From Lachnospiraceae bacterium P6A3 (GTDB lineage Bacteria > Bacillota > Clostridia > Lachnospirales > Lachnospiraceae): a stretch of DNA of 64,000 nucleotides. Where the stretch lies: positions 124,001 to 188,000 of the forward strand of contig JNKP01000001.1 in assembly GCA_000702085.1 (NCBI GenBank), in the 5' to 3' direction. The notes beneath the pieces were generated by a model. It was given only the letters and a program-made list of their open reading frames with translations. It did no database searches and was not told the DNA's origin. A program made the position numbers and the translations under genes. Shown here in pieces: positions 1 through 64,000 of this stretch (position 1 is the first letter of the stretch; every line of letters starts with the position of its first letter).

Positions 1-99
1 ATGGCTCATAAATGCGCTGTCGGTGTAGGCGGAGGCAAGGGATCCGCCAAGTTCCTTAAAGAGGAAGATATGCTGGCAATCTTCAGAGCAAGCATGTGA
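1..99 (+). CDS. C-terminal end of an unidentified protein (partial)
   Basis: An open frame runs from the window edge to a TGA at 97-99 and gives 32 residues ending FRASM. The Met at base 1 is probably coincidental and the gene most likely starts outside the window. The tail is glycine and lysine rich (GVGGGKGSAKF) and I do not recognise it. It lies 60 bp upstream of pseI on the same strand, so it is probably another member of the pseudaminic acid cluster, but the sequence alone does not show this. Confidence 0.45.
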   Translation: MAHKCAVGVGGGKGSAKFLKEEDMLAIFRASM

Positions 100-159
100 C
101 AAAAGTGCCCGTAAATGCTAAAATTTTGAGGTATAAAATTACTTTTACGGAGTAAAAAA

Positions 160-1191
160 ATGTTTCATTTAAACGAATGTCTTGAAAAAGGCGAAGTATA
201 TATAATAGCGGAAATGTCCGCAAATCACGGCGGCAGTCTCGAAAATGCCCTCAAGATAGTAAGGGAAGCCAAAAATGCCGGTGCGGATTGTCTGAAGATA
301 CAGACTTATACTGCCGACAGCCTTACCATCGACTGTGACAATGATTATTTCCGGATAAAAGGCGGACTCTGGAACGGTTATAAGCTTCACGACCTTTATA
401 ACGAAGCATTGACCCCCTATGAGTGGCACAAAGCAATCAAAGACGAGTGTGACAAGGTCGGGATTGATTTCCTTTCCACTCCCTTCGATAACGATGCCGT
501 TGATTTCCTGGAAGATCTCGGAATCGAATGCTACAAGATTGCCAGCTTTGAAATGGTCGATCTTCCCCTCATCGAATATGCCGCATCCAAGGGAAAGCCC
601 ATGATCATATCAACCGGCATGTCTTCTCTTGAAGAGATGCAGGATGCAATAGATGCATGCAAACGCGCAGGTAATGATCAAATAGTTATGCTCAAGTGCT
701 GCAGCGAATATCCCGCTCCCTGGGAGGATATGCATCTCGGAAACATTCCCGACATGGCCGAAAAGCTGGGATTTCCCATCGGTCTCTCCGATCATTCCGC
801 AGGAAGTCTGGGTGCAGTGGTCGGAACAGCTCTCGGAGCATGCGTGATTGAAAAGCATATTAAGATTGACGGCGTTGAAAGCGCCGATTCAAAGTTCAGC
901 ATGACCATCGAAGAATTTGCCTCCATGGTAAAGGATGTAAGAAATGCAACCCTCATCCGTAAAGGTCCATGCTATGAACTTACACAGGGTGAAAAGAATT
1001 CAATGATATTCAGAAGAAGTCTTTTTGCCGTCGAAGATATCAAAGCAGGTGAAAAGTTCACGGAAGAAAATATCGGTGTTATCAGACCCGGGTACGGTAT
1101 CCTTCCCAAGTATAAAAAGGATCTTGTGGGAACCGCAGCAAAGCGCGATATCAAAAGGGGCGAACCCATCACGGCCTACGATCTCAACTGA
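160..1191 (+). CDS. pseI: Pseudaminic acid synthase
   Basis: This enzyme condenses phosphoenolpyruvate with 2,4-diacetamido-2,4,6-trideoxy-L-altrose to make pseudaminic acid, a nine-carbon sugar usually put on flagellin. The 343-residue length is typical of the NeuB/PseI family. Visible motifs are EMSANHGG (18-25) at the start of the barrel, STPFD (106-110), GLSDHS (208-213) and EKHI (231-234). Residues from about 283 form the C-terminal SAF (antifreeze-like) domain. An ACGGAG ribosome site lies just before the ATG. PseI and the sialic acid synthase NeuB are close relatives; the cytidylyltransferase at 2074-2760 resembles PseF, which supports PseI. It is followed by a small EF-hand gene and a formyltransferase on the same strand. 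Confidence 0.88.
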   Translation: MFHLNECLEKGEVYIIAEMSANHGGSLENALKIVREAKNAGADCLKIQTYTADSLTIDCDNDYFRIKGGLWNGYKLHDLYNEALTPYEWHKAIKDECDKVGIDFLSTPFDNDAVDFLEDLGIECYKIASFEMVDLPLIEYAASKGKPMIISTGMSSLEEMQDAIDACKRAGNDQIVMLKCCSEYPAPWEDMHLGNIPDMAEKLGFPIGLSDHSAGSLGAVVGTALGACVIEKHIKIDGVESADSKFSMTIEEFASMVKDVRNATLIRKGPCYELTQGEKNSMIFRRSLFAVEDIKAGEKFTEENIGVIRPGYGILPKYKKDLVGTAAKRDIKRGEPITAYDLN

Positions 1192-1223
1192 TTATTCGTT
1201 TTATTTATACGGAGGACATTATC

Positions 1224-1451
1224 ATGGCTGACAAAAAAAGTATTCTCGATGTAAACGGCGACGGAAAAGTTGATCTTAACGATCTTGATGCAGCATCCAA
1301 AAAGACGGGTATCACCGGTATCGACGACCTTGCAAAGCTTGCCAAAAAAGCAGGCATCAACAATGTGGAAGATCTCAAAAAGCTTGCTTCCAAAAACGGC
1401 ATAAACGATCTTGATGATCTGAAAAAATTAGCCGGAAAGCTTGGAATTTAA
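1224..1451 (+). CDS. Small EF-hand (dockerin-like) repeat protein
   Basis: The product has 75 residues. Near the N-terminus DVNGDGKVDLNDL (residues 9-21) matches the calcium-binding loop seen in dockerin and EF-hand proteins, with acidic or Asn side chains at the loop positions. The rest is three near-identical segments of about 16 residues built on 'GI..(L/V)(D/E)DL.KLA', probably short amphipathic helices. There is no signal peptide or membrane segment, so it should be cytoplasmic. A GGAGG site sits 8 bases before the ATG and the gene lies between pseI and a formyltransferase with short gaps, so it is a real translated gene. Its function is unknown; a calcium-responsive or scaffold role would be guesswork. 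Confidence 0.75.
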   Translation: MADKKSILDVNGDGKVDLNDLDAASKKTGITGIDDLAKLAKKAGINNVEDLKKLASKNGINDLDDLKKLAGKLGI

Positions 1452-1466
1452 GGAAGATCTCTGATA

Positions 1467-2054
1467 ATGATATTACTCTTAAGTAATAATGATAATGTAA
1501 AACTGCTTGAGGATAAGCTGCGGGACAAATACGAAGTTATCCTTTATCACGACAAGATAACTCCCGAATATATCAAGGAAATCAATCCCGAGATAGTTAT
1601 CAGCTACAACTATTCCCACATCGTAAAAGAGGATGTGATCGATCTTTTGGGTGACAGGATCATCAACCTGCACTGTTCTCTTTTACCATGGAATAAGGGA
1701 GCATCTCCCAATATCTGGAGCTTTATAGAAAACACTCCCAAGGGCGTTACGATCCATGTTCTGGAGAAGGGACTGGATACGGGAAGGCTTCTGCTCCAGG
1801 AAGAGGTATTTTTTGATGAAGATACCGAGACCCTGGCTTCATCCTACAACAAGCTTCAGGAAACGATAGTCGATCTTCTCTGTGCAAATTTCGAGGACAT
1901 TCTTGCCGGAAATATCGTTCCCGAAATACAAAAAGGCGAAGGCTCCTATCACAGAACCTCCGACCTTAAAGCACTTCTATGCGGCAGGGAAATCGATTAC
2001 AACATGACAATAACCGAATTCAAGAAGTTTATTAAAAAAAGTGGGGACGCTTAA
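1467..2054 (+). CDS. Formyltransferase-family protein, probably sugar N-formyltransferase
   Basis: The 195-residue protein has the fold signature of 10-formyltetrahydrofolate-dependent formyltransferases (PurN/Fmt superfamily). The catalytic Asn-His-Asp set is visible: N67 and H69 in INLHCSLLPWNKGASP and D104 in KGLDTGRLL. It lacks the C-terminal domain of Fmt, and a true Fmt is encoded at 24087-25010, so it is not the initiator tRNA enzyme. It is probably translated from the pseI transcript (16-bp gap after the EF-hand gene). The context suggests that it formylates an amino group of pseudaminic acid or its precursor. PurN is an alternative on length, but no purine genes are nearby and the SLLPWNKGASP form fits sugar or Fmt-like enzymes better. 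Confidence 0.7.
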   Translation: MILLLSNNDNVKLLEDKLRDKYEVILYHDKITPEYIKEINPEIVISYNYSHIVKEDVIDLLGDRIINLHCSLLPWNKGASPNIWSFIENTPKGVTIHVLEKGLDTGRLLLQEEVFFDEDTETLASSYNKLQETIVDLLCANFEDILAGNIVPEIQKGEGSYHRTSDLKALLCGREIDYNMTITEFKKFIKKSGDA

Positions 2055-2072
2055 AGCGAGTCCCCACTTTCA
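2041..2072. terminator. Bidirectional terminator between converging operons
   Basis: GTGGGGAC at 2041-2048 pairs perfectly with GTCCCCAC at 2060-2067, with a further GCT/AGC pairing inside. A run of A precedes and TTT follows, so the hairpin can stop transcription from both sides. It overlaps the end of the formyltransferase gene and lies just after the pseF stop. Its GGGGACGCT core is shared with the long hairpins at 32374 and 33911. Confidence 0.75.
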
Positions 2073-2073
2073 T

Positions 2074-2760
2074 TTACTGTATCATCTTGCGATATTTGAT
2101 CTCTGCGATGTTCCAGTCATCGAAAGTATCGATATCCTGGACTTCCATATCATCTACGATAAAGGGCGCTGTATTTGCGGGAACAAGTGAATTTCCCTCA
2201 AGCAGCGTCTTTGTTTTCTGAAAATAGAACTGTCCCGCATCATGATAGAAGGGCACAAGATCCTGAGATCTTGCGAATTCATTCTCGGGCCACTTATACT
2301 TAAGGCTCTCATCCTCGATAACAAAACATCTCTGAGGAGGAAAAGAAAACTTTACTACCGGAACAAGCGCATCTTTTCCGGAATCCTTAAGTGTTTCAAA
2401 TGCTTTCTTTAACTTCTCCTCGGTAATGAAGGGCGCTGTGGGATAAATACAGCATACATAATCGAATTCTTCACCAAGCTTCTTATACTCGCCGAGCACT
2501 TCCTTGATAACTTCGATAGTAGGTGCATGATCGTCTGCTTTTTCCGCACTTCTGTAAAACGGAACTTCCGCGCCGTATTTCTGAGCAATACCTGCTATCT
2601 CTTCATCATCGGTGGAAACCATTACTTCATCGAAGATACCGCTTGAAATAGCGGCTTCTATGGAATAAGCGATTATGGGCTTTCCGCAGAACTCCTTTAT
2701 ATTTTTGCGGGGGATTCTCTTGGAACCCCCGCGCGCAGTGATTATCGCAATAACGCTCAT
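2074..2760 (-). CDS. pseF: Pseudaminic acid cytidylyltransferase
   Basis: It activates pseudaminic acid with CTP to give CMP-pseudaminic acid, the donor used by flagellin glycosyltransferases. The N-terminal nucleotide-binding motif ARGGSKRIPRKN of the CMP-NeuAc synthetase family is present, and the length (228 residues) is usual. An in-frame ATG 24 bases upstream (2784) would overlap the previous gene; I chose 2760 because GGGAGG stands 5 bases before it and the protein then begins MSVIAIITARGG as in relatives. It is the last gene of the minus operon that includes a phosphohexomutase, and faces pseI head-on. NeuA and KdsB are related alternatives; PseF fits best with pseI next door. Confidence 0.82.
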   Translation of the reverse strand: MSVIAIITARGGSKRIPRKNIKEFCGKPIIAYSIEAAISSGIFDEVMVSTDDEEIAGIAQKYGAEVPFYRSAEKADDHAPTIEVIKEVLGEYKKLGEEFDYVCCIYPTAPFITEEKLKKAFETLKDSGKDALVPVVKFSFPPQRCFVIEDESLKYKWPENEFARSQDLVPFYHDAGQFYFQKTKTLLEGNSLVPANTAPFIVDDMEVQDIDTFDDWNIAEIKYRKMIQ

Positions 2761-2774
2761 ATGAGCCTCCCGAC

Positions 2775-5177
2775 TTAATTCCACTCTTCTACATCAACAA
2801 GTTCACCGTTTTCGTATACAAATGCATCTGAGGTATAAGTGTTTCCGTATACATCGGTTACTTCATAAACGATGTGGATCTTATCGTTGTTTAAGTTAAT
2901 GGAATTGTAATCAAGGAAAAGTTCCGATGCATAGAAAGGATCGTATGCCTCTACATATTTATCCTTATCAAGGCAATACCAGATGATCTGAATCTCATCC
3001 GTATCCTCAAGCTCGTAATAATAATCCGCATCATCATCCATGATGGTGTATCCGGTGATCATTCCCATGGGATTATCCTGATCATAGAATACCATCAGGT
3101 AGCATTCTTCTCCGTTGATCTTAACGGGGATAGCACCGTACTGGTTCCATTCACCGGTATCTTCGTCTTCATAGCAGTCATATACGATATAACATGCAAC
3201 TCTGTCGGTAAGATATGTCCAGTTGCTGGGAGTATCCGCAACAAGGTCTCCGTCATCATCGAAGTTATTGAACTGATCCTGGCCGAGGAAATAAAGATTA
3301 CCTTCATCGTCCTCAAGATACATCTGAGCCATAACGGTAAGCCAGTCGATATCACTTGTGAACATATAGTAGTGATCGATACCGTCGGCATATGTTGCGT
3401 GTGAGCAGTCAAGATGATACTCTCCCGCCTCGGCAACGGTAATTCCGCCGCTTACATATGTGTGAATGATATCTTCATTAAACCAGTTACCGGCATAGTC
3501 CTCTGCATCACTGACGCCGTACCAGTAAGCAAGTGAAAGTGATACATATTCGTCAAAGTAATCTACGATGGTTGAATTGTATTCCAGAGCCTGGAAAGTC
3601 TTACGGCCTTCTCCGTAATACTCAACATAGTCGTAAGGGAAATATGCGGTAATTCCGTGACCGAATGCAAAATCACTTTCGGTGTAATCAACTGCGTTAA
3701 CTACGGAGTTGATGAGCTGGGTTGAACCGTAGCTCTCGTATTTATTGGCAAGAGTAACAAGGTCAACCGAGTCGGTTCCCATATATACACCGCAGTTTTC
3801 TCTGGCTGTGATGATATCGGAATAGTTTCTGGATTCAAGAGCCGTCTTCATCTCATCGATATATGCGGTATATGCATTATATACAGCCTCGATATGGCTG
3901 AGTGAGATAACGGACATGGAAGCGACCATATCCTTGGATTTACAGAAATTCATATAATCGGATACGATCATTTCTCTGTAATCACCCTGAGATACGGGCT
4001 TCTCGGCAAGGAGATCGAGCCAGTTGGTATAAGCAAGTCCGTTACCGTTTACATAGCTCTCGGCACCGATCATATAATCGGCAACATCCTTAAGTGACAT
4101 TCCGACTTCAAGAGTACACATATTACATGCATCAAATACAATACTGTCGAAGTGAACTCCGGTCTTGGCAATGCCGTGTCCCAGCTGATAGTCATAGATC
4201 ATATCATCGGGGAAATTTTCATCGATACCGTATCCGATGGGAACTCCGCCGCCGTGATCCCAGAGGATCAAAACATAATCATCAGCGGGATATTCTTCTG
4301 CAGCAAACGAAATGAAATCGGTAAGAGTATCGATGTCTGCCATTGAGATAACACCGAGATCTTCAAGCTCATTGAACTTTCCGTCTTTATAACAGAATCT
4401 CTGTACTTCGCCGTCCTTACAGAAATTATTGTCCCAATTTGAGCATCCGCCGGTCTGAATGATGATATTGGTATCATCGGTAAGTGTTGCTCTGCTGATC
4501 TCTTCGAGATCGTCGGTAGCAAGACCTGCTTCGCTCTCAAGGTTGGAACCGATGATATAGAGCATGATGGTCTGCTTAGCCTGAGTATCTTCGACAACGG
4601 GATCGTCATCGTCATCATCGTCGTCATCGTCATCATCGGGTTCTTCCACAACAGGTTCGGGATCGGGAGTCGAACCTATAAGTCCGAACTGCTTAGCTGC
4701 AAAGAATCCGCCGCCTCCGAGAAGTGCAAGGATAAGAAGGATTATAACTGCAATAAGACCGCCCTTCTTCTTTTTCTTGGGAGGCTGATCTGCAGGCATC
4801 TGAGGCTGAGCACCCATATATACGTTCTGCTGAGGCATAGGGCCCGGCTGTGCGCCCATATACACGCTCTGCTGAGGCATAGGCTGGGGCTGAACGGGTG
4901 CCTGAGGCTGTACAGGAGCTTGGGGCTGAGGTTCAGGCTGAGGCTGAACGGGAGCCTGGGGCTGTACAGGAGCTTGGGACTGAGGTTCAGGCTGAGGCTG
5001 AACGGGAGCCTGGGGCTGTACAGGAGCTTGGGACTGAGGTTCAGACTGAGACTGTACGGGAGCCTGGGGCTGTACAGGAGGCTGCGCAGGTGCCTGAGGC
5101 TGATCAAGTGGTGATCCGCAATTCATACAGAATTTCATTCCGTCTTCCATTTTGGATCCGCAGATTTTACAAAACAT
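2775..5177 (-). CDS. Membrane-anchored clostripain-family (C11) cysteine peptidase with N-terminal zinc ribbon
   Basis: Order of parts in the 800 residues: a zinc ribbon (CKIC at 3-6, CMNC at 17-20), a Pro/Gln/Ala/Val-rich linker with 18-residue repeats (about 26-130), a KKKKK stop-transfer flank and one membrane helix (139-162), a run of 12 aspartates (181-192), then a peptidase domain like clostripain. The catalytic His is H308 in LWDHGGG and the likely nucleophile is C351 in FDACNMC. The topology implies a cytoplasmic ribbon and an extracellular peptidase. There is no signal peptide apart from the internal helix. Known family members cleave after Arg or Lys; the substrate here is unknown. 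It starts 4 bases after the phosphohexomutase stop, so it is translated from the same message. Confidence 0.82.
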   Translation of the reverse strand: MFCKICGSKMEDGMKFCMNCGSPLDQPQAPAQPPVQPQAPVQSQSEPQSQAPVQPQAPVQPQPEPQSQAPVQPQAPVQPQPEPQPQAPVQPQAPVQPQPMPQQSVYMGAQPGPMPQQNVYMGAQPQMPADQPPKKKKKGGLIAVIILLILALLGGGGFFAAKQFGLIGSTPDPEPVVEEPDDDDDDDDDDDDPVVEDTQAKQTIMLYIIGSNLESEAGLATDDLEEISRATLTDDTNIIIQTGGCSNWDNNFCKDGEVQRFCYKDGKFNELEDLGVISMADIDTLTDFISFAAEEYPADDYVLILWDHGGGVPIGYGIDENFPDDMIYDYQLGHGIAKTGVHFDSIVFDACNMCTLEVGMSLKDVADYMIGAESYVNGNGLAYTNWLDLLAEKPVSQGDYREMIVSDYMNFCKSKDMVASMSVISLSHIEAVYNAYTAYIDEMKTALESRNYSDIITARENCGVYMGTDSVDLVTLANKYESYGSTQLINSVVNAVDYTESDFAFGHGITAYFPYDYVEYYGEGRKTFQALEYNSTIVDYFDEYVSLSLAYWYGVSDAEDYAGNWFNEDIIHTYVSGGITVAEAGEYHLDCSHATYADGIDHYYMFTSDIDWLTVMAQMYLEDDEGNLYFLGQDQFNNFDDDGDLVADTPSNWTYLTDRVACYIVYDCYEDEDTGEWNQYGAIPVKINGEECYLMVFYDQDNPMGMITGYTIMDDDADYYYELEDTDEIQIIWYCLDKDKYVEAYDPFYASELFLDYNSINLNNDKIHIVYEVTDVYGNTYTSDAFVYENGELVDVEEWN
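4900..5085 (-). repeat. 54-bp tandem repeat coding the Q/P linker
   Basis: The ten-base marker TACAGGAGCT recurs at 4911, 4965 and 5019, and a TACAGGAG copy begins at 5073, giving an exact 54-bp period (18 codons). The copies are nearly identical at the DNA level, so they are recent duplications. The period is a multiple of three, so copy number can change without breaking the frame of the peptidase gene. Confidence 0.85.
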
Positions 5178-5181
5178 TCAT

Positions 5182-6690
5182 CTATTCTCCTATAAAAGAT
5201 TTTATTGGTGTTAAATCGAGAGTTTTCTCGTCTTTAATCAGTTCATAAAGTGCCTTTGCAATCTTAAGCGCTCCGCCTTCGGAATCACTCTCGATGTTAA
5301 GAGGCATGATGGGCTCATGAAGCGATTTTCTGAGGAGAAGCCATCCGTTTCCGTGCTCCGCGTCACAGTTGACCCTGACTCCCTCATAGTTTTCTTTTTC
5401 GAGGCTCCAACCGGTAATGCTTCCCGCATTATCCTCAAGAAATTTCAGTATTCTGTCTCCGTTCGCCTGAAGGTCGGGAACATCTCCTACGTGGAATCTT
5501 AGCTCCGCACTCTCTACGGGCTCCGCAAGTCCGTCGATGAGTTTTGCGATATTGTTTCCTTTTCCCATTTCGATGAGAAGCTTAACCATAAGGTATGCGC
5601 CGTCATCAAGGAAATAATTTTCTTTAAAAGCGCCGTGTCCGCTGGTTTCAATTGCAAGCTGAGAATCGATTCCGGATTCATTGAGTCTTATGGCTTCATC
5701 GATAACGTTACGGTATCCTCTCTTGAATCTCTTATGGACTCCGCCTTTTGCTTTGATGAAAGCTGCAAGTCCGTCGGAAGTTACAGAGTCCGTTACGATC
5801 GTGGTTCCGGGATTTGAGTTAAGTGCTATTACGGAAAGTGCCGCGATCAGGTCGTTTCTGGTAAGAGTCTTTCCGTCGGGAAGAACCGCTCCTGCTCTGT
5901 CCACATCGGTATCAAAGATGATTCCGAGGTCGGCTTTTGAATTAACGGTGGCGTTCTTAATAGCTTCAGCAGCTTCCTTATTCTCGGGATTCGGGATGTG
6001 ATTGGGGAAGTGTCCGTCAGGATCAAGGAACTGACTTCCTGTCGTATCCGCACCGAGTTTTTCAAGTACATCCGTAACAAAGAAACCGCCTGCACCGTTA
6101 CCCGCATCAACTACGATATGAAGTCCCTCAAGAGGCTTATCTCCCTTACCTGCACCTTTCACGATCTTGTCGCAAAGGTATCCGGTATAGGTGTCCATGA
6201 AGGTTTTCTTTTCCGGTGCGGGAGTATCCGCATTTTCTTTATTATCACCTGCAAGCTTATCCGCAAGTGCTGCGATCTCTTTGATCTCGTTCTTCTCAAG
6301 TCCGCCTCTGGAAATGAAAAACTTCATTCCGTTTCTGTACCAGGGAAGATGGCTTGCGGTGATCATGATACTTCCGTCATAAGGCTCATCGCCGAGAACG
6401 GTGGACATGAACATTGCGGGAGTTGATGCTATGCCGAGATCGTATGCCTTTGCTCCCTCCGTAAAGATTCCTTTTGCGGATGCGTTAAGAAGCGACTCTC
6501 CGGTAAGTCTGGAATCCCTGCCGATAGCGATCCTTAAGTCCTTCTTTCCGGTCTTCTCACTTAGGATTCTTGCAAATGCAGCAGCTATATCACAAGCAGC
6601 TTTATCTGTAAGGTTAACCTTTTCACCGGTTTCGTTTTCAAGAGCGATACCTCTGATATCGCTTCCGTTCTGAAGTTCAGAATAACTCAT
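5182..6690 (-). CDS. Phosphomannomutase/phosphoglucomutase
   Basis: The 502-residue protein interconverts hexose 1- and 6-phosphates, feeding nucleotide sugar and wall glycan synthesis. The phosphoserine loop TASHLPWYRNG (S113) and the Mg-binding DTDVDRAG (D260, D262, D264) identify the alpha-D-phosphohexomutase superfamily. The length suits phosphomannomutase or phosphoglucomutase rather than GlmM (about 450). A GGGAGG site precedes the ATG. It lies between the CE2 esterase gene (14-bp gap) and the C11 peptidase gene (4-bp gap) in the eight-gene surface operon. Substrate preference cannot be read from the sequence. Confidence 0.85.
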   Translation of the reverse strand: MSYSELQNGSDIRGIALENETGEKVNLTDKAACDIAAAFARILSEKTGKKDLRIAIGRDSRLTGESLLNASAKGIFTEGAKAYDLGIASTPAMFMSTVLGDEPYDGSIMITASHLPWYRNGMKFFISRGGLEKNEIKEIAALADKLAGDNKENADTPAPEKKTFMDTYTGYLCDKIVKGAGKGDKPLEGLHIVVDAGNGAGGFFVTDVLEKLGADTTGSQFLDPDGHFPNHIPNPENKEAAEAIKNATVNSKADLGIIFDTDVDRAGAVLPDGKTLTRNDLIAALSVIALNSNPGTTIVTDSVTSDGLAAFIKAKGGVHKRFKRGYRNVIDEAIRLNESGIDSQLAIETSGHGAFKENYFLDDGAYLMVKLLIEMGKGNNIAKLIDGLAEPVESAELRFHVGDVPDLQANGDRILKFLEDNAGSITGWSLEKENYEGVRVNCDAEHGNGWLLLRKSLHEPIMPLNIESDSEGGALKIAKALYELIKDEKTLDLTPIKSFIGE

Positions 6691-6704
6691 TTTTCCTCCC
6701 TCTC

Positions 6705-7775
6705 TTACAATACTTTTCTGAGATGTTCGACAATCAAATCTGCCGTAAGCCTGTGACTCTTTTCTCCGGGATGACCTCTGGATCCGAAAGCATCTTCTGC
6801 GGTATCCGGAAGTTTTAGGAATGCCGCGTTTTTATCTCCGCTTTCAGATATATATGACGACAAAGCCTTTTCTATCGTCACACCAAGTCCGAATCCGAGC
6901 ATTCCGTATACCCAGACTATATGTGCCTGTGGATTGGATTTTCTGACATCTTTCAGAAATTCTATAATGCCTTTTTCAATCCTCTTAAGATCCTCGGGAT
7001 CGTGTTCACCGTTTGACAGGTTTTTATTTCCGTATGTCTTACCCGTTGCCGGATCGGTAAATGCGGGATTTTGGAATGAGAAATTATCATTGGTTCCAAG
7101 ATTAATTACAACAGCATCTGCTTTCCATGATGAGTGATCATAATCCCTGACATTTCTCTTAGCTTCGGCGCTGTGATAAATACTCGGTACGGTGGTGTAA
7201 ATGTTATTATCCCATCCGTTTACGATTCCCCATCCGCTCTGGGATATGGATCTGTAATCTGCATCCATGTCTTCTGCGATCATGTACGCGTAATTTCTTA
7301 CAGAGCTGAAATACGGAGTGATCCAGTCCATCTCTTCGTGTGCCCCGAGAGCACCTTCACCGCTTGTTATGCTGTCTCCGACAAACTCAATATTGTACTT
7401 CCTGGGTGCAGGCTTTCTGATTTCACCGTTAACAATTATCTTTCTGAGATAAAGGAAAGAAGTCGGGTCATCTACTGATGCCTGGAAATCTTTTACTATC
7501 CTGACCTTATGTTTTACGGACGGATCCATGCCCTTAAAAAGTGTCAGCTTATTTTCACCTTCCTGAACCGGAATGTGTGCTATCCACTCTCCATCAAGAA
7601 CCAGGCTTATCCATGGCATATACATATGCCATCCGGTTTCGAGAACGATGGCAAGTTCGGATGCATTCATCTCAAACTCAACACCGCTTCCGGTCCAGAC
7701 AAGATTCAGCTGACCAGATTTATCTATGCATCTTCCGCATATATGAACTTTTTCCCAGGAAATAATCTCTGTCAT
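6705..7775 (-). CDS. Carbohydrate esterase family 2 (SGNH) acetylesterase
   Basis: The 356-residue protein joins an N-terminal beta-sandwich (about 1-120) to an SGNH hydrolase domain, the layout of CE2 deacetylases acting on xylan or manno-oligosaccharides. The nucleophile is S135 in VGDSITSG; the Gly and Asn blocks are visible (INLGTNDN, 225-231) and the likely catalytic His is H335 in RGHPGE. No signal peptide is seen, so it probably removes acetyl groups inside the cell from imported oligosaccharides, or acts on a wall precursor; context does not decide. It sits 12 bases after ddl. Confidence 0.8.
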   Translation of the reverse strand: MTEIISWEKVHICGRCIDKSGQLNLVWTGSGVEFEMNASELAIVLETGWHMYMPWISLVLDGEWIAHIPVQEGENKLTLFKGMDPSVKHKVRIVKDFQASVDDPTSFLYLRKIIVNGEIRKPAPRKYNIEFVGDSITSGEGALGAHEEMDWITPYFSSVRNYAYMIAEDMDADYRSISQSGWGIVNGWDNNIYTTVPSIYHSAEAKRNVRDYDHSSWKADAVVINLGTNDNFSFQNPAFTDPATGKTYGNKNLSNGEHDPEDLKRIEKGIIEFLKDVRKSNPQAHIVWVYGMLGFGLGVTIEKALSSYISESGDKNAAFLKLPDTAEDAFGSRGHPGEKSHRLTADLIVEHLRKVL

Positions 7776-7787
7776 ATTCGTTTTCTT

Positions 7788-8978
7788 TTATCCGAGTTTA
7801 TTAGCCTTGCTTCCGCCGAGTACCGCACCGCTTAAAATATTTGTGTCAAAAGAATACGTTACTGCGGATTCTTCGCGGACACGCTTAAGCGCAAGTTCGA
7901 TCATGCGGTCCAGCTGCTCTTTGTATTTCATTCCCAGAGCTTCCCAGAGATAGAACGCAAGCGATCCGGGAATTGTGTTGATCTCGTTATAGTAGAGCTT
8001 TCCGTTATCTTCATCGATCATGAAATCGATTCTTGCAACTCCGTTACATCCAAGCTTCCGGAATGCCTTAACAGCAAGTGAGCGTATCTCTTCTCTCATC
8101 TCGGGAGAAACTTCAGCGGGGATCTTTCTGGATACTCCGGCCATTCCCTGTGATTTGCCTGTTTTCTTTCCGCCGCCTGAGCAATATTTATCCTCGTAGC
8201 TTAAGATGTCCTTGCTGTGAAGAGGCTCTTCAATCTCGGATGCTTCGGCAACATTCTCATCTCCGAGAACGGCACAGTTGATCTCACGAAGCTTGGTGAT
8301 TGCATGCTCTGCGATTATCTTCCTTGCATAAGAATATGCTTCATCAACGGACTTGGTAAGCTCGGATCTGTCCTTGGCAACGCTGATACCGACACTCGAT
8401 CCGGTGTTAAAAGGCTTTACGATAACGGGATAGCCGATCTTTGCTTCGATATCATTTAAGAGCTCTTCCATCTTCTCGTAATCTGCCATAGTGTAGATAT
8501 AGCTGTCGAGAACGGGAATTCCGTTTTCTTTTAACACACATTTCTGAACATACTTATCCATTCCTACTGCAGATGCTATAACATCGCATCCCACAAAAGG
8601 AAGTCCGAGAGTCTTGAAATACCCCTGGAGCGCGCCGTCTTCAACATTTGTTCCGTGAACAATTGGGAATGCAAGGTCAACGGGAATGTCGATCTTTTTT
8701 CCGAAGAGGCCTCCCTTGTGTGAGGTCATGTGAACTCCGTCGCCTTCGTTTATCATGATGACGCGGCTTGATCTGTTCAAAAGAGCGGGAATATCACGAT
8801 AGCTTTCGATCTTGCCGATATCCTCTCCCACGTACATCTCGTTATTCTTGGTGAGATAAACGGGCGTGATGTCGTACCTTTCCTTATCTATCGCCATATA
8901 AGCCTGAATACCCGAAATAACGGATACTTCATGTTCTACGCTTCTTCCTCCGAACATCAGAGCTATTCTTGTTTTCAT
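7788..8978 (-). CDS. ddl: D-alanine--D-alanine ligase
   Basis: It joins two D-alanines with ATP to make the dipeptide used by MurF in peptidoglycan precursors. The protein begins with IALMFGGRSVEHEVSV, the classical Ddl N-terminus, followed by an ATP-grasp fold (VIVKPFNTGSSVGIS) and the C-terminal metal and phosphate segment (ARIDFMID ... YYNEINTIPGS). It is 396 residues, somewhat long, with an extra region around ILSYEDKYCSGGGKK that lies where the omega loop is expected in this family. The start codon overlaps the TGA of the upstream membrane protein (ATGA), with GGAGGC before it. Together with the MurF-like gene it supplies and uses D-Ala-D-Ala. I see no evidence for D-lactate specificity. 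Confidence 0.9.
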   Translation of the reverse strand: MKTRIALMFGGRSVEHEVSVISGIQAYMAIDKERYDITPVYLTKNNEMYVGEDIGKIESYRDIPALLNRSSRVIMINEGDGVHMTSHKGGLFGKKIDIPVDLAFPIVHGTNVEDGALQGYFKTLGLPFVGCDVIASAVGMDKYVQKCVLKENGIPVLDSYIYTMADYEKMEELLNDIEAKIGYPVIVKPFNTGSSVGISVAKDRSELTKSVDEAYSYARKIIAEHAITKLREINCAVLGDENVAEASEIEEPLHSKDILSYEDKYCSGGGKKTGKSQGMAGVSRKIPAEVSPEMREEIRSLAVKAFRKLGCNGVARIDFMIDEDNGKLYYNEINTIPGSLAFYLWEALGMKYKEQLDRMIELALKRVREESAVTYSFDTNILSGAVLGGSKANKLG

Positions 8979-9523
8979 TTATAACTGCCTCCGAAAACTT
9001 TTTTGTTGTTATATTTTGCATCGTATGCTTTGTCAGCTTCCGTATTGCCGTATTCAAAACCGTCGTTAGGGATGGGCGGATGCATAAACGGATTATTATT
9101 CAACATCTGCTGCTGAATGAGATATGCTTCTTTCTCAGCTTTTTCACGGTATTCTTTTAAAATGCCGGAATTTGCGATAATCAGTCCTATGTTGACAAAG
9201 GGATGGATTCCCATTTGTGCCATCGTCGTATTTGAATAGCCGCAGCTTGCAAAGAAGTAAAGCGCATCGCATATCAAAAAAAAGATAAGAAATTTTTTTA
9301 ATATTTGGGACAGAGTAATGGATGTATCGTCGTTATTGGAAACACACGACCAAATGGTTAAAACATTTGTCGAATACAAAACCAAATACAGTAAAAAGCT
9401 GCCCGGAAACTTCTCGAAGATCGTGTCAAAGTTGGTGATCAAAGCAAGCACTTTATAGGCAAGCGTACAAAGGGCAATTATAAATGCCATGACCTTAGCT
9501 TCACTGTTATTAAAAAGACTCAT
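8975..9523 (-). CDS. Small multi-pass membrane protein of unknown function
   Basis: The product has 182 residues and about four hydrophobic segments (roughly 10-30, 42-62, 75-97 and 105-120), then a polar C-terminal tail with a charged helix (KEYREKAEKEAYLIQQQ) and a Gly/Asn/Tyr-rich end. I do not recognise the family. It is placed between the murF-like gene (32-bp gap) and ddl (4-base ATGA overlap), so it is translationally coupled to ddl. A link to cell-wall precursor synthesis is inferred only from that position. Confidence 0.65.
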   Translation of the reverse strand: MSLFNNSEAKVMAFIIALCTLAYKVLALITNFDTIFEKFPGSFLLYLVLYSTNVLTIWSCVSNNDDTSITLSQILKKFLIFFLICDALYFFASCGYSNTTMAQMGIHPFVNIGLIIANSGILKEYREKAEKEAYLIQQQMLNNNPFMHPPIPNDGFEYGNTEADKAYDAKYNNKKVFGGSYK

Positions 9524-9555
9524 AAATCCAAAACTCCGTAAAACAAAACAGCAGA

Positions 9556-11166
9556 TCAGTAATTATCCGGCAGATCATTCTCCAGTAGGATATATTTTTT
9601 CTTATCCGTCTTAATGTTCATAGCACGGTTCATTGCATCCTGAAGGTTATCAAATGCCTCGACTTTTGTCTTATCAAATCCTGTTGAAATTACGCCTTCA
9701 TATATGGGCTCTGTTCTCTTTTTGCCCACAAGGAATATATAATCACAGTTTGCCGCAGCGTAAGTTCCGAATTTGAAATTATAATCTTTCTCATCCTCTC
9801 CGAGCTCAACCATGCCGGGTGTAATCAGAATATGCTCACCGTCAAAAAGGTGAAGCATCTCAACCGCAGCTTTTGAGCCGATGGGATTGGAATTGAAGGT
9901 ATCGTCTATGACGGTTACAGGGCCTCTGTCAAGGAGCTGAAGTCTGTGCTCAGCGGGCTGAAGGCGCCTGACAGGGATCTTAAGTTCCGAAAGAGGGATT
10001 CCGTATGTATGAGCTACCGCAATTGCTCCGAGCACATTAATGACGTTATGGGCTCCGATGAGTCTTGTTGTGAATTCTTCTTTTTCCCCATTCGGAGCGA
10101 TTACGGTGAATGTGGTACCCATGTCCGATACTTTCACATCTTCGGTACGGTATCCGTTTGATTCAACAGCGCCGTACATTACCGTATTCCTGTAATTTCC
10201 CGCATTGCCGGTGATGTATTCATTATCCCCGTTAAGGAACAGAAGGCCCTCTTTGGGAAGTGCATCGCCCAGTTCAAACTTGGTTTTTACGATATTTTCC
10301 ATGTTGAAAAATGTTTCGAGATGCTGTGGACCGATGGATGTGATAAGTCCGTCCCGGGGATGAACGATATCGCAGATTTCTTTGATCTCTCCTACTTTTC
10401 TCGCACCCATCTCACAAACAAAGATTTCGTGAGTGCTCTTCATTTTTTCCCTGATGGTTTTAACAACACCCATGGGTGTGTTATAGCTTTCTGGAGTTAC
10501 GAGAACGTTATATTTTACGCTAAGGAGCGTGTTCAGATAGAACTTGAGCGAAGTCTTGCCGTAGCTTCCGGTAATTCCGATAACACGGATGTGATCGTTC
10601 TCGGCAAGGATCTTCTTGGCATCGTTTATGTAATACTGTCTTACCATGTGCTCAACGGGGCGATTGATCACGTTGGCCAGCATGAGAATATAAGGGGTAA
10701 GGAATATGCCGATAAGCGCTGCAGCCATTCCTCCGACATGGTGGAAGTAATTTTCAAATACCTCTCCTATAGCCACAACTGCCGCCAGGAGAATGCATGA
10801 TGTGAAAACAAGCCTCTTCGCTCTTGTGGTCATCACCAGTTTCTTTTTAGTAAATACGGATTTTAAAAACAGATAGATCCTGATATCGATTATAAGAAAA
10901 AGAATGCTTATGACAGCGGTGACAGGTGCGGAATAAACCGCCATCATCACTCCGCAGATGAGCATGAAGATCAGCTGTCTTTGTTTTCCTCGGTTATTTT
11001 TAAGCCAGGTTTCGTGTTCCTCGTTGTCATAGCCGTTTAACTGAAGCATATGAAGATTAAATCTTAAGGTCACGTAATAAGCCCATGCGGCCAGCAATGC
11101 AAAAACAAGCACCAGAAACAGGTAACCGAAGAATTCTATGTTGTTGAACAGATTCATTCCAAGCAT
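9556..11166 (-). CDS. MurF-like Mur ligase with N-terminal membrane domain
   Basis: Residues 1-170 contain about four hydrophobic segments (10-36, 64-102, 117-136 and 146-166). The rest is a Mur ligase: P-loop GITGSYGKTS (197-206), a central ATPase region with CEMGARKVGEI, the acceptor-domain HNVINVLGAIAVA and a C-terminal domain. Family knowledge says MurF adds D-Ala-D-Ala to UDP-MurNAc-tripeptide, and ddl is two genes downstream, which supports this role. Classical MurF proteins are soluble, so the membrane part suggests that precursor assembly is tethered to the membrane, or a specialised paralogue. The start is at 11166, 2 bp after the hydrolase stop codon. Confidence 0.78.
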   Translation of the reverse strand: MLGMNLFNNIEFFGYLFLVLVFALLAAWAYYVTLRFNLHMLQLNGYDNEEHETWLKNNRGKQRQLIFMLICGVMMAVYSAPVTAVISILFLIIDIRIYLFLKSVFTKKKLVMTTRAKRLVFTSCILLAAVVAIGEVFENYFHHVGGMAAALIGIFLTPYILMLANVINRPVEHMVRQYYINDAKKILAENDHIRVIGITGSYGKTSLKFYLNTLLSVKYNVLVTPESYNTPMGVVKTIREKMKSTHEIFVCEMGARKVGEIKEICDIVHPRDGLITSIGPQHLETFFNMENIVKTKFELGDALPKEGLLFLNGDNEYITGNAGNYRNTVMYGAVESNGYRTEDVKVSDMGTTFTVIAPNGEKEEFTTRLIGAHNVINVLGAIAVAHTYGIPLSELKIPVRRLQPAEHRLQLLDRGPVTVIDDTFNSNPIGSKAAVEMLHLFDGEHILITPGMVELGEDEKDYNFKFGTYAAANCDYIFLVGKKRTEPIYEGVISTGFDKTKVEAFDNLQDAMNRAMNIKTDKKKYILLENDLPDNY

Positions 11167-11167
11167 A

Positions 11168-11941
11168 TCAGTTTAAATCGAAATCAGCTCTTATTATCCC
11201 GGTAAACACAGGTACATTCTCCGCAAAGGAAAAATGGCCGGTGCCGGGAATAACCGCAAGGCCTGCGGAAGGCATCAATTTTTCCATCAGTTTGCCGTCA
11301 CTTAAAGGAGTGGCTTCGTCCTTGTCACCCCAGATAAGCAATGTGTCGTATTTATTTTTTTCAAAGAGATGTGTGAGATCTTCGTTGACCGCTTTGACAA
11401 GGCATCCCTTCATGATGGGAGTTGCATTGCGGTAATCTTCCGAACCCTGTGTAGACTTCCAGAGTTCGATAAGTTCCGAAAACATCATATACACAGGTTT
11501 AAAGTTCAGGAATTTTTTTAGGATCTTGTATCTGAAAATTCTAACCTTTTGTTTAAAGCTTCTCTTAGGCATGACACCTGCGGAATCGATAAGCACGATT
11601 CTTTCAATCTCAAAAGGGAGGTTGTCCCGCGCTGCCATTTTGATGATCATTCTTCCGCCGTAGGAATGCCCGATAAGAACTGCCTTTTTTATATCAAGAG
11701 CCTGCATAAGCTTGAGAAAGAAGTCAGTAAACTGATCTACAGTCCAGCTTTCGGGAGGCTCCTGGCTTGCGCCGAATCCCGGAAGATCAAACTGAAGAAC
11801 ACGGTACTTAGGCTGAAGTGCTTTTGCCACAACATCGTAAAGCGGATAAGAGGTGCCCCACCCCTGCAGAATTACAGCGGTTTCTTCACCTTCTCCGTTG
11901 AATTTATATGCGATTTTAAGTCCGTCAATCGTAATGTCCAT
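11168..11941 (-). CDS. Alpha/beta hydrolase
   Basis: This 257-residue protein has the standard alpha/beta hydrolase motifs: oxyanion region LQGWGTSYPLYD, nucleophile elbow GHSYGGR, acidic residue in IWGDKDEATP and catalytic His in GTGHFSF. There is no signal peptide. The substrate is unknown; it could be an esterase, a lipase or a C-C bond hydrolase. It is the first gene of the eight-gene surface operon. The ATG has no clear ribosome site; instead TGG-TAAAAT at 11952-11960 resembles an extended -10 so close to the ATG that the transcript would have almost no leader. Otherwise it is read from upstream through the 73-bp array. Confidence 0.78.
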   Translation of the reverse strand: MDITIDGLKIAYKFNGEGEETAVILQGWGTSYPLYDVVAKALQPKYRVLQFDLPGFGASQEPPESWTVDQFTDFFLKLMQALDIKKAVLIGHSYGGRMIIKMAARDNLPFEIERIVLIDSAGVMPKRSFKQKVRIFRYKILKKFLNFKPVYMMFSELIELWKSTQGSEDYRNATPIMKGCLVKAVNEDLTHLFEKNKYDTLLIWGDKDEATPLSDGKLMEKLMPSAGLAVIPGTGHFSFAENVPVFTGIIRADFDLN

Positions 11942-12008
11942 AACTTGTAATATTTTACCACTTTCCGGGGCTTTATTCCATTGAAAATGCCGTAGTTTTC
12001 AAGGATTC

Positions 12009-12628
12009 GGCTAATAAATCGGCGGCGTTGCGTGGATTATTAGCCTTTGTGGGAGATTTGGGGCTTTCTGAGAGGATGGCGGGCTAATAATTCCGCTGAT
12101 TTGCGTGATTTTTTAGCCTTTTAAAGCGGAAATTGGCTTCTGAGGATGCTGAGCGGCTGATAAATGGACATATTTGCTGAAATTATTAGCCTGCTTCAAT
12201 GATTTTAAGCTTCTGAGAATGGGAATAGGCTAATATAATGCCTTATTTGCCTGAATTATTAGCTTGTTGCGGTGGGATTGAGCTTCCGGGGATGGGTGAT
12301 GGCTATAAATCGGAGTATTAAGCCGGAAATTATAGCCTTTTTAGGCTTAATTTGACTTCTGAGGAGATGGGCGGGCTATAAATTTGAAACTTAAGTGGGA
12401 AATTATAGCCGCTTTAGGCTGAATTTGACTTCTGAGGAGATAGACGGGCTATAAAATTGAGACTTAAGTGGGAAATTATAGCCTTTGAAGTGTGAATAGG
12501 CTTCTGAGGAAACAAAAAGGCTATAATCCCGGCCATTTAGCCGGAAATTATAGCCTTTGAAGTTGAATTTCGATTCTGAGGGTGGAATGCGGGCTATAAA
12601 ATGGAACTAATAGCCGAAAATTATAGCC
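12009..12628. repeat. Nine-unit tandem array, 73-bp period, with inverted-repeat unit ends
   Basis: Nine 37-bp units start at 12009, 12082, 12155, 12228, 12301, 12374, 12447, 12519 and 12592, that is every 73 bp with one step of 72. Each begins GGCTATAA or GGCTAATAA and ends with its reverse complement TTATAGCC or TTATTAGCC. The 35-37 bp between units is also related, with a CTTCTGAGGA core in most copies. The four units nearest the hydrolase carry the AAT/ATT form in both arms, the other five the AT form in both arms, so the arms have changed together. Unit interiors tend toward TTAAG(T/C)(G/C)GGAAA. The array fills the whole gap between the hydrolase gene and the Cys-rich gene and ends on that gene's stop codon. 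A 73-bp period excludes a repeated protein. Confidence 0.9.
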
Positions 12629-12873
12629 TACCACTTGGATATGGGGCAATGGGTGGATTTGGAGGCTGCTCTGATCTCGACATAGCAGCCGCATTTCTGA
12701 CAAGTGCCGGCAAGAAGGCTCCCGCAGTCCAGACAGACATTCAAACGCTCTTCATAGAGTTCATCAGGGGCTTTCTCCGAGTCCGGAAGCATAGCCCTGG
12801 TCTTCTTCACATATTCATATATATCTGCCTTCTCCGCAATATCACGGATCAGGCAAAGCTTACATTCGCCCAT
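12628..12873 (-). CDS. Small cysteine-rich protein (DUF6171-like)
   Basis: The 81-residue product has CKLC at 4-7, a helical middle with Tyr and acidic residues, then CLDCGSL, GTCQKCGCYVEIRAA and a terminal HCPISKW. The order of Cys pairs, the CGCYVE.RA segment and the final CP...W are as I recall them for the DUF6171 family of short Clostridia proteins; this assignment is from memory. It probably binds zinc. No function is known. The stop codon TAG (12630-12628) shares its last base with the end of the tandem array, and two direct repeats lie upstream of the ATG. The ribosome site is weak (GGAAATAA). Confidence 0.75.
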   Translation of the reverse strand: MGECKLCLIRDIAEKADIYEYVKKTRAMLPDSEKAPDELYEERLNVCLDCGSLLAGTCQKCGCYVEIRAASKSTHCPISKW

Positions 12874-12918
12874 TTATTTCCACTTGGTATTACTCGGACC
12901 GGCCTTGTATTACTTGAC

Positions 12919-12985
12919 TTGCACGGCATTACTTAGCGCAGTCCGGAATCACCTTATTTGCACGGCATTGCTTAGCGCAGTCCGG
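12919..12985. repeat. Two 28-bp direct repeats, 39-bp period
   Basis: Bases 12919-12946 and 12958-12985 are identical except for one A/G change; both run from TTGCACGGCATT to GCGCAGTCCGG. A third, eroded copy may lie at about 12887-12915 (GGTATTACTCGGACCGG). The pair sits between the diguanylate cyclase stop (12988) and the Cys-rich gene start (12873), so it could be a tandem operator for the latter. Confidence 0.8.
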
Positions 12986-12987
12986 TA

Positions 12988-14139
12988 TTATCTGTTCTTC
13001 TCTTTTTCTTCGTACATATTCTCATCCGCATCGTCTATGAGTTCCTTCAGAGTCAGCGTTCCGGATGAAAAAGCAATACCTATGCTAACGGTCAGTTCAA
13101 AGGGAACATTGGTTTTCTCATTTATCTCCCTGAGCTTTTCATTAATTCTGGTTTTGAGCTTTTCACACTCTTCCATTCCCGAGGATTCAAAAAGGATTGC
13201 AAATTCGTCACCGCCGTATCTGGCAATATTGGCTCTCTTGGGAAGTTCCTTGCATCCCATTCTAAGAGCATCGGCAATATTCTTAAGAGCCTGGTCGCCC
13301 TCAACATGTCCGTAGGTATCATTGATAGCTTTGAACTTATTGGCGTCGATCATGAGAAGGTATATCTTAGCCCCCTCCGAATGGTTCTTTGCCCACTGAT
13401 CGTAGTGATGTATAAGCATTTTCCTGTTATTAAGTCCGGTAAGAGGATCGATGGAAATAAGCTCGTCAATCCAGTTCAGGTACAAAACAAGCGTGGAAAG
13501 TGCCATAACTCCGCATGCAACAGGGATTCTCGGATAGAAAAACTGAATGAGTCCCGCACCACCGGGCGCTATGGGAAAAAGCGCAAGAAAGATCAGCGTC
13601 TTATTATTAACCTTCCTTTTCTTGATGCTCCCGATAACTATACGTGCGCAGGAAACAAGTACATACAGGTAAGAAAGCGCATAAGTCAAAATAAAAAGAG
13701 GGCCTCTGTGATAATCTCCGTTCTTTTCAACGTAAAACAGGAGTCCGGTAAAAAGATTGACTACGAGAAGGACAATCAGGCCTATCATCGGAACACAGGC
13801 CAAACGTACCTTTCTTTTATTCTGAACCAAATTCGATTCACGAAGATGTTCAAAATATAGAAACCAGAAAAAGCACATTGCTCCGGTGCAGTAGAAATAC
13901 AATTCCTTGCACACAAGCTTTGCACCGGAAGTAAGAACCCCCATGGGAATGATGCGTTCATTTATCAGAACGAATAATGTATCAAACAGAAAAAAGCCCA
14001 TCTCTGCAGCGATGGACAAAGCAAAATTCCTCTGAGCCATCATTCTCGAAAGCCCCATTGTCTTCCGCAAAATGATGCCTATGAGAACAAAGGATATGAG
14101 ATTTATCTCTCCGTAGAGAATCGCATATTCTGTCTGCAT
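12988..14139 (-). CDS. Membrane diguanylate cyclase (GGDEF)
   Basis: The 383-residue protein has about seven hydrophobic segments in residues 1-220, suggesting a membrane sensor region, followed by a GGDEF domain starting at SIDPLTGLNNRK. The active site reads RYGGDEFAIL, so it should make cyclic di-GMP from GTP. The product-inhibition RxxD motif is not present at the usual place before GGDEF (PKRA there). The N-terminal region looks like the 7TM-type sensors found before GGDEF domains, with unknown ligand. It stands alone between the direct repeats and the GH51 terminator. Confidence 0.85.
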   Translation of the reverse strand: MQTEYAILYGEINLISFVLIGIILRKTMGLSRMMAQRNFALSIAAEMGFFLFDTLFVLINERIIPMGVLTSGAKLVCKELYFYCTGAMCFFWFLYFEHLRESNLVQNKRKVRLACVPMIGLIVLLVVNLFTGLLFYVEKNGDYHRGPLFILTYALSYLYVLVSCARIVIGSIKKRKVNNKTLIFLALFPIAPGGAGLIQFFYPRIPVACGVMALSTLVLYLNWIDELISIDPLTGLNNRKMLIHHYDQWAKNHSEGAKIYLLMIDANKFKAINDTYGHVEGDQALKNIADALRMGCKELPKRANIARYGGDEFAILFESSGMEECEKLKTRINEKLREINEKTNVPFELTVSIGIAFSSGTLTLKELIDDADENMYEEKEKNR

Positions 14140-14164
14140 ATCAAGATTATAACCCCAAATAAAC

Positions 14165-14207
14165 AGAAAAACAAAAAAGGCGGAAACGTCGGATACGCTT
14201 CCACCTT
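14165..14207 (-). terminator. Terminator after the GH51 gene
   Basis: On the minus strand AAGGTGGAAGCGT pairs with ACGTTTCCGCCTT (13 positions, two mismatches) and is followed by TTTTTTGTTTTT. It lies about 90 bases beyond the abfA stop codon and upstream of the diguanylate cyclase gene, so it separates the two units. Confidence 0.7.
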
Positions 14208-14296
14208 TATGGCTGATTGTAGAAACGGTGAGAAGGTTTCAGTCATCCTTAGGCTTAGCCCTAAAAACCATGACCGGAAGAACCGTCCCCCTGTTT

Positions 14297-15784
14297 TTAT
14301 ACCTCTTCTGCAACTATTGATGTTACGCTGCTTGCGGGGAGTTTAACCTTGATTCCCGCGCCGCTTTCTACAACCTCTGCTCCGATTTCCCTGATAACTA
14401 CATTTTCGGGCTTATCGAAGGTATTGTGTGCGGTGATGTCACCTGCAACGGTCTTGGCAACAGCGCTGCTGACCTTAGCTCCGCCGACAATTATATCAAC
14501 CTCAGCCTCCTTGTCGGGATCGGTGTTAACAACAGTGATGCAGAGCTTTCCGTCTTTTTCACTTGATGAAACGGAAAGTGAAGGAATCTCATAATCTCCG
14601 TCTTTAAGATCCTCGGTCTCCGCATAGCTCTCAACGTGGCGGGCATCCATGTGATTCTTGAAGAGATCATATACATGATAGGTAGGGGTAAGGATCATCT
14701 TGGGGCCGTCAGTAAGGATCATGGCCTGAAGAACGTTGATCATCTGTGCAATGTTGCTCATTACAACGGTATCGCATCTGTCGTTGAACATATTCAGATT
14801 GAGGCCTGCAACAACAGCATCACGGATGGTGTTCTGCTGGTAAAGGAAACCGGGATTGGTTCCGGGCTCTACTTCAAACCAGTTGCCCCACTCATCAACG
14901 ATGAGCTTAAGCCGGTGATCTTCCTTGGATGCCTGCTTGAGGATGGAAATGTTATTATCCATGATCTCACCGAGCTTGAGAGTCTTCTTAACGGTTTCAA
15001 AATAATCCGCTTTAGCGAACTCTGTTGCTTTGTTTTTGTGGAACCAGTCGGGACCGGTAACGGTGTAGTAATGAAGGGAAAGTGCATCAACAAACTGTCC
15101 TGCTTTCTCTGCTACAACCTTTGCCCAGTTGTAATCATCCGCATTGGCTCCGCAAGCAATCTTGTAAACAGGATGTTCGCTGTCGTAATTTCTTACGAAT
15201 GTGGAATATCTCTTGCATTCATCGGAGTAAAACTCGGGAGTCATATTTCCACCGCATCCCCAGTTCTCGTTACCGATTCCCCAGTACTTTACATTCCAGG
15301 GCTTTTCTTCTCCGTTTGCTCTTCTCAGATCTGCCATGGGTGATACTCCGCCCATGTTGCAATACTCAACCCAGTCGCTCATTTCCTGAACGGTTCCTGA
15401 TCCTACATTGCCGCAGATATAAGGCTCGCATCCGACCTGCTTGCAAAGCTCAAGGAATTCGTGAGTTCCGAATGAATTGTCCTCGGTAACTCCACCCCAG
15501 TTGGTGTTTACGATCTTTTTTCTGCTTTCCTTGGGTCCGATGCCGTCCATCCAGTGATAGGTGTCCGCAAAGCATCCGCCGGGCCATCTGATAACGGGAA
15601 CCTTGATGTTTTTAAGGGCATTAACGACATCGCATCTCATGCCGTTAACATTGGGAATACCGTCCTCTTCCTTTACGAATACGCCTTCGTAGATACATCT
15701 TCCGAGATGCTCTGCAAACTGTCCGTAAATATTCTTATTGATGGTTCCCTTACTTTTCTTGGTGTTTACAACAATATGTGCCAT
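14297..15784 (-). CDS. abfA: Alpha-L-arabinofuranosidase, GH51
   Basis: It removes arabinofuranosyl side groups from arabinoxylan or arabinan oligosaccharides. The 495-residue length and lack of a signal peptide fit the intracellular GH51 enzymes. The acid/base is E173 in WGIGNENWGCGG and the nucleophile E298 in LIVDEWGNW, each in its family motif. The N-terminus INKNIYGQFAEHLGRCIYEG is the typical GH51 substrate-binding segment. It starts 18 bp after the GH120-type gene with an AGGAG site, so the two are co-transcribed and likely complete xylo-oligosaccharide breakdown together. Confidence 0.93.
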   Translation of the reverse strand: MAHIVVNTKKSKGTINKNIYGQFAEHLGRCIYEGVFVKEEDGIPNVNGMRCDVVNALKNIKVPVIRWPGGCFADTYHWMDGIGPKESRKKIVNTNWGGVTEDNSFGTHEFLELCKQVGCEPYICGNVGSGTVQEMSDWVEYCNMGGVSPMADLRRANGEEKPWNVKYWGIGNENWGCGGNMTPEFYSDECKRYSTFVRNYDSEHPVYKIACGANADDYNWAKVVAEKAGQFVDALSLHYYTVTGPDWFHKNKATEFAKADYFETVKKTLKLGEIMDNNISILKQASKEDHRLKLIVDEWGNWFEVEPGTNPGFLYQQNTIRDAVVAGLNLNMFNDRCDTVVMSNIAQMINVLQAMILTDGPKMILTPTYHVYDLFKNHMDARHVESYAETEDLKDGDYEIPSLSVSSSEKDGKLCITVVNTDPDKEAEVDIIVGGAKVSSAVAKTVAGDITAHNTFDKPENVVIREIGAEVVESGAGIKVKLPASSVTSIVAEEV

Positions 15785-15802
15785 AAAAAATCTCCTGATT
15801 AA

Positions 15803-17821
15803 TTATTTATCTTCCCAAACAATCTCGCCGGAAAGTTCGTCCTTTGCAAAAGGTCCGGGTATTACCTTAACGCCTCTCTTATTGCCGAAGTAATCGGTAT
15901 TAAAGGTGATGGGGGTTCCGTCGGGATTCTCATAATACTCTTCCGGCTCGAATGCTTTGCCCAGAGTTTCGGTGTCGATCATGTGTACTTTGAAATCCTT
16001 CACAAGATCGAAAACGTTGGTCTTAAGTGAATACTTGCCCTTCTTTTCCTCAAGCTTAACGTATGCCTTGGTCTTCTTATCAACGAGATGATCTTTCTCA
16101 TGCTTGAATGCACCTGCACCGTTAAAATATGCATTTCCGTGGATCCAGACGGGAAGGTGTCCGAAATGACCCGTTGCAAGCTTACCCATATCAGGGCGGC
16201 GCTTGCCTATATCGAAGAGTTCGATCCAGTCTTCATACAGAGGATACTCATTCCATACATGGGTACCGACTTCCATATTGGTAGGCTCACGCTTGGTATC
16301 CCATCCCTTGAGATAGTCTTTGGGTATCTGAGTATTCTGGATAAATATGTTGTTATAAAATCTGTCATCACCGTGAAGGATGGTCATAAAGCCCAGGACC
16401 TCGGTGCGGTGAGCTATATGGTAAGGAGTGTAGCGAGGCTCACGCTGTCCGTTGATTATGGAATCGACACCGCTTCCTACCATTACGAAAGATCCGCATA
16501 TAAGGTTATGCACCATTGCAACACCCTGTGTAGCTATACGAAGTGAGCAGGGTGATAAAAGTATGTTGTTATCAATGAGCGTAGGTCCGTGTCCGACTTC
16601 AACAAAGAGATCCTGATCGAAGCGGTCGGGCTTTGCTTTGATGAACTCAGGGAAGCAGTTGTCATGCAGGAAGTTCTGAGTGATACGGGTTCCCTGTGCC
16701 TGCCAGTCGCACCAGATTCCCATCCAGCAGTGATGGATATGATTTCTGCGGAAGATAACGTCGATAGCTGCATGGAACTTGATACCTGCGATTTCCGCAC
16801 CGCCAAGCTGCTGCATGCAGTTGATGTGGTGAATATGGTTATCCTCGATGATAGAGAATACACATCCCATTCTTCCTACGATACCGGTCTGCTCACAGTT
16901 ATGGATATGGCATCTTCTGACGATATGCCCGCCCACGGTCTCCTTGGTCCATCCGTCATACTGTGCACGGCATACCGCATCTCTTTCCATCTGGGTAGGA
17001 CTCTTAACATGCTTATGGAAGAAGTAATTATCATTGTTTTCCTGGGAATAGTTACCGAAGGAAATACCGCAGCACTTTGATCCGTAAACGTCACAGTCTT
17101 CGATTATCCATCCCTTTGACCAATGCGCACCTATCATACCGTCCTGGAATGCGGCGGGAGGTGCCCATGTGGTTGCGGCCTTACATACGGTAAAACCGGA
17201 AAGAGTGATATAGCTTCTGTATTTTTCGGAAGGCATAAAGCAGTTTCTGCGTACCGTTATCTCTACTTTTTCCTTCTTCGGATCCTTGTCCTTGAAGTTC
17301 GCATAGATGACGGTTTCATTGGTCTTCTCGTCCTGCTCGCAATACCACTTATATACCGAATACTCAGGTTCCCAGCTTCTGTCGTATACCTTACCCTCTT
17401 CGCACTCCTTAAGTGACCCGCATTCATACATCATTCGGTCGTTAAGGAATACATTACCGGTATGCATATGGTTATCCGCAAAATACCAGTCGCCTTCTAC
17501 TTCCTGAATATAGGGATTATATGCGCCGAAGATCGTATTATCGATCCTGGTAACATAAGTGGAACCCTTGTGTTTTTTCCAATCGGTAACAACCTCAGCA
17601 CCCGTTATTACGGCTGCAAGAGGCTTTTCGGAAGTGTAAGATATTCTTGCGTCTTCTTTACCTGCGTTTTTGGGATTGACATACTCCCTGTAGATACCCG
17701 GTGCAACGATTACCTCATCCCCGGGCATGGCTATGTTTGCTGCATCCTGAATCGCTTTGAATGGTGACTCTTTACTGCCGTTACCACCCCTCGTCGCAGA
17801 AGCATTTACATAGATCTTCAT
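15803..17821 (-). CDS. Right-handed beta-helix glycosidase, probably GH120 beta-xylosidase
   Basis: The 672-residue protein begins like GH120 enzymes (YVNASATRGGNGSKESPF, then PGDEVIVAPGIYREYV) and continues as a parallel beta-helix with repeated short strands such as HIHNCEQTGIVGR. The residues that would match the GH120 nucleophile and acid/base are D372 in IWCDWQAQGTR and E408 in DLFVEVGHGP, with an insertion of about a dozen residues between them compared with the form I remember. No signal peptide is present, so xylo-oligosaccharides would be cleaved inside the cell. An AAGGAGG site precedes the ATG. It lies only 45 bp after rsgA without a clear terminator and 18 bp before abfA. If it is not GH120, it is a beta-helix carbohydrate-active enzyme of unknown specificity. 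Confidence 0.72.
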   Translation of the reverse strand: MKIYVNASATRGGNGSKESPFKAIQDAANIAMPGDEVIVAPGIYREYVNPKNAGKEDARISYTSEKPLAAVITGAEVVTDWKKHKGSTYVTRIDNTIFGAYNPYIQEVEGDWYFADNHMHTGNVFLNDRMMYECGSLKECEEGKVYDRSWEPEYSVYKWYCEQDEKTNETVIYANFKDKDPKKEKVEITVRRNCFMPSEKYRSYITLSGFTVCKAATTWAPPAAFQDGMIGAHWSKGWIIEDCDVYGSKCCGISFGNYSQENNDNYFFHKHVKSPTQMERDAVCRAQYDGWTKETVGGHIVRRCHIHNCEQTGIVGRMGCVFSIIEDNHIHHINCMQQLGGAEIAGIKFHAAIDVIFRRNHIHHCWMGIWCDWQAQGTRITQNFLHDNCFPEFIKAKPDRFDQDLFVEVGHGPTLIDNNILLSPCSLRIATQGVAMVHNLICGSFVMVGSGVDSIINGQREPRYTPYHIAHRTEVLGFMTILHGDDRFYNNIFIQNTQIPKDYLKGWDTKREPTNMEVGTHVWNEYPLYEDWIELFDIGKRRPDMGKLATGHFGHLPVWIHGNAYFNGAGAFKHEKDHLVDKKTKAYVKLEEKKGKYSLKTNVFDLVKDFKVHMIDTETLGKAFEPEEYYENPDGTPITFNTDYFGNKRGVKVIPGPFAKDELSGEIVWEDK

Positions 17822-17866
17822 GTGTACCTCCTTGCTGTAAGCCGTCTCCCCTTACGGATTACAAAA

Positions 17867-18751
17867 TCAATATTTTCTTTTGGCCCCAAGTTCGTTATAT
17901 ATCATGCAGTAGTTTTCATATCTGACGGATGATATCTTCCCCTCCGATACGGCGGTTTTTATACCGCAATCAGGCTCCGAGATATGAGAACATCCCGCAA
18001 AACGACAGTTTTTTTCGTGAGATACGAATTCCGGATAACACTTCCAGAGGTTTTCTTTTTCGATACCACGGTTTTCAAAGCTGGTAAAACCGGGAGTATC
18101 GCATATATATGTATCCTCACCTATGATAAAAAGTTCGGAATGTCTTGTGGTATTTTTTCCTCTTGCTATCTTCGCAGACAGCTCTCCCGTTTGAGAGATT
18201 TCTTTTCCGAAAAGCCGGTTAATCGTAGATGACTTTCCGGCACCGCTGGGTCCCGCAAGTGCTGCGGTTTTTCCTTTCAGCGATTCGAACAGATCATCAA
18301 ATCCTTCACCCGTAAGGGCGCTGATAAGTCTCGCATCATATCCCGCATTTTTGTATACGGAAATGTATTTTTCACCGTCCGATTCCGCGTCTATGTCTTC
18401 TTTGTTAAACGCGATAATACAGGGCAATTTTTCAAGTTCGAGATTAATTAGGAACCTATCAAGAAGATTAAGAGAAGGGTCGGGATTTTTCACCGCAAAA
18501 ACAATCAGAATGAGGTCAACATTTGCGACCTCGGGTCTGAAGAGAGAATTTCTTCTGGGAAGTATTTCGGAGACGTTGCCGGTCTTTGCAGCATCATCGA
18601 TTATGTCGATAACGCAATCATCCCCAACAAGCGGCTTGAGGCCTTCCTTTCGGAAAGCCCCTTTCGCTCTGCATTCATAAATATCCGCACCGGATGCCAC
18701 ATAGTAGAAGCCTCCGACGCCTCTGATTATCTTACCTTTCAGAGAATCCAT
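17867..18751 (-). CDS. rsgA: Ribosome small subunit-dependent GTPase A
   Basis: This circularly permuted GTPase helps the last steps of 30S maturation. An N-terminal OB-fold (1-65) is followed by the permuted G motifs: G4 FNKED at 115-119, P-loop GPSGAGKSS at 167-175 and G3 DTPG at 218-221. The zinc-binding segment CRFAGCSHISEPDCGIK is near the C-terminus. The length of 294 is normal. Its ATG overlaps the prkC stop by one base (TAATG), a pairing conserved in Firmicutes. Confidence 0.95.
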   Translation of the reverse strand: MDSLKGKIIRGVGGFYYVASGADIYECRAKGAFRKEGLKPLVGDDCVIDIIDDAAKTGNVSEILPRRNSLFRPEVANVDLILIVFAVKNPDPSLNLLDRFLINLELEKLPCIIAFNKEDIDAESDGEKYISVYKNAGYDARLISALTGEGFDDLFESLKGKTAALAGPSGAGKSSTINRLFGKEISQTGELSAKIARGKNTTRHSELFIIGEDTYICDTPGFTSFENRGIEKENLWKCYPEFVSHEKNCRFAGCSHISEPDCGIKTAVSEGKISSVRYENYCMIYNELGAKRKY

Positions 18752-20901
18752 TAAGCGTCTTCCTGTGTAAATACAATTTCTCTGGTAAAGGATTTTTCAA
18801 CCGTTCCGCCAGGCACTACCGTGCCGTCCGCATTGGTGGTGGGTTCGGTGGTTACTGTATAAGTAACGGTAAGTATACCTGAAGGGCATCCTATTCCGTA
18901 GAAATTTGATATATAGGGGAACTCTTTAGTAGTCTGGTCCAAAAGCACCTTGCCGTCCGAGCCTACCAGTCTGAGTCTTACTTCCGTTCCGGGTATGTAA
19001 TCGGGAGCCTCGGCAGGAGTGGGAGCGGTTACATTAAGATTGCATTTATATGTATGCTTCTCCGCACCGGAGCTTACTTCAAAATCAACAACTGTGGACT
19101 GTCCCACGAAGGATCCTTCGGCGATTGACTGTGAGCAAACGGTTCCTTCGGGATAAGTGTCGGAAGGTACATATGTGATATGACCGATGCTGAGGTCGTT
19201 TTCTATAAGTGTTACGGTAGCGTCCGCTTCTTCCATTCCGATGATTCCGGGTACTTTAACCTTAACATCGGTAGCACCTACGCTTACGGTAATGGTAACG
19301 GATACGCCCTTTGCTGCCATAACTCCGGGATCCGGATTCTGGGAAATAACATATCCCTGAGGCACTTCATCGGAGCTTGCTTCCTCTGCCATTACGGTAA
19401 ATCCGCTGAGTTCGAGAGTAAGCTTTGCTTCACTGATGGGTTTTCCGATCACATCGGGCATCTCTACGGAATCGGTTCCGGAACTTACAAGGAGATTTAC
19501 ATTGGTACCTGACAATACTTTGGTTCCGGGCTGAACATCAGCGCTTATTACGATTCCGGAAGCAATGGTATCCGACTCCTTGAAATCAACGAGAACGTTT
19601 AATCCGAGTGCGGTGAGTGCATTTCTTGCACTGTCTATATCGGAACCTACTACCGTGGGCATTTCAACCTCAACGGGTGCGGGATTCTGGGTTGTAGTGT
19701 CATTAACCACCACAGAACTTCCGGTTTCCGGATTATCGCTTGTCTGAAGTTTGTTTCCGATTATCTTGACTGCCAGGAAAATAATGACTCCTACGATTAT
19801 GATTCCGGCAAGGATGGAAAGCACCGTTGTGATCTTCTCCATTCTGGAAGGTCCGTCATAATCCGAGCGGCGTCCTCTTCTCTCATATCCGTCATCATCA
19901 AGATCGTCTTCGTCATCATAATACTCGGTTTCCGCGAGTCTCATGGTGTTTTCTTTGTGATCGTCTTCGGGATAATAATCGTCATAGTCGGAAGTATGAT
20001 TTCTTATCTCTTCCATTTCCTCTTCTGTGACGCTTCTTGTTCCTGCTTCCTCAATGCCGGTTCTGACAACAAAATCCGCATCCGGTGTCATAAGACACTG
20101 CTTGAGGTCATCTACCAGTTCCTGCATATTCTGGTAACGTCTGTCGGGAGACTTCTCGCAGCACTTAAGAATAATGTCCTCAAGAGAATAAGGAATCTCG
20201 GGTACAAACTCCCTGGGTGAAGGCATCTCCTCCTGAATATGCTTAATAGCTATGGCAACAGTTGTCTCACCGTTAAAAGGAACTCTTCCGGTAAGCATTT
20301 CAAACATGGTAACACCGAGAGAATAGATATCACTCTTTTCGTCGGAATATCCGCCTCTTGCCTGCTCGGGTGAAGTATAGTGGACGGAACCCATAACATT
20401 GGAGGTGATGGTATTGCTGGTCGCAGCCTTTGCGATACCGAAATCCGTAACCTTTACCTTACCTGCAAGTGAAATAATGATATTCTGCGGTTTAATGTCT
20501 CTGTGGATGATGTGCTTTTCATGAGCGGCCTCAATACCCATTCCTACCTGAATGGCGATACTTACAGCCTCCTCATATGAAAGGCGGGCCTTCTTTTCGA
20601 TATACTTCTTGAGAGTTATACCCTCAACAAGCTCCATAACAATATAGTAGATTCCCTGCTCTTCACCTACATCGTAGACATTAACGACATTGGGGTGCAT
20701 GAGTCCTGCGGCAGCCTGAGCCTCGACACGGAATTTGGAAACAAAGTTCTCATTCTCCGAAAATTCCTGCTTTAAGACTTTTACTGCTACATTTCTGGAA
20801 AGCTTATTATCAACGGCTTTATATACATCCGCCATTCCGCCGGTTCCTATTTTTTCAAGGATCTCATAGCGGTCTGCAATTGTCATTCCGATCTTTATCA
20901 T
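18751..20901 (-). CDS. prkC: PASTA-domain Ser/Thr protein kinase
   Basis: The Hanks-type kinase domain fills residues 1-270: glycine loop GTGGMADV (19-26), Lys K41, HRD (133-135) and DFG (153-155). An acidic juxtamembrane stretch (about 300-345) leads to one membrane helix (358-382) and three PASTA repeats outside the cell (about 412-614), each with a proline-valine strand such as MPTVVGS, MPDVIGK and VPGIIGM. PASTA domains bind muropeptides, linking wall state to growth and spore exit. A further beta-rich 100 residues end the protein. The start overlaps the phosphatase stop, so kinase and phosphatase are made together. Confidence 0.95.
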   Translation of the reverse strand: MIKIGMTIADRYEILEKIGTGGMADVYKAVDNKLSRNVAVKVLKQEFSENENFVSKFRVEAQAAAGLMHPNVVNVYDVGEEQGIYYIVMELVEGITLKKYIEKKARLSYEEAVSIAIQVGMGIEAAHEKHIIHRDIKPQNIIISLAGKVKVTDFGIAKAATSNTITSNVMGSVHYTSPEQARGGYSDEKSDIYSLGVTMFEMLTGRVPFNGETTVAIAIKHIQEEMPSPREFVPEIPYSLEDIILKCCEKSPDRRYQNMQELVDDLKQCLMTPDADFVVRTGIEEAGTRSVTEEEMEEIRNHTSDYDDYYPEDDHKENTMRLAETEYYDDEDDLDDDGYERRGRRSDYDGPSRMEKITTVLSILAGIIIVGVIIFLAVKIIGNKLQTSDNPETGSSVVVNDTTTQNPAPVEVEMPTVVGSDIDSARNALTALGLNVLVDFKESDTIASGIVISADVQPGTKVLSGTNVNLLVSSGTDSVEMPDVIGKPISEAKLTLELSGFTVMAEEASSDEVPQGYVISQNPDPGVMAAKGVSVTITVSVGATDVKVKVPGIIGMEEADATVTLIENDLSIGHITYVPSDTYPEGTVCSQSIAEGSFVGQSTVVDFEVSSGAEKHTYKCNLNVTAPTPAEAPDYIPGTEVRLRLVGSDGKVLLDQTTKEFPYISNFYGIGCPSGILTVTYTVTTEPTTNADGTVVPGGTVEKSFTREIVFTQEDA

Positions 20902-21638
20902 TAAAGGTCTTCCTCATATTTAATGAGTACAACGGATATATTGTCGAGTCCGCCGTTCTCGTTAGCTTCGTTAATCAGTTTATCCGCAGCGGATGCCACA
21001 TCGCTGGAGCCCGTGACTATCTGCTTGATCCGCTCGTCGGTCACCATGTTGGTCAGACCGTCGGTGCATAGGAGAACGGTATCGCCGTGCTCGAGTATGC
21101 AGGAAAAAACATCCGCTTCAACATCGGGCTTAATGCCTACCGCCCGGGTAATAACGTTCTTGTCGGGATGAGACCTTGCTTTTTCCCTGGTTAGGCCGCC
21201 CCTTCGGATCATCTCTTCCACAAGAGAATGATCTACGGTTATCTGTTTAATGCTTCTGGGTGAAATGACATACATCCTGCTGTCACCCACGTTGACCGCC
21301 TGTACCACATTATCGATGAATGTGCAGGCTACAACGGTGGTTCCCATGCCCTCCCTTGATATGTCTTCGAGGGATCTGGCAAATACCGCACTGTTTGCGG
21401 CACGAACCGCCTTCTTAAGTGATACGGCAGGATTTTTCTCGGAAGAAGTACGGATGCAGTCGAGCATGGTATTGACCGCAACACGGGATGCAAGTTCACC
21501 CGCGGCATGTCCGCCCATTCCGTCGGCTACAATGAATATATTCAGAAGATCTCCCATCGGAGAATCCGAAGTATAAACACAATCCTGATTCGATTTTCTC
21601 ATACGGCCCATATCGGTCCGCGAAAAAACTTTCAGCAC
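20901..21638 (-). CDS. prpC: PP2C-type Ser/Thr phosphatase (partner of PrkC)
   Basis: It reverses PrkC phosphorylation. Metal-binding motifs of PPM phosphatases are all visible: SRTDMGRMRKSNQD at the N-terminus, VADGMGGHAAGE, CTDGLTN and GGLDNISVVL at the end. I chose the GTG at 21638 because AAGGAAG stands 8 bases before it and the protein then starts MLKVFSRTDMG, as in relatives (245 residues). The alternative ATG at 21698 adds 20 basic residues but has no good ribosome site. The stop overlaps the prkC start by one base. Confidence 0.88.
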   Translation of the reverse strand: MLKVFSRTDMGRMRKSNQDCVYTSDSPMGDLLNIFIVADGMGGHAAGELASRVAVNTMLDCIRTSSEKNPAVSLKKAVRAANSAVFARSLEDISREGMGTTVVACTFIDNVVQAVNVGDSRMYVISPRSIKQITVDHSLVEEMIRRGGLTREKARSHPDKNVITRAVGIKPDVEADVFSCILEHGDTVLLCTDGLTNMVTDERIKQIVTGSSDVASAADKLINEANENGGLDNISVVLIKYEEDL

Positions 21639-21733
21639 CTTTTTTTCTTCCTTAAAAAGCTTATGGGATTTTTGCCCATAGCGGGTTGATTTTACCATTA
21701 TTCAGGTCATAAATCAATCGAACGCAGAAAGCG

Positions 21734-22762
21734 TTATCCGTCCATTCTTCTCTTACGAAGCTGTCCGCATGCACCGTCGATATCCCTGCCCATTTCACGT
21801 CTGACGGTGGCAGTTACGCCTCTGTCTTCCAGTGCTTTCTTAAAGGCATTGGTTTCTTTTCCGGAGGTGGGTTTATAACCGGTCTCGGTTACGGGGTTGA
21901 CCGGTATCAGGTTAACATGAGCAGAAACCCTCTTGGCCAGTCCCGCTATCTCATCCGCATCCTGAGGTGTATCGTTTACCCCTGCTATAAGAGCGTACTC
22001 AAAAGTAAGTCTTCTGCCCGTCTCCTTAAAAAAGTACGCACAGGCATCCATAAGTTCATTTATGGAATACCGTTTTGCAATGGGCATGAGCTTTTGTCTC
22101 TTTTCATCGGTACCTGCATGAAGTGAAATAGCAAGTGTTACTGAAAGGTGAAGATCGGCAAATTTCTTTATTTCCGGAACGAGTCCGCAGGTTGAAACGG
22201 TGAGATTTCTCTGTGAGATGTTAAGACCGTTTTCATCGGAAATCATGGTCAGGAATTTTACCACATTGTCGAAATTATCCATGGGCTCACCCATTCCCAT
22301 CACGACAACATTGGAAATTCTTTCATCAATATCGGCAGTTATCTTATATATCTGATCAAGTATTTCTGAAGGTTCAAGGCTTCTGATGCAGCCTCCGATA
22401 GTGGAAGCACAGAAAGTACAGCCCATTTTGCAGCCTACCTGCGAAGAGACACATACGGAATTTCCGTGATGATATCTCATAAGCACACTTTCCACCGTAT
22501 TACCGTCCGGAAGTTCAAATAGGTACTTTCTGGTTCCGTCATCTTTTGATACCTGGACTTCCAGCTTTTTAAGATCGGTTATCGTATATTCTCCGGCGAG
22601 CTTTTCTCTGAGGGATTTTGAAAGATCGCTCATCTCTTCAAAGGAGGATACAAATCTGACGTGAAGCCATTTATAAATCTGTCCCGCCCTGAAGGGTTTC
22701 TCACCGAGACGGACAAGTTCTTCTTTTAATTCATTTAAGGTAAGTGATTTGATATCTTTCAT
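21734..22762 (-). CDS. rlmN: 23S rRNA (adenine2503-C2)/tRNA methyltransferase
   Basis: This radical SAM enzyme methylates A2503 of 23S rRNA and A37 of some tRNAs. The iron-sulfur Cys triad is CKMGCTFC (C111, C115, C118), and the methyl-carrying and resolving region ends with DIDGACGQL (C332). The length of 342 is standard. It overlaps rsmB by four bases. Position-specific resistance changes of the related Cfr are not indicated, since the operon is the normal rlmN one. Confidence 0.95.
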   Translation of the reverse strand: MKDIKSLTLNELKEELVRLGEKPFRAGQIYKWLHVRFVSSFEEMSDLSKSLREKLAGEYTITDLKKLEVQVSKDDGTRKYLFELPDGNTVESVLMRYHHGNSVCVSSQVGCKMGCTFCASTIGGCIRSLEPSEILDQIYKITADIDERISNVVVMGMGEPMDNFDNVVKFLTMISDENGLNISQRNLTVSTCGLVPEIKKFADLHLSVTLAISLHAGTDEKRQKLMPIAKRYSINELMDACAYFFKETGRRLTFEYALIAGVNDTPQDADEIAGLAKRVSAHVNLIPVNPVTETGYKPTSGKETNAFKKALEDRGVTATVRREMGRDIDGACGQLRKRRMDG

Positions 22763-24087
22763 TTCTTTTTAAGGATGCAATAGAAAAATCCGTCCTGCTC
22801 GGCTTCATCGGGAAGCAATGTGACGGGGCCGTTTACTATCTCAAAACCGTACTTTTCAGTTATATATAACACGTGTTCCTCATTTTCCGCATGTCTCAAT
22901 GTACAGGTGGAATACATAAGCTTTCCACCCTTCTTTACATAAGGAACACAGGAATCTATTATTTTCTTTTGAAGATCGGTTAGTGATAAAAGTCCTTCTT
23001 CGGTAAGATTATATTTGATGTCTCTTTTCTTACCCATGATTCCAAGACCGCTGCAGGGAACATCCAGGATGACCGTATCAAAACCTTCATTAAATGACGG
23101 ATCATTCACGGAAGCATCTTTTACAATAACGTTTGTATTTTTACAATGAAGTCTTTCAAAGTTATCTCTAATGAGATCCGCTTTGTCTTCCGAAATGTCG
23201 CAGGAGGTAACCGATCCTTCGTCACCGGTAAACTCGGAAACAAGAATACTTTTTCCTCCGGGTGCGGCACAGCAGTCCAGGATCTTCTCACCTTTTTGAA
23301 TATCCAATGAAATAACAGCCTTTATTGAACTGACATCCTGAATATAGAAAAGCCCCTCTTCATATCCGGGCAGCTTTCGCACATCACCGGTATGGGATGC
23401 TCTGTAAACAAACCTTACATCCGGATCCCGGTTTAAGATTACGCCCGATTCTTCCATTGATTTAATAACTTTCGATATTTCATCATCGGACATATATGAT
23501 CTGAACCTTATCGATACCGGTTTAGTCTCAGACATGGCGGATAAAATACTCTCTGTTCTCTCACCATAGTCCTTCATAATGATCGATATTATAACTTCGG
23601 GTATTGAATAACGTATGCTCAGATATTTAATGTTATCGATTTCACCTCTCCCCGGAAGAAGGCTTTCTGTGATGTCTTTGTTTTCTTTTGAGAGAGGTTC
23701 GATTTCCCTGGCAAGATTTCTTAGAACTCCGTTTACGAATCCTCCGAGACCTTTGAAGCCCCTTTTACCTGCCAGATTGACGGATTCCTTGCAAATCGCA
23801 TATGAGGGTGAGTCCGTATAGAGCAATTGGTAAAGTCCCATCCTAAGAATGTTCCTGATCACGGGCTTCATCTTCCGGGTCTTTACTGAAGATCTTTTAT
23901 CCAAAATAAAGTCCAGCGTTATGCGGCGCTCCGTTACTCCCTCAAAAAGGAGCTTGATGAACGCTTTATCCCGCTGGTCCAGATAATCGTATTTATTTAG
24001 TATATCGGTAATAATGCCGGATGATGCTCTTTCCGAGCCTTCTGCTTCGAGAAGAGCATCAAGTGCAATACCTCTGATATTATCCAT
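22759..24087 (-). CDS. rsmB: 16S rRNA (cytosine967-C5)-methyltransferase
   Basis: An N-terminal NusB-like RNA-binding domain (about 1-135) is joined to a SAM-dependent methyltransferase. The SAM loop is LDCCAAPGGKS, and the catalytic cysteines are in LDVPCSGLG and in MYSTCTL. At 442 residues it has the usual size. The start overlaps the fmt stop by one base and the end overlaps rlmN by four, showing tight translational coupling. Confidence 0.94.
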   Translation of the reverse strand: MDNIRGIALDALLEAEGSERASSGIITDILNKYDYLDQRDKAFIKLLFEGVTERRITLDFILDKRSSVKTRKMKPVIRNILRMGLYQLLYTDSPSYAICKESVNLAGKRGFKGLGGFVNGVLRNLAREIEPLSKENKDITESLLPGRGEIDNIKYLSIRYSIPEVIISIIMKDYGERTESILSAMSETKPVSIRFRSYMSDDEISKVIKSMEESGVILNRDPDVRFVYRASHTGDVRKLPGYEEGLFYIQDVSSIKAVISLDIQKGEKILDCCAAPGGKSILVSEFTGDEGSVTSCDISEDKADLIRDNFERLHCKNTNVIVKDASVNDPSFNEGFDTVILDVPCSGLGIMGKKRDIKYNLTEEGLLSLTDLQKKIIDSCVPYVKKGGKLMYSTCTLRHAENEEHVLYITEKYGFEIVNGPVTLLPDEAEQDGFFYCILKKK

Positions 24088-25010
24088 TAGCCTAACCTGA
24101 TTCCGGTTTCGATCTTATTTCCCAGAAGGAATGATGCCGTATCCATCTTCTTCTTTCCTTCGGGCTGAAGACTGACTATCCTGAGTGCGCCTTCTCCGCA
24201 TGCCACGGTGAAGGATTTCTTGTCAACTTCGATAACTTCTCCGGGATTTCCCTTACCCTCCGAAGGTTCAGCACCCCAGATTTTGACAACTTTTCCGTCA
24301 AGACGCGTAAAAGCACCGGGCCAGGGATTAAAAGCCCTTACCTGAGCATAAAGCTGTGTTGAAGTCTTCTTCCAGTCTATTTTACCGTCCTCTTTTTTTA
24401 TAAGAGGGGCATAATTGCTGAGGGAATCATCTTGAATAACAGGAGTTATCTTACCTGCTTCAATAAGAGGAAGTGCCTCCAAAAGAGTCTCTCCGCCCAG
24501 ATCCATAAGTCTGTCATGAAGCGTTTCAAAGGTTTCATCGGGCGCAAGTTCAAGGCTCTTCTTATAAAGAATGTCTCCGGTATCAAGGCCCTCATTCATC
24601 TGCATGATGGTAATACCGGTTTCTTTTTCACCGTCAAGAATGACTCTCTGAATGGGAGAGGCCCCTCTGTAACGGGGAAGGAGCGATGCGTGAACATTGA
24701 TACAGCCCAGACGGGGCTGCTCAAGGATCTCTTTTGAAAGAATCTGGCCGAAAGCGGCAATGACATAAATATCCGCGGGATATTCCAGAAGCTTTGCGGT
24801 CTCCTCGGGATTTTTTATCCTCACGGGCTGGAGAACAGGGATGCCGTTAGCAACGGCAACTTCCTTAACCGGAGAAAAAACAGGCTGCCCACTGCGCCCT
24901 TTAGGTCTGTCGGGCTGAGTGACAACGGCTGTTATTTCATATCCTGCTTCAATAAGGCTTTTAAGACTTCCGGCTGCAAAATCCGGAGTACCCATAAAAA
25001 GTATCTTCAT
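24087..25010 (-). CDS. fmt: Methionyl-tRNA formyltransferase
   Basis: It formylates initiator Met-tRNA using 10-formyltetrahydrofolate. The catalytic motif CINVHASLLPRYRGASPIQ and EGLDTGDIL are clear, with the C-terminal OB-like domain (about 205-307) that the shorter formyltransferase at 1467 lacks. It starts 3 bp after def, the enzyme that later removes the formyl group. Confidence 0.96.
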   Translation of the reverse strand: MKILFMGTPDFAAGSLKSLIEAGYEITAVVTQPDRPKGRSGQPVFSPVKEVAVANGIPVLQPVRIKNPEETAKLLEYPADIYVIAAFGQILSKEILEQPRLGCINVHASLLPRYRGASPIQRVILDGEKETGITIMQMNEGLDTGDILYKKSLELAPDETFETLHDRLMDLGGETLLEALPLIEAGKITPVIQDDSLSNYAPLIKKEDGKIDWKKTSTQLYAQVRAFNPWPGAFTRLDGKVVKIWGAEPSEGKGNPGEVIEVDKKSFTVACGEGALRIVSLQPEGKKKMDTASFLLGNKIETGIRLG

Positions 25011-25013
25011 GGA

Positions 25014-25520
25014 TCATTCTTCCTCTTCTGCTTCATCTCCGATTTCTTCATCGGGAATGGATTCGGTATCAAGAAGTTCACCTTCGAGTTTCTCGGTGTA
25101 GAGATGTCCCTCAAGGTGATCATACTCATGACAGATAGCTCTCGCAAGAAGGTCCTCGGCTTCGATTTCGAAAGGCTTCATGTCGATATCAAGAGCTTTG
25201 GCTACAACCTTCTGAGGTCTTGTAACGGTTCCTGTTTTGCCGGGAAGTGAAAGACACCCTTCATATCCCGTCTGAGTGCCCGATACTCCCACAATCTCGG
25301 GATTAATGAAAACAAGGGGATCTTCTCCCGTGGTATCAATTACAAATACTCTCTTTAATACTCCTACCTGGGGAGCTGCAAGTCCGACACCGTTTGCTTC
25401 ATACATGGTTTCGAACATATCGTTGATAAGTTCTCTGTTACGGTCGGTCATCTCCTTGATGGGAAGGCAGACCTTATTGAGTACGGGGTCTCCGAACTCT
25501 CTGATGTTTCTGAGTGCCAT
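25014..25520 (-). CDS. def: Peptide deformylase
   Basis: This metalloenzyme removes the formyl group from new proteins. The three motifs are intact: GVGLAAPQVG, EGCLSLPG (metal-binding Cys) and HEYDHLEG (two metal-binding His and the catalytic Glu). The 168-residue protein has an acidic C-terminal tail (DEEIGDEAEEEE). It lies 15 bp after priA and just before fmt. Confidence 0.96.
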   Translation of the reverse strand: MALRNIREFGDPVLNKVCLPIKEMTDRNRELINDMFETMYEANGVGLAAPQVGVLKRVFVIDTTGEDPLVFINPEIVGVSGTQTGYEGCLSLPGKTGTVTRPQKVVAKALDIDMKPFEIEAEDLLARAICHEYDHLEGHLYTEKLEGELLDTESIPDEEIGDEAEEEE

Positions 25521-25535
25521 GGCAAATCCTTCTTT

Positions 25536-27767
25536 CTATATAAGGTTTAGCGGATCAAGATCGAACTGGACATACATCTGATTCATATTTTTGTTTGTTA
25601 GAAATTCCTCACAAACATTTCTGATTTCAGCCAATTTTGATGCATCCGCATTTTTGATATAAATCACGAATCTGTAATAATCCATCACCTTTCCGATGTT
25701 GGCAGGAGCAGGTCCCAGAATACGATTCGTGCCATTAGACTTTATCACATCTCCAAGCTCAAGGGCAAGATTTGAAGTCTTCTTCTCATCGGTTCCGAAG
25801 AACTGAACAGCCAGCATATGAACCGCGGGCGGATATCCCGCAGTTTCCCTGTAGGCCATCTCTTCGTCATAAAACTTCTTATAATCCTGCTCCGATGAGG
25901 TCAGGATTGCATAATGATCCGGCTGATAGGTCTGAATTATGGAATATCCGGGCTTTTCTCCTCTTCCCGCTCTGCCGCAGGCCTGGGTCAGGAGCTGGAA
26001 AGTCCTCTCCGAAGCCCTGTAATCCGGAACCCCAAGGGAAAGATCCGCTGCCAGAATCCCCACAAGCGTTACATTGGGGAAATCATGCCCCTTTACTATC
26101 ATCTGGGTACCGATAAGTATCTGTGCCTCGCCTTCGGCAAAAGAAGACAGAATCTTGTCATAGGAACCCTTTGCCGAGGTTGTATCCTTGTCCATACGAA
26201 GGGTTTTGACCCCGGGATACATCTTATTTATACGTTCTTCTACCGCTTCCGTTCCGGCTTTTATGGCAGCCAGATACTTGGATCCGCACGCAGGGCAAAG
26301 GGAAGGCTTGGGAGCCGTCTCTCCGCAATAATGGCAAATAAGCTTATTTCCTGTGTGAACGGACATTGGAACGTCGCAGTGAGGACATTTGACGACCTTG
26401 CCGCATTCCCTGCAGGATAACTGTCCCGAGAAACCTCTCCTGTTTAAAAAGAGCATTATCTGGTCACCGGAAGCAACAGCTTCGTCCATAAGGCTTTTCA
26501 GGCGCCTTGAGAACATGGATCTGTTCCCGCTTGCAAGCTCGGCTCTTAGATCGATTATCTCGGTCTTGGGAAGTGAAGCGCCGGTTGCTCTTTCTTTTAA
26601 TTCGAACAGACGGATACCTCCCTTTTCCGCTTCGGAATAGCTTTCCAGTGAAGGGGTTGCAGAACCCAAAACAAGCGCCGCTCCGGAAAGTTCGCAGATT
26701 CTTGCCGCAACCTCCCTTGCGTGATACTTTGGCGTGTTTTCGGACTTATAGCTCAGCTCATGCTCTTCATCCAGTATTATGAGTCCTATATCATTAAAAG
26801 GAGTAAAAAGAGCGGACCTGGGACCTATGATTATATCTATATCCCCGGCTTTAGCCCTCTCACACTGGTCAAATTTCTCTCCATTTGACATGGAAGAATT
26901 CAAAACGCTGACTCTGTCGCCGAATTTTGAATAAAATCTTGCAAGAGTCTGATATGTAAGTGCAATTTCGGGAATTAAAAATATCACTTGTTTTCCTAAA
27001 AGCACTGTTTTTTCGGCAAGTCGTAAATAAACCTCAGTCTTACCGCTTCCCGTAACACCATGAATCAGATATTTTCCGCATTTTTGTTCATCCATATCGG
27101 AACTTATGGTGTCAACGATAATCTGCTGCTCTGCATTCAGATTCAGGTTTTTACTGTTTTTGATCTCGGAAACAGTGGGCTTTCTGTACTCGGTATCGCT
27201 CTCCAGGGCTGCCGCACCGCTTTTGATAATGGAATTTACCGTAGATCCCGATACATTAAGCTGTCTCGTGACAAAAGAAACCGGGATCCTGTCGTCCTCT
27301 GCAAGAGCCCTGAGGAGCCTTTCCTTGGCAGTTTTCTTCTGCCTGAAGGCTTCGTCCGCAAGAGATCTGAGCTCCTCGACAGACATTTTCCTTACAAGAG
27401 TCTTATGTTCTACGGGTTTTACTTTGGATTTAACCGGAATAACGGCTTTAAGGGCCTGTGAAAGAGTTCCGCCGTACGTATCCTTTATATATGCGGCAAT
27501 TTCGAAGCTTCTCTCTTCGGCGCTTATGCTTCCGTCAACAAGCCCCAGAATGTCCTTAATCTTATCGTCATCATAGTCTGCATGATCTTTGATTGCTGTA
27601 ACATAGCCTTTCTTCTCGGTATTACCGCCACCGAAGGGAATCCTGACTCTGCTCCCCACGCAAATAATACCGGATAGCCTCTCAGGTATCCGGTAAGTAA
27701 AAGGTCTGTCCAGTTTTTCAATGCTGATATCTATGATGACATCGGCATATTGTGAACCATTAACCAA
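25536..27767 (-). CDS. priA: Primosomal protein N' (replication restart helicase)
   Basis: It restarts stalled replication forks by loading the helicase DnaB. The 743-residue protein has the N-terminal 3'-end-binding domain (about 1-110), Walker A GVTGSGKTEVYL, the DEEH box of superfamily 2 helicases, and a zinc-binding insert with Cys pairs (CRECGKVVKCPHC, CHYCGE, CPACGSK). Motif VI with QACGRAGRG follows. It is the first gene of the def-fmt-rsmB-rlmN-prpC-prkC-rsgA operon; an extended -10 site lies 21 bases before it. Confidence 0.96.
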   Translation of the reverse strand: MVNGSQYADVIIDISIEKLDRPFTYRIPERLSGIICVGSRVRIPFGGGNTEKKGYVTAIKDHADYDDDKIKDILGLVDGSISAEERSFEIAAYIKDTYGGTLSQALKAVIPVKSKVKPVEHKTLVRKMSVEELRSLADEAFRQKKTAKERLLRALAEDDRIPVSFVTRQLNVSGSTVNSIIKSGAAALESDTEYRKPTVSEIKNSKNLNLNAEQQIIVDTISSDMDEQKCGKYLIHGVTGSGKTEVYLRLAEKTVLLGKQVIFLIPEIALTYQTLARFYSKFGDRVSVLNSSMSNGEKFDQCERAKAGDIDIIIGPRSALFTPFNDIGLIILDEEHELSYKSENTPKYHAREVAARICELSGAALVLGSATPSLESYSEAEKGGIRLFELKERATGASLPKTEIIDLRAELASGNRSMFSRRLKSLMDEAVASGDQIMLFLNRRGFSGQLSCRECGKVVKCPHCDVPMSVHTGNKLICHYCGETAPKPSLCPACGSKYLAAIKAGTEAVEERINKMYPGVKTLRMDKDTTSAKGSYDKILSSFAEGEAQILIGTQMIVKGHDFPNVTLVGILAADLSLGVPDYRASERTFQLLTQACGRAGRGEKPGYSIIQTYQPDHYAILTSSEQDYKKFYDEEMAYRETAGYPPAVHMLAVQFFGTDEKKTSNLALELGDVIKSNGTNRILGPAPANIGKVMDYYRFVIYIKNADASKLAEIRNVCEEFLTNKNMNQMYVQFDLDPLNLI

Positions 27768-27787
27768 ATCTTTATCTCCGTGGCTTA

Positions 27788-27796
27788 ATTATACCA
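27788..27796 (-). promoter_or_regulatory. Extended -10 promoter of the priA operon
   Basis: On the minus strand TGG-TATAAT places TATAAT at 27793-27788, 21 bases before the priA ATG, with the TG of an extended -10. A good -35 is not visible at 17 bp, because that stretch is the hairpin at 27810-27846. Confidence 0.6.
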
Positions 27797-27809
27797 CTGT
27801 CGAACATAA

Positions 27810-27846
27810 CGAAAAAGAGCTCCGGTGTTACCGCAGCTCTTTTTCG
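27810..27846. terminator. Strong hairpin terminator upstream of priA
   Basis: CGAAAAAGAGCT (27810-27821) pairs with AGCTCTTTTTCG (27835-27846), and an inner CGGT/ACCG adds to the stem. With A and T tracts in the outer stem it can act in both directions. It shields the priA promoter from recJ transcription. Confidence 0.75.
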
Positions 27847-27865
27847 TTTCTTATGAGGGGGGAGA

Positions 27866-27887
27866 ATAACTAACTCTTATTAGTTAT
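27866..27887. other. Perfect AT-rich inverted repeat in the recJ-priA gap
   Basis: ATAACTAA (27866-27873) and TTAGTTAT (27880-27887) form an 8-bp perfect inverted repeat with a 6-base centre. It lies in the 263-bp gap between priA and recJ. It could be a protein-binding site; nothing else shows its use. The rest of the gap up to 27985 is AT-rich and shows no gene. Confidence 0.45.
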
Positions 27888-27985
27888 CTTGATATAGATA
27901 TTAAAGTATAAATATGTCAAAAATGTGTCCGAATCCCTAAATAAAAATAAAATCAATTAAGAAACTATTAATAATTCTTTGGTTT

Positions 27986-28029
27986 CCGAAAAATTGACCC
28001 GAAAAAAGACTTTTTTCCGTGATTTTCGG
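27986..28029 (-). terminator. Terminator directly after recJ
   Basis: Read on the minus strand, CCGAAAA at 28029-28023 pairs with TTTTCGG at 27992-27986 and an inner GAAAAAAG/CTTTTTTC stem lies at 28001-28017. It begins 1 base after the recJ stop codon. Confidence 0.6.
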
Positions 28030-28030
28030 C

Positions 28031-29791
28031 TTACATATAGTATTTCAGCTTAAAATCCACGTATTCGTTGCCTTTAAATTCGTTAATTCCGGGCTCATAA
28101 CAGATATCCAGTTTGACGGATCCCGTGCCGGCATAGAGTTTATCGGCCGTTCCGGCGCCGTATTTGGAATCTATATATGAGTCAAAGGCCTGCATATCTC
28201 CGAAATTTATAAGTTTGCATTTCTTTCCGTTGCAAATGGCATCCAGTCTGCCGTACTGCCCCTCTTTACCCATTCTGGATGCGGATTTAATTTCCACGTC
28301 TTTCCAGGCAAAAAGCGCACCCGGATTGGCACTTCCTATAGGCTCAAGCTTCTCCAGGTCTCTTATAAGTCCCGTAGAAATATAATCAAGAGGCACACAG
28401 GCATCGAATCGTACTTCTTTTACCAGATCATCATCGGTAAGACCTGCTTTTTCATTCAGTTTTACAGAAAGATCTTCGAGGTTTCCTTCCTCAAGTGAAA
28501 AACCCGCCGCCATGGCATGACCGCCGAACTTGGTAAAGAGCTCCTTAACCTCGTTCATTTTCTCAAACATATTATAAGGAGGTATGGATCTTGCGGATCC
28601 TTTAAGCCCCTCTTCTCCCTTTGTGACTACAAAAACCGGTCGGTTAAATCTTTCTTTGATCTTACCCGCAACAAGTCCCGCTATACTCTCATGAGCATCC
28701 GGAAGATAGATGACCAGCACCTTATTATCAGTCATATGCTCTGTTTCCATGATTTCGAGAGCTTTCTTCACACCGGTAGTGGTCATATTCTTACGAAGAT
28801 CGTTGAGCTGTCTGATCTCCTGTGCCTCTTTAAGACATTTTTCGTAATCATCCGACATTAGCAGGTCAACGGACTCTGACGCACTCTCAAGTCTGCCGGT
28901 CGAATTGATACAGGGTCCTATTACAAAAGAAAGAGAGTATGCGGACAGTTTGCTTCCTGTTAAGCTGTTTGCTGTCATAAGTGCTTTAAGGCCTTTATTT
29001 TCGGTATAAGCCATCTTTCTGAGGCCTTCTCTTACAACAATACGGTTCTCATCACAAAGATCCATTACATCGCATGCGGTTCCCAGTGCTGCAAACTGAA
29101 CTGCTTCATCAAGAACTTTGGCAAGGCTTTCAGATTGTATCCTGCTCCGGAGAGCCATGATAACCTTAAAGGCAACCATTGCACCGCAGATGCCTTTATA
29201 GGGATATGTACTTCCTTCTCTGTGGGGATCAACCACGGCAATGCACTGCGGAAGGATTTCTTTTTTCAGACCGTCTTCCTCCGTGAAAGGTACCTGATGA
29301 TGGTCGGTTACGATGACCTTCATACCCAGTTCATAAGCAAGCTTTACCTGGGATGCCGCAGCTATACCGTTGTCGCAGGTGATAATCAGTCCGGTTCCTG
29401 CTTCTGCCGCATCGCGGACTATATCGTCGTTTATGCCGTATCCGTCCTTAAGTCTGTGGGGAATGGCATAGCTTACATCTCCGCCGGCTGCGGATATGCC
29501 TTTCACAAGAATGTAAGTGGAGGTCACTCCGTCTACATCGTAATCTCCCACTACACGTATTTTTACACCGTTATCTATTGCCTGAAGGAGCCCCTCAACA
29601 GCTTTATCCATATCCGGGAGAAGAAAAGGATCATGAAGAAGGCTCATATCCCCCTCCAGATACTTCCTCGCTTCGTCTACGGTCTCCGCGCCTCTGTTTC
29701 TTATAACTCTTGCGCACAGCGGATCAATGCCGAGTTCTCTGCCCCACTCCGCAAAATTACCGCTTTTTCTTATCTCAATCCACTTTTCCAT
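28031..29791 (-). CDS. recJ: Single-stranded-DNA-specific exonuclease RecJ
   Basis: It degrades single-stranded DNA 5' to 3' in recombination and mismatch repair. DHH-family motifs are visible: VVGDYDVDGVTSTY, the DNG of ITCDNGIAA, VTDHHQ, and GGHAMAAGFSL in the DHHA1 domain, followed by an OB-fold. I take the ATG at 29791 (586 residues) rather than the TTG at 29803, because the AGGA site would touch the TTG; its spacing to the ATG is a little long (12). It has its own promoter and terminator. Confidence 0.93.
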   Translation of the reverse strand: MEKWIEIRKSGNFAEWGRELGIDPLCARVIRNRGAETVDEARKYLEGDMSLLHDPFLLPDMDKAVEGLLQAIDNGVKIRVVGDYDVDGVTSTYILVKGISAAGGDVSYAIPHRLKDGYGINDDIVRDAAEAGTGLIITCDNGIAAASQVKLAYELGMKVIVTDHHQVPFTEEDGLKKEILPQCIAVVDPHREGSTYPYKGICGAMVAFKVIMALRSRIQSESLAKVLDEAVQFAALGTACDVMDLCDENRIVVREGLRKMAYTENKGLKALMTANSLTGSKLSAYSLSFVIGPCINSTGRLESASESVDLLMSDDYEKCLKEAQEIRQLNDLRKNMTTTGVKKALEIMETEHMTDNKVLVIYLPDAHESIAGLVAGKIKERFNRPVFVVTKGEEGLKGSARSIPPYNMFEKMNEVKELFTKFGGHAMAAGFSLEEGNLEDLSVKLNEKAGLTDDDLVKEVRFDACVPLDYISTGLIRDLEKLEPIGSANPGALFAWKDVEIKSASRMGKEGQYGRLDAICNGKKCKLINFGDMQAFDSYIDSKYGAGTADKLYAGTGSVKLDICYEPGINEFKGNEYVDFKLKYYM

Positions 29792-29827
29792 CTTTTCGTT
29801 CAATCCTGCTTTCGTTTACTGAGTTCT

Positions 29828-29856
29828 ATTTTAACTTATATCACAGGCCATGTCCT
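29828..29856 (-). promoter_or_regulatory. Probable recJ promoter
   Basis: AGGACA (29856-29851) and TAAAAT (29833-29828) are separated by 17 bases on the minus strand, 37 bases before the chosen recJ start. Four of six -35 bases match the consensus. Confidence 0.5.
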
Positions 29857-29964
29857 AAATTTTTCATGGTATGTTTCGAGGCGGTTCCTTATATTTCGCG
29901 GGTGACGTGGACATGCAAGTACATGGCAGGACCCCAAGTAATGCAAGAACCGGGCTGTAAGCGA

Positions 29965-29999
29965 ATAAAAAAAACAGGGACGAAAGAATCGCCCCTGTT
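29965..29999 (-). terminator. Terminator after secDF
   Basis: On the minus strand AACAGGGG-CGA pairs with TCG-TCCCTGTT and is followed by TTTTTTTATT. It begins 17 bases after the secDF stop. The GGG(A/G)CG core resembles the repeat family at 32374 and 33911. Confidence 0.75.
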
Positions 30000-30015
30000 G
30001 ACAGTAAAATCAGAA

Positions 30016-32283
30016 TTAAGCTTTCTTCTTAGCGGGGAACTTCTCTGAAAGAATGATCCAGAAAGCACCTGCCAGGCAAACCGATGAGTAGCATCCGCAT
30101 CCGATACCGACCATAAGAGGAAGTGCGAAATCCTTGATGCTGGATACGCCCAGGAAGTACAGAAGTGCAACCATTACGAAGGTGGTCAGTGAAGTAAAGA
30201 TACTTCTTGAAAGAGTCTGGGTAACGCTCTTGTTTACGATAGAAGCGATATCGCTCTTTCCCGCATTTGCCATATTCTCACGTACACGGTCGAAGATAAC
30301 GATGGTAGCGTTGATGGAATAACCTACTATGGTAAGCATACAAGCTACGAAGGTGTTACTTACGGATACTCTTGCAGCCGCATAGAACGCAAGAACTACG
30401 AGTACGTCATGTACAAGAGCAAGCACGGATGAGAAACCGAAGCGGATATCCTTGAATCTTACTCTGATGTAAATGAGCATGCAGAGGATCGCTACAATAA
30501 CCGCGATGATGGTGTCTCTCTTCATCTCATCGGAGATGGTTGAAGAGATGGTCTCGGTCTGAATGCTGGTCTTATCAACTCCGAACTCATTTACGAACAT
30601 ATCCTCGAGAGCACTTCTTACGGAAGACTCAAGGGATGAGGTCTTGAAGATTACCTCGTTGGTGTTCTGAACGGTCTGAACCTGAACGGTTGAACCGGTA
30701 ATAGTCTCAATTCTGGGAACTACAGTATCGGTAAGTTCCTGAAGAGTGTAGCTCTGATTAAAATCAACGGTTGTTGCGGTACCGCCTACGAAATCAAGTG
30801 AGTAATTCAGTGCACCCTTGCCGGCTGACTTGTTTACTCCCATGCATACAAAACCTGCAACGATAACAGCTACTGAAATAAAGATAAATACCGCTTTCTT
30901 GGAAAGGAAATCAACAGGCTTCTTTTCCTTGCCTTTTCCGTAGAAAGCAACACTCTTAAGTCCGAGGGCAAAGAATGCCTTCATGAGCCACTTGGTAACA
31001 AAGAGTGCGGTAAACATGGAAACAACGATACCGAGTGCCAGGGTCTGTGCAAATCCCTTAACATTTGCGGGTCCGAGGAAAAGAAGTACTATGGCCGCAA
31101 TAAGAGTGGTAACGTTTCCGTCAATAATTGCCGAAAGTGCCTTAGCATAACCGGTGTTGATAGCGCTCTCTACGCTCTCACCCCTGCCGAGTTCTTCTCT
31201 GATACGTGCGAAGACGACAACGTTAGCGTCAACCGCCATACCGATGGAAAGGATGATACCTGCAATACCGGGAAGGGTAAGTGTAAGTACATCGTTAAAT
31301 CCGATAAGAAGGAGTACGATCAATGCTACATAGAAGCAAAGAGCGATAGCCGATGCAATACCGGGAACAAAATATACAATGATCATGAATGCGGCAACGA
31401 TGGCAAGTCCGATGGCGCCTGCTTTGAGTGATGTCTGAATGGCATCAACACCAAGCTGAGCACCTACAACCTTGGAATGAAGCTCTTCAAGCTCAAGGTT
31501 AAGTCCGCCGATACGGATAGTGGAAGCAAGAATTTCTGCCTCTTCATAAGTAAATGAACCGGAAATTGAAGCCTGTCCGTTCAAAATAGGCTCGTTAACC
31601 CTGGGAACACTTACGAACTCTCCGTCATAATAAATACCGATGGTCTCATATCCGTTATTTACGGCTCTGGTAGTACCTTCTGCAAACTTGGTTGAGCCTT
31701 CGGGAGTGAGGTTAAGAGAAACAACATACTGGTTGTTCTTCATGTTGTCCTGCTGCGTGCCGGCTCTGGCCTCAGCAACATCGGTACCGGTAATAACTAT
31801 GGAACCGTCATTAGCAAGTTCTTCGATAGTTTTGGTAAGAACGGTCTTCTCTTCGTAACCGCCGTCTTCGGTCATAACATATGATGACTGATAGTTGGGA
31901 TTACCCTGAGAATCGGTCTCACTGATAAAATAGAGAGCTCCGGGACGGCCAAGCTGTGCAAGAATGGTCTCAGCATCAGATACGCCGGGGATCTCGATGG
32001 CAATTCTGTTGGAACCTTCCTGATAAACCTGTGCCTCGGTAGAATAGTTTTCAACTCTCTGCTGAAGCTTATAAATGGTATCCGCCATATCGGTATCGGA
32101 AGGATTCTCATCTCCCACTACCTGATAAGTGATGCTGACACCGCCCGCAAGATCGAGTCCGAGCTTAATATCGGACGCATTTCCCGCGCCGTTTCCGTCG
32201 TAGCCCCAGATATCCATATAGCCTATTCCGAGAGTCAGGAGCAGAACTATAAGAATGACAAGAGCTGCCTTACTTTTCTTCAT
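30016..32283 (-). CDS. secDF: Fused protein-export membrane protein SecDF
   Basis: SecD and SecF are joined in one 755-residue chain, as in Bacillus and many Clostridia. It uses the proton motive force to pull exported proteins outward after SecA. The SecD half has an N-terminal helix, the periplasmic-type P1 region (LGLDLAGGVSITYQV), and the conserved SIGMAVDANVVVFARIREEL. The SecF half starts about residue 455 with DFVGGT and ends with NATIVIFDRVREN and four to five helices; twelve membrane segments fit. A good promoter precedes it and a terminator follows, so it is a single-gene unit. Confidence 0.95.
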   Translation of the reverse strand: MKKSKAALVILIVLLLTLGIGYMDIWGYDGNGAGNASDIKLGLDLAGGVSITYQVVGDENPSDTDMADTIYKLQQRVENYSTEAQVYQEGSNRIAIEIPGVSDAETILAQLGRPGALYFISETDSQGNPNYQSSYVMTEDGGYEEKTVLTKTIEELANDGSIVITGTDVAEARAGTQQDNMKNNQYVVSLNLTPEGSTKFAEGTTRAVNNGYETIGIYYDGEFVSVPRVNEPILNGQASISGSFTYEEAEILASTIRIGGLNLELEELHSKVVGAQLGVDAIQTSLKAGAIGLAIVAAFMIIVYFVPGIASAIALCFYVALIVLLLIGFNDVLTLTLPGIAGIILSIGMAVDANVVVFARIREELGRGESVESAINTGYAKALSAIIDGNVTTLIAAIVLLFLGPANVKGFAQTLALGIVVSMFTALFVTKWLMKAFFALGLKSVAFYGKGKEKKPVDFLSKKAVFIFISVAVIVAGFVCMGVNKSAGKGALNYSLDFVGGTATTVDFNQSYTLQELTDTVVPRIETITGSTVQVQTVQNTNEVIFKTSSLESSVRSALEDMFVNEFGVDKTSIQTETISSTISDEMKRDTIIAVIVAILCMLIYIRVRFKDIRFGFSSVLALVHDVLVVLAFYAAARVSVSNTFVACMLTIVGYSINATIVIFDRVRENMANAGKSDIASIVNKSVTQTLSRSIFTSLTTFVMVALLYFLGVSSIKDFALPLMVGIGCGCYSSVCLAGAFWIILSEKFPAKKKA

Positions 32284-32331
32284 GATCTGTTTTTTCCTTT
32301 CAAATTTAAGTACTAAATACCAAACATTAGA

Positions 32332-32360
32332 ATATTACTACCTATTTAATGAAAAATCAA
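32332..32360 (-). promoter_or_regulatory. secDF promoter
   Basis: TTGATT (32360-32355) and TAATAT (32337-32332) are 17 bases apart on the minus strand, about 50 bases before the secDF ATG. Confidence 0.6.
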
Positions 32361-32373
32361 TGTCAGAGGGGAA

Positions 32374-32440
32374 TGACAACGGGGACGCTTCAATTTTGTC
32401 ATGTGAACCATATGACAAAATTGAAGCGTCCCCACTGTCA
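32374..32440. repeat. Long inverted repeat, GGGGACG family (copy 1)
   Basis: GGGGACGCTTCAATTTTGTC-AT (32381-32402) and its exact reverse complement (32412-32433) enclose a 9-base loop. Outer TGACA/TGTCA pairs extend the stem to 29 positions with two mismatches. It lies 19 bases after the corC-like gene stop and upstream of the secDF promoter. It may work as a terminator, but no T-run follows at once. A close copy lies at 33911-33979. Confidence 0.9.
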
Positions 32441-32458
32441 CAAAGCCTCAAAAACCCG

Positions 32459-33799
32459 TTATTTTACTTCAGAATCGGTTTTTTCTGACTTAGATGAATT
32501 TTTTTCAGCCTGATCTGAATCATCATCAGATGCAGCCCCATCTTCAACAGGCTCGGGAAGGGTAATTTCAACCTCTTCGATACGTTTCTGGTCCATTCCG
32601 AGGACCTTAAGAATAGTTCCGTCTTCAAGAACAACCTCTTCTCCGTCCTGAGGCAGGTGATCAAGGTGTTCTATCACGATGCCTCCTATGGAATCATATT
32701 CCTCACTTTCGAGGCTGGTTCCGACCGCTTCGTTAAAGTCATCAAGGCTGAGAGCACCCTCAACAACGTATTTCCGGTCTTCAATCTTACGGATCAGTTC
32801 TTTTTCATCCTCGTCATACTCGTCCCTGATCTCACCCACGATCTCCTCAAGGAGGTCTTCAAGGGTGATCATACCTTCGATGGTACCGTACTCGTTAAGG
32901 ACAAATACGATATTTGAGGTTTCCTTACGCATCTGGGCAAGAAGATCCTGGGTTTTCTTGAATTCATGAGTATAAAGGGCTTCTCTCATGATATCCCTGA
33001 CTTTAAAGTTCTCATGATCTTCCAGAGCGATAAAGTCCTTCATATTGATGACGCCTATAATGTTTTCTTTTTCATCCTCATATACGGGAAGGCGGGTGTA
33101 CATGCACTCTTTAAATACTTCCAGTACCTCATCATAGGAAAAATTAACATCCACGCAGACCATGCGAACCTTGGGAATCATAATATCCTTGGCAACATGG
33201 TCGGTAAAATCAAACAGATTATAGATAATATCACGCTCTTCGGGCTCAATTTCGCCATCCTCATGGCTAACGTCTACATAAGTCTTGATGGCATCTTCGG
33301 TTATGGCGTCGGTTTTACCGTCCGCATCTATTCGCATTACGAAAAGAATAGCCTTGGCTACACCGTTAACAACAATGATTATGGGAGTAAAAACCACCAT
33401 AAGTCCCTGGATGATTCCCGCATAGGCAAGAGCCATTTTATCTGCGGAAACAGTCGCCCAGGTCTTGGGAACAACCTCGCCTATTATAAGGATGACAAAA
33501 GTAAGGATACCTGTCATCACACCTACGGGTATGCCGAAATACTCCGTCGCAAGCATGGTTGATATAGCCGATGCCGACAGATTAACGATATTATTGCCGA
33601 TCAGCACAGTGCTGAGAAGTTTGGAACCTTTTTCGAGTATGCGAAGAACCCTAGCGGCCTTTTTATCGCCGTCATCCGCAAGACTTCTGATACGTGCTTT
33701 GTTGCACGAAACAAAAGCCGTCTCCGCCGAAGAGAAAAAACCTGATAAGAATATTAGAATTATAAGTGTAACAATTTGTATGGGGCCGGAACTGTCCAT
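32459..33799 (-). CDS. CNNM/CorC-type membrane protein with CBS domains
   Basis: The 446-residue protein has a DUF21 (CNNM) membrane domain with about four helices (1-190), a CBS pair (about 205-330, with IMIPKVRMVCVDV and DIMREALYTHEF) and a C-terminal CorC_HlyC domain (about 345-425), then an acidic, Ser-rich tail. Family members are usually called hemolysin C or magnesium/cobalt efflux proteins; a role in Mg2+ export or homeostasis is likely. It has its own promoter and is flanked on both sides by long inverted repeats of one family. Confidence 0.9.
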   Translation of the reverse strand: MDSSGPIQIVTLIILIFLSGFFSSAETAFVSCNKARIRSLADDGDKKAARVLRILEKGSKLLSTVLIGNNIVNLSASAISTMLATEYFGIPVGVMTGILTFVILIIGEVVPKTWATVSADKMALAYAGIIQGLMVVFTPIIIVVNGVAKAILFVMRIDADGKTDAITEDAIKTYVDVSHEDGEIEPEERDIIYNLFDFTDHVAKDIMIPKVRMVCVDVNFSYDEVLEVFKECMYTRLPVYEDEKENIIGVINMKDFIALEDHENFKVRDIMREALYTHEFKKTQDLLAQMRKETSNIVFVLNEYGTIEGMITLEDLLEEIVGEIRDEYDEDEKELIRKIEDRKYVVEGALSLDDFNEAVGTSLESEEYDSIGGIVIEHLDHLPQDGEEVVLEDGTILKVLGMDQKRIEEVEITLPEPVEDGAASDDDSDQAEKNSSKSEKTDSEVK

Positions 33800-33867
33800 A
33801 TAAGTGTAAAAGAAACCCTCCTATTACCGGTAACAGATTTACGGGAATTCCCCGTATATAGTAAATA

Positions 33868-33896
33868 ATAGTACAGAAACCCCGAAACTTTGTCAA
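33868..33896 (-). promoter_or_regulatory. Consensus promoter of the CNNM/CorC gene
   Basis: TTGACA (33896-33891) and TACTAT (33873-33868) are separated by exactly 17 bases on the minus strand, about 70 bases before the ATG. Confidence 0.75.
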
Positions 33897-33910
33897 ATTA
33901 CAGGGGGGGG

Positions 33911-33979
33911 ATGACAGCGGGGACGCTTCTATTTTGTCATCGAATTCTGATGACAAAATAGAAGCGTCCCCACTGTCAT
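33911..33979. repeat. Long inverted repeat, GGGGACG family (copy 2)
   Basis: The 23-base arm 33919-33941 (GGGGACGCTTCTATTTTGTC-ATC) and its exact reverse complement at 33949-33971 enclose the 7-base loop GAATTCT. ATGACA/TGTCAT outside extends the arms to 31 positions with a small mismatch. It lies 5 bases after the SPFH gene stop. It differs from copy 1 by one base change present in both arms (CAATT versus CTATT), so the stem has been kept. Confidence 0.9.
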
Positions 33980-33984
33980 CTTAT

Positions 33985-35229
33985 TTATACTCTCTGTTTT
34001 CCGCAATCGGGACAGAATCTTGAAGTAATTCCCGTCTTGCCGCAGTCGGGACAGTTCCATGAATCCGCACCGGTTCCTCCGCCGATAACCTGTCCGAAGC
34101 CTTCACCCACCTGAGCCGCAGAACCCATCATGGGATTTAAAGCATCCTTGGTCATATTGATAACTCCGCCCATGGCTCCAAGAGTTACGCCGAGGCCTGC
34201 GATATCTCCGATACCCGCTCCGCCTCCTGCGCTGCCGCCGCCCGTGATGCCGTTTTTCATAGCCTCCAAGCCGACTTCTCTTGCGGTCTCCTGCTGATAG
34301 GTGTAGCCCTTCATCTTCATTTCTTCAGCCTCTGCAGCTGCCTGCATCTTATATGCATCAGCTTCGGCCTGAGCTTTGATCTTAAGAGCTTCAGCTTCTC
34401 CCTGGGCACTGACCATCTTCATCTGAGCTTCGGTCTGAGCCTCTACGAGCTTTCTGCCCATGGCAGCTTCCGCTTCAGCTTTCTTTACTTCCTCTTCTCT
34501 TACTTTAAGAGTCTTGTCAGCGTACTGCTGTCTAAGCTTGATGAAATTGGGATCGTCATCGGGAGTGGAAATACTCGTAACATAGAACTCGGGCATTGTA
34601 AGTCCGTATTCTTCAAGCGTTACGTTGATCTCATTGCGGAATACTTCCGATATCTTATCAAGATATGAATCAATCTCGAGGATGTTGATGTTCTGCTCCT
34701 TGATGACACGTGCAAGGTTAGATTTTACCTTATTGGAAACAAGAGCCTTGAACTTGCCGTTTCCGTATGAGATTCCGTCTCCGGCAACTTCCCCCGCAAC
34801 AAGTCCGTCGGTCGTACCTACAAGCTTAGTGATAAGAGTATAGGAATCAACTACTCGAAGGTTGAAATCTCCGCTGGCCCCTATCTCAATATTCATTCCG
34901 GATGCGGGATCAAAAAGACGAACCTTGGTATCGGTTCCCCACTTAAGCCCCATCTGGGTTGCTTTATTTATGAAATAAACTTCCGCATGGAAGATATTCT
35001 CTCCGCCGGTTCCCTTGGCAATAAGGTCTTTCAGGAAAGGAAAGTTAAAGGTTTCCAGAGTATGCCTTCCCGCAGGGAAAATATTTAGTGCTTTTCCGTC
35101 CTTTAAAAAGAGAGCTTCCTGAGTCTCGTGAACAATAAGCTGAGAACCGAAATTAAAGTCCTCCTTCTGATGCTTATGTGCGATGACATCTCCGCTTCCT
35201 TCATACTTGATTACACTGATCAATTCCAT
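33985..35229 (-). CDS. SPFH-domain protein with C-terminal zinc ribbon
   Basis: The 414-residue protein has an SPFH (band 7-like) region in about residues 25-225, a long Ala/Glu/Lys-rich coiled coil (225-300), a Gly/Ala/Met-rich hinge and a C-terminal zinc ribbon (CPDCGKTGITSRFCPDCG). The layout resembles Bacillus subtilis YdjI, a membrane-associated protein of a stress operon. Members are thought to organise membrane microdomains or respond to membrane stress; the exact role is unknown. It follows the zinc-ribbon membrane protein gene by one base, so both are co-translated. Confidence 0.82.
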   Translation of the reverse strand: MELISVIKYEGSGDVIAHKHQKEDFNFGSQLIVHETQEALFLKDGKALNIFPAGRHTLETFNFPFLKDLIAKGTGGENIFHAEVYFINKATQMGLKWGTDTKVRLFDPASGMNIEIGASGDFNLRVVDSYTLITKLVGTTDGLVAGEVAGDGISYGNGKFKALVSNKVKSNLARVIKEQNINILEIDSYLDKISEVFRNEINVTLEEYGLTMPEFYVTSISTPDDDPNFIKLRQQYADKTLKVREEEVKKAEAEAAMGRKLVEAQTEAQMKMVSAQGEAEALKIKAQAEADAYKMQAAAEAEEMKMKGYTYQQETAREVGLEAMKNGITGGGSAGGGAGIGDIAGLGVTLGAMGGVINMTKDALNPMMGSAAQVGEGFGQVIGGGTGADSWNCPDCGKTGITSRFCPDCGKQRV

Positions 35230-35230
35230 A

Positions 35231-36037
35231 TCATTGCTTCCTTTCCGCTAAAACAGCAATAACCGCAACTATTAGTAAAGGTACTCCTATGGAAAGTCTG
35301 AATGCCGTTGTTATATTCATGCCGAATCCGTAAGACAGTAAGAGAAATAACAACAAAGGCACCGCTACTACAAAAGAAAGAACCTCGATTATGATAGACG
35401 GTACCCCTTCGCGATAAACGGCATACGCGGCTCCGGCAGCGGCAACCAGAAAAATTCCTACGCAGGGCCAAAAATCGATGCCGGTTTTTAAATGCAAAAC
35501 GATGGTCAATACCGCGGGAAGAACAAGTCCTATTATTACAGCATAAGGAATTCTCTTTTTACGCTGAATCTTAATTCCGTCTTCGCACTTAAGCAGATAT
35601 TCTTCGGTATCTTTAAACCCGCCCGTTTTCTTAAACTCATCAAAGGCTTTTATATAGTTTTCTTTTTCAAAATAGGACTTTGCGGAAGCATAATGTCCTA
35701 TTATCCCGGCCTGTTCTTTGCCCTTTTTGCATAATGCGGAAAGCTCCGATCCTACGGCATCATTAAACTTCGTGCAATCGGATTCGGCTGCTTTAAAAAG
35801 AACCAGTGCCTGACCTGCGGATGCGGAAGAATCGATATCGTTTAAAAGCTCCTTTGCTTTCTTAATCTTATCGATAGCTCTGGAATAATCGGACAGATTG
35901 GGGATCATATCGGATAAGGACCATTTGTTGCCGCAATTTTCACATACGCATGCACCGCCGAGCCAGTCATTGACCAGCTTGCCGCCGCATATCTTACACC
36001 TTTCCGATATAGGTTTTATTTCTGCTGCATCAGACAT
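35231..36037 (-). CDS. Zinc-ribbon membrane protein
   Basis: The 268-residue protein starts with a zinc ribbon (CKIC at 14-17, CENC at 33-36), followed by a helical region (45-155) that may be a short TPR-like repeat (YFEKENYIKAFDEFKKTGGFKDTEEY), then about four membrane helices (168-265). It resembles the membrane partner found beside YdjI-type SPFH proteins, but I recognise no enzyme motif. An extended -10 site (TGC-TATAAT, 36106-36098) lies about 60 bases upstream, divergent from the broken MBOAT locus. Confidence 0.7.
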   Translation of the reverse strand: MSDAAEIKPISERCKICGGKLVNDWLGGACVCENCGNKWSLSDMIPNLSDYSRAIDKIKKAKELLNDIDSSASAGQALVLFKAAESDCTKFNDAVGSELSALCKKGKEQAGIIGHYASAKSYFEKENYIKAFDEFKKTGGFKDTEEYLLKCEDGIKIQRKKRIPYAVIIGLVLPAVLTIVLHLKTGIDFWPCVGIFLVAAAGAAYAVYREGVPSIIIEVLSFVVAVPLLLFLLLSYGFGMNITTAFRLSIGVPLLIVAVIAVLAERKQ

Positions 36038-36097
36038 TTATTGCTCCATATAAACAGTATATCCAAACAAAGGGTCAGGACACACAATCTAAATCAA

Positions 36098-36106
36098 ATT
36101 ATAGCA
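36098..36106 (-). promoter_or_regulatory. Extended -10 promoter of the zinc-ribbon/SPFH pair
   Basis: TGC-TATAAT on the minus strand (TATAAT at 36103-36098), about 60 bases before the ATG at 36037. No strong -35 is seen. Confidence 0.5.
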
Positions 36107-36118
36107 TATCGGCACGCC

Positions 36119-36147
36119 TTGACATGTAAAAATACAGAATATATAGT
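36119..36147 (+). promoter_or_regulatory. Consensus promoter of the broken MBOAT-DHHW locus
   Basis: TTGACA (36119-36124), a 17-base spacer and TATAGT (36142-36147) lie about 80 bases before the MBOAT start codon. The promoter is intact although the gene behind it is not. Confidence 0.7.
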
Positions 36148-36228
36148 CAAGAAGTTGCATCAGAACCGGTTTTATATCAGTAAATCTTACGTTCAAATCC
36201 GGTATCATTATTACGTGGAGACCTGATC

Positions 36229-36354
36229 ATGGCATTATCAAGTATACCTTTTATATTTGGTGTTCTCCCTGTATTCCTGCTCCTTTTCTATATATTCAAA
36301 CCCAAATACAGGTTATATATATTAAGTCTTCGGAGAGGCAAATTCCAATTATGA
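36229..36354 (+). pseudogene. N-terminal remnant of an MBOAT (AlgI-type) O-acyltransferase
   Basis: An ATG with GGAG 8 bases upstream opens a frame of 41 codons. The first 34 residues, including SSIPFIFGVLPVFLLLFYIF, match the usual start of AlgI/DltB-type membrane O-acyltransferases (short SS(I/L)PF segment, first membrane helix, then KYR..ILSL). After LSL the frame reads RRGKFQL and stops at 36352-36354. The remaining 400 or so residues expected for MBOAT are missing. At about base 36328 the sequence switches to the frame of the following DHHW gene, so a deletion has joined the two. Confidence 0.75.
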
Positions 36355-37390
36355 GTTAGGAAGTGCCGTAGAAGGTATGCAGACCGAATATGCCGCTAAC
36401 TTTCCTTTAAAAGTAAATATGGTAGACCTTAACGGCCTGATCCGCAGACTCACCGGAATAAGGGAAATGAACGGTGTAATCAAACTGAATAACGGGTATT
36501 TAACGAAAGTTTCAGATATAGTTTCCGATGATCAGTTAAATACCAATGTTGAAGCAATCGTTCAATATGTTAATTATTGTAACGAACGCGGAATCAGAGT
36601 CATTTACGTACAGGGTCCGTACAATATATCAAAATACGACCCACAGTTACCGGCAGGGGTAACTGACGGTCATAACGAATCTCTTGATATGATGTTGGAC
36701 CGTTTACGGGAAAACGGGGTTGAAACAATCGATTTAAGAGAACTTATGTATAAGGATGGAATCGATCAGTATGATATGTTCTATGTGACCGACCATCACT
36801 ATACAACCGAAGGCGCATTTTACGCTTACAGGAAGATAGCCGAACAAATCGCTGTCGATACAGGAACAACGGTTGATCCGAAATTACTGGATATAAATAA
36901 TTATCAGACGGATATTTACCCCGAATGGCATCTGGGCTCGAACGGGCAGCGTACCGGCGCCTATTTTGCAGGCATTGATGATTATCACCTGATTTATCCC
37001 AAGTTTGAAACAAATATATACAACAGCGACGATCAATCGGTATCAACGCTTTATGAAGCACTGGTCAACACTGATGTCTTCAGTAACAGGAATCTCCAGA
37101 ACAGATATACATATGACCTGGCATATACAAAAAATGACATTAACTCACTCAAGTCTTTGGACGCTGAGACAGATCTGAATGTGCTTCTGCTATCCGATTC
37201 ATTCCAGCAGGCGATCAAACCTTATATGCTTTTGACATATAAAGAATTCCATATTGAAGACTATTGGAATCTGTCTGCTTCAGTTGTAAACCGTTATCAG
37301 CCTGATGTGATCGTTATTATGACCTGGGGCGGAAACGTCGGAACACCGTCACCTAATACAATGACTTTTAACGATGATCAAGAGACATAA
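36326..37390 (+). pseudogene. 5'-truncated DHHW/AlgX-like O-acetylation protein
   Basis: From about 36326 a frame coding VFGEANSNYELGSAVEG runs without stop into the ATG at 36377 and on for 337 residues. The content matches DHHW/AlgX-like proteins, which act with an MBOAT partner to O-acetylate surface polysaccharides: the catalytic-type TDHHYTTEGAFYAY is at about residues 137-150 after the ATG, and VLLLSDSFQQAI matches the later Ser motif. Family members begin with a membrane anchor or signal peptide and about 60 further residues that are lost here. The ATG at 36377 has no anchor and only a poor ribosome site, so any product would stay in the cytoplasm. I call it a pseudogene; a short functional variant cannot be excluded. 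Confidence 0.7.
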
Positions 37391-37450
37391 ATATCAACTC
37401 ATTGAGACAAAAAAACTAATCCATGGTTCTTTTGACCAAAATACAAACGA

Positions 37451-38470
37451 TCAGAATCCGAAATACTTGAAAACTTCTTCATTTTCTTCGGGATTTTTGT
37501 TCCAGTTTTGTTTTACCCATCCGAATACATCCGCATAATCCGGTCTGCATTCGATGATCTGAAGGATTACGGAATCTACATCCTCAACCGGAATGGCATT
37601 TTTGGACAGATTAGAGAAATAGCTCTCTGCTTTCTTATTCTTTTCAACCGTGGGATACCAGACTCCGAGATCCGCTTTATGAAGTCTGAACGCCAAAGAT
37701 TTGAATACATCCCAATAATCATTGAAAACTTCAAAGCATGCCGCTTCATGATTTATCCTGTTGAAAAGCTCGAACTCCTGAGGCGGTGTGAGATTCAGGT
37801 TATTCAATCTGTTTTCATAGGACTTTCTGATGGCGTAATTACCTGCTTCTACGGCGGCTACAGTAAATAGTCCGCCGATAAACCCGATATTGGGAATGTT
37901 ATTATAGGAATTAACGATATTCCTTTCATTGGCCTGAAGGGTAAGGTTGACCGAGTCGGTCATAATCTTATAAGTATCGTCAAATTTGCAGAAGTCTTCC
38001 AAATGCTGCTTTCTGAATTCCTCAAGGGTAATGTCATACAGTCCGTTACTCATAAAGATCTTGTAAGCATCATTAACCAAAGGCTCAAGATAATTAAGAT
38101 AGATCTGAGGGCCGTAATCCAGATACTGATAGAGATTATGAACGTTTATATAATAATCTCTTTTAAAATACTGATACTGAATAAAAGCGTTATTGTGATA
38201 AATCTTTCTCCAGTAAATGTAAGCATCCATCTCTGCGCTCACATGAAGAGGCTTACCAATAAATGTAAAATCTCTTTCCTGTCCGGTATACTTCTCGGGA
38301 GTAATCCATGAATATCCCTCCAAAGCTTTCGGAGTAAAATCCTCAGGTGTAGTATTCTGCACCTGACCGTTAACCGCAGGTAATTCATCGTCAAGATATT
38401 TCAAGCCGCAATACCAGCAGAAAGCATCCTCATGACTCTTTTGTTCTTTACCGCATCTCTTACAGAACAT
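37451..38470 (-). CDS. Zinc-ribbon protein of unknown function
   Basis: The 339-residue protein begins with a zinc ribbon (CKRC at 3-6, CWYC at 18-21). The rest is rich in Tyr, Asn and Phe with predicted helices and one short hydrophobic stretch (IGFIGGLFTVAAVEAG, about 195-210) that may touch or span the membrane. No enzyme motif is recognised. It lies between the broken O-acetylation locus and a polysaccharide deacetylase gene. Its family is unknown to me. Confidence 0.65.
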   Translation of the reverse strand: MFCKRCGKEQKSHEDAFCWYCGLKYLDDELPAVNGQVQNTTPEDFTPKALEGYSWITPEKYTGQERDFTFIGKPLHVSAEMDAYIYWRKIYHNNAFIQYQYFKRDYYINVHNLYQYLDYGPQIYLNYLEPLVNDAYKIFMSNGLYDITLEEFRKQHLEDFCKFDDTYKIMTDSVNLTLQANERNIVNSYNNIPNIGFIGGLFTVAAVEAGNYAIRKSYENRLNNLNLTPPQEFELFNRINHEAACFEVFNDYWDVFKSLAFRLHKADLGVWYPTVEKNKKAESYFSNLSKNAIPVEDVDSVILQIIECRPDYADVFGWVKQNWNKNPEENEEVFKYFGF

Positions 38471-38497
38471 ATTTTCCCCTCACAGATAAATCATTAA

Positions 38498-39319
38498 TTA
38501 CGCCAAAGAAATACCTTTTCCGCCGGGAACTTTGATTACTTCTCCCATTTCGGGACCGGAATCTGAAACTCGTCTGATCCACACGTCACAGGCATACGGA
38601 TTATAAACGTGGATTCCGTCAGCGGACAGGATAAGTCCCTTGGCGGCGGCCATATAATCTACAATCTCGATATTTGTAGCGTACCATATATCATCATGAC
38701 CGGACATGTATTTGCAAAATTCTTCAATAACATCCCAGTTATCGTCTCTGTCGAATTCATAGCTGTGACCCCAGATATAGAAAAGTTTCAGATACTGGGC
38801 CTTGTTAAACTCTGCAAACCACTTAGCCTTTTCCATTAGATCCGGTGCGCTGTGGTGACATGTGGGATGCCACTCAAGGAAATCTTCCGGAAGTTCAAAA
38901 TCATTGGTTGGAGAAACCGCCCTGGCATAAACTATCCCAAGACTTTTAAGGATCTGCTTTACATTCTCATTGTAAGCACCGTTTGGATATGAATGTCCTC
39001 TCACGATCCTGCCTGTAAGTTTCTCAAGATTTTTCCTGTCTTCAAGGATCTGGGTAACAAGCGCGGTATCGGAAAGCCTTGTAAGTGTCGGATGAGTAAG
39101 TGAGTGTGTGGCTATCTCATGACCTTCGTATAGCCGCACTGCCTCATCCCTCATCTGTACCAGATCAGGATCCATCCATCCGGAATTCAGATGAAAGGTT
39201 CCCTTAATGCCGTATTTATTGAAGATCTCCACAAGTCTCTTATCATGGATGCGGCCATCATCGTAGCTCATTGTAAGGACCTTGGATCTTCCTTCCGGAA
39301 AAGTAATATAAGAAAACAT
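38498..39319 (-). CDS. Polysaccharide deacetylase-family protein (NodB homology)
   Basis: The 273-residue protein has the NodB motifs of CE4 enzymes: SYDDG (first motif, two Asp), GTFHLNSG and HEIATHSLTHP (metal-binding HxxxH). Later parts read RGHSYPNGAYNENV and HSYEFD. No signal peptide or membrane segment is present, so the substrate may be intracellular or the protein may act on small compounds, unlike secreted chitin or peptidoglycan deacetylases. It stands between a zinc-ribbon gene (27-bp gap) and a diguanylate cyclase gene. Confidence 0.82.
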   Translation of the reverse strand: MFSYITFPEGRSKVLTMSYDDGRIHDKRLVEIFNKYGIKGTFHLNSGWMDPDLVQMRDEAVRLYEGHEIATHSLTHPTLTRLSDTALVTQILEDRKNLEKLTGRIVRGHSYPNGAYNENVKQILKSLGIVYARAVSPTNDFELPEDFLEWHPTCHHSAPDLMEKAKWFAEFNKAQYLKLFYIWGHSYEFDRDDNWDVIEEFCKYMSGHDDIWYATNIEIVDYMAAAKGLILSADGIHVYNPYACDVWIRRVSDSGPEMGEVIKVPGGKGISLA

Positions 39320-39353
39320 ATCCGAAAACCTCTATTCAGACACAATGCTTCGT

Positions 39354-40706
39354 TTAATCATTAAATGTATATGTATTCTTTCCGCTTTTCTTGGATCTGT
39401 ACATGGCAGCGTCGGTTTTTTCAAAGAGATCTTCCTTATCCTTAGCGTCACGTCCGTTTACTATTCCGACGCTTATGGAAACCGGAGGCAATCCTTCTTC
39501 TGTTTTTTCAAGTTCCTTATTGATCTGATCGATCTTGGTTGCAATGAGATTTTTCTTTATGCCTGCGGAATGAACCATGAACACTACAAATTCGTCTCCG
39601 CCTATCCTGCATATATGGTCATCATCACGGAATATTCCGTTCAGGACACGTACAAGCTTTTTGAGAACTTCATCTCCCACCTCATGACCGTATGTGTCAT
39701 TAATGGTCTTGAAATTATCGACATCGAGAAGGAGCATATATGTGGTGTCCAGATCAATGCTTTCCAAGAGCAGATCATATCCTGCGCGGTTATATGCTCC
39801 CGTAAGTTCATCATGGGATGCTTTATAATTCAGCTTTTCCAGACTTGATCTGTACCTATGGTACATTTTGTTATAAGCCTGTGCCAGATATTTGAACTCA
39901 TTGGCTCCGACCTCGGGGATCGGGCTATCCGCCTTGATATTATCCACTGCCCTTATTACAGGATTAATACCGAGAATTGAGGTAAGTCTTACCATTATAA
40001 GGATTGAAACAGCCTGAATGATTATGACAATGCGTACAAAAACAAGCTCCCGATGAAGCACGTCAAGCTCTTTGTCCATGACATTCTTCATTAGTTCATC
40101 AATCTCATTTAAACTCTCATGAATGCCCTCCCTGATACTGTCCTTCTGATCATAATAATCATCGTTCAGCACAAGTTCTGTAGCTTTTCTGATCTTTTCG
40201 TCGGGAGAAAGTGCCATATCCTCTTCTGATAAGGCCACATCCTTCAGAAGATCGGGATAATCCGAATATCCTTTTGCTTCTATCACCAGCCTCATGGCAT
40301 AGTATTCCTGATCCATAAGGCTTACTGAATGAGCCATGGCATCTCTGAGCTGCTCCATGGCAGGTCCCGCACCGGCGACCATTTCCATTCTTGATATAGC
40401 TTCTTCCCGTCTGTTCGACTCAAAGGCCTCGGTAAAATACTCATCAAGGAATCGTAAGTCACCGCTTATGGTAAATCTCTGAACACGTTCGGTAAGATAA
40501 TCCGAAGCGTCCATCAGCTGATGTGCCGCTTCTATGAGTTCCGAATGCTGCCTCTCCGCATCAGAGAGGCGATAGAATGTATTCGTAAGTCTGTACGAGG
40601 CAATAACCACGGTTCCCGACCATATGACCATGGTGATCACAAGCCATATATGTATGGCCCTGAGAGATAAACCGTTTTTACAATTTTTAAAAATATTCAG
40701 ATTCAT
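39354..40706 (-). CDS. Diguanylate cyclase with extracellular sensor
   Basis: The 450 residues comprise a first membrane helix (about 17-38), an outer helical sensor region with many acidic residues (40-225), a second helix (about 225-245), a linker and a GGDEF domain starting near [16 protein letters not shown]. The active site is [15 protein letters not shown] lies five residues before it, matching the RxxD inhibitory site, so product feedback is likely. The start overlaps the trpD stop by four bases (ATGA), so the two are translated together. The ligand of the sensor is unknown. Confidence 0.87.
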
Positions 40707-41719
40707 GAATTACTGACTGTAATAAATTTATTAAGTGTTTCCATGGCCTTGCCGGAATCGATCAGTTCTCCCGCAAGCTTTATTCCGCCTTCCATCGTAT
40801 CAGCCTTGCCGTCTATATAAAGTGCTGCGCCTGCATTAAGAAGCACAGCATTTGTTTTGCTTCCCTTTGCGCCTGCCAGGATATCCCTTGCGATCTGCGC
40901 GTTCTCTGCAGGCGTTCCTCCCTTAAGGTCATCTTTGGAACAGGTTTCAAATCCGAAATCCTCCGGTGTGATGATTCGGGTTTTGTACCATCCTTCCTTG
41001 ATCTCGCATATCTTGGTCGGTGCGGAAAGTGATATCTCATCAAGTTTATCGGTTCCGTACACGACCATTCCGCGCTTTACACCGAGGTTTACAAGAACCT
41101 GTGCCAGAGGCTCTACAAGATATTCATCATATACTCCAAGGAGCTGCTCGGTGGGTGATGCGGGATTTGTCAGTGGTCCGAGAATATTGAAAACAGTTCT
41201 GAAGCCGAGCTCTTTTCTGATGGAACCTACATACTTCATTGATGAATGATATTTCTGAGCAAAGAAAAAGCACATTCCGACTTCGTTAAGAAGCTTTACG
41301 CACATCTCGGGGGACTGATCGATATTAACTCCGAGAGCTTCAAGACAATCGGCGGTCCCGCAAAGAGATGATGCTGCACGGTTTCCGTGTTTTGCGACTT
41401 TTACACCGCCGGATGCCGCAACAATCGCCGAGATGGTGGAAATATTAAAGCTTCCCGCATTGTCTCCGCCGGTGCCTACGATCTCGAACACATCCATCCC
41501 GGTATCAACCTTAGTCGCATGATCTCTCATAGCGGCAGCACATCCCGCTATCTCATCGGTGGTCTCCGCTTTGGCACTCTTGGTTGAGAGTGCGGCCAAA
41601 AATGCGGCATTCTGAGTAGGTGTGGTCTCACCGCTCATGATCTCATTCATAACGTCATACGCTTCAGAATAAGTCAGATCTTCCTTGTTTACGATCTTAA
41701 CGATTGCTTCTTTGATCAT
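40703..41719 (-). CDS. trpD: Anthranilate phosphoribosyltransferase
   Basis: It makes phosphoribosyl-anthranilate in tryptophan synthesis. Family motifs are clear: [33 protein letters not shown] and the later [10 protein letters not shown]. The 338-residue length is normal. No other trp gene is nearby, which is unusual, and the gene is coupled to a diguanylate cyclase. TrpD-like paralogues with DNA-binding or other roles exist, but the anthranilate and PRPP motifs here are intact. Confidence 0.9.
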
Positions 41720-41752
41720 GCTCTGCTCCTTTATGCATAAAAATTCGTTCTC

Positions 41753-41781
41753 AGTATACCATTTCTCATTGATTCAGTCAC
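41753..41781 (-). promoter_or_regulatory. trpD promoter
   Basis: GTGACT (41781-41776), a 17-base spacer and TATACT (41758-41753), with TGG before the -10, on the minus strand. It lies 34 bases before the trpD start and diverges from the padR promoter. Confidence 0.6.
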
Positions 41782-41819
41782 CGCTCATCTGCGGACTATC
41801 CGTGTTTTTTAAATACTGC

Positions 41820-41850
41820 TTGACACATTATACTATGCGTCATATAGTAT
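41820..41850 (+). promoter_or_regulatory. padR promoter with palindromic operator over the -10
   Basis: TTGACA (41820-41825) and TATAGT (41843-41848) are 17 bases apart. ATACTAT (41830-41836) and ATAGTAT (41844-41850) form a perfect inverted repeat with a 7-base centre that covers the -10, the expected place and shape for a PadR-family dimer to block its own operon. Confidence 0.8.
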
Positions 41851-41872
41851 TATGCATAAGGAGGTAATACAT

Positions 41873-42196
41873 ATGGATGCTCAACTTAGACGTGGCATAT
41901 TGGATGCCTGCGTTCTGGCAGTTCTTGAGCGGGGAGAGTCATACGGGTACAAGCTGGTTTCTGATATTTCAACCTTTATAGAAATAACGGAATCAACACT
42001 CTACCCTATCTTAAAACGTCTCGAAGCACAGAACATGCTGACGGTCAGAAAAGCCGAATATAACGGAAGACTTCGCAAATACTATTCCATTACAGACTCC
42101 GGCAGAGCCCGCATTGATGAACTGCTGGGCGAATGGGAAGAGATCATAAAAGTCTACAGATATATAGCCGAGGAAAGGGGAGAAAAAAATGCTTAA
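41873..42196 (+). CDS. PadR-family transcriptional repressor
   Basis: The 107-residue protein is a winged-helix PadR regulator: LRRGILDACVLAVLERGESYGYKL at the start, ITESTLYPILKRLEAQ as the recognition helix, then YNGRLRKYYSITDSGR in the wing and a C-terminal dimer helix. The ATG at 41873 follows AAGGAGG (41858-41864); an earlier ATG at 41852 precedes that site and was not used. It is first in an operon with DUF1700 and DUF4097 genes, a common stress-related trio, and probably represses it through the palindrome at 41830-41850. Confidence 0.92.
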   Translation: MDAQLRRGILDACVLAVLERGESYGYKLVSDISTFIEITESTLYPILKRLEAQNMLTVRKAEYNGRLRKYYSITDSGRARIDELLGEWEEIIKVYRYIAEERGEKNA

Positions 42197-42794
42197 ACAA
42201 GAATTCCTGTCACAGCTTCGTGCAGGTCTGGAAGCGGCAAGCATTGAAGATATAGATGAATGCATTGATTTCTACGATGAGATGATAAGCGACCGTATCG
42301 AATCGGGCATGAATGAAGAAAGCGCTGTCGCTCAAATGGAATCCGTAGAATCCATAATCAATAATTACAAACTTGAAAAACCGGTAACCAGGCTCATCAT
42401 GGATAAAGTCCAAAAAAGTCATGAAGAAGCAAAGGGTAAGGGAAAAGGCACCTTGTGGATCGTACTTGCGATCATAGGCTTCCCCATCTGGCTTCCGATA
42501 CTTATCGTGATCTTTGCTCTTCTGCTTACTCTTTACATAGTTTTATGGAGCATAGTAATAGCGATATTCAGCGTGCTTGTGGCAATCGGATTTGCTGCTG
42601 TCGCAAGCCTTTTTGCCTTTATAATGATGTTTACCGGCTTCGTTCCCATACCTCTGGGTATCTTTGCACTGGGTGCGGCACTGTTTTTGGGTGGTCTGGC
42701 CGTTCTTCTGTGGCATCCCATATGGTCCCTGTGCAAGGCGGTCGCCCTGATGATACCTTCAATATTCAGAAAGATAAAAAAAGGAATAGCTTAA
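42189..42794 (+). CDS. DUF1700 (HAAS domain) membrane protein
   Basis: The 201-residue protein starts with a helical HAAS-type domain (1-60: FLSQLRAGLEAASIEDIDEC ... ESGMNEESAVAQM) and continues with about four membrane helices (90-185) separated by very short loops. DUF1700 proteins usually accompany a PadR repressor and are thought to pass signals or act on the membrane; the mechanism is unknown. It overlaps the padR end by eight bases. Confidence 0.85.
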   Translation: MLKQEFLSQLRAGLEAASIEDIDECIDFYDEMISDRIESGMNEESAVAQMESVESIINNYKLEKPVTRLIMDKVQKSHEEAKGKGKGTLWIVLAIIGFPIWLPILIVIFALLLTLYIVLWSIVIAIFSVLVAIGFAAVASLFAFIMMFTGFVPIPLGIFALGAALFLGGLAVLLWHPIWSLCKAVALMIPSIFRKIKKGIA

Positions 42795-42804
42795 GAAAGG
42801 AAAC

Positions 42805-43848
42805 ATGATGAAGAAAAAATTACTGATCGCGGGAGGGTGTTCTCTCGCCGGTTTACTCTTAATGATAATTGCATTTATCGCAGCAAGGGGAAATCTGGCT
42901 GAATTATCAACACGTAATGTTCAGACAGTACAAAAAGAATATGATTGCAGCACGGATATAATAAAAATTGACGCAGATATCACATCGGATAATCTTGAGA
43001 TCAGGACCGGTGATGTGGAATACATCTCCGTTTCCTACTATGACAGACCCGGATATAATGAATATGAGATAACGGAATCCGGAGATTCTCTTGGTATCAG
43101 ATATGTTGACCTGCATCCGATCGAAGTGATGACCATAGACCTGGATCTTGAAGATAAGCCCGTCATCATAACGGTTCCCGAATCATTTTCCGGAAAAGTA
43201 AACATATCTTCAAGCAGCGGAAGCATCATAGCAGAATCAATAAATGTAAGCTCTCTTGATCTTAAAAACACCTCCGGCGGTATAAGAATTAACGATGTTG
43301 ATATCGCTACCGATGCAAAACTGTCCAATACATCAGGGGGAATAAATGTAGAAAACCTGGTATGTAAAAACCTGACAGCTTCAAATACTTCGGGCGGAAT
43401 AAACATTGAAAACTCAGATATCTATGAACTGCTTGATACCAAATGCAGCAGCGGTGATATAAGCATCAAATCTGTCACCGTAAAAGAAGGAGCAAGACTC
43501 TCAACCACATCCGGAACAAGATATATGGAGGATGTAAGTGCTCAGTATCTGGAGTGTGACGGAAGCTCGGGGGCACTAAAGGCTGTTAATGTAACTGTCT
43601 TATATTCTTTCTCATCCTCCACCAGTTCCGGATCGGTTACTCTGGACAGAGTTGAAACCGGAAACAGCATCAAGATAACAGCATCAAGCGGGGATGTCAG
43701 AGGAACCATCGTCGGAAATGAAGATGATTTCAATATCAGCATAGACACATCATCCGGATCAAGTAATCTGAGCGATTCAAGTGACGGTAATAAGAAGCTG
43801 ACAATCTCAACCACAAGCGGATCGGTAAATATAGATTTTACTGAATAA
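42805..43848 (+). CDS. DUF4097 beta-repeat envelope protein
   Basis: After an N-terminal membrane helix (about 5-25, KKLLIAGGCSLAGLLLMIIAF) the 347-residue protein is a series of short beta-strand repeats with Ser/Thr/Gly turns (NTSGGIRI, NTSGGINV, NTSGGINI, SSGDISI), typical of DUF4097 solenoids exposed outside the membrane. The second ATG at 42808 has slightly better ribosome-site spacing and may be the real start. It is the last gene of the PadR operon. Such proteins are linked to envelope stress; no enzymatic motif is seen. Confidence 0.88.
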   Translation: MMKKKLLIAGGCSLAGLLLMIIAFIAARGNLAELSTRNVQTVQKEYDCSTDIIKIDADITSDNLEIRTGDVEYISVSYYDRPGYNEYEITESGDSLGIRYVDLHPIEVMTIDLDLEDKPVIITVPESFSGKVNISSSSGSIIAESINVSSLDLKNTSGGIRINDVDIATDAKLSNTSGGINVENLVCKNLTASNTSGGINIENSDIYELLDTKCSSGDISIKSVTVKEGARLSTTSGTRYMEDVSAQYLECDGSSGALKAVNVTVLYSFSSSTSSGSVTLDRVETGNSIKITASSGDVRGTIVGNEDDFNISIDTSSGSSNLSDSSDGNKKLTISTTSGSVNIDFTE

Positions 43849-43857
43849 ATCAAGAAT

Positions 43858-43894
43858 AAAAGGGAAGGTTCTTACTGTAAGAACCTTCCCTTTT
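43858..43894. terminator. Strong bidirectional terminator
   Basis: A perfect 17-bp stem, AAAAGGGAAGGTTCTTA (43858-43874) with its complement at 43878-43894 and a three-base loop. It lies between the DUF4097 gene and the converging ABC exporter gene. Confidence 0.9.
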
Positions 43895-43916
43895 TGTTTG
43901 TTTTGACTGTATCCGA

Positions 43917-45662
43917 TCACGAATACTGTGCCGTGTAAAGCTCGTGGTAAAAACCGCCGGAAGCCAAAAGCTCCGAATGGGTTCCCTGCTCGATAACGTG
44001 TCCGTCTTTCATGACAAGTATCATGTCGGCTTCTTTGATGGTGGAAAGCCTGTGAGCTACTATAAAACTGGTTCGGCCTTCCATAAGCTTGGCAAAGGCA
44101 CTCTGAATCTTAAGCTCCGTTCTGGTATCGATGGAGCTTGTTGCTTCGTCAAGAATAAGCATCGGAGGAAGCGCAAGCATGACTCTTGATATACACAAAA
44201 GCTGCTTCTGCCCCTGTGAAAGGCCCTCTCCTTCTTCTCCGATAACGGTGTCGTAGCCGTTTTCAAGTCTCTTGATAAATCCGTGAGCATGAGAAGCCTT
44301 GGCAGCAGCGATCACCTCTTCGTCCGTCGCATCGGGCTTGCCCATACGGATATTATCGGCAATGGTGCCTGATTTAAGCCATGTCTCCTGAAGAACCATT
44401 CCGTAGCAGTTTCTCAGATCTTTACGTGAGATCTCACGAATGTCCCTTCCGTCAACAGTGATCCTGCCGTCTTTTGGTTCATAGAATCTCATAAGCAGAT
44501 TAATAATGGTAGTCTTGCCGCATCCGGTAGGTCCGACAATCGCTACTCTCTGTCCGCTCTTTACATCCACATTAAGATCCTCGATAAGGGGCTTGTCTTC
44601 CGTATATGAGAAATCAACATTATCGATCTTAACGTCACCGATTATCTCATCCTTAGCAACAGGATCCGCAGCCTCGGATATTACGCTCTGTTCATCGATA
44701 AGTTCAAAAATCCTTCCCGCACAGACAAGTGCATTCTGGAATTCGGTGATAACTCCGGAGATCTCGTTAAAGGGTTTGGTATACTGGCTTGCATATCCCA
44801 GGAAAGCCGTAAGACCACCGACCGTGATCCCGCCGCCGAGAGCATATATCGCGCCTCCTATACCGACAAGAGCATAAACGCATGAATTTACGAATCTTGT
44901 CGAAGGATTTGTAAGACTTGAAATAAAGATTGCTTTAAGTGAGGCTTTGCAGAGTGCATCATCCGCTTCATTGAAATTCTTCCTTGCATCATCCTCATAT
45001 GAAAAGAGTCTGACAGTCTTCTGTGAAGAGATCATCTCCTCGGTAAGTTCGGTCAGAGAGCCTCTTGCTTTGGACTGTGCAAGGAAAAGAGAATGTGATC
45101 TTGTTGCTATGAATCTTGCAACGAGAAGTGACATGGGAGTTATGAGCACTACAAGAAGTGTGATAAAAGGATTAAGGCTCAGCATGAAGATCAGTGTGCC
45201 GAGAATCGTCATCGCACCCGTAAAGAGCTGTGTAAATCCCATGAGAAGACCGTCTGCGAATGTATCCGCATCGGCTATCATCCTGCTTAGTATGTCTCCC
45301 GTTCTGTGCGAATCAAGATAAGATACGGATAACTGCTGGATCTTATTCATCGCATCATTTCTGATATCACGAACCACATTATAAGTAATGTGATTTCCCA
45401 CCCTGCTCATAAGATACTGGAAAAAAGCACTTATGAGAGCCGCGATACCTACCTTTGATGCAGCTACCATAACCGCATCCATATCGATATTACCGGCACC
45501 GGGGGTGAGAAGATCCACTGCCCTTCCCGTCAGAACGGGAATATAAAGAGAAAACGCAACCGAAAGAAGCGCAAAAATAAGCACAAAAACTTCAGCAACC
45601 ATATACTTTCTCGTATAGGTCAGAAGTCTTTTCATTTTACTTTTTCCGGTTTTGTTTTCCAT
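43917..45662 (-). CDS. ABC exporter half, catalytically canonical
   Basis: The 581-residue protein has six membrane helices (about 15-305) and an ATPase domain with Walker A GPTGCGKTT, signature LSQGQKQLL, Walker B LILDEATSSID with the catalytic Glu, and the H-loop AHRLSTI. It begins like the second half of heterodimeric exporters (MKRLLTYTRKY... SLYIPVLTGRAVDLL). The gene at 49913-51634 looks like the matching first half. It lies 8 bp after the ACT-domain gene and ends at a strong terminator. The substrate is unknown; drugs, lipids or peptides are usual. Confidence 0.88.
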   Translation of the reverse strand: MENKTGKSKMKRLLTYTRKYMVAEVFVLIFALLSVAFSLYIPVLTGRAVDLLTPGAGNIDMDAVMVAASKVGIAALISAFFQYLMSRVGNHITYNVVRDIRNDAMNKIQQLSVSYLDSHRTGDILSRMIADADTFADGLLMGFTQLFTGAMTILGTLIFMLSLNPFITLLVVLITPMSLLVARFIATRSHSLFLAQSKARGSLTELTEEMISSQKTVRLFSYEDDARKNFNEADDALCKASLKAIFISSLTNPSTRFVNSCVYALVGIGGAIYALGGGITVGGLTAFLGYASQYTKPFNEISGVITEFQNALVCAGRIFELIDEQSVISEAADPVAKDEIIGDVKIDNVDFSYTEDKPLIEDLNVDVKSGQRVAIVGPTGCGKTTIINLLMRFYEPKDGRITVDGRDIREISRKDLRNCYGMVLQETWLKSGTIADNIRMGKPDATDEEVIAAAKASHAHGFIKRLENGYDTVIGEEGEGLSQGQKQLLCISRVMLALPPMLILDEATSSIDTRTELKIQSAFAKLMEGRTSFIVAHRLSTIKEADMILVMKDGHVIEQGTHSELLASGGFYHELYTAQYS

Positions 45663-45670
45663 GATTTATG

Positions 45671-46105
45671 TTACAGTGATGCAATCTCTTCCTGAGATAT
45701 AACTTTGATGCCCGCTCTTGTAAGTGCGGCCTGAGCCGACTTGTGATCATCTACTTTGAAAACCATGTAGGCTTTATTGGTAGATACTTCGGCGGAAAGT
45801 GCGTACATATATGCCAGATTTATATTCTCATCGGCAAATACCTTAAGTATCTGGCTTAGGCCACCGGGAATATCGGGAATCTCGGCAACAACAACGCTTG
45901 TAAGTTTATTTAAAAAGTCATTGTCTTTAAGAACCGTTGTAGCTTCGTAAACATCATCAACGATGATTCTTACGATACCGAAACCTTCGGTCTCTGCAAG
46001 AGAGATGCCTCTCATATTGATTCCGCGCTCTGCAAGAACTTCGGAAACCTCACACATTTTTCCGGGTTTGTTTTCCAGGAATATAGAAATCTGTTTAACG
46101 CTCAT
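45671..46105 (-). CDS. Tandem ACT-domain protein
   Basis: The 144-residue protein consists of two ACT domains (about 3-65 and 70-140), starting VKQISIFLENKPGKMCEVSE. ACT domains bind amino acids. This stand-alone type is common next to phenylacetate-CoA ligase and indolepyruvate oxidoreductase genes, and probably senses aromatic amino acids or modulates the neighbour enzyme. It follows paaK by 14 bp. Confidence 0.88.
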   Translation of the reverse strand: MSVKQISIFLENKPGKMCEVSEVLAERGINMRGISLAETEGFGIVRIIVDDVYEATTVLKDNDFLNKLTSVVVAEIPDIPGGLSQILKVFADENINLAYMYALSAEVSTNKAYMVFKVDDHKSAQAALTRAGIKVISQEEIASL

Positions 46106-46119
46106 ATGGCACCTCCTTA

Positions 46120-47421
46120 TCAGATCTTTCTGTTATCGATGACACGAACTGCTTTTCCTTCGCTTCTGGTAATGCTCTTGGGAGCAACAAGTGTAACCTT
46201 GGCTTTGATTCCGAGCATATTTACAAGTCCCTGCATAAGCTCGTTCTGAGCCTTGGAGATCTCAGCAACATTATCGGTGAACATTTCGGGAGTCATCTCT
46301 ACGTGAATATCAAATGTATCGGTGTTATTTACACGATCGATGATTATCTGGTAATTAGCCTGATATCCGTGCTCAAGCAGTACGGTTTCGATCTGTGAAG
46401 GGAATACGTTTACGCCGCGGATGATGAGCATGTCATCGCTTCTTCCCATAGGTTTGGCCATTCTGATAAAGCTTCTGCCGCAGCTGCACTTCTCTTCAGA
46501 AAGTACACAGATATCTCTGGTACGGTATCTCATCATGGGGAAGCCCTTTTTATCGATGGCGGTAAATACAAGCTCGCCCTGTGTTCCGTGAGGAAGAACC
46601 TCCAGAGTTTTTGGATCGATGATCTCTGCAATGAAGTGATCTTCATTGATGTGCATGCCTTTCTGCTCGCTGCACTCAAATGCGACACCGGGACCGGAAA
46701 GTTCAGTAAGTCCGTAAATATCGAAGGCTTTAATACCGAGAGTCTCTTCGATACTCTTTCTCATCTCTTCGCTCCATGCCTCAGCTCCGAAGATTCCGGC
46801 CTTAAGAGGGATCTCATCGGCGGTAAGTCCCATTTCCTTCATTGACTCACCGAGATATGCGGCATATGAAGGAGTACAGCAGATGATGGATGCCTTAAGA
46901 TCCTGAATGAACATGATCTGTCTTTCGGTATTTCCGGAAGACATGGGCACTGTCATACATCCGACTTTACGGCTTCCACCGTCGACTCCCAGGCCTCCGG
47001 TGAAAAGACCGTATCCGTAAGAAACCTGAACCACATCTTCTCTGGTAGCTCCGGCTGCAACAAGAGCTCTTGCGCAGCACTCTTCCCAGAGATCCATATC
47101 ACCCTGAGTATAGAATGCGATAACTCTTTTACCGGTGGTTCCGGATGTGGAATGGATCCTGACAACTTCCTCTCTGGGAACTGCCAGGAGACCATCGGGA
47201 TATGTCTCCCTCAAATCCGCTTTTGACATAAAGGGAAGCTTGTGAAGATCATCGATGGATTTAATATCGTCAGGTGTTACACCTGCTTTTTCCATCTTCT
47301 TACGATAGTAGGGAACGTTGTTCCATACATGCTTTACCTGTTCTGCCAGTTTCTCGTTCTGGATCTTGGTGATCTCTTCTCTCGAAGCACACTCGATCTC
47401 TTTTTGAAAATACTTCTCCAC
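46120..47421 (-). CDS. paaK: Phenylacetate--CoA ligase
   Basis: This AMP-forming ligase activates phenylacetate or related arylacetates to the CoA thioester. The 433-residue length, the P-loop HSTSGTTGKR, YGLTELSGPG and the RSDDMLIIRGVNVFPSQ segment of the mobile C-terminal domain are all present. Next to iorAB it would interconvert aryl-CoA made by oxidative decarboxylation of arylpyruvates with the free acid. A 47-bp gap separates it from iorB. Confidence 0.92.
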   Translation of the reverse strand: MEKYFQKEIECASREEITKIQNEKLAEQVKHVWNNVPYYRKKMEKAGVTPDDIKSIDDLHKLPFMSKADLRETYPDGLLAVPREEVVRIHSTSGTTGKRVIAFYTQGDMDLWEECCARALVAAGATREDVVQVSYGYGLFTGGLGVDGGSRKVGCMTVPMSSGNTERQIMFIQDLKASIICCTPSYAAYLGESMKEMGLTADEIPLKAGIFGAEAWSEEMRKSIEETLGIKAFDIYGLTELSGPGVAFECSEQKGMHINEDHFIAEIIDPKTLEVLPHGTQGELVFTAIDKKGFPMMRYRTRDICVLSEEKCSCGRSFIRMAKPMGRSDDMLIIRGVNVFPSQIETVLLEHGYQANYQIIIDRVNNTDTFDIHVEMTPEMFTDNVAEISKAQNELMQGLVNMLGIKAKVTLVAPKSITRSEGKAVRVIDNRKI

Positions 47422-47468
47422 TTTCTTACCCCTTATGTAATATGTTCGGATTACAGTTACAAAACTAC

Positions 47469-48041
47469 TTAAGCATTCTTTCCGAGTTCGAATGCTTTCT
47501 TATTCATTTCAAGGAACTTTGCGGGAACGATTGCTTCCATAGCCTTCATCCATGCCTCTTCCGGCATGTCAAAATAGTGAGAAAGACGTCCCATGAGAAC
47601 GATGTTTACCGCTTTTGAGGAACCTGCTTCCTCGGCAAGCTTAAGGCAGTCAAGCGCATCAACCTTGGCACCGGTAGCCTTCATCTTATCAACAAGCTCA
47701 GCGGGATATTCCATGTTTCCTGTAATAACGGGCATGGGATCTATCTGCTGGATATTGGTAACAACGGTTCCGTCCTTTTTAAGGAAAGGAAGCCATCTTG
47801 CAGCTTCGAGAAGTTCGAATGATACGATAACATCGGCTTCGCCCTTATCGATAACGGGAGAATAAACATGCTCACCGTATCTTACATAAGTAACAACGCT
47901 TCCGCCTCTCTGGCTCATTCCGTGAACCTCGGAAACTTTAACATCATATCCTTCATCAAGGAGGAGACGTCCGAGAAGTTTACTTGCAAGGAGTGAACCC
48001 TGTCCGCCTACACCTACGATCATTACATTCTTTGTACTCAT
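47469..48041 (-). CDS. iorB: Indolepyruvate:ferredoxin oxidoreductase, beta subunit
   Basis: The 190-residue gamma-type domain starts STKNVMIVGVGGQGSLLAS, the typical start of IorB, and includes VHGMSQRGGSV. It pairs with IorA to oxidise indolepyruvate, phenylpyruvate or hydroxyphenylpyruvate to aryl-acetyl-CoA with ferredoxin. I chose the ATG at 48041, preceded by AAGGAGG; the longer frame from 48068 would overlap iorA and put that site inside the gene. Confidence 0.92.
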   Translation of the reverse strand: MSTKNVMIVGVGGQGSLLASKLLGRLLLDEGYDVKVSEVHGMSQRGGSVVTYVRYGEHVYSPVIDKGEADVIVSFELLEAARWLPFLKKDGTVVTNIQQIDPMPVITGNMEYPAELVDKMKATGAKVDALDCLKLAEEAGSSKAVNIVLMGRLSHYFDMPEEAWMKAMEAIVPAKFLEMNKKAFELGKNA

Positions 48042-48042
48042 A

Positions 48043-49821
48043 TCAACCCTCCTTCTGGCAGGATTCAAAAGCTCCTACCGGGCAAAGCTGCTCACAGATT
48101 CCGCAACCTACGCAAAGAGTGTTGTCGATATGAGCTTTGCCGTCTTTCATGGAAATAGCGGGACATCCGATCTTCATGCATGACTTACAGCCTACGCACT
48201 TGTCTCTGTTCACACGAAGAGGAGGATTGTGTTTTACGTTCTTAAGAAGTGCACAGGGTCTTCTGGAAATAATTACAGAAGGAGCCTTTACCGCAAGCTC
48301 TTCTTTAATAGCTTCATCGCAAGCCTTAAGATCATAAGGATCTACAACGCGTACTCTCTCAAAGCCCATTGAACGGCAAAGAGCTTCAAGATCGATCTTA
48401 CCTGCGGGATCACCCTTGATATTAAGACCGGTGGTGGGATTCTGCTGATGTCCCGTCATACCGGTGATGGAGTTATCGAGAATGATAACCGTTGAATCCG
48501 ACTGATTGTATGCGATATTTGCAAGGCCTGTCATACCGGAATGCATGAAGGTTGAATCACCGATAACGGCTACGGTCTTGCCTTCGTTTTCTCCGCCGCC
48601 TGCCTTGTTGAATCCGTGGATCGCACTTACGGAAGCACCCATGCAAAGAGTCATATCCATTGCGGAAAGAGGCGCAACGGCTCCGAGAGTATAGCATCCG
48701 ATGTCACCGAGAACGGTGCATTTATTTTTGCTGAGTGTGTAGAAAAGTCCTCTGTGAGGGCAGCCTGCACACATTACGGGAGGTCTGTTAGGAATTGCAT
48801 CTTCTACCGCGGAAACATCCTCGCCCTCGTACTCCTTACCGGTAACGATGGGAGAAAGATACTTCTTAAGGAGATTTTGTGAAAACTCTCCGCAGATGGG
48901 AAGAACGTCCTTACCGAATACATTAATCCCAAGTGCTCTGCAGTGATTCTCGATGATGGGATCAAGCTCCTCTGCTACGATAACGGTATCAACCTTGGAT
49001 GCAAAATCCTTGATCAGATCTACGGGAAGAGGATTTACCATTCCGAGCTTAAGAACGGATACGGTATTTCCGAATGCTTCTCTTACATACTGATATGTGG
49101 TTGAGCAGGTGATGATACCGATGTGCTTGCCCGATGCAGATGTATCTCTCATCTCTACTCTGTTAAAATCTGCGGTCTCAGCCAGCTTGCGTAATTTTTC
49201 GGTTCTCTCCTCTACAAAAGGATGACGCTTGATGGCGTTGCCGGGCATCATAACATTCTTGGGAATATTCTTCTCGTAAGGCTTTCTTGCAATCTGTGCT
49301 CTTTCGGAAGTCTCAACAACCGACTGGGAATGAGCTACTCTGGTGCACATCTTGACGATAACGGGAGTGTCATACTCCTCGGAAAGATCATATGCCAGTT
49401 TTACAAAAGAAAGAGTCTCCGCGGAATCCGAAGGCTCGAGCATGGGAACTTTGGATGCGATGGCATGATGTCTGGAATCCTGCTCATTCTGTGATGAGTG
49501 CATTCCCGCATCGTCCGCAACACAGATTACAACGCCTCCGTTTACACCTGTGTATGACATGGTGTAAAGAGGGTCTGCGGCAACGTTCAAGCCAACGTGC
49601 TTCATACCGCAATAGCTTCTCACACCCGCAAGGGATGCACCGAAAGCTGCCTCCATAGCTACCTTCTCATTAGGTGCCCATTCACAATAAATCTCGTCGT
49701 ACTTAACGGCCTCTTCAGTTACCTCGGTACTGGGAGTTCCGGGATAACTGGAAACAAAACTGCAGCCCGCTTCATAAAGTCCGCGCGCAAATGCTTTATT
49801 TCCAAGCATTAACTCCTTCAT
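48043..49821 (-). CDS. iorA: Indolepyruvate:ferredoxin oxidoreductase, alpha subunit
   Basis: The 592-residue subunit carries the pyrimidine-binding domain (GNKAFARGLYEAGCSFVSSY), the TPP pyrophosphate domain (VLGDIGCYTLG ... CMGASVSAIHGF) and a C-terminal ferredoxin domain with two 4Fe-4S Cys sets (CVGCKSCMKIGCP and CVGCGICEQLCPVG). It converts arylpyruvates to aryl-CoA. The iorB start is 2 bases away. Upstream, a TATAAT and a perfect GC palindrome separate it from the ABC exporter gene. Confidence 0.94.
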   Translation of the reverse strand: MKELMLGNKAFARGLYEAGCSFVSSYPGTPSTEVTEEAVKYDEIYCEWAPNEKVAMEAAFGASLAGVRSYCGMKHVGLNVAADPLYTMSYTGVNGGVVICVADDAGMHSSQNEQDSRHHAIASKVPMLEPSDSAETLSFVKLAYDLSEEYDTPVIVKMCTRVAHSQSVVETSERAQIARKPYEKNIPKNVMMPGNAIKRHPFVEERTEKLRKLAETADFNRVEMRDTSASGKHIGIITCSTTYQYVREAFGNTVSVLKLGMVNPLPVDLIKDFASKVDTVIVAEELDPIIENHCRALGINVFGKDVLPICGEFSQNLLKKYLSPIVTGKEYEGEDVSAVEDAIPNRPPVMCAGCPHRGLFYTLSKNKCTVLGDIGCYTLGAVAPLSAMDMTLCMGASVSAIHGFNKAGGGENEGKTVAVIGDSTFMHSGMTGLANIAYNQSDSTVIILDNSITGMTGHQQNPTTGLNIKGDPAGKIDLEALCRSMGFERVRVVDPYDLKACDEAIKEELAVKAPSVIISRRPCALLKNVKHNPPLRVNRDKCVGCKSCMKIGCPAISMKDGKAHIDNTLCVGCGICEQLCPVGAFESCQKEG

Positions 49822-49877
49822 ATCTGTTTCTTCCTCCTACACATTTATGGGGCTTGAAGTCCCTGAACAGCTTATAT

Positions 49878-49896
49878 ATTATAACCCGCATGCGGG
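49878..49896 (-). promoter_or_regulatory. iorA promoter -10 next to a perfect 12-bp palindrome
   Basis: On the minus strand TATAAT (49883-49878) follows the palindrome CCCGCATGCGGG (49896-49885) by one base. The palindrome occupies the -35/-10 spacer, where an activator or repressor could bind; it could instead be the foot of a terminator for the exporter gene. No good -35 is seen. Confidence 0.45.
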
Positions 49897-49912
49897 ATAT
49901 AAAACCACCACA

Positions 49913-51634
49913 TTACTGCTTTCTCTCGAACTGCGAGTAGTATATCTCTTCATAGACATTACATGTCTTAAGGAGCTCTTCATGAGTTCCGATTCCTGCC
50001 GCTTTACCGTCATCAAGAACGATGATCATGTCGGCATTCATAACGGATGAAGCTCTCTGGGATACGATAAACACGGTCATATCACGAAGCTTTGCAATCT
50101 CTTCCCTGATATGTTTTTCCGTAAGGAAATCCAGAGCAGAGGTTGAATCATCAAGTATCAGTATCTCGGGCTTTCTGACAAGTGCCCTGGCAATAGTAAG
50201 TCTTTGTTTCTGTCCTCCCGAGAAGTTCTTGCCGTTTTGAAGAACCTCAGCATCCGGGCCGCCCTTTTCGGTTACAAAATCATAGGCCTGTGCCTTCTTA
50301 AGGCATTCAATAATCTCTTCGTCTGTCGCATCCTCACGGCCTATCTGCATATTGGATCTGACGGTTCCTTTAAAAAGAACTGCTTTCTGGGGGACAACTC
50401 CTATACGGTCACGAAGCTTAATCCTGTCGCAGGTCTTCACATCCTCTCCCGCTACGGTAACGGTTCCCGATGTAGCCTCATACATTCCGGGGATCAGGTT
50501 CACAAGGGATGATTTACCGGAACCCGTTCCGCCGATAACACCCACAGTCATTCCTTTTGAAACGCTGAAAGAAATATCGGACAGAGCTTCATCTGAGCCT
50601 GCGGAGTATTTAAGTGACACGTGGTCGAACCTGATAAATGAATCCGTATCACCGGCAACCGATACTACTGTCTCATCCGATTCTGAGGTTTCCTCACCGA
50701 GATCAAGTACATCACTTACTCTTCCCGCGGATGCGATGGATTTAGTGATGGTAACGATAAGGTTTGTAAGCTTAAGAAGCTCTACAAGGATCTGGCTCAT
50801 ATAATTCAGAATCGCAACTGCCTGACCCTGTGTGATTGCTCCGATATTTACTCTGACGGCTCCTTTATAGATCAGAAACATCACGGCTGTGTTTACGACA
50901 ATAAAAGTAATGGGATTTGTAAGCGCGGTAAAATCCGATGCCGAGATCTGTTTTGCTTTCAGAGCATTGTTTTTCTCGTAAAAAGAATTCTTCTCATCAT
51001 CCTGAAGATTAAAAGCTCTGATTACTCTCACACCGGTAAGGTTTTCCCTTGATGAGAGCATTACTTTATCAAGAAGCTTTTGAACCCCGGCAAACATAGG
51101 GATACTGAAACGAGTAATCCCAATGACGATCACAGCAAGAACAGGGACTGCGATACAGAAAATAAGTGCCGAGGGAACGTCTATCGTAATTGCCATGATC
51201 ATGGCGCCGAATACTATGATGGGACTTCTGAGAAGAAGTCTGAGAGACATGTTGATTCCCGTCTGAACCTGATTTACATCCGATGTCATACGAGTAATGA
51301 GAGTAGAGGTACCTGCCTTGTCAACTTCACGTGCTTCCAGCCCCATGATGTGATCGAAGAGCTTTTTACGAAGGCTTCCCGAAACACCCACTGCCGCTTT
51401 TGCCGCGAAAAACTGAGCGGTGATTGAAACGGACAGGCCGGCTGCCGCAAGAAGAACAAGAACAAGACCTTTTTTTACAATATAAGAAGTATCGGATGCG
51501 GGAATTCCCACATCGATGATATCCGCCATTACAAGAGGAACGAACAGCTCAAATACTGCTTCGACAAACTTAAAAAAAGGGGCAAGGAACGCCTCTTTCT
51601 TATAGTTTTTTAAAAGTGACAGTACTTTTTTCAT
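49913..51634 (-). CDS. ABC exporter half with degenerate Walker B
   Basis: The 573-residue protein begins KKVLSLLKNYKKEAFLAPFFK and has six membrane helices followed by an ATPase domain: Walker A GGTGSGKSS, signature FSGGQKQRL and Walker B LILDDSTSALD. The usual catalytic Glu after Walker B is Asp here, as in the non-canonical half of heterodimeric exporters. Its expected partner, normally the next gene, is at 43917-45662, beyond four metabolic genes. It follows the phosphopantetheinyl transferase gene by 22 bp. Confidence 0.88.
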   Translation of the reverse strand: MKKVLSLLKNYKKEAFLAPFFKFVEAVFELFVPLVMADIIDVGIPASDTSYIVKKGLVLVLLAAAGLSVSITAQFFAAKAAVGVSGSLRKKLFDHIMGLEAREVDKAGTSTLITRMTSDVNQVQTGINMSLRLLLRSPIIVFGAMIMAITIDVPSALIFCIAVPVLAVIVIGITRFSIPMFAGVQKLLDKVMLSSRENLTGVRVIRAFNLQDDEKNSFYEKNNALKAKQISASDFTALTNPITFIVVNTAVMFLIYKGAVRVNIGAITQGQAVAILNYMSQILVELLKLTNLIVTITKSIASAGRVSDVLDLGEETSESDETVVSVAGDTDSFIRFDHVSLKYSAGSDEALSDISFSVSKGMTVGVIGGTGSGKSSLVNLIPGMYEATSGTVTVAGEDVKTCDRIKLRDRIGVVPQKAVLFKGTVRSNMQIGREDATDEEIIECLKKAQAYDFVTEKGGPDAEVLQNGKNFSGGQKQRLTIARALVRKPEILILDDSTSALDFLTEKHIREEIAKLRDMTVFIVSQRASSVMNADMIIVLDDGKAAGIGTHEELLKTCNVYEEIYYSQFERKQ

Positions 51635-51656
51635 CTAAGACAAATTCCTCTCGGGA

Positions 51657-52358
51657 TCAGGACATCTTCTCGCATACACACATTGCATAACCTGAAGGAG
51701 CATTGTTTTCACTCCACATATAAAACCTGGACAGACCTTTGCTCACATCGGAGAAATCTCTCTGAAGAGCCGAGGCTATTCCACAGCCTTCGCATTTTCC
51801 CCAGGCTTCTTTTCTCGACCAGAGAGTGAAAAAGAGATTCGGGTCTTTGTGGATCAGACCGGTTTCTTTTTCGGTGAAATACCTGGTTGAAATCTTCTCG
51901 GTATTCATGTCCTTGCGGATCTGAATGTCAATTCCGATTTCATAATACGAAAGCGCCAGAGCGACATATTTACCAGAATGGGAAATACTTATAAAAGGAA
52001 TACCGCGCTCTCCCACAGGTATCTGGATATCGGGCTCGAGATAGGGCTTGCCGCTGTTTTCAATGGAGTAGGCAAGCTTCAGAACTTCGCCATTTCTGGC
52101 AAGGATTCTGACGGCTTCTTCTGCGGTAAGTTCGATGGGAATTCCCTGGGCCGCTCTTGAAACATCCTCAACATATCCTCTTGCCGCAAGCTGAAGAAGC
52201 AGACCCACACCAAGGGCAAGACCGCGTGCGGGAATACTTTTGCACTGGTCCGCTTTCGATCCTCTGTAATCATCAATAAGACTGCGGGCCCTGCCTGAAA
52301 GCTCAGCGCCCGTGGTCTCATCCTGTAATGTACTTACATCAAGAAGATAAATTCTCAT
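51657..52358 (-). CDS. 4'-phosphopantetheinyl transferase (Sfp-type)
   Basis: The 233-residue protein has the superfamily motifs: ISHSGKYVALALS, then GIDIQ with the metal-binding Asp, and WSRKEAWGK with the Lys-Glu pair. It moves the phosphopantetheine arm of CoA onto a carrier protein. No carrier, polyketide or peptide synthetase gene is seen in this window, so it may serve acyl carrier protein in general or a cluster elsewhere. It overlaps the aspS stop by one base. Confidence 0.85.
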   Translation of the reverse strand: MRIYLLDVSTLQDETTGAELSGRARSLIDDYRGSKADQCKSIPARGLALGVGLLLQLAARGYVEDVSRAAQGIPIELTAEEAVRILARNGEVLKLAYSIENSGKPYLEPDIQIPVGERGIPFISISHSGKYVALALSYYEIGIDIQIRKDMNTEKISTRYFTEKETGLIHKDPNLFFTLWSRKEAWGKCEGCGIASALQRDFSDVSKGLSRFYMWSENNAPSGYAMCVCEKMS

Positions 52359-54133
52359 TATTCCTCAACGGGAATGCAGGCAAGGTGGAGCTCGTCAAGC
52401 TGATGCTGTGATACGGCTGAAGGAGCATCCATCATAACATCCTGCGCATTTTTGTTCATGGGGAATGTAATAACTTCGCGGATCGACTCTTCGCCGGTGA
52501 GAAGCATTATCATTCTGTCGACTCCGGGTGCAGCTCCGGCATGAGGAGGTGCTCCGTAAGTAAACGCATTGTACATAGCAGGGAACTTAGCCTTAACTTC
52601 AGCTTCTCCGAGACGTACAAGTTCGAATGCTTTGACCATGATCTCGGGATCGTGATTTCTTACGGCGCCCGATGCGGACTCATATCCGTTGATGACAAGG
52701 TCATACTGGTTAGCCATTATATCGAGAGGATCCATCTCTCCTCTTTCTGCTTTTTCAAGAGTCTCAAGTCCGCCTACGGGCATTGAGAAAGGATTGTGGC
52801 AAAACTCCAGCTCGCCGGATTCTTCTCCGATCTCATACATGGGGAAATCAACGATCCAGCAAAAGCTGTACTGCTCTTTATCCATGTGCTCGGGGCAAAG
52901 AGTACCGAGCTTGGTACGAAGAACGCCTGCAGTCTTAAGTGAGGCGGCTTTGGGACCGGCTGCAAGACCTACGAAGCATCCGTTCTCAAGACCGAGCTTG
53001 GAGATTACTTCGTCCTTGATTGGCTGTAAGAACTTGGCGATGCCGCCTACAATCTCACCGTTTTCATCCACTCTGAACCAGCAGGTCTTTCTTGCGGTCT
53101 GAACCTCAACATCGGCCACAAGCTGATCGATCTGTTTTCTTGTAGCGTTAAATCCGGTAACCACAACAGCCTCAATGCACTGTCCCTTGAAAGGCTCGAA
53201 ATCTATTCCACCGAGGACATCCGTTACATCCTTTAGCTCAAGGTCGATTCTGAGGTCAGGCTTATCGGAACCGTACTTCTCCATTGCCTCTCTGAAAGGA
53301 ATTCTCTTAAAGGGAGCGGGAGTTATGCGGTCGTAAATTCCATATTTTTTGAATACGGGAACAAGAACCTTCTCAAGTACTCCGAGGACATCGTCCTGAG
53401 ATGCGAAAGCCATCTCCATATCCATCTGATAGAACTCACCGGGAGTACGGTCTCCTCTCGCATCCTCATCTCTGAAACAGGGTGCGATCTGGAAATAACG
53501 GTCGAATCCGGAAGTCATCAGAAGCTGCTTGAACTGCTGAGGAGCCTGGGGAAGCGCATAGAACTTGCCGGGATGCTTTCTTGCGGGAACAAGATAGTCT
53601 CTAGCTCCTTCGGGTGATGATGCGGTAAGGATGGGAGTTGTGATCTCCAGGAATCCTTCCTCAGTCATAGCCTTTCTGAGCTCCGCAACAACATTGCATC
53701 TGAGGACAATATTCTTCTTAACCTCGGGATTTCTGAGGTCAAGATATCTGTACTTAAGTCTGGTAGCTTCGTCGGCTTCCTTGGATCTGTTGATCTCGAA
53801 AGGAAGCTCCGCATTTCTGTTCTTGCCGAGAACCTTAACGGAATCGGGAACAACCTCGATATCTCCGGTAGGGATCTTGTCATTCTTGTTGCTTCTGATC
53901 CTTACTTTACCGGTGATCTGAACGGTTGATTCCTTGGTAATATTCTTGAATGCGGAAACCATCTCTTCGGTCTCTGCAACGAGCTGGGTGATTCCGTAAA
54001 AATCTCTTAAGATGATGAAGGAAAGATTTCCTCCGACTTCTCTTACATTCTCAACCCATCCGCAAAGAGTTACTTCCTTGCCCTCGTCGGAGCTTCTAAG
54101 TTCTCCGCAGTTATGTGTTCTTGACTGTATCAT
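52358..54133 (-). CDS. aspS: Aspartyl-tRNA synthetase
   Basis: A class II synthetase of 591 residues, the bacterial long form with the GAD insertion. It begins RTHNCGELRSSDEGKEVTLC with the OB anticodon-binding domain; the catalytic domain includes FRDEDARGDRTPGEF (motif 2) and PGVDRMIMLL (motif 3). It overlaps hisS by four bases, a common pair in Firmicutes. Whether it also charges Asn cannot be judged here. Confidence 0.96.
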   Translation of the reverse strand: MIQSRTHNCGELRSSDEGKEVTLCGWVENVREVGGNLSFIILRDFYGITQLVAETEEMVSAFKNITKESTVQITGKVRIRSNKNDKIPTGDIEVVPDSVKVLGKNRNAELPFEINRSKEADEATRLKYRYLDLRNPEVKKNIVLRCNVVAELRKAMTEEGFLEITTPILTASSPEGARDYLVPARKHPGKFYALPQAPQQFKQLLMTSGFDRYFQIAPCFRDEDARGDRTPGEFYQMDMEMAFASQDDVLGVLEKVLVPVFKKYGIYDRITPAPFKRIPFREAMEKYGSDKPDLRIDLELKDVTDVLGGIDFEPFKGQCIEAVVVTGFNATRKQIDQLVADVEVQTARKTCWFRVDENGEIVGGIAKFLQPIKDEVISKLGLENGCFVGLAAGPKAASLKTAGVLRTKLGTLCPEHMDKEQYSFCWIVDFPMYEIGEESGELEFCHNPFSMPVGGLETLEKAERGEMDPLDIMANQYDLVINGYESASGAVRNHDPEIMVKAFELVRLGEAEVKAKFPAMYNAFTYGAPPHAGAAPGVDRMIMLLTGEESIREVITFPMNKNAQDVMMDAPSAVSQHQLDELHLACIPVEE

Positions 54134-55389
54134 TTCAGTGCCTCCCTGTAGAAGTCCTCAAACTCCGTATAGCCTGCTTTAGTAAGCTGCTCTTTCTGGA
54201 ACTTCTTATTCTTATTCATTCTGACGGTAAGGATCTTCTTACCGGTTTTTCTCTCTTCGGCCGCCTTGGAAAGGATCTCGCTGAGACGCTCTCCGGATAT
54301 TCCTTTTTCGATGAGATAAGCTTTTCCGTCTCCGCTTCCGGGAACCTTGAATCCCTTCTCGGTAAGAAGAAGTACGATTCTTTCGAATCCGATGGAGAAT
54401 CCGCATGCGGGAACGCTCTGTCCGGTAAACTTGCCTACCATCTCATCGTATCTTCCGCCTCCTCCGCAGCTTCCGCCGAACTCGGGGATTGCTATCTCAA
54501 AAATAGTACCGGTATAGTATGACATTCCTCTTACAAGAGTGGGATCGAATACCATCTTAAAATCGGCCTGCTTTGATGCATCTACGGCAGTGATTATCTC
54601 TTCAAGATTGGTAACGGGATCCTTGGCAAGTTCTTCGCCCACGGTATCCATAATGCTCTTAAGAGACGCTTCACCGTTAACCGCTTTGTTTAAGAGATCT
54701 GCGTACTTATCAACGGTCTCAGCAGCATATCCGTTCTCAAGAAGCTCTGCTTTAACGCCGTCAATTCCGATCTTATCCATCTTGTCGATGGTGATGAACA
54801 CGGAATCGTAATCGCTCTCCGCAAATCCTGCCCACTGAGCCATGGCTTTAAGGAGCCTTCTGTCATTGATCCTGATCTCAAAGCCCTTAAAATCCAGCTT
54901 TCCGAGAGTCGAGGTCGTAGCAAGGATAAGCTCGATCTCCGCAAGGTTATCAGCTTCACCGAGGATATCGATGTCGCACTGCATGAACTGTCTGTAACGT
55001 CCTCTCTGGGGACGGTCCGCTCTCCACACATTGCCCATCTGAAGTGCCTTGAAGGGAGCCGGAAGGGTTGCGGAATTATTGGAATAGTATCTTACAAGAG
55101 GAACGGTAAGATCATAACGAAGTCCCGAATCAACCAGATCATCCTGAGTCTGTGCGGTCTCGAGATTAAGCTTCTCACCTCTTTTAAGGATCCTGAAGAT
55201 GAGCTTCTCGTTATCTCCGCCGGACTTGGATGTAAGATTTTCGATGGTCTCGACGCAAGGTGTTTCGATTCTCGTAAAACCGAATCCCGCGTAAGTTTCG
55301 CTTATTACTTTCTGTACGTACTCCCTGATGGCCATCTCCTCGGGAAGTATATCTTTCATACCCGTAACGGGCTTCTTGTTAAGTGCCAT
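54130..55389 (-). CDS. hisS: Histidyl-tRNA synthetase
   Basis: A class II synthetase of 419 residues. Motif 1 region IETPCVETIENL, motif 2 with MGNVWRADRPQRGRYREFMQ-like sequence (RGRYRQFMQCDIDILG), the His A loop RGMSYYTGTIFE and motif 3 ACGFSIGFERI are present. The ATG at 55389 gives the normal start MALNKKPVTGMKDILP and has GAGG before it; the ATG at 55404 lies ahead of that site. It heads the hisS-aspS-PPTase-exporter operon with its own promoter. Confidence 0.95.
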   Translation of the reverse strand: MALNKKPVTGMKDILPEEMAIREYVQKVISETYAGFGFTRIETPCVETIENLTSKSGGDNEKLIFRILKRGEKLNLETAQTQDDLVDSGLRYDLTVPLVRYYSNNSATLPAPFKALQMGNVWRADRPQRGRYRQFMQCDIDILGEADNLAEIELILATTSTLGKLDFKGFEIRINDRRLLKAMAQWAGFAESDYDSVFITIDKMDKIGIDGVKAELLENGYAAETVDKYADLLNKAVNGEASLKSIMDTVGEELAKDPVTNLEEIITAVDASKQADFKMVFDPTLVRGMSYYTGTIFEIAIPEFGGSCGGGGRYDEMVGKFTGQSVPACGFSIGFERIVLLLTEKGFKVPGSGDGKAYLIEKGISGERLSEILSKAAEERKTGKKILTVRMNKNKKFQKEQLTKAGYTEFEDFYREALK

Positions 55390-55423
55390 AGCAGTCCTCT
55401 TCATCTAAACATAAGAAATAATA

Positions 55424-55445
55424 CCGGAAGATCCCATTCTTCCGG
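55424..55445 (-). promoter_or_regulatory. Leader hairpin upstream of hisS
   Basis: CCGGAAGA and TCTTCCGG form a perfect 8-bp stem around a 6-base loop, within the first bases of the predicted hisS transcript. It could stabilise the 5' end, or serve as a weak terminator for the upstream membrane protein gene; no T-run follows and no T-box motif was seen. Confidence 0.55.
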
Positions 55446-55457
55446 ATAATCCTTAAA

Positions 55458-55486
55458 ATATTAGCATAAAATCAGTATTCATGCAA
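55458..55486 (-). promoter_or_regulatory. hisS promoter with extended -10
   Basis: TTGCAT (55486-55481), a 17-base spacer ending TTTATGC and TAATAT (55463-55458). The same TTTATGCTAATAT block occurs in the amino acid transporter promoter at 59192. Confidence 0.7.
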
Positions 55487-55499
55487 TGAAAACGGGGGT

Positions 55500-56171
55500 T
55501 TAAACATCACAGACAAAGGAATAAAGAATAACCGCCGGAACGGCAAATCCGATGGCGCCCAAAATGTCGGTAATCCAGTTTGCTCCACAGACGGTTCTGA
55601 GGATTATGCCAAGGATAAGTACGGAAATGCAGAGTATGCGAAGGATAAGAACAAGCCTTTTCCTCTCTTCCAGGAAATAACCGGTCAGATATATGCAGCT
55701 GCACATGGAAATAATGATGAGAAACGTATTTCCGCAGGGAAAAGAAACCACAAGCGCGCTCTTGGGATGAACGGATACGGGGGCATAGCTTACGGAAATT
55801 CCCGTTACGATCTTCCATACGATAAGTGCGAGAATATAAAGAAGAAATGTGGCAAAGATACTCTTGTCCACATCATTTATATCACGGTACTTAATAAGAT
55901 CTTTAATTCCCAGAGACATCCAGAAAAGGCAGGCAAGCACCGAAATAACGCCGAGAATCTCGGTAAAGACATAAAGAGACCTGAAATATCCTCCCGCCAC
56001 GTCATATTCGAACAAGCCTCTGAATGCATTGTTCAGAGCATGCAGATTGATACTCCCAAGATCTCCGATGGGAACACCCGCTTCATACTTAAGGGCGATA
56101 ACAAGGATTACCCCATAGAGGAAGCACCATATACATATTACCCACTTAACTGATTTTGACATGATATTCAT
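55500..56171 (-). CDS. PAP2-fold membrane protein lacking catalytic histidines
   Basis: The product (223 residues from the ATG at 56171, which AGGGG precedes; a longer start at 56183 is possible) has about six membrane helices. The last third resembles PAP2 lipid phosphatases: SFPCGNTFLI takes the place of the family PSGH motif and LRTVCGANWITDILG the place of SRxxxxxHxxxD. In both, the catalytic His is Asn. The Arg and Asp of the last motif remain. It is therefore probably not an active phosphatase by the known mechanism, but may still bind a lipid phosphate. It is encoded just upstream of hisS, with its own weak ribosome site. Confidence 0.6.
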   Translation of the reverse strand: MNIMSKSVKWVICIWCFLYGVILVIALKYEAGVPIGDLGSINLHALNNAFRGLFEYDVAGGYFRSLYVFTEILGVISVLACLFWMSLGIKDLIKYRDINDVDKSIFATFLLYILALIVWKIVTGISVSYAPVSVHPKSALVVSFPCGNTFLIIISMCSCIYLTGYFLEERKRLVLILRILCISVLILGIILRTVCGANWITDILGAIGFAVPAVILYSFVCDV

Positions 56172-56309
56172 TGTACCCCTCATATCTTTTTCCTGTCAAA
56201 ATGACAAAAAACGGATTAAACCTCACATGGTTTCTATTGATTCGGTGCCTGCAAAAACATACAATAGTTAATTGGAAATACTGGACACGTAATACCACGG
56301 GAGATACCA

Positions 56310-56894
56310 ATGGAAAAACTGATTTACGGAGATACCGATCTTTATTATGCCTTGCTGGAGGAAGGGGATGTATGTCCCAACTGCGGAAAAGAATTAATTC
56401 CGATTCCCTTTTTCGGAGGCGATGTTTCCTGTATTCATAAAAAACTTGACCGCAGTGTGATGGAAGACAAAAAGATCGAGACTAAGACTTACGGCGACTG
56501 GGTCAAATGCTGGGGCGGTTATTGCTCCCATTGTGCGGAAAGCTACCAGAACGATTCCGGCAGAAAACTTGATGAAGTTTTAAAAAGCATTAAGATGCTT
56601 TCGATCTTTATCGGCCTTGCTGTTTTAGGGTTTGTGGGAGTTGCTCTCACGGATATTCTTCCGTTCCAGATCCTTCTTTACATAGGCTTGTGCGGATTGA
56701 TGCCGTACACCATCATCACAATAGGAAACGTTGTAGGATACACATCCCGCAAAAAATACGTTGAACCCACCATGGAACAGCTTGAAGCGAACCTCATTGA
56801 GGCATGCAACAGCAGATACAACCGCGGAGCTCTAATGGGAATAATAGAAAAAGATATGTTTTTCGCACCGAAATCGGTGCTGAAAGAAAAATAA
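56310..56894 (+). CDS. Zinc-ribbon membrane protein of unknown function
   Basis: The 194-residue protein has a split zinc ribbon (CPNC at 22-25; CSHC at about 73-76), two membrane helices (about 95-115 and 120-145) and a short cytoplasmic tail. I do not recognise the family. It is a single gene between divergent and convergent neighbours and ends at a clear hairpin terminator, so it is its own transcription unit. Confidence 0.65.
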   Translation: MEKLIYGDTDLYYALLEEGDVCPNCGKELIPIPFFGGDVSCIHKKLDRSVMEDKKIETKTYGDWVKCWGGYCSHCAESYQNDSGRKLDEVLKSIKMLSIFIGLAVLGFVGVALTDILPFQILLYIGLCGLMPYTIITIGNVVGYTSRKKYVEPTMEQLEANLIEACNSRYNRGALMGIIEKDMFFAPKSVLKEK

Positions 56895-56898
56895 TAAA

Positions 56899-56921
56899 GG
56901 GGACGGTTACGTCCCCATTTT
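56899..56921. terminator. Bidirectional terminator
   Basis: GGGGACG (56899-56905) and CGTCCCC (56910-56916) form a 7-bp stem with the loop GTTA, followed by ATTTTT. It lies between converging stop codons (56894 and 56925). The GGGGACG core links it to the repeats at 2041, 32374 and 33911. Confidence 0.85.
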
Positions 56922-56924
56922 TCA

Positions 56925-57680
56925 TCAATTACCGTTTAGTCTTCCCATGAAAGCCTTAAGTCTCTCATCATCCGATGAGAACAGTTCATGAGGCGATCCC
57001 TGGGCACGGATAACTCCGTTTTCCATGAAGATGATACGATCCGATACATCTTTGGCAAAGTTCATTTCATGGGTAACTATTATCATGGTCATATGTAATG
57101 CGGCAAGATCTCTTATAACCTTGAGAACTTCTCCGGTAAGTTCGGGATCAAGCGCCGACGTAGGTTCATCGAAAAATAAAACCTTGGGTTCAAGAGCCAG
57201 AGCTCTTGCAATGGATACTCTCTGCTGCTGACCTCCGGAAAGCTGGCAGGGATAATTTTTTGCCTTATCGCCGAGTCCCAGTTTTTCAAGGCATTCCATA
57301 GCCTTCTTCTCTGCTTCCGCCTTGCTTCTTCCCGCTATCATCTGAGGCTCCGCAACGTTTTTAAGTACGGTATAGTGAGGAAACAGATTGAAATTCTGGA
57401 ACACAAGTCCGAATGTCTTTCTGATCTCTTTAAGTTCCGCTGCGGGCGCGTAAACCACTTTGCCGTCTATCTCGTTAGCAGCATATTTTCCCGCATAGGA
57501 CAGCGTTCCTCCGTCCATGGTTTCCAGCATGCATGCGCATCTTAAGAAAGTCGATTTACCGGAACCGGAAGGACCGATTACGGATACAACCTCTCCCTCA
57601 TCCACGTAAAGTGAAATACCCTTAAGTATCTCTTCACCGTCAAAGCTCTTTCTGCAATTTTCAACCTTTAATAATTCCAT
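56925..57680 (-). CDS. Polar amino acid ABC transporter, ATP-binding protein
   Basis: The 251-residue ATPase has Walker A GPSGSGKST, Q-loop FQNFNLFPH, signature LSGGQQQRV and Walker B VLFFDEPTSALD, and matches the GlnQ/HisP group. It powers uptake of a polar amino acid with the permease and binding protein encoded just upstream (3-bp and 3-bp gaps). The specificity is not readable. A 22-residue stretch after DGGTLSYAG is longer than usual. Confidence 0.92.
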   Translation of the reverse strand: MELLKVENCRKSFDGEEILKGISLYVDEGEVVSVIGPSGSGKSTFLRCACMLETMDGGTLSYAGKYAANEIDGKVVYAPAAELKEIRKTFGLVFQNFNLFPHYTVLKNVAEPQMIAGRSKAEAEKKAMECLEKLGLGDKAKNYPCQLSGGQQQRVSIARALALEPKVLFFDEPTSALDPELTGEVLKVIRDLAALHMTMIIVTHEMNFAKDVSDRIIFMENGVIRAQGSPHELFSSDDERLKAFMGRLNGN

Positions 57681-57683
57681 AAG

Positions 57684-58337
57684 TTAAATCTTGTAGTAGT
57701 CATATTTTTTCTCAACCTTCTTGCAGATAATGGCAACGATAAAGTTGAAAATGTAATAGAAAACTCCCGCGGCCATCAGAGGCATGAGGCTGGCTTCCTT
57801 GGCTGCTATCTGCTTTGCCATGGTAAACATCTCCGCTGTAGCTATGGCAAAAGAAAGAGATGTGTCCTTAACCAGAGTAATGATCTCGTTGGTCATTGCG
57901 GGAAGTACTCTTTTAAACATCTGAGGCATTACGATCAAAACAAAGGTCTGGAATCCGGAATATCCGAGAATCTGGGCAGCCTCATACTGACCCTTGGGAA
58001 TGGACTGTATGCCGGATCTGTAGATCTCCGCAAAATAAGCCGCATAGTTAAGCGAGAATGCGATTATTACGGCAATAAAACGATACCCTGCCGTTACATT
58101 TATTCCGAACCCGTAAAAAGGCAGGAAATAAATAACGATGATCTGAAGCATAAGCGGTGTGCCTCTCATTACGGAGATATAAACTCCGGCTATGGCTGAA
58201 AGCACCTTATGCTTGCTCATCCTTGCAAGGGCTATCGGTAAACCGAGCGGTATGGAAAACAGCAGTGTCAGCAAAAAGATCGACACCGTAACTCCCATAC
58301 CGCTCATAAGTTTTAGAAATATAACTTCTAACGTCAT
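57684..58337 (-). CDS. Polar amino acid ABC transporter, permease
   Basis: The 217-residue permease has about five membrane helices and the HisM/GlnP-type signature: YISVMRGTPLMLQIIVIYF near residue 53, and the EAA loop EAAQILGYSGFQTFVLIVMPQ that docks on the ATPase. It is the only permease gene of the operon, so a homodimer is likely. Confidence 0.92.
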   Translation of the reverse strand: MTLEVIFLKLMSGMGVTVSIFLLTLLFSIPLGLPIALARMSKHKVLSAIAGVYISVMRGTPLMLQIIVIYFLPFYGFGINVTAGYRFIAVIIAFSLNYAAYFAEIYRSGIQSIPKGQYEAAQILGYSGFQTFVLIVMPQMFKRVLPAMTNEIITLVKDTSLSFAIATAEMFTMAKQIAAKEASLMPLMAAGVFYYIFNFIVAIICKKVEKKYDYYKI

Positions 58338-58340
58338 GAA

Positions 58341-59129
58341 TTACTTTCCAAGGCAAAGAGATTCGGGAATACCGAAATCAGCATACTTATCGGCAATCTG
58401 AGCAAGAGTTCCGTCGGCAGCCATCTCATTAAGGGTAGCCTGAACCTTGTCTCTGAGCTCGGTATTTCCAAGCTTAAATCCTACTGCGTACTGCTCGGTG
58501 GCAAGCTGCTCGTCAAGGATAACAAAGCCGCCGTCGGTCTGTCCGAGAAGGTAGTTTGCAACTCCGATATCAATGCAGACAGCATCAAGAACACCCTGCT
58601 TAAGATCAAGATAAGCGGTGTTGTAATCGCCGTACTGGGTAAGGCTTGCGAAGGTAGCTGCAAGATCTGCAGAATCGCCTTCAAGAGCTGCAAGTGCGGA
58701 AGAATCCTTCTGAACACCTACGTTCTTGTCTGCAAGGTCTTCAAGGCTTGAGATTCCGCTGCCCTCTGCTACGATAACTACCTGGCTGTTGTCTACATAA
58801 GGATCGGTGAAGGTGTACTGCTCTTCACGTCCGTTCATGGTAAATCCGTTCCAGATACAGTCAATGGTGCCTGAATTAAGCTCTGCATCCTTTGCATCCC
58901 AGTCGATGGGCTGCTTTACAAGCTCCCATCCGTTACGCCTGCAAACTTCCTCAGCAAGCTCAAGGTCGAATCCGGTGTACTCTCCGTTGTCGTCCATATA
59001 GCCGTAAGGAGGGAATTCAGCGTCGAATCCTACGGTAAAGGTTGACTCATGAATAGGGCCGCAGGCAGTGATAAATCCTGCGGTCAGAACTCCGCACATG
59101 AGGGTTGCCAAAATCTTACTCTTTTTCAT
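58341..59129 (-). CDS. Polar amino acid ABC transporter, substrate-binding lipoprotein
   Basis: The 262-residue protein has a lipoprotein signal peptide with lipobox FITAC (Cys 23), then the binding fold of the SBP_bac_3 family: TVGFDAEFPPYGYMDDNGEYTGFDLELAEEV at the start and a C-terminal DGTLAQIADKYADFG. The ligand is a polar or acidic amino acid by family; R and D residues of the pocket cannot be assigned. It is first in the operon with its own promoter and a leader hairpin. Confidence 0.92.
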   Translation of the reverse strand: MKKSKILATLMCGVLTAGFITACGPIHESTFTVGFDAEFPPYGYMDDNGEYTGFDLELAEEVCRRNGWELVKQPIDWDAKDAELNSGTIDCIWNGFTMNGREEQYTFTDPYVDNSQVVIVAEGSGISSLEDLADKNVGVQKDSSALAALEGDSADLAATFASLTQYGDYNTAYLDLKQGVLDAVCIDIGVANYLLGQTDGGFVILDEQLATEQYAVGFKLGNTELRDKVQATLNEMAADGTLAQIADKYADFGIPESLCLGK

Positions 59130-59153
59130 AAATAAATACTCCTCATAATCAAT

Positions 59154-59172
59154 TCTACTTTAACAAAGTAGA
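59154..59172 (-). promoter_or_regulatory. Leader hairpin of the amino acid transporter operon
   Basis: TCTACTTT (59154-59161) and AAAGTAGA (59165-59172) form a perfect inverted repeat with a 3-base loop, in the predicted 5' leader before the ribosome site. It could be an operator or a stabilising hairpin. Confidence 0.55.
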
Positions 59173-59191
59173 GTAATAAAAAATCTTTAAG

Positions 59192-59220
59192 ATATTAGCA
59201 TAAATAGAGACACCTTGCAA
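59192..59220 (-). promoter_or_regulatory. Promoter of the amino acid transporter operon
   Basis: TTGCAA (59220-59215), a 17-base spacer ending TTTATGC and TAATAT (59197-59192), with TG of an extended -10. Confidence 0.7.
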
Positions 59221-59270
59221 TTATCGGAAGGGATTTACCGCCGAATATTAACGAAACCTGTAAAAAGGGT

Positions 59271-59276
59271 TATAAT
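59271..59276 (+). promoter_or_regulatory. -10 site of the GGEEF gene
   Basis: A perfect TATAAT lies 33 bases before the ATG at 59310; TTAACG at 59248-59253 stands 17 bases upstream as a weak -35. Confidence 0.6.
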
Positions 59277-59309
59277 ATTTCGTGGTTTTCGAAATTCGGA
59301 GGATTTGTT

Positions 59310-60611
59310 ATGGCAAAAACACTGGATGATTTTACCTTACAGGACGCTGCTTCTTTCATAGAAAGAGGTATAGATGCTATCGTTTTGGTCGATTCGGAAT
59401 CGGACACTTACAAAACCCTTGTCAAAAAAGGAATGTTCACCGATTTTATCGACGATGCGGGCAGCTACAATGCTCTGACCCAAAAACTCTGGTTTCACCT
59501 TAAGGGCAGTCAGGATACCGAGGTTACCGAAGATTATCAGGTATTTATACCCAGATTCGGTAAATTCAAAGGGAAATACAGCCGCAGACTTAAGCTGTAT
59601 AAAGATGAAACCCCTCACTCCGTCCAAATGACCATAACTCCTTACGAGGATAATTTCTATCTTCTTATTCTCTATGAGCTGGATTCCAGCGAATACATGA
59701 AAGAGTTTCTGACCTACGAGAAGGTCAACACGATCCAGAATACATATCTCTTCTCCATGTATATAGATCTGTTCAAGGACACTACTTCCAGCATCAGCAT
59801 CACCGAAATTTCCGACGATACAATGGAAGCCGAGATCAAATATTCCCAGTGGAGAATGATGATTGTCAACATGATCTGGCCCGACGACCGGCCTCTCTTC
59901 CTGGAAAGGACGGATCCGGATTATCTTAAAAAGACATTGCAGCCCGGGCGTACGTCTTCTTTTGACTGTCTGATGAAAAATCTGGAAGGCAAATACATCT
60001 GGGTAAAACTTACATTCTCACGTTCGGAGACCAATAACAGCGAGGAGGATTTCCGTTACGTCTTCATGGTTCAGGACATCAACGAAAACTCCATGCAGCT
60101 GATGTCCACGTTAAAAAAATACGAAGAACTTGCTTCCAAGGACACTCTTACCGACATTTTCAATCATGGAAGAATCGAGACCGAGATACACAATGCAATC
60201 GAGATAGTCGGACGAACCGACAGAAAAGTTTCGATGATGATGTTCGACATCGACTACTTCAAGACTGTCAACGACAGCTTCGGACATGCGGTAGGCGATA
60301 TAACCCTTAAGCATTTTGCTTTTATGATCAAAGAATATTTTGCCAAGAAGAATGTTGTTGTCGGCAGATGGGGCGGCGAGGAATTTGTTGCGGTATGTTA
60401 TGACACCGATTCCTCCAAAGCATACGGATATGCCGAAGATATCAGAAAAAAAGTTCAGGAAGAAGATTTCAATGTAGCCGGAAACATTACGGTAAGTTCC
60501 GGTGTTACGGAAATACTCAAAGAAGATGAATTCGAGAATGCTTTCGACAGAATGGACAAGGCTTTATACGAATCCAAGTCCGGCGGAAGAAATAAAGTAA
60601 CCGCAAAATAA
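59310..60611 (+). CDS. Cytoplasmic diguanylate cyclase (GGEEF)
   Basis: The 433-residue protein has no membrane helix. Residues 1-140 form an unrecognised N-terminal domain, about 160-270 a PAS-like domain (the segment YSQWRMMIVNMIWPDDRPLFLER and later YIWVKLTF), and the rest a GGDEF domain starting KDTLTDIFNHGRIET. The active site is RWGGEEFVAV, a functional variant, so it likely makes cyclic di-GMP. No RxxD inhibitory site is present five residues before it (KKNV there). A GGAGG site precedes the ATG. It stands alone between the transporter and hemZ. Confidence 0.85.
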   Translation: MAKTLDDFTLQDAASFIERGIDAIVLVDSESDTYKTLVKKGMFTDFIDDAGSYNALTQKLWFHLKGSQDTEVTEDYQVFIPRFGKFKGKYSRRLKLYKDETPHSVQMTITPYEDNFYLLILYELDSSEYMKEFLTYEKVNTIQNTYLFSMYIDLFKDTTSSISITEISDDTMEAEIKYSQWRMMIVNMIWPDDRPLFLERTDPDYLKKTLQPGRTSSFDCLMKNLEGKYIWVKLTFSRSETNNSEEDFRYVFMVQDINENSMQLMSTLKKYEELASKDTLTDIFNHGRIETEIHNAIEIVGRTDRKVSMMMFDIDYFKTVNDSFGHAVGDITLKHFAFMIKEYFAKKNVVVGRWGGEEFVAVCYDTDSSKAYGYAEDIRKKVQEEDFNVAGNITVSSGVTEILKEDEFENAFDRMDKALYESKSGGRNKVTAK

Positions 60612-60616
60612 AACAT

Positions 60617-60646
60617 AACCGGGAGGTAAACGCCTCCCGGTTTTTT
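60617..60646. terminator. Rho-independent terminator
   Basis: AACCGGGAGG (60617-60626) and CCTCCCGGTT (60633-60642) form a perfect 10-bp stem followed by TTTT, right after the GGEEF gene; it also faces the hemZ end. Confidence 0.9.
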
Positions 60647-62220
60647 CATCCGAACAATTCTTTTTTCCTGTCTATCAGTTCGGGAAGACGGCTTATATAG
60701 TCTCCCACTTCTTTAAAATTCTCACATCTGGATATATCCATATGAAGCTCATCCCCCGAGCGGATAAGTTCGCCAAGACTCATATTACCCGGCTTTGTTA
60801 CGGCATCCGTATTTCCTGAAGGAACAACCTTCTTACTGATGGTGCCCGCACCGAACCCGAGAATGCTCTGAACTTCTTCCATCATTACAACATTGTACAG
60901 GCACTCTTTTCCGGGAAGAGCATAGCCTATGTTTTCAAAACCGCCGGACATGTCCTTTTGTCTGTACAGATAGTAAGGTTCAAGGCCGATTGATAAAGCG
61001 CAGTCCCTTGCCAGCTTTTGTATCTCTTCGGTATTTGTAAATGCTGAGTGACCGTTCTTTTCAATCCAATCACCGAGGAATGATGCTCTCTTAAGTGCAA
61101 GCGAATGAACCGTAAGAGAATCGGGTTTAAGTTCTTCGATCACTTCACAGGTATGCTTTACTTCATCCATGCCTTCCCCGGGAAGTCCGAGGATTATATC
61201 CATGTTGATATTATCAAAGCCGAGACTGCGGGCCAGTTTAAAAGCTTCTACCGTCTCATCCGCAGTGGCTTTTCTTCCGATGAGATCCAGAGTCTTTTGA
61301 TTAAAGGTCTGAGGATTGACGGATATCCTTGATATCCCGTGCTTTTTCAAAACCTTTAACTTATCTTCCGTGATGGAATCCGCTCTTCCGGCTTCAACCG
61401 TAAATTCAATCGATGGGCCGGTAAAATACACGTCTTCCGCCACAGAAATTATTCGGTCCAGCTGACGGGCATCAAGTGCCGTGGGAGTACCTCCTCCCAT
61501 ATATATGCTGTCGGGAGCTTTACCGGGGAAGATCTTCGAGCATGATTTCATCTCCTCAATAAGTGCCTGTACATAGGCTTCTCCGCCGTCTTTAAACGCT
61601 GCCAGCGGATATGCCGTAAAGGAACAGTACAGACATCTGCTGGGGCAAAAAGGGATTCCGATATAAACGGAATAACCTCCCGCATATCCTCTCCTGTCGC
61701 CTTTGCATCTGCTTTCGGAATGTTCGCATCCGCCGAGGACGTTTAGTTCGGATCTTGCTATATCCCATGACATATCGGCCTTTTCATCGGTCACAAGGTA
61801 TTCCGATCTGTAATACTCATCCGATTCTGATTTTCCTCTTCCCGCAAGAGCTGCTATAAATGCGGGCTTTGTGGGACGAACACCGTTCATCATTCCCCAT
61901 GGAAGGTCACGCCCGGTATCTTCTTTAAATACGGAATAGAGCTTTCTGCACAGTTCTTTTTTGTACGCGGTAAAATCATCCGGGGACGATGTTTTGGGCG
62001 TAAATACAAATCCGGTTCCCTTAAAAGAAACCAGAGCAGAGCCGTCATCCGAAACCTTAACGCTGAAAAAGTATCCGTTATTTTCAGCCTCGGCCTTAAC
62101 ATCTTCCCTGCTTTCGGGTACAACGGGCTTAATATCCAGTTTTGCATAAAATGACCGGAGAAGTGCCAGAACATCCATTAAAAACTTCTCCGGTTCTATA
62201 TATACATAAGTGTTATTCAT
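60646..62220 (-). CDS. hemZ: Oxygen-independent coproporphyrinogen III oxidase-like, HemZ
   Basis: The 524-residue radical SAM protein has an N-terminal region of about 165 residues typical of HemZ, the Cys triad CPSRCLYCSF preceded by YIGIPF, GGGTPTALD, and a C-terminal HemN-like domain. HemN-family enzymes decarboxylate coproporphyrinogen III; the function of HemZ itself in Clostridia is less sure. The gene order rel-MBL-hemZ-hisS-aspS is common in Clostridia, and here hemZ is separated from hisS by five genes. Confidence 0.88.
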   Translation of the reverse strand: MNNTYVYIEPEKFLMDVLALLRSFYAKLDIKPVVPESREDVKAEAENNGYFFSVKVSDDGSALVSFKGTGFVFTPKTSSPDDFTAYKKELCRKLYSVFKEDTGRDLPWGMMNGVRPTKPAFIAALAGRGKSESDEYYRSEYLVTDEKADMSWDIARSELNVLGGCEHSESRCKGDRRGYAGGYSVYIGIPFCPSRCLYCSFTAYPLAAFKDGGEAYVQALIEEMKSCSKIFPGKAPDSIYMGGGTPTALDARQLDRIISVAEDVYFTGPSIEFTVEAGRADSITEDKLKVLKKHGISRISVNPQTFNQKTLDLIGRKATADETVEAFKLARSLGFDNINMDIILGLPGEGMDEVKHTCEVIEELKPDSLTVHSLALKRASFLGDWIEKNGHSAFTNTEEIQKLARDCALSIGLEPYYLYRQKDMSGGFENIGYALPGKECLYNVVMMEEVQSILGFGAGTISKKVVPSGNTDAVTKPGNMSLGELIRSGDELHMDISRCENFKEVGDYISRLPELIDRKKELFG

Positions 62221-62224
62221 ATCT

Positions 62225-62644
62225 CTAACGAATTCTTCCGCTGCACCACTGACAATACGGTCCCCAGTTTCTGAACAGGTACCTTCCGCAGTGCGGGCAA
62301 TTATTTACCTTCATGACAAGGATGAGATAAAGAGACATTATAGCGGTGAAAACGGTTCCTATCGTAAATACCGCAAGAGCAGCCTTCGTAAGATCGGCGA
62401 ATAAAAGGATGATGAATACGAGATAAAACACGATGACAAATATGATCGTTCCCAGTATCCAGATAGTTCTGAGTGAGGAAAATTCTTCGGCTTTCAGGAT
62501 TTCCTCATGAAGTGTTTTTTCATCCTCCTCGCGTTGCTCTTTTGCAATAAGAACACGTTCATAGTCCGTTATCTCATGAAAACAAAAAGGACAGGTTGTA
62601 ATGTTATCACCCAACGATTCTTTGCATTTCGGACAATAGATCAT
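62225..62644 (-). CDS. Zinc-ribbon membrane protein with two ribbons
   Basis: The 139-residue protein has CPKC (4-7) and CPFC (18-21), a charged helix (30-55), two membrane helices (about 60-82 and 88-112), then a second ribbon (CPHC at about 116-119, CQWC at 131-134). Both ribbons would face the cytoplasm. The family is unknown to me. It lies 4 bp before hemZ and 21 bp after the MBL gene, so it is co-transcribed. Confidence 0.7.
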   Translation of the reverse strand: MIYCPKCKESLGDNITTCPFCFHEITDYERVLIAKEQREEDEKTLHEEILKAEEFSSLRTIWILGTIIFVIVFYLVFIILLFADLTKAALAVFTIGTVFTAIMSLYLILVMKVNNCPHCGRYLFRNWGPYCQWCSGRIR

Positions 62645-62665
62645 CGCAAGCCCTCCTTATATGTG

Positions 62666-63340
62666 TCACCAGACTTCATCAGTGAAAAAAGGATTGTACT
62701 TTTTCTCGTGGCCTATGGTCGTTGAAGCTCCATGACCGGGAAATACCTGTGTATCATCCGGAAGAGTGAAGAGTTTTTCTTCTATGCTCTTCGATAATGT
62801 CTGAGCACTTCCTCCTTTGAAATCCGTCCGTCCTACCGATTCCTGGAAAAGAGTGTCTCCGGAAATAAGGAATCCGCCTTCCTCTATATAGAACGATGTG
62901 CTTCCGGGAGTATGACCGGGTGTGAATATTACCTTGATCTTAATGCCTGCGATCTCAAGTTCCTGACCGTCTTCAAGCCATTCATTGGGGCGGACTGTCA
63001 TGGGGGTTCCCATCATCGCAGTCATATTAAAGGAAGAATCGGAAAGCATTTCCTTTTCGGCTTTGGGGGCATAGATCTTAACAGCTTCCTCCCCTCTGCT
63101 CTCCGCAAGTGCGGAAGCGGATGTGCGAAGATCCTGAGCACCCATAATGTGATCGAAATGACCGTGGGTAAGAAGGAGCGCGCGCACATGAAGTCCGGCA
63201 CCTTCTATGCGTCTTACGATCTCTTTGCCGGTATCGGGCGCATCAAAAACGATGCAATCCTTCTCTCCTTCTCTGTATGCGAAGTAACAGTTTGTCTGAA
63301 CGGCACCTATTACCATTCCGCCGATTTTTATTTTACCCAT
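62666..63340 (-). CDS. Metallo-beta-lactamase-fold hydrolase
   Basis: The 224-residue protein has the MBL metal motif THGHFDHIMG, later FTPGHTPGS, SGDTLFQESVGRTDF and FPGHGAST, as in the glyoxalase II-like YcbL group. It may cleave S-lactoylglutathione or a similar thioester. The ATG overlaps the rel stop by one base. The family is usual in this position in Clostridia. Confidence 0.88.
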   Translation of the reverse strand: MGKIKIGGMVIGAVQTNCYFAYREGEKDCIVFDAPDTGKEIVRRIEGAGLHVRALLLTHGHFDHIMGAQDLRTSASALAESRGEEAVKIYAPKAEKEMLSDSSFNMTAMMGTPMTVRPNEWLEDGQELEIAGIKIKVIFTPGHTPGSTSFYIEEGGFLISGDTLFQESVGRTDFKGGSAQTLSKSIEEKLFTLPDDTQVFPGHGASTTIGHEKKYNPFFTDEVW

Positions 63341-64000
63341 TATGCTCCTGCTCTTTCGATGTCTACAACGCCCTGCACGGAACGTATCTTGTCGCAGATG
63401 TTCTCGAGTTCATCGCGGCCGTGGATCTCAAACGTAAGCTGAATGGTCGCAATCTGCTGTTTGTTAACACGGGTATTTACACCGAGAAGCGAAATATTCT
63501 TCTCCGTAAATATTCTGGAGATATCGGCAAGAAGTCCGCTTCTGTCATTTGCATATATCCTGATATCGACTTCATAGCTTCCGGTTCCGGAATTGAGAGA
63601 TTCGGGAGCCCAAGAAGCTTCGATGAGTCTGGTTCTCTCATCTGCGGGAAGTGCAAGGATATTGATACAGTCGGTTCTGTGAATCGATATTCCTCTTCCT
63701 CTTGTTACGAATCCGACGATCTCATCACCGGGAACGGGTGAACAGCATTTTGAAAATCTTACCGACAGATCGGTGATTCCCCTTACGGTTATTCCGCCGT
63801 TGTTTCCTTTATTATGTCTGGTTGCGGCGTTCTGATTGGCTTCCGTAATCTGTGCGATGACCTCTTCATTGGAAAGAATCGTAGGATGATCTTTTTCATA
63901 AAGAGCTTCCAGTCTTCCGAGGACCTGGCCCTCTTTCAGGGCCCCTCTTCCGACAGCCGCCAAGATGGAATTCCAATCCTGGTAACAATACTTCGATGCG
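63340..64000 (-). CDS. rel: RelA/SpoT-family (p)ppGpp synthetase/hydrolase, C-terminal part
   Basis: The frame is open to the window edge and gives the last 219 residues of a bifunctional Rel protein. It includes SKYCYQDWNSILAAVGRG, the conserved-cysteine zinc-finger domain (FSKCCSPVPGDEIVGFVTRGRG ... HRTDC) and a C-terminal ACT domain (RSGLLADISRIFTEKNI). These parts bind the ribosome and sense uncharged tRNA; the synthetase and hydrolase domains lie outside the window. The upstream frame has no stop, so the gene begins beyond 64000. Confidence 0.92.
   Translation of the reverse strand, partial: ASKYCYQDWNSILAAVGRGALKEGQVLGRLEALYEKDHPTILSNEEVIAQITEANQNAATRHNKGNNGGITVRGITDLSVRFSKCCSPVPGDEIVGFVTRGRGISIHRTDCINILALPADERTRLIEASWAPESLNSGTGSYEVDIRIYANDRSGLLADISRIFTEKNISLLGVNTRVNKQQIATIQLTFEIHGRDELENICDKIRSVQGVVDIERAGA

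Follow-up and report, generated by a model that had tools for sequence, protein, structure and literature searches.

The array in the window and its flanking genes

The window, the whole stretch of 64,000 nucleotides that was analysed (G000:C1:124001-188000), belongs to the 2.98-Mb genome of Lachnospiraceae bacterium P6A3, here called G000, and holds a tandem array of nine short units flanked by an alpha/beta hydrolase gene and a DUF6171 gene. Each unit is bounded by two inverted arms, which are given below as left/right, with the right arm as its reverse complement.

11168..11941, minus strand: alpha/beta hydrolase gene, flanking the array
12009..12628, no strand assigned: whole array, nine 37-bp units with a period of 73 bp
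12009..12045: unit 1, arms GGCTAATA/GGCTAATA
12082..12118: unit 2, arms GGCTAATA/GGCTAAAA, with a T.T mismatch
12155..12191: unit 3, arms GGCTGATA/GGCTAATA
12228..12264: unit 4, arms GGCTAATA/AGCTAATA
12301..12337: unit 5, GGCTATAA on both sides; the point at which the arm type switches
12374..12410: unit 6, GGCTATAA on both sides
12447..12483: unit 7, GGCTATAA on both sides
12519..12555: unit 8, GGCTATAA on both sides
12592..12628: unit 9, GGCTATAA on both sides; its final base lies within the DUF6171 stop codon
12628..12873, minus strand: DUF6171 gene, flanking the array

The earlier note on this DNA had given the coordinates of the array exactly, and its description holds in detail: seven of the spacings are 73 bp and one is 72 bp, both arms change type together (GGCTAATA-type in units 1-4, GGCTATAA in units 5-9), the units at 12155 and 12228 hold G.T wobbles on the plus strand (units 3 and 4), and the linkers share a CTTCTGAGGA-like core. 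The T.T mismatch of unit 2 originates in its right arm, which reads TTTTAGCC. TRF called a period of 73 for 12318-12629, and the pattern GGCTATAAN{15,24}TTATAGCC has 47 exact matches in the G000 genome and none for the reversed-pattern control; thus, the window array is not a product of chance. At the orthologous site in G015, array L087 (arms GGCTGTAA) has the same end point relative to the DUF6171 gene, and the distance from the hydrolase gene to the array is 68 bp both in the window and in G017 (L119). Elsewhere in the window, TRF reported an 18/54-bp tandem repeat at 4881-5103. Within the window, Rfam 15 gave no match at gathering score and a tRNA search returned none.

A family of arrays with fixed geometry and genome-specific arms

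As the earlier note had envisaged, a covariance model was run on related genomes. Built from two array units and used on G000 and on genomes of the same genus and the same family, it found arrays at no fewer than 16 places in G000 (150 of 753 candidates scored), in at least 5 of 31 genomes of the genus, and in at least 5 of 397 genomes of the family including G000, the other four of which (G103, G119, G185 and G386) all belong to other genera; the family search scored 9 candidates per genome, and such totals from genome searches are lower bounds. A three-unit GGCT pattern recovered a further view of the family, with 27 stretches in 12 genomes of the GTDB collection of 84,980 species. These 12 genomes are named Lachnospiraceae, Pseudobutyrivibrio, Eubacterium or Clostridiales, and four of the titles name rumen, omasum or duodenum. 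The genus, family and GTDB searches combined give 17 array genomes. RGIG8306 has two 73-bp units (L116, 65-174) bounded by GACTGCRC, an arm very unlike the others, and GGCT-based searches therefore undercount.

The geometry was measured on a sample of 48 arrays with 261 units from nine genomes and five genera. Unit length is 37 bp (some 38) and spacing 72-74 bp throughout, with steps of 146 bp marking places where one unit went uncalled. The main arms are GGCTATAA and GGCTAATA in G000, GGCTATAA and GGCTGTAA/GACTGTAA in G015, GGCTAAGA in G103 and G119, TACTGTAA or GGCTGTAA/GACTGTAA in G185, and GGCTATAA/AGCTATAA in G386. The geometry, a 37-bp two-armed unit repeated every 73 bp, is fixed, and the arm sequence varies by genome. 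Two half-site types coexist, often as separate blocks of one array, and a unit at the junction of two blocks may combine both arm types (L025, L027); left and right arms of two types were also observed in L023 (5170-5425), L101, L105, L106 and L110.

In sister species many arrays occupy orthologous sites. At the pnp locus, inspected by eye, the array of G000, G014 and G015 comes after a sequence resembling a terminator; G017 retains a single unit, and none was seen in G026. Leaving aside two of the 48 arrays at contig edges, 38 of 46 lie between codirectional genes, 8 between convergent genes and none between divergent genes.

Pairing of the arms

In the earlier note, the array was read either as a multi-hairpin RNA, with a hint that its orientation is antisense relative to the neighbouring genes, or as a repeated protein platform. 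Two results are in agreement with the RNA: in a 41-row alignment 90.8% of arm cells pair, so that the expected arm covariation is present in the aggregate, and each strand of the window array folds more stably than 20 shuffled versions. Individual genomes tell against it. The arms are not fully pairable in any of the units shown of RUG694 (L101, 6/6), RUI398 (L105, 3/3; L110, 3/3) and RUG13380 (G431; L106, 3/3), nor in 4/6 (L023), 3/6 (L024) and 3/6 (L079) units of G014, and the arm drift in homologous arrays that the note had set against its own reading was thus found in several genomes. Wobble mismatches, from which the note had drawn its hint of an antisense RNA, fall on both strands: of the 35 arrays that contain them, 10 show them on the plus strand alone, 13 on the minus strand alone and 12 on both. 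Additionally, it is the genes' strand of the window array that folds better (z of -9.75 against shuffles, and -4.71 for the opposite strand), the phasing outside the arms is of the 10.4-bp B-DNA type (see below), and the window is devoid of Rfam matches. Covariation in the aggregate is expected from two copies of a single half-site. The arrays are not a stem RNA; a hairpin array was rejected on the non-complementary arms and the wobbles on both strands, and we consider the antisense RNA very improbable. The protein platform, on the other hand, fits the fixed geometry, the genome-specific arms and the phased A/T outside the arms.

Helical phasing and curvature

That 73 bp is close to seven helical turns, as the earlier note had remarked, proved central. 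With the arms masked, A/T content is periodic at about 10.4 bp (10.43) over the 73-bp repeat, and harmonic 7 of 73 bp accounts for 42% of the A/T power, a value matched in 0/2000 permutations and 0/1000 per-array rotations. The A/T phase is common to 47 arrays (R=0.915), nine of nine genomes agreeing, and harmonics 5 and 9 also have some common phase (R of 0.54 and 0.69). When the phase was predicted for fresh arrays from the GTDB search, 19/19 lay no more than 60 degrees from the expected value, or 18/18 without L123, which overlaps the discovery array L084; eight of the 27 stretches had been dropped as already used, and L104 and L108 are near-copies. In these validation arrays the A/T amplitude is 5.86, against 0.25 in flanking DNA in the same register. 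Curvature predicted with a wedge model exceeds that of the flanks in 48/48 arrays. Information extends beyond the arms, in units (6.3 bits vs 1.7-2.1 in per-array permuted controls) and in linkers (7.0 vs 2.4-2.8 bits), and in the G000 clade a CTGAGG core takes mirrored, nearly fixed positions around two dyads. We read the phased A/T as a wrapping or bending surface with seven turns per repeat.

Such a surface could serve a general wrapping protein, DNA gyrase or a nucleoid protein, with the arrays acting as topological or transcriptional insulators in the manner of E. coli BIME-2 and the nuclease gene described below being a mere neighbour. The gyrase motif consists of a 36-bp centre bordered by flanks whose GC content varies with a period of 10.75 bp, and BIME-2 elements are enriched in gyrase sites (PMC6379681); this geometry and enrichment, the phasing, the predicted curvature and the absence of arrays from divergent gene pairs (0/46) are all consistent with an insulator. 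However, arms that differ by genome would not be expected if a conserved enzyme bound them, and the arrays go with a nuclease gene and their period with the nuclease tree, so we hold this explanation to be quite unlikely.

A putative nuclease gene beside comEC

When the genes near 75 arrays were clustered, comEC was recovered in several genera. It is present in 15 of the 17 array genomes (absent from the G014 and G026 assemblies) and adjoins an array in 11 of these 15 (in G000 at L013:5050-9400; comEC loci L139-L152). No array lies beside it in G103, RUG13380 and G41, and RUG14112, whose contig ends in comEC, is counted among the 15 and not among the 11. For the control gene aroC an array was found in 0/17, with narrower flanks (about 1.4 kb, vs 4 kb for comEC).

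A conserved gene of about 271 codons accompanies comEC and the array in nine genomes (G000, G015, G119, G185, G386, UBA3626, RUG694, RUG13451 and RGIG507), and G017 has a copy cut by the contig end, which brings the total to 10 of the 11 comEC-array genomes. In RUI398 (G430; L139) the array lies between comEC and holA without the nuclease gene. The G000 copy is placed as follows.

G000 C1:589602-590414: putative ~271-aa nuclease gene, adjacent to comEC and to an array; the window array is about 450 kb away

The adjacency to comEC invites a reading of the arrays as a DNA-uptake signal, a dialect of the DUS/USS kind tied to ComEC. The arms are dialect-like, and the genes for RecD2, PolA, PolC, Ogg and HolA, picked by eye, are among the neighbours. 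Outside the arrays, however, the arms are not enriched (4 vs 2.9 expected and 3 vs 1.8, in 197 kb of G000), and comEC adjoins the arrays because the nuclease gene lies there in 10 of the 11 genomes. An uptake dialect was accordingly rejected and has, in our estimate, scarcely any probability left.

The ~271-aa protein has no accepted match in Pfam, PDB sequences or PHROG. Among PADLOC models at E<=1, the C-terminal part of PDC-S68 matches 9/9 members (best 5e-29), HEAT_CxxC_PDDEXK 6/9 (best 5.9e-7) and PD_DExK 2/9 (best 0.004). Proteins of the PD-(D/E)XK superfamily carry E...PD...(E/D)xK-like motifs on an alpha-beta-beta-beta-alpha-beta core. The invariant residues of the ~271-aa family include SKSE, HPDF and WEH, and a low-confidence AlphaFold model (pLDDT 52.6, 3 sequences) has the elements H163-174, E196-201, E206-211, H218-234 and E243-248; a Foldseek search with this model gave nothing at E<=0.001. 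From the PADLOC matches, the protein is read as carrying a putative C-terminal nuclease domain of the PD-(D/E)XK type. Mean identity is 0.44 in the N-terminal part and 0.71 in the nuclease part, and the former is the more variable and probably helical. Between G000 and G015 the nuclease is 78% identical, the sixth-lowest value among 40 rows in which ComEC appears twice, which suggests a gene that evolves fast without being exceptional.

Arrays and their periods follow the putative nuclease lineage

A profile search of the 397 family genomes placed 11 genomes at 366 bits or more, followed by a gap down to 240 bits, and relatives at E<=1e-12 occur in 125 of the 397. All five of the array genomes recognised in the family (a lower bound) have a nuclease of at least 366 bits, as do 3/5 array genomes of the genus and 0/26 others. 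Across the 17 array genomes the count is 11, one copy (G017) being cut by contig ends. G433 has distant relatives only, and no nuclease relative was found in G014, G026, G426 and G430, whose assemblies are incomplete or unrated. G431 retains, beside comEC, a broken ~271-aa gene with several stops (L255/L260) plus a distant relative, and it has kept the 73-bp array L106. A viral origin of the arrays is not supported: a two-unit GGCT pattern had no match in viral contigs, and a nuclease-alignment scan of 100 pattern stretches detected no nuclease relative.

The linkage extends beyond the GGCT-type arrays. With no arm assumed, a tandem array was found in 52 of 77 nuclease loci and in 1 of 48 control loci (aroC 1/17, pnp 0/25, Y1_Tnp 0/6), and 25/77 nuclease loci had none at the threshold. 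Four of 81 nuclease loci had been dropped for runs of N (L171, L208, L222, L236); of 30 pnp controls five had been left out, three because they carry arrays and two for N. The nuclease loci include near-identical genomes (RUG13451, RGIG507) and share descent, so they are not all independent. The sole control-locus array, near aroC in G103 (L168, about 711-1144), is a 62-bp palindromic array with arms AAAAGACCTCC/GGAGGTCTTTT; it lies away from the nuclease relatives examined and may be a dispersed array of another member.

At the 52 loci, periods of 53-54 bp (8), 62-64 (18), 73-75 (20), 83-86 (4), 108 (1) and 115 (1) were recorded. In the range of 8-14 bp, a common unit of 10.50 bp fits the periods best (R=0.879). 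With each of the 13 distinct values taken once R is 0.780, which 5/2000 random sets of 14 integers equalled. The periods thus group near 5, 6, 7 and 8 helical turns. Inverted arms of at least 7 bp occur in 32/49 consensus units vs 13/196 shuffled ones. Among the 24 with arms of at least 8 bp, the span is 35-39 bp in 13, and these come from arrays whose periods range from 5 to 8 turns; since this span is kept across 5-8 turns, it seems to be mainly the linker that changes. In the 46 other arrays, the helical A/T harmonic has a mean share of 0.074 vs 0.031 and takes first rank in 9 vs 1.4 expected. Individual 6-turn arrays show this phasing weakly, the helical harmonic ranking first in 2/18.

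Period follows descent as well. On a nuclease tree of 61 rows, the period class changes 16 times vs 27.8 when shuffled (0/200). The 8-turn class alone is not clustered, and close relatives can lie about one turn apart (L199 73 bp and L204 84 bp; L234 83 bp and L235 74 bp). G000 itself carries a second, more distant relative at C5:140953 (L218, G000:C5:139200-143500) with its own 62-bp array, whose arms, TTGATGCTT/AAGCATCAA, were not seen elsewhere in the G000 DNA examined.

Arrays beside a nuclease gene could alternatively belong to defence, with the arrays storing or regulating the nuclease, as a sponge or an operator, until it is released against invading DNA. The resemblance of the C-terminal domain to the candidate phage-defence proteins PDC-S68 and PDC-S69 is in agreement with this, as is the position of the array relative to the nuclease gene, upstream in 41 loci and downstream in 11 of the 52. 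Yet a long relative in G429 (C15, L259), a 1229-aa open frame of PDC-S68-like length with the same nuclease-like domain, has no tandem array beside it; many distant intergenic arrays are needless for autoregulation; and G431, where the subfamily is represented only by a broken copy, retains array L106. A defence role is in our judgement unlikely.

A proposed two-part system

The reading that we favour, with moderate confidence, is that nuclease and phased arrays form a two-part system, of which the window array is one DNA platform. We conclude that the arrays are putative platforms for the nuclease protein, because the arms change while the 37-bp span and the helical phase stay constant, and because arrays and period go with the nuclease lineage. 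The family, its geometry and phasing, the genetic linkage and the tracking of nuclease descent by the period are direct observations; binding, cleavage, amplification and benefit to the host are what we infer from them.

The first part would be the ~271-aa protein with its C-terminal PD-(D/E)XK-type domain, and the second the tandem arrays, which adjoin the nuclease gene and also occupy other intergenic positions. A unit would offer two inverted half-sites of 8-9 bp with an outer span of 37 bp, and the linker length would set the repeat at seven helical turns, so that all sites come to lie on one face of curved, phased DNA that the protein can wrap. The protein may bind the arms, perhaps through its variable N-terminal part, and arms and protein may have co-evolved. 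Nicking or cutting, followed by repair, could have amplified and re-copied the arrays, by analogy with the RAYT transposases that are thought to keep REP/REPIN families. Such amplification and maintenance is ranked first among the possible roles, above a defence store or operator and above chromosome organisation.

More broadly, it appears rather probable that this is a new class of system, widespread in the family, in which every PD-(D/E)XK-like protein has a two-armed site of its own. The site would be repeated in tandem at about 5-8 turns next to the gene and, in certain lineages, at numerous chromosomal positions, and the protein would build a wrapped fibre on the arrays and write or spread them. 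Dispersal away from the nuclease gene was seen only for the GGCT-type family. The array-free nuclease loci (25/77), the array genomes in which an intact copy was not found, the weak phasing of 6-turn arrays, the scatter of the 8-turn class on the tree and the unexceptional divergence of the nuclease between G000 and G015 count against the proposed system. So does G000, where two arm types coexist with one nuclease of the subfamily; two paralogous proteins do not account for them, there being only one nuclease of at least 366 bits and the array of the second relative having other arms.

Comparison with known systems

In the literature searched we found no description of such a nuclease-array system, nor of a whole-turn grouping of periods that follows the descent of the neighbouring nuclease while the arms change freely, and the earlier note's remark that no element like the window array has been described agrees with this. 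Several known systems share individual traits. Like CRISPR, the arrays combine a repeat of about 37 bp, an interval of 36 bp and terminal inverted repeats. In contrast to unique spacers, however, the intervals are often near-copies within an array, and unlike near-identical CRISPR repeats, the unit interiors vary between arrays; on these two grounds a CRISPR remnant was rejected. No cas gene was recognised in about 59 neighbouring proteins scanned. With DUS/USS the arrays share a genome-specific dialect, inverted pairs and AT tracts in helical phase, as in the Haemophilus USS, but DUS/USS cores occur genome-wide, whereas the arms are confined to arrays in the DNA examined. The gyrase motif and BIME-2 sites have in common with the arrays helically phased AT/GC content suited to wrapping and an intergenic location, and differ from them in that the arrays have genome-specific arms, a strict tandem period and linkage to a nuclease gene. 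PDC-S68 and HEAT_CxxC_PDDEXK proteins have the same C-terminal PD-(D/E)XK-like domain, at about 1200 model positions in PDC-S68 compared with ~271 aa here, and the one long relative found, of 1229 aa, is without an array.

The closest parallel is that of REP/BIME/REPIN elements with RAYT (TnpA-REP), which likewise have inverted repeats outside genes, arrays with regular spacing, sequences particular to each genome and an enzyme gene next to its repeats. Here, 46/46 arrays are intergenic and spaced, and 52/77 enzyme loci have arrays. The differences are nonetheless clear. The RAYT enzyme is of the HUH/Y1 type and the present one PD-(D/E)XK-like; the two-arm sites are short where REP forms compact stem-loops; and the period lies near whole helical turns, unlike in REP. 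By the rule given in PMC3733652, a REP is a palindrome of 20-40 bp with a GTAG/CGTC-type tag, and arms such as GGCTATAA, GGCTAAGA and TACTGTAA carry neither GTAG nor CGTC. The Y1 (HUH) transposase PF01797 occurs in 5/9 array genomes and in 7/15 other genomes, and is absent from the array genomes G014, G017, G026 and G386 (the last 99% complete). Membership in RAYT/REP was rejected on the missing tag and these four genomes. If the proposed system is real, it would be a non-HUH counterpart of REP/RAYT and would provide naturally occurring DNA platforms whose site sequence and helical spacing have changed independently of each other, together with a directly testable protein-DNA recognition code in many gut and rumen bacteria.
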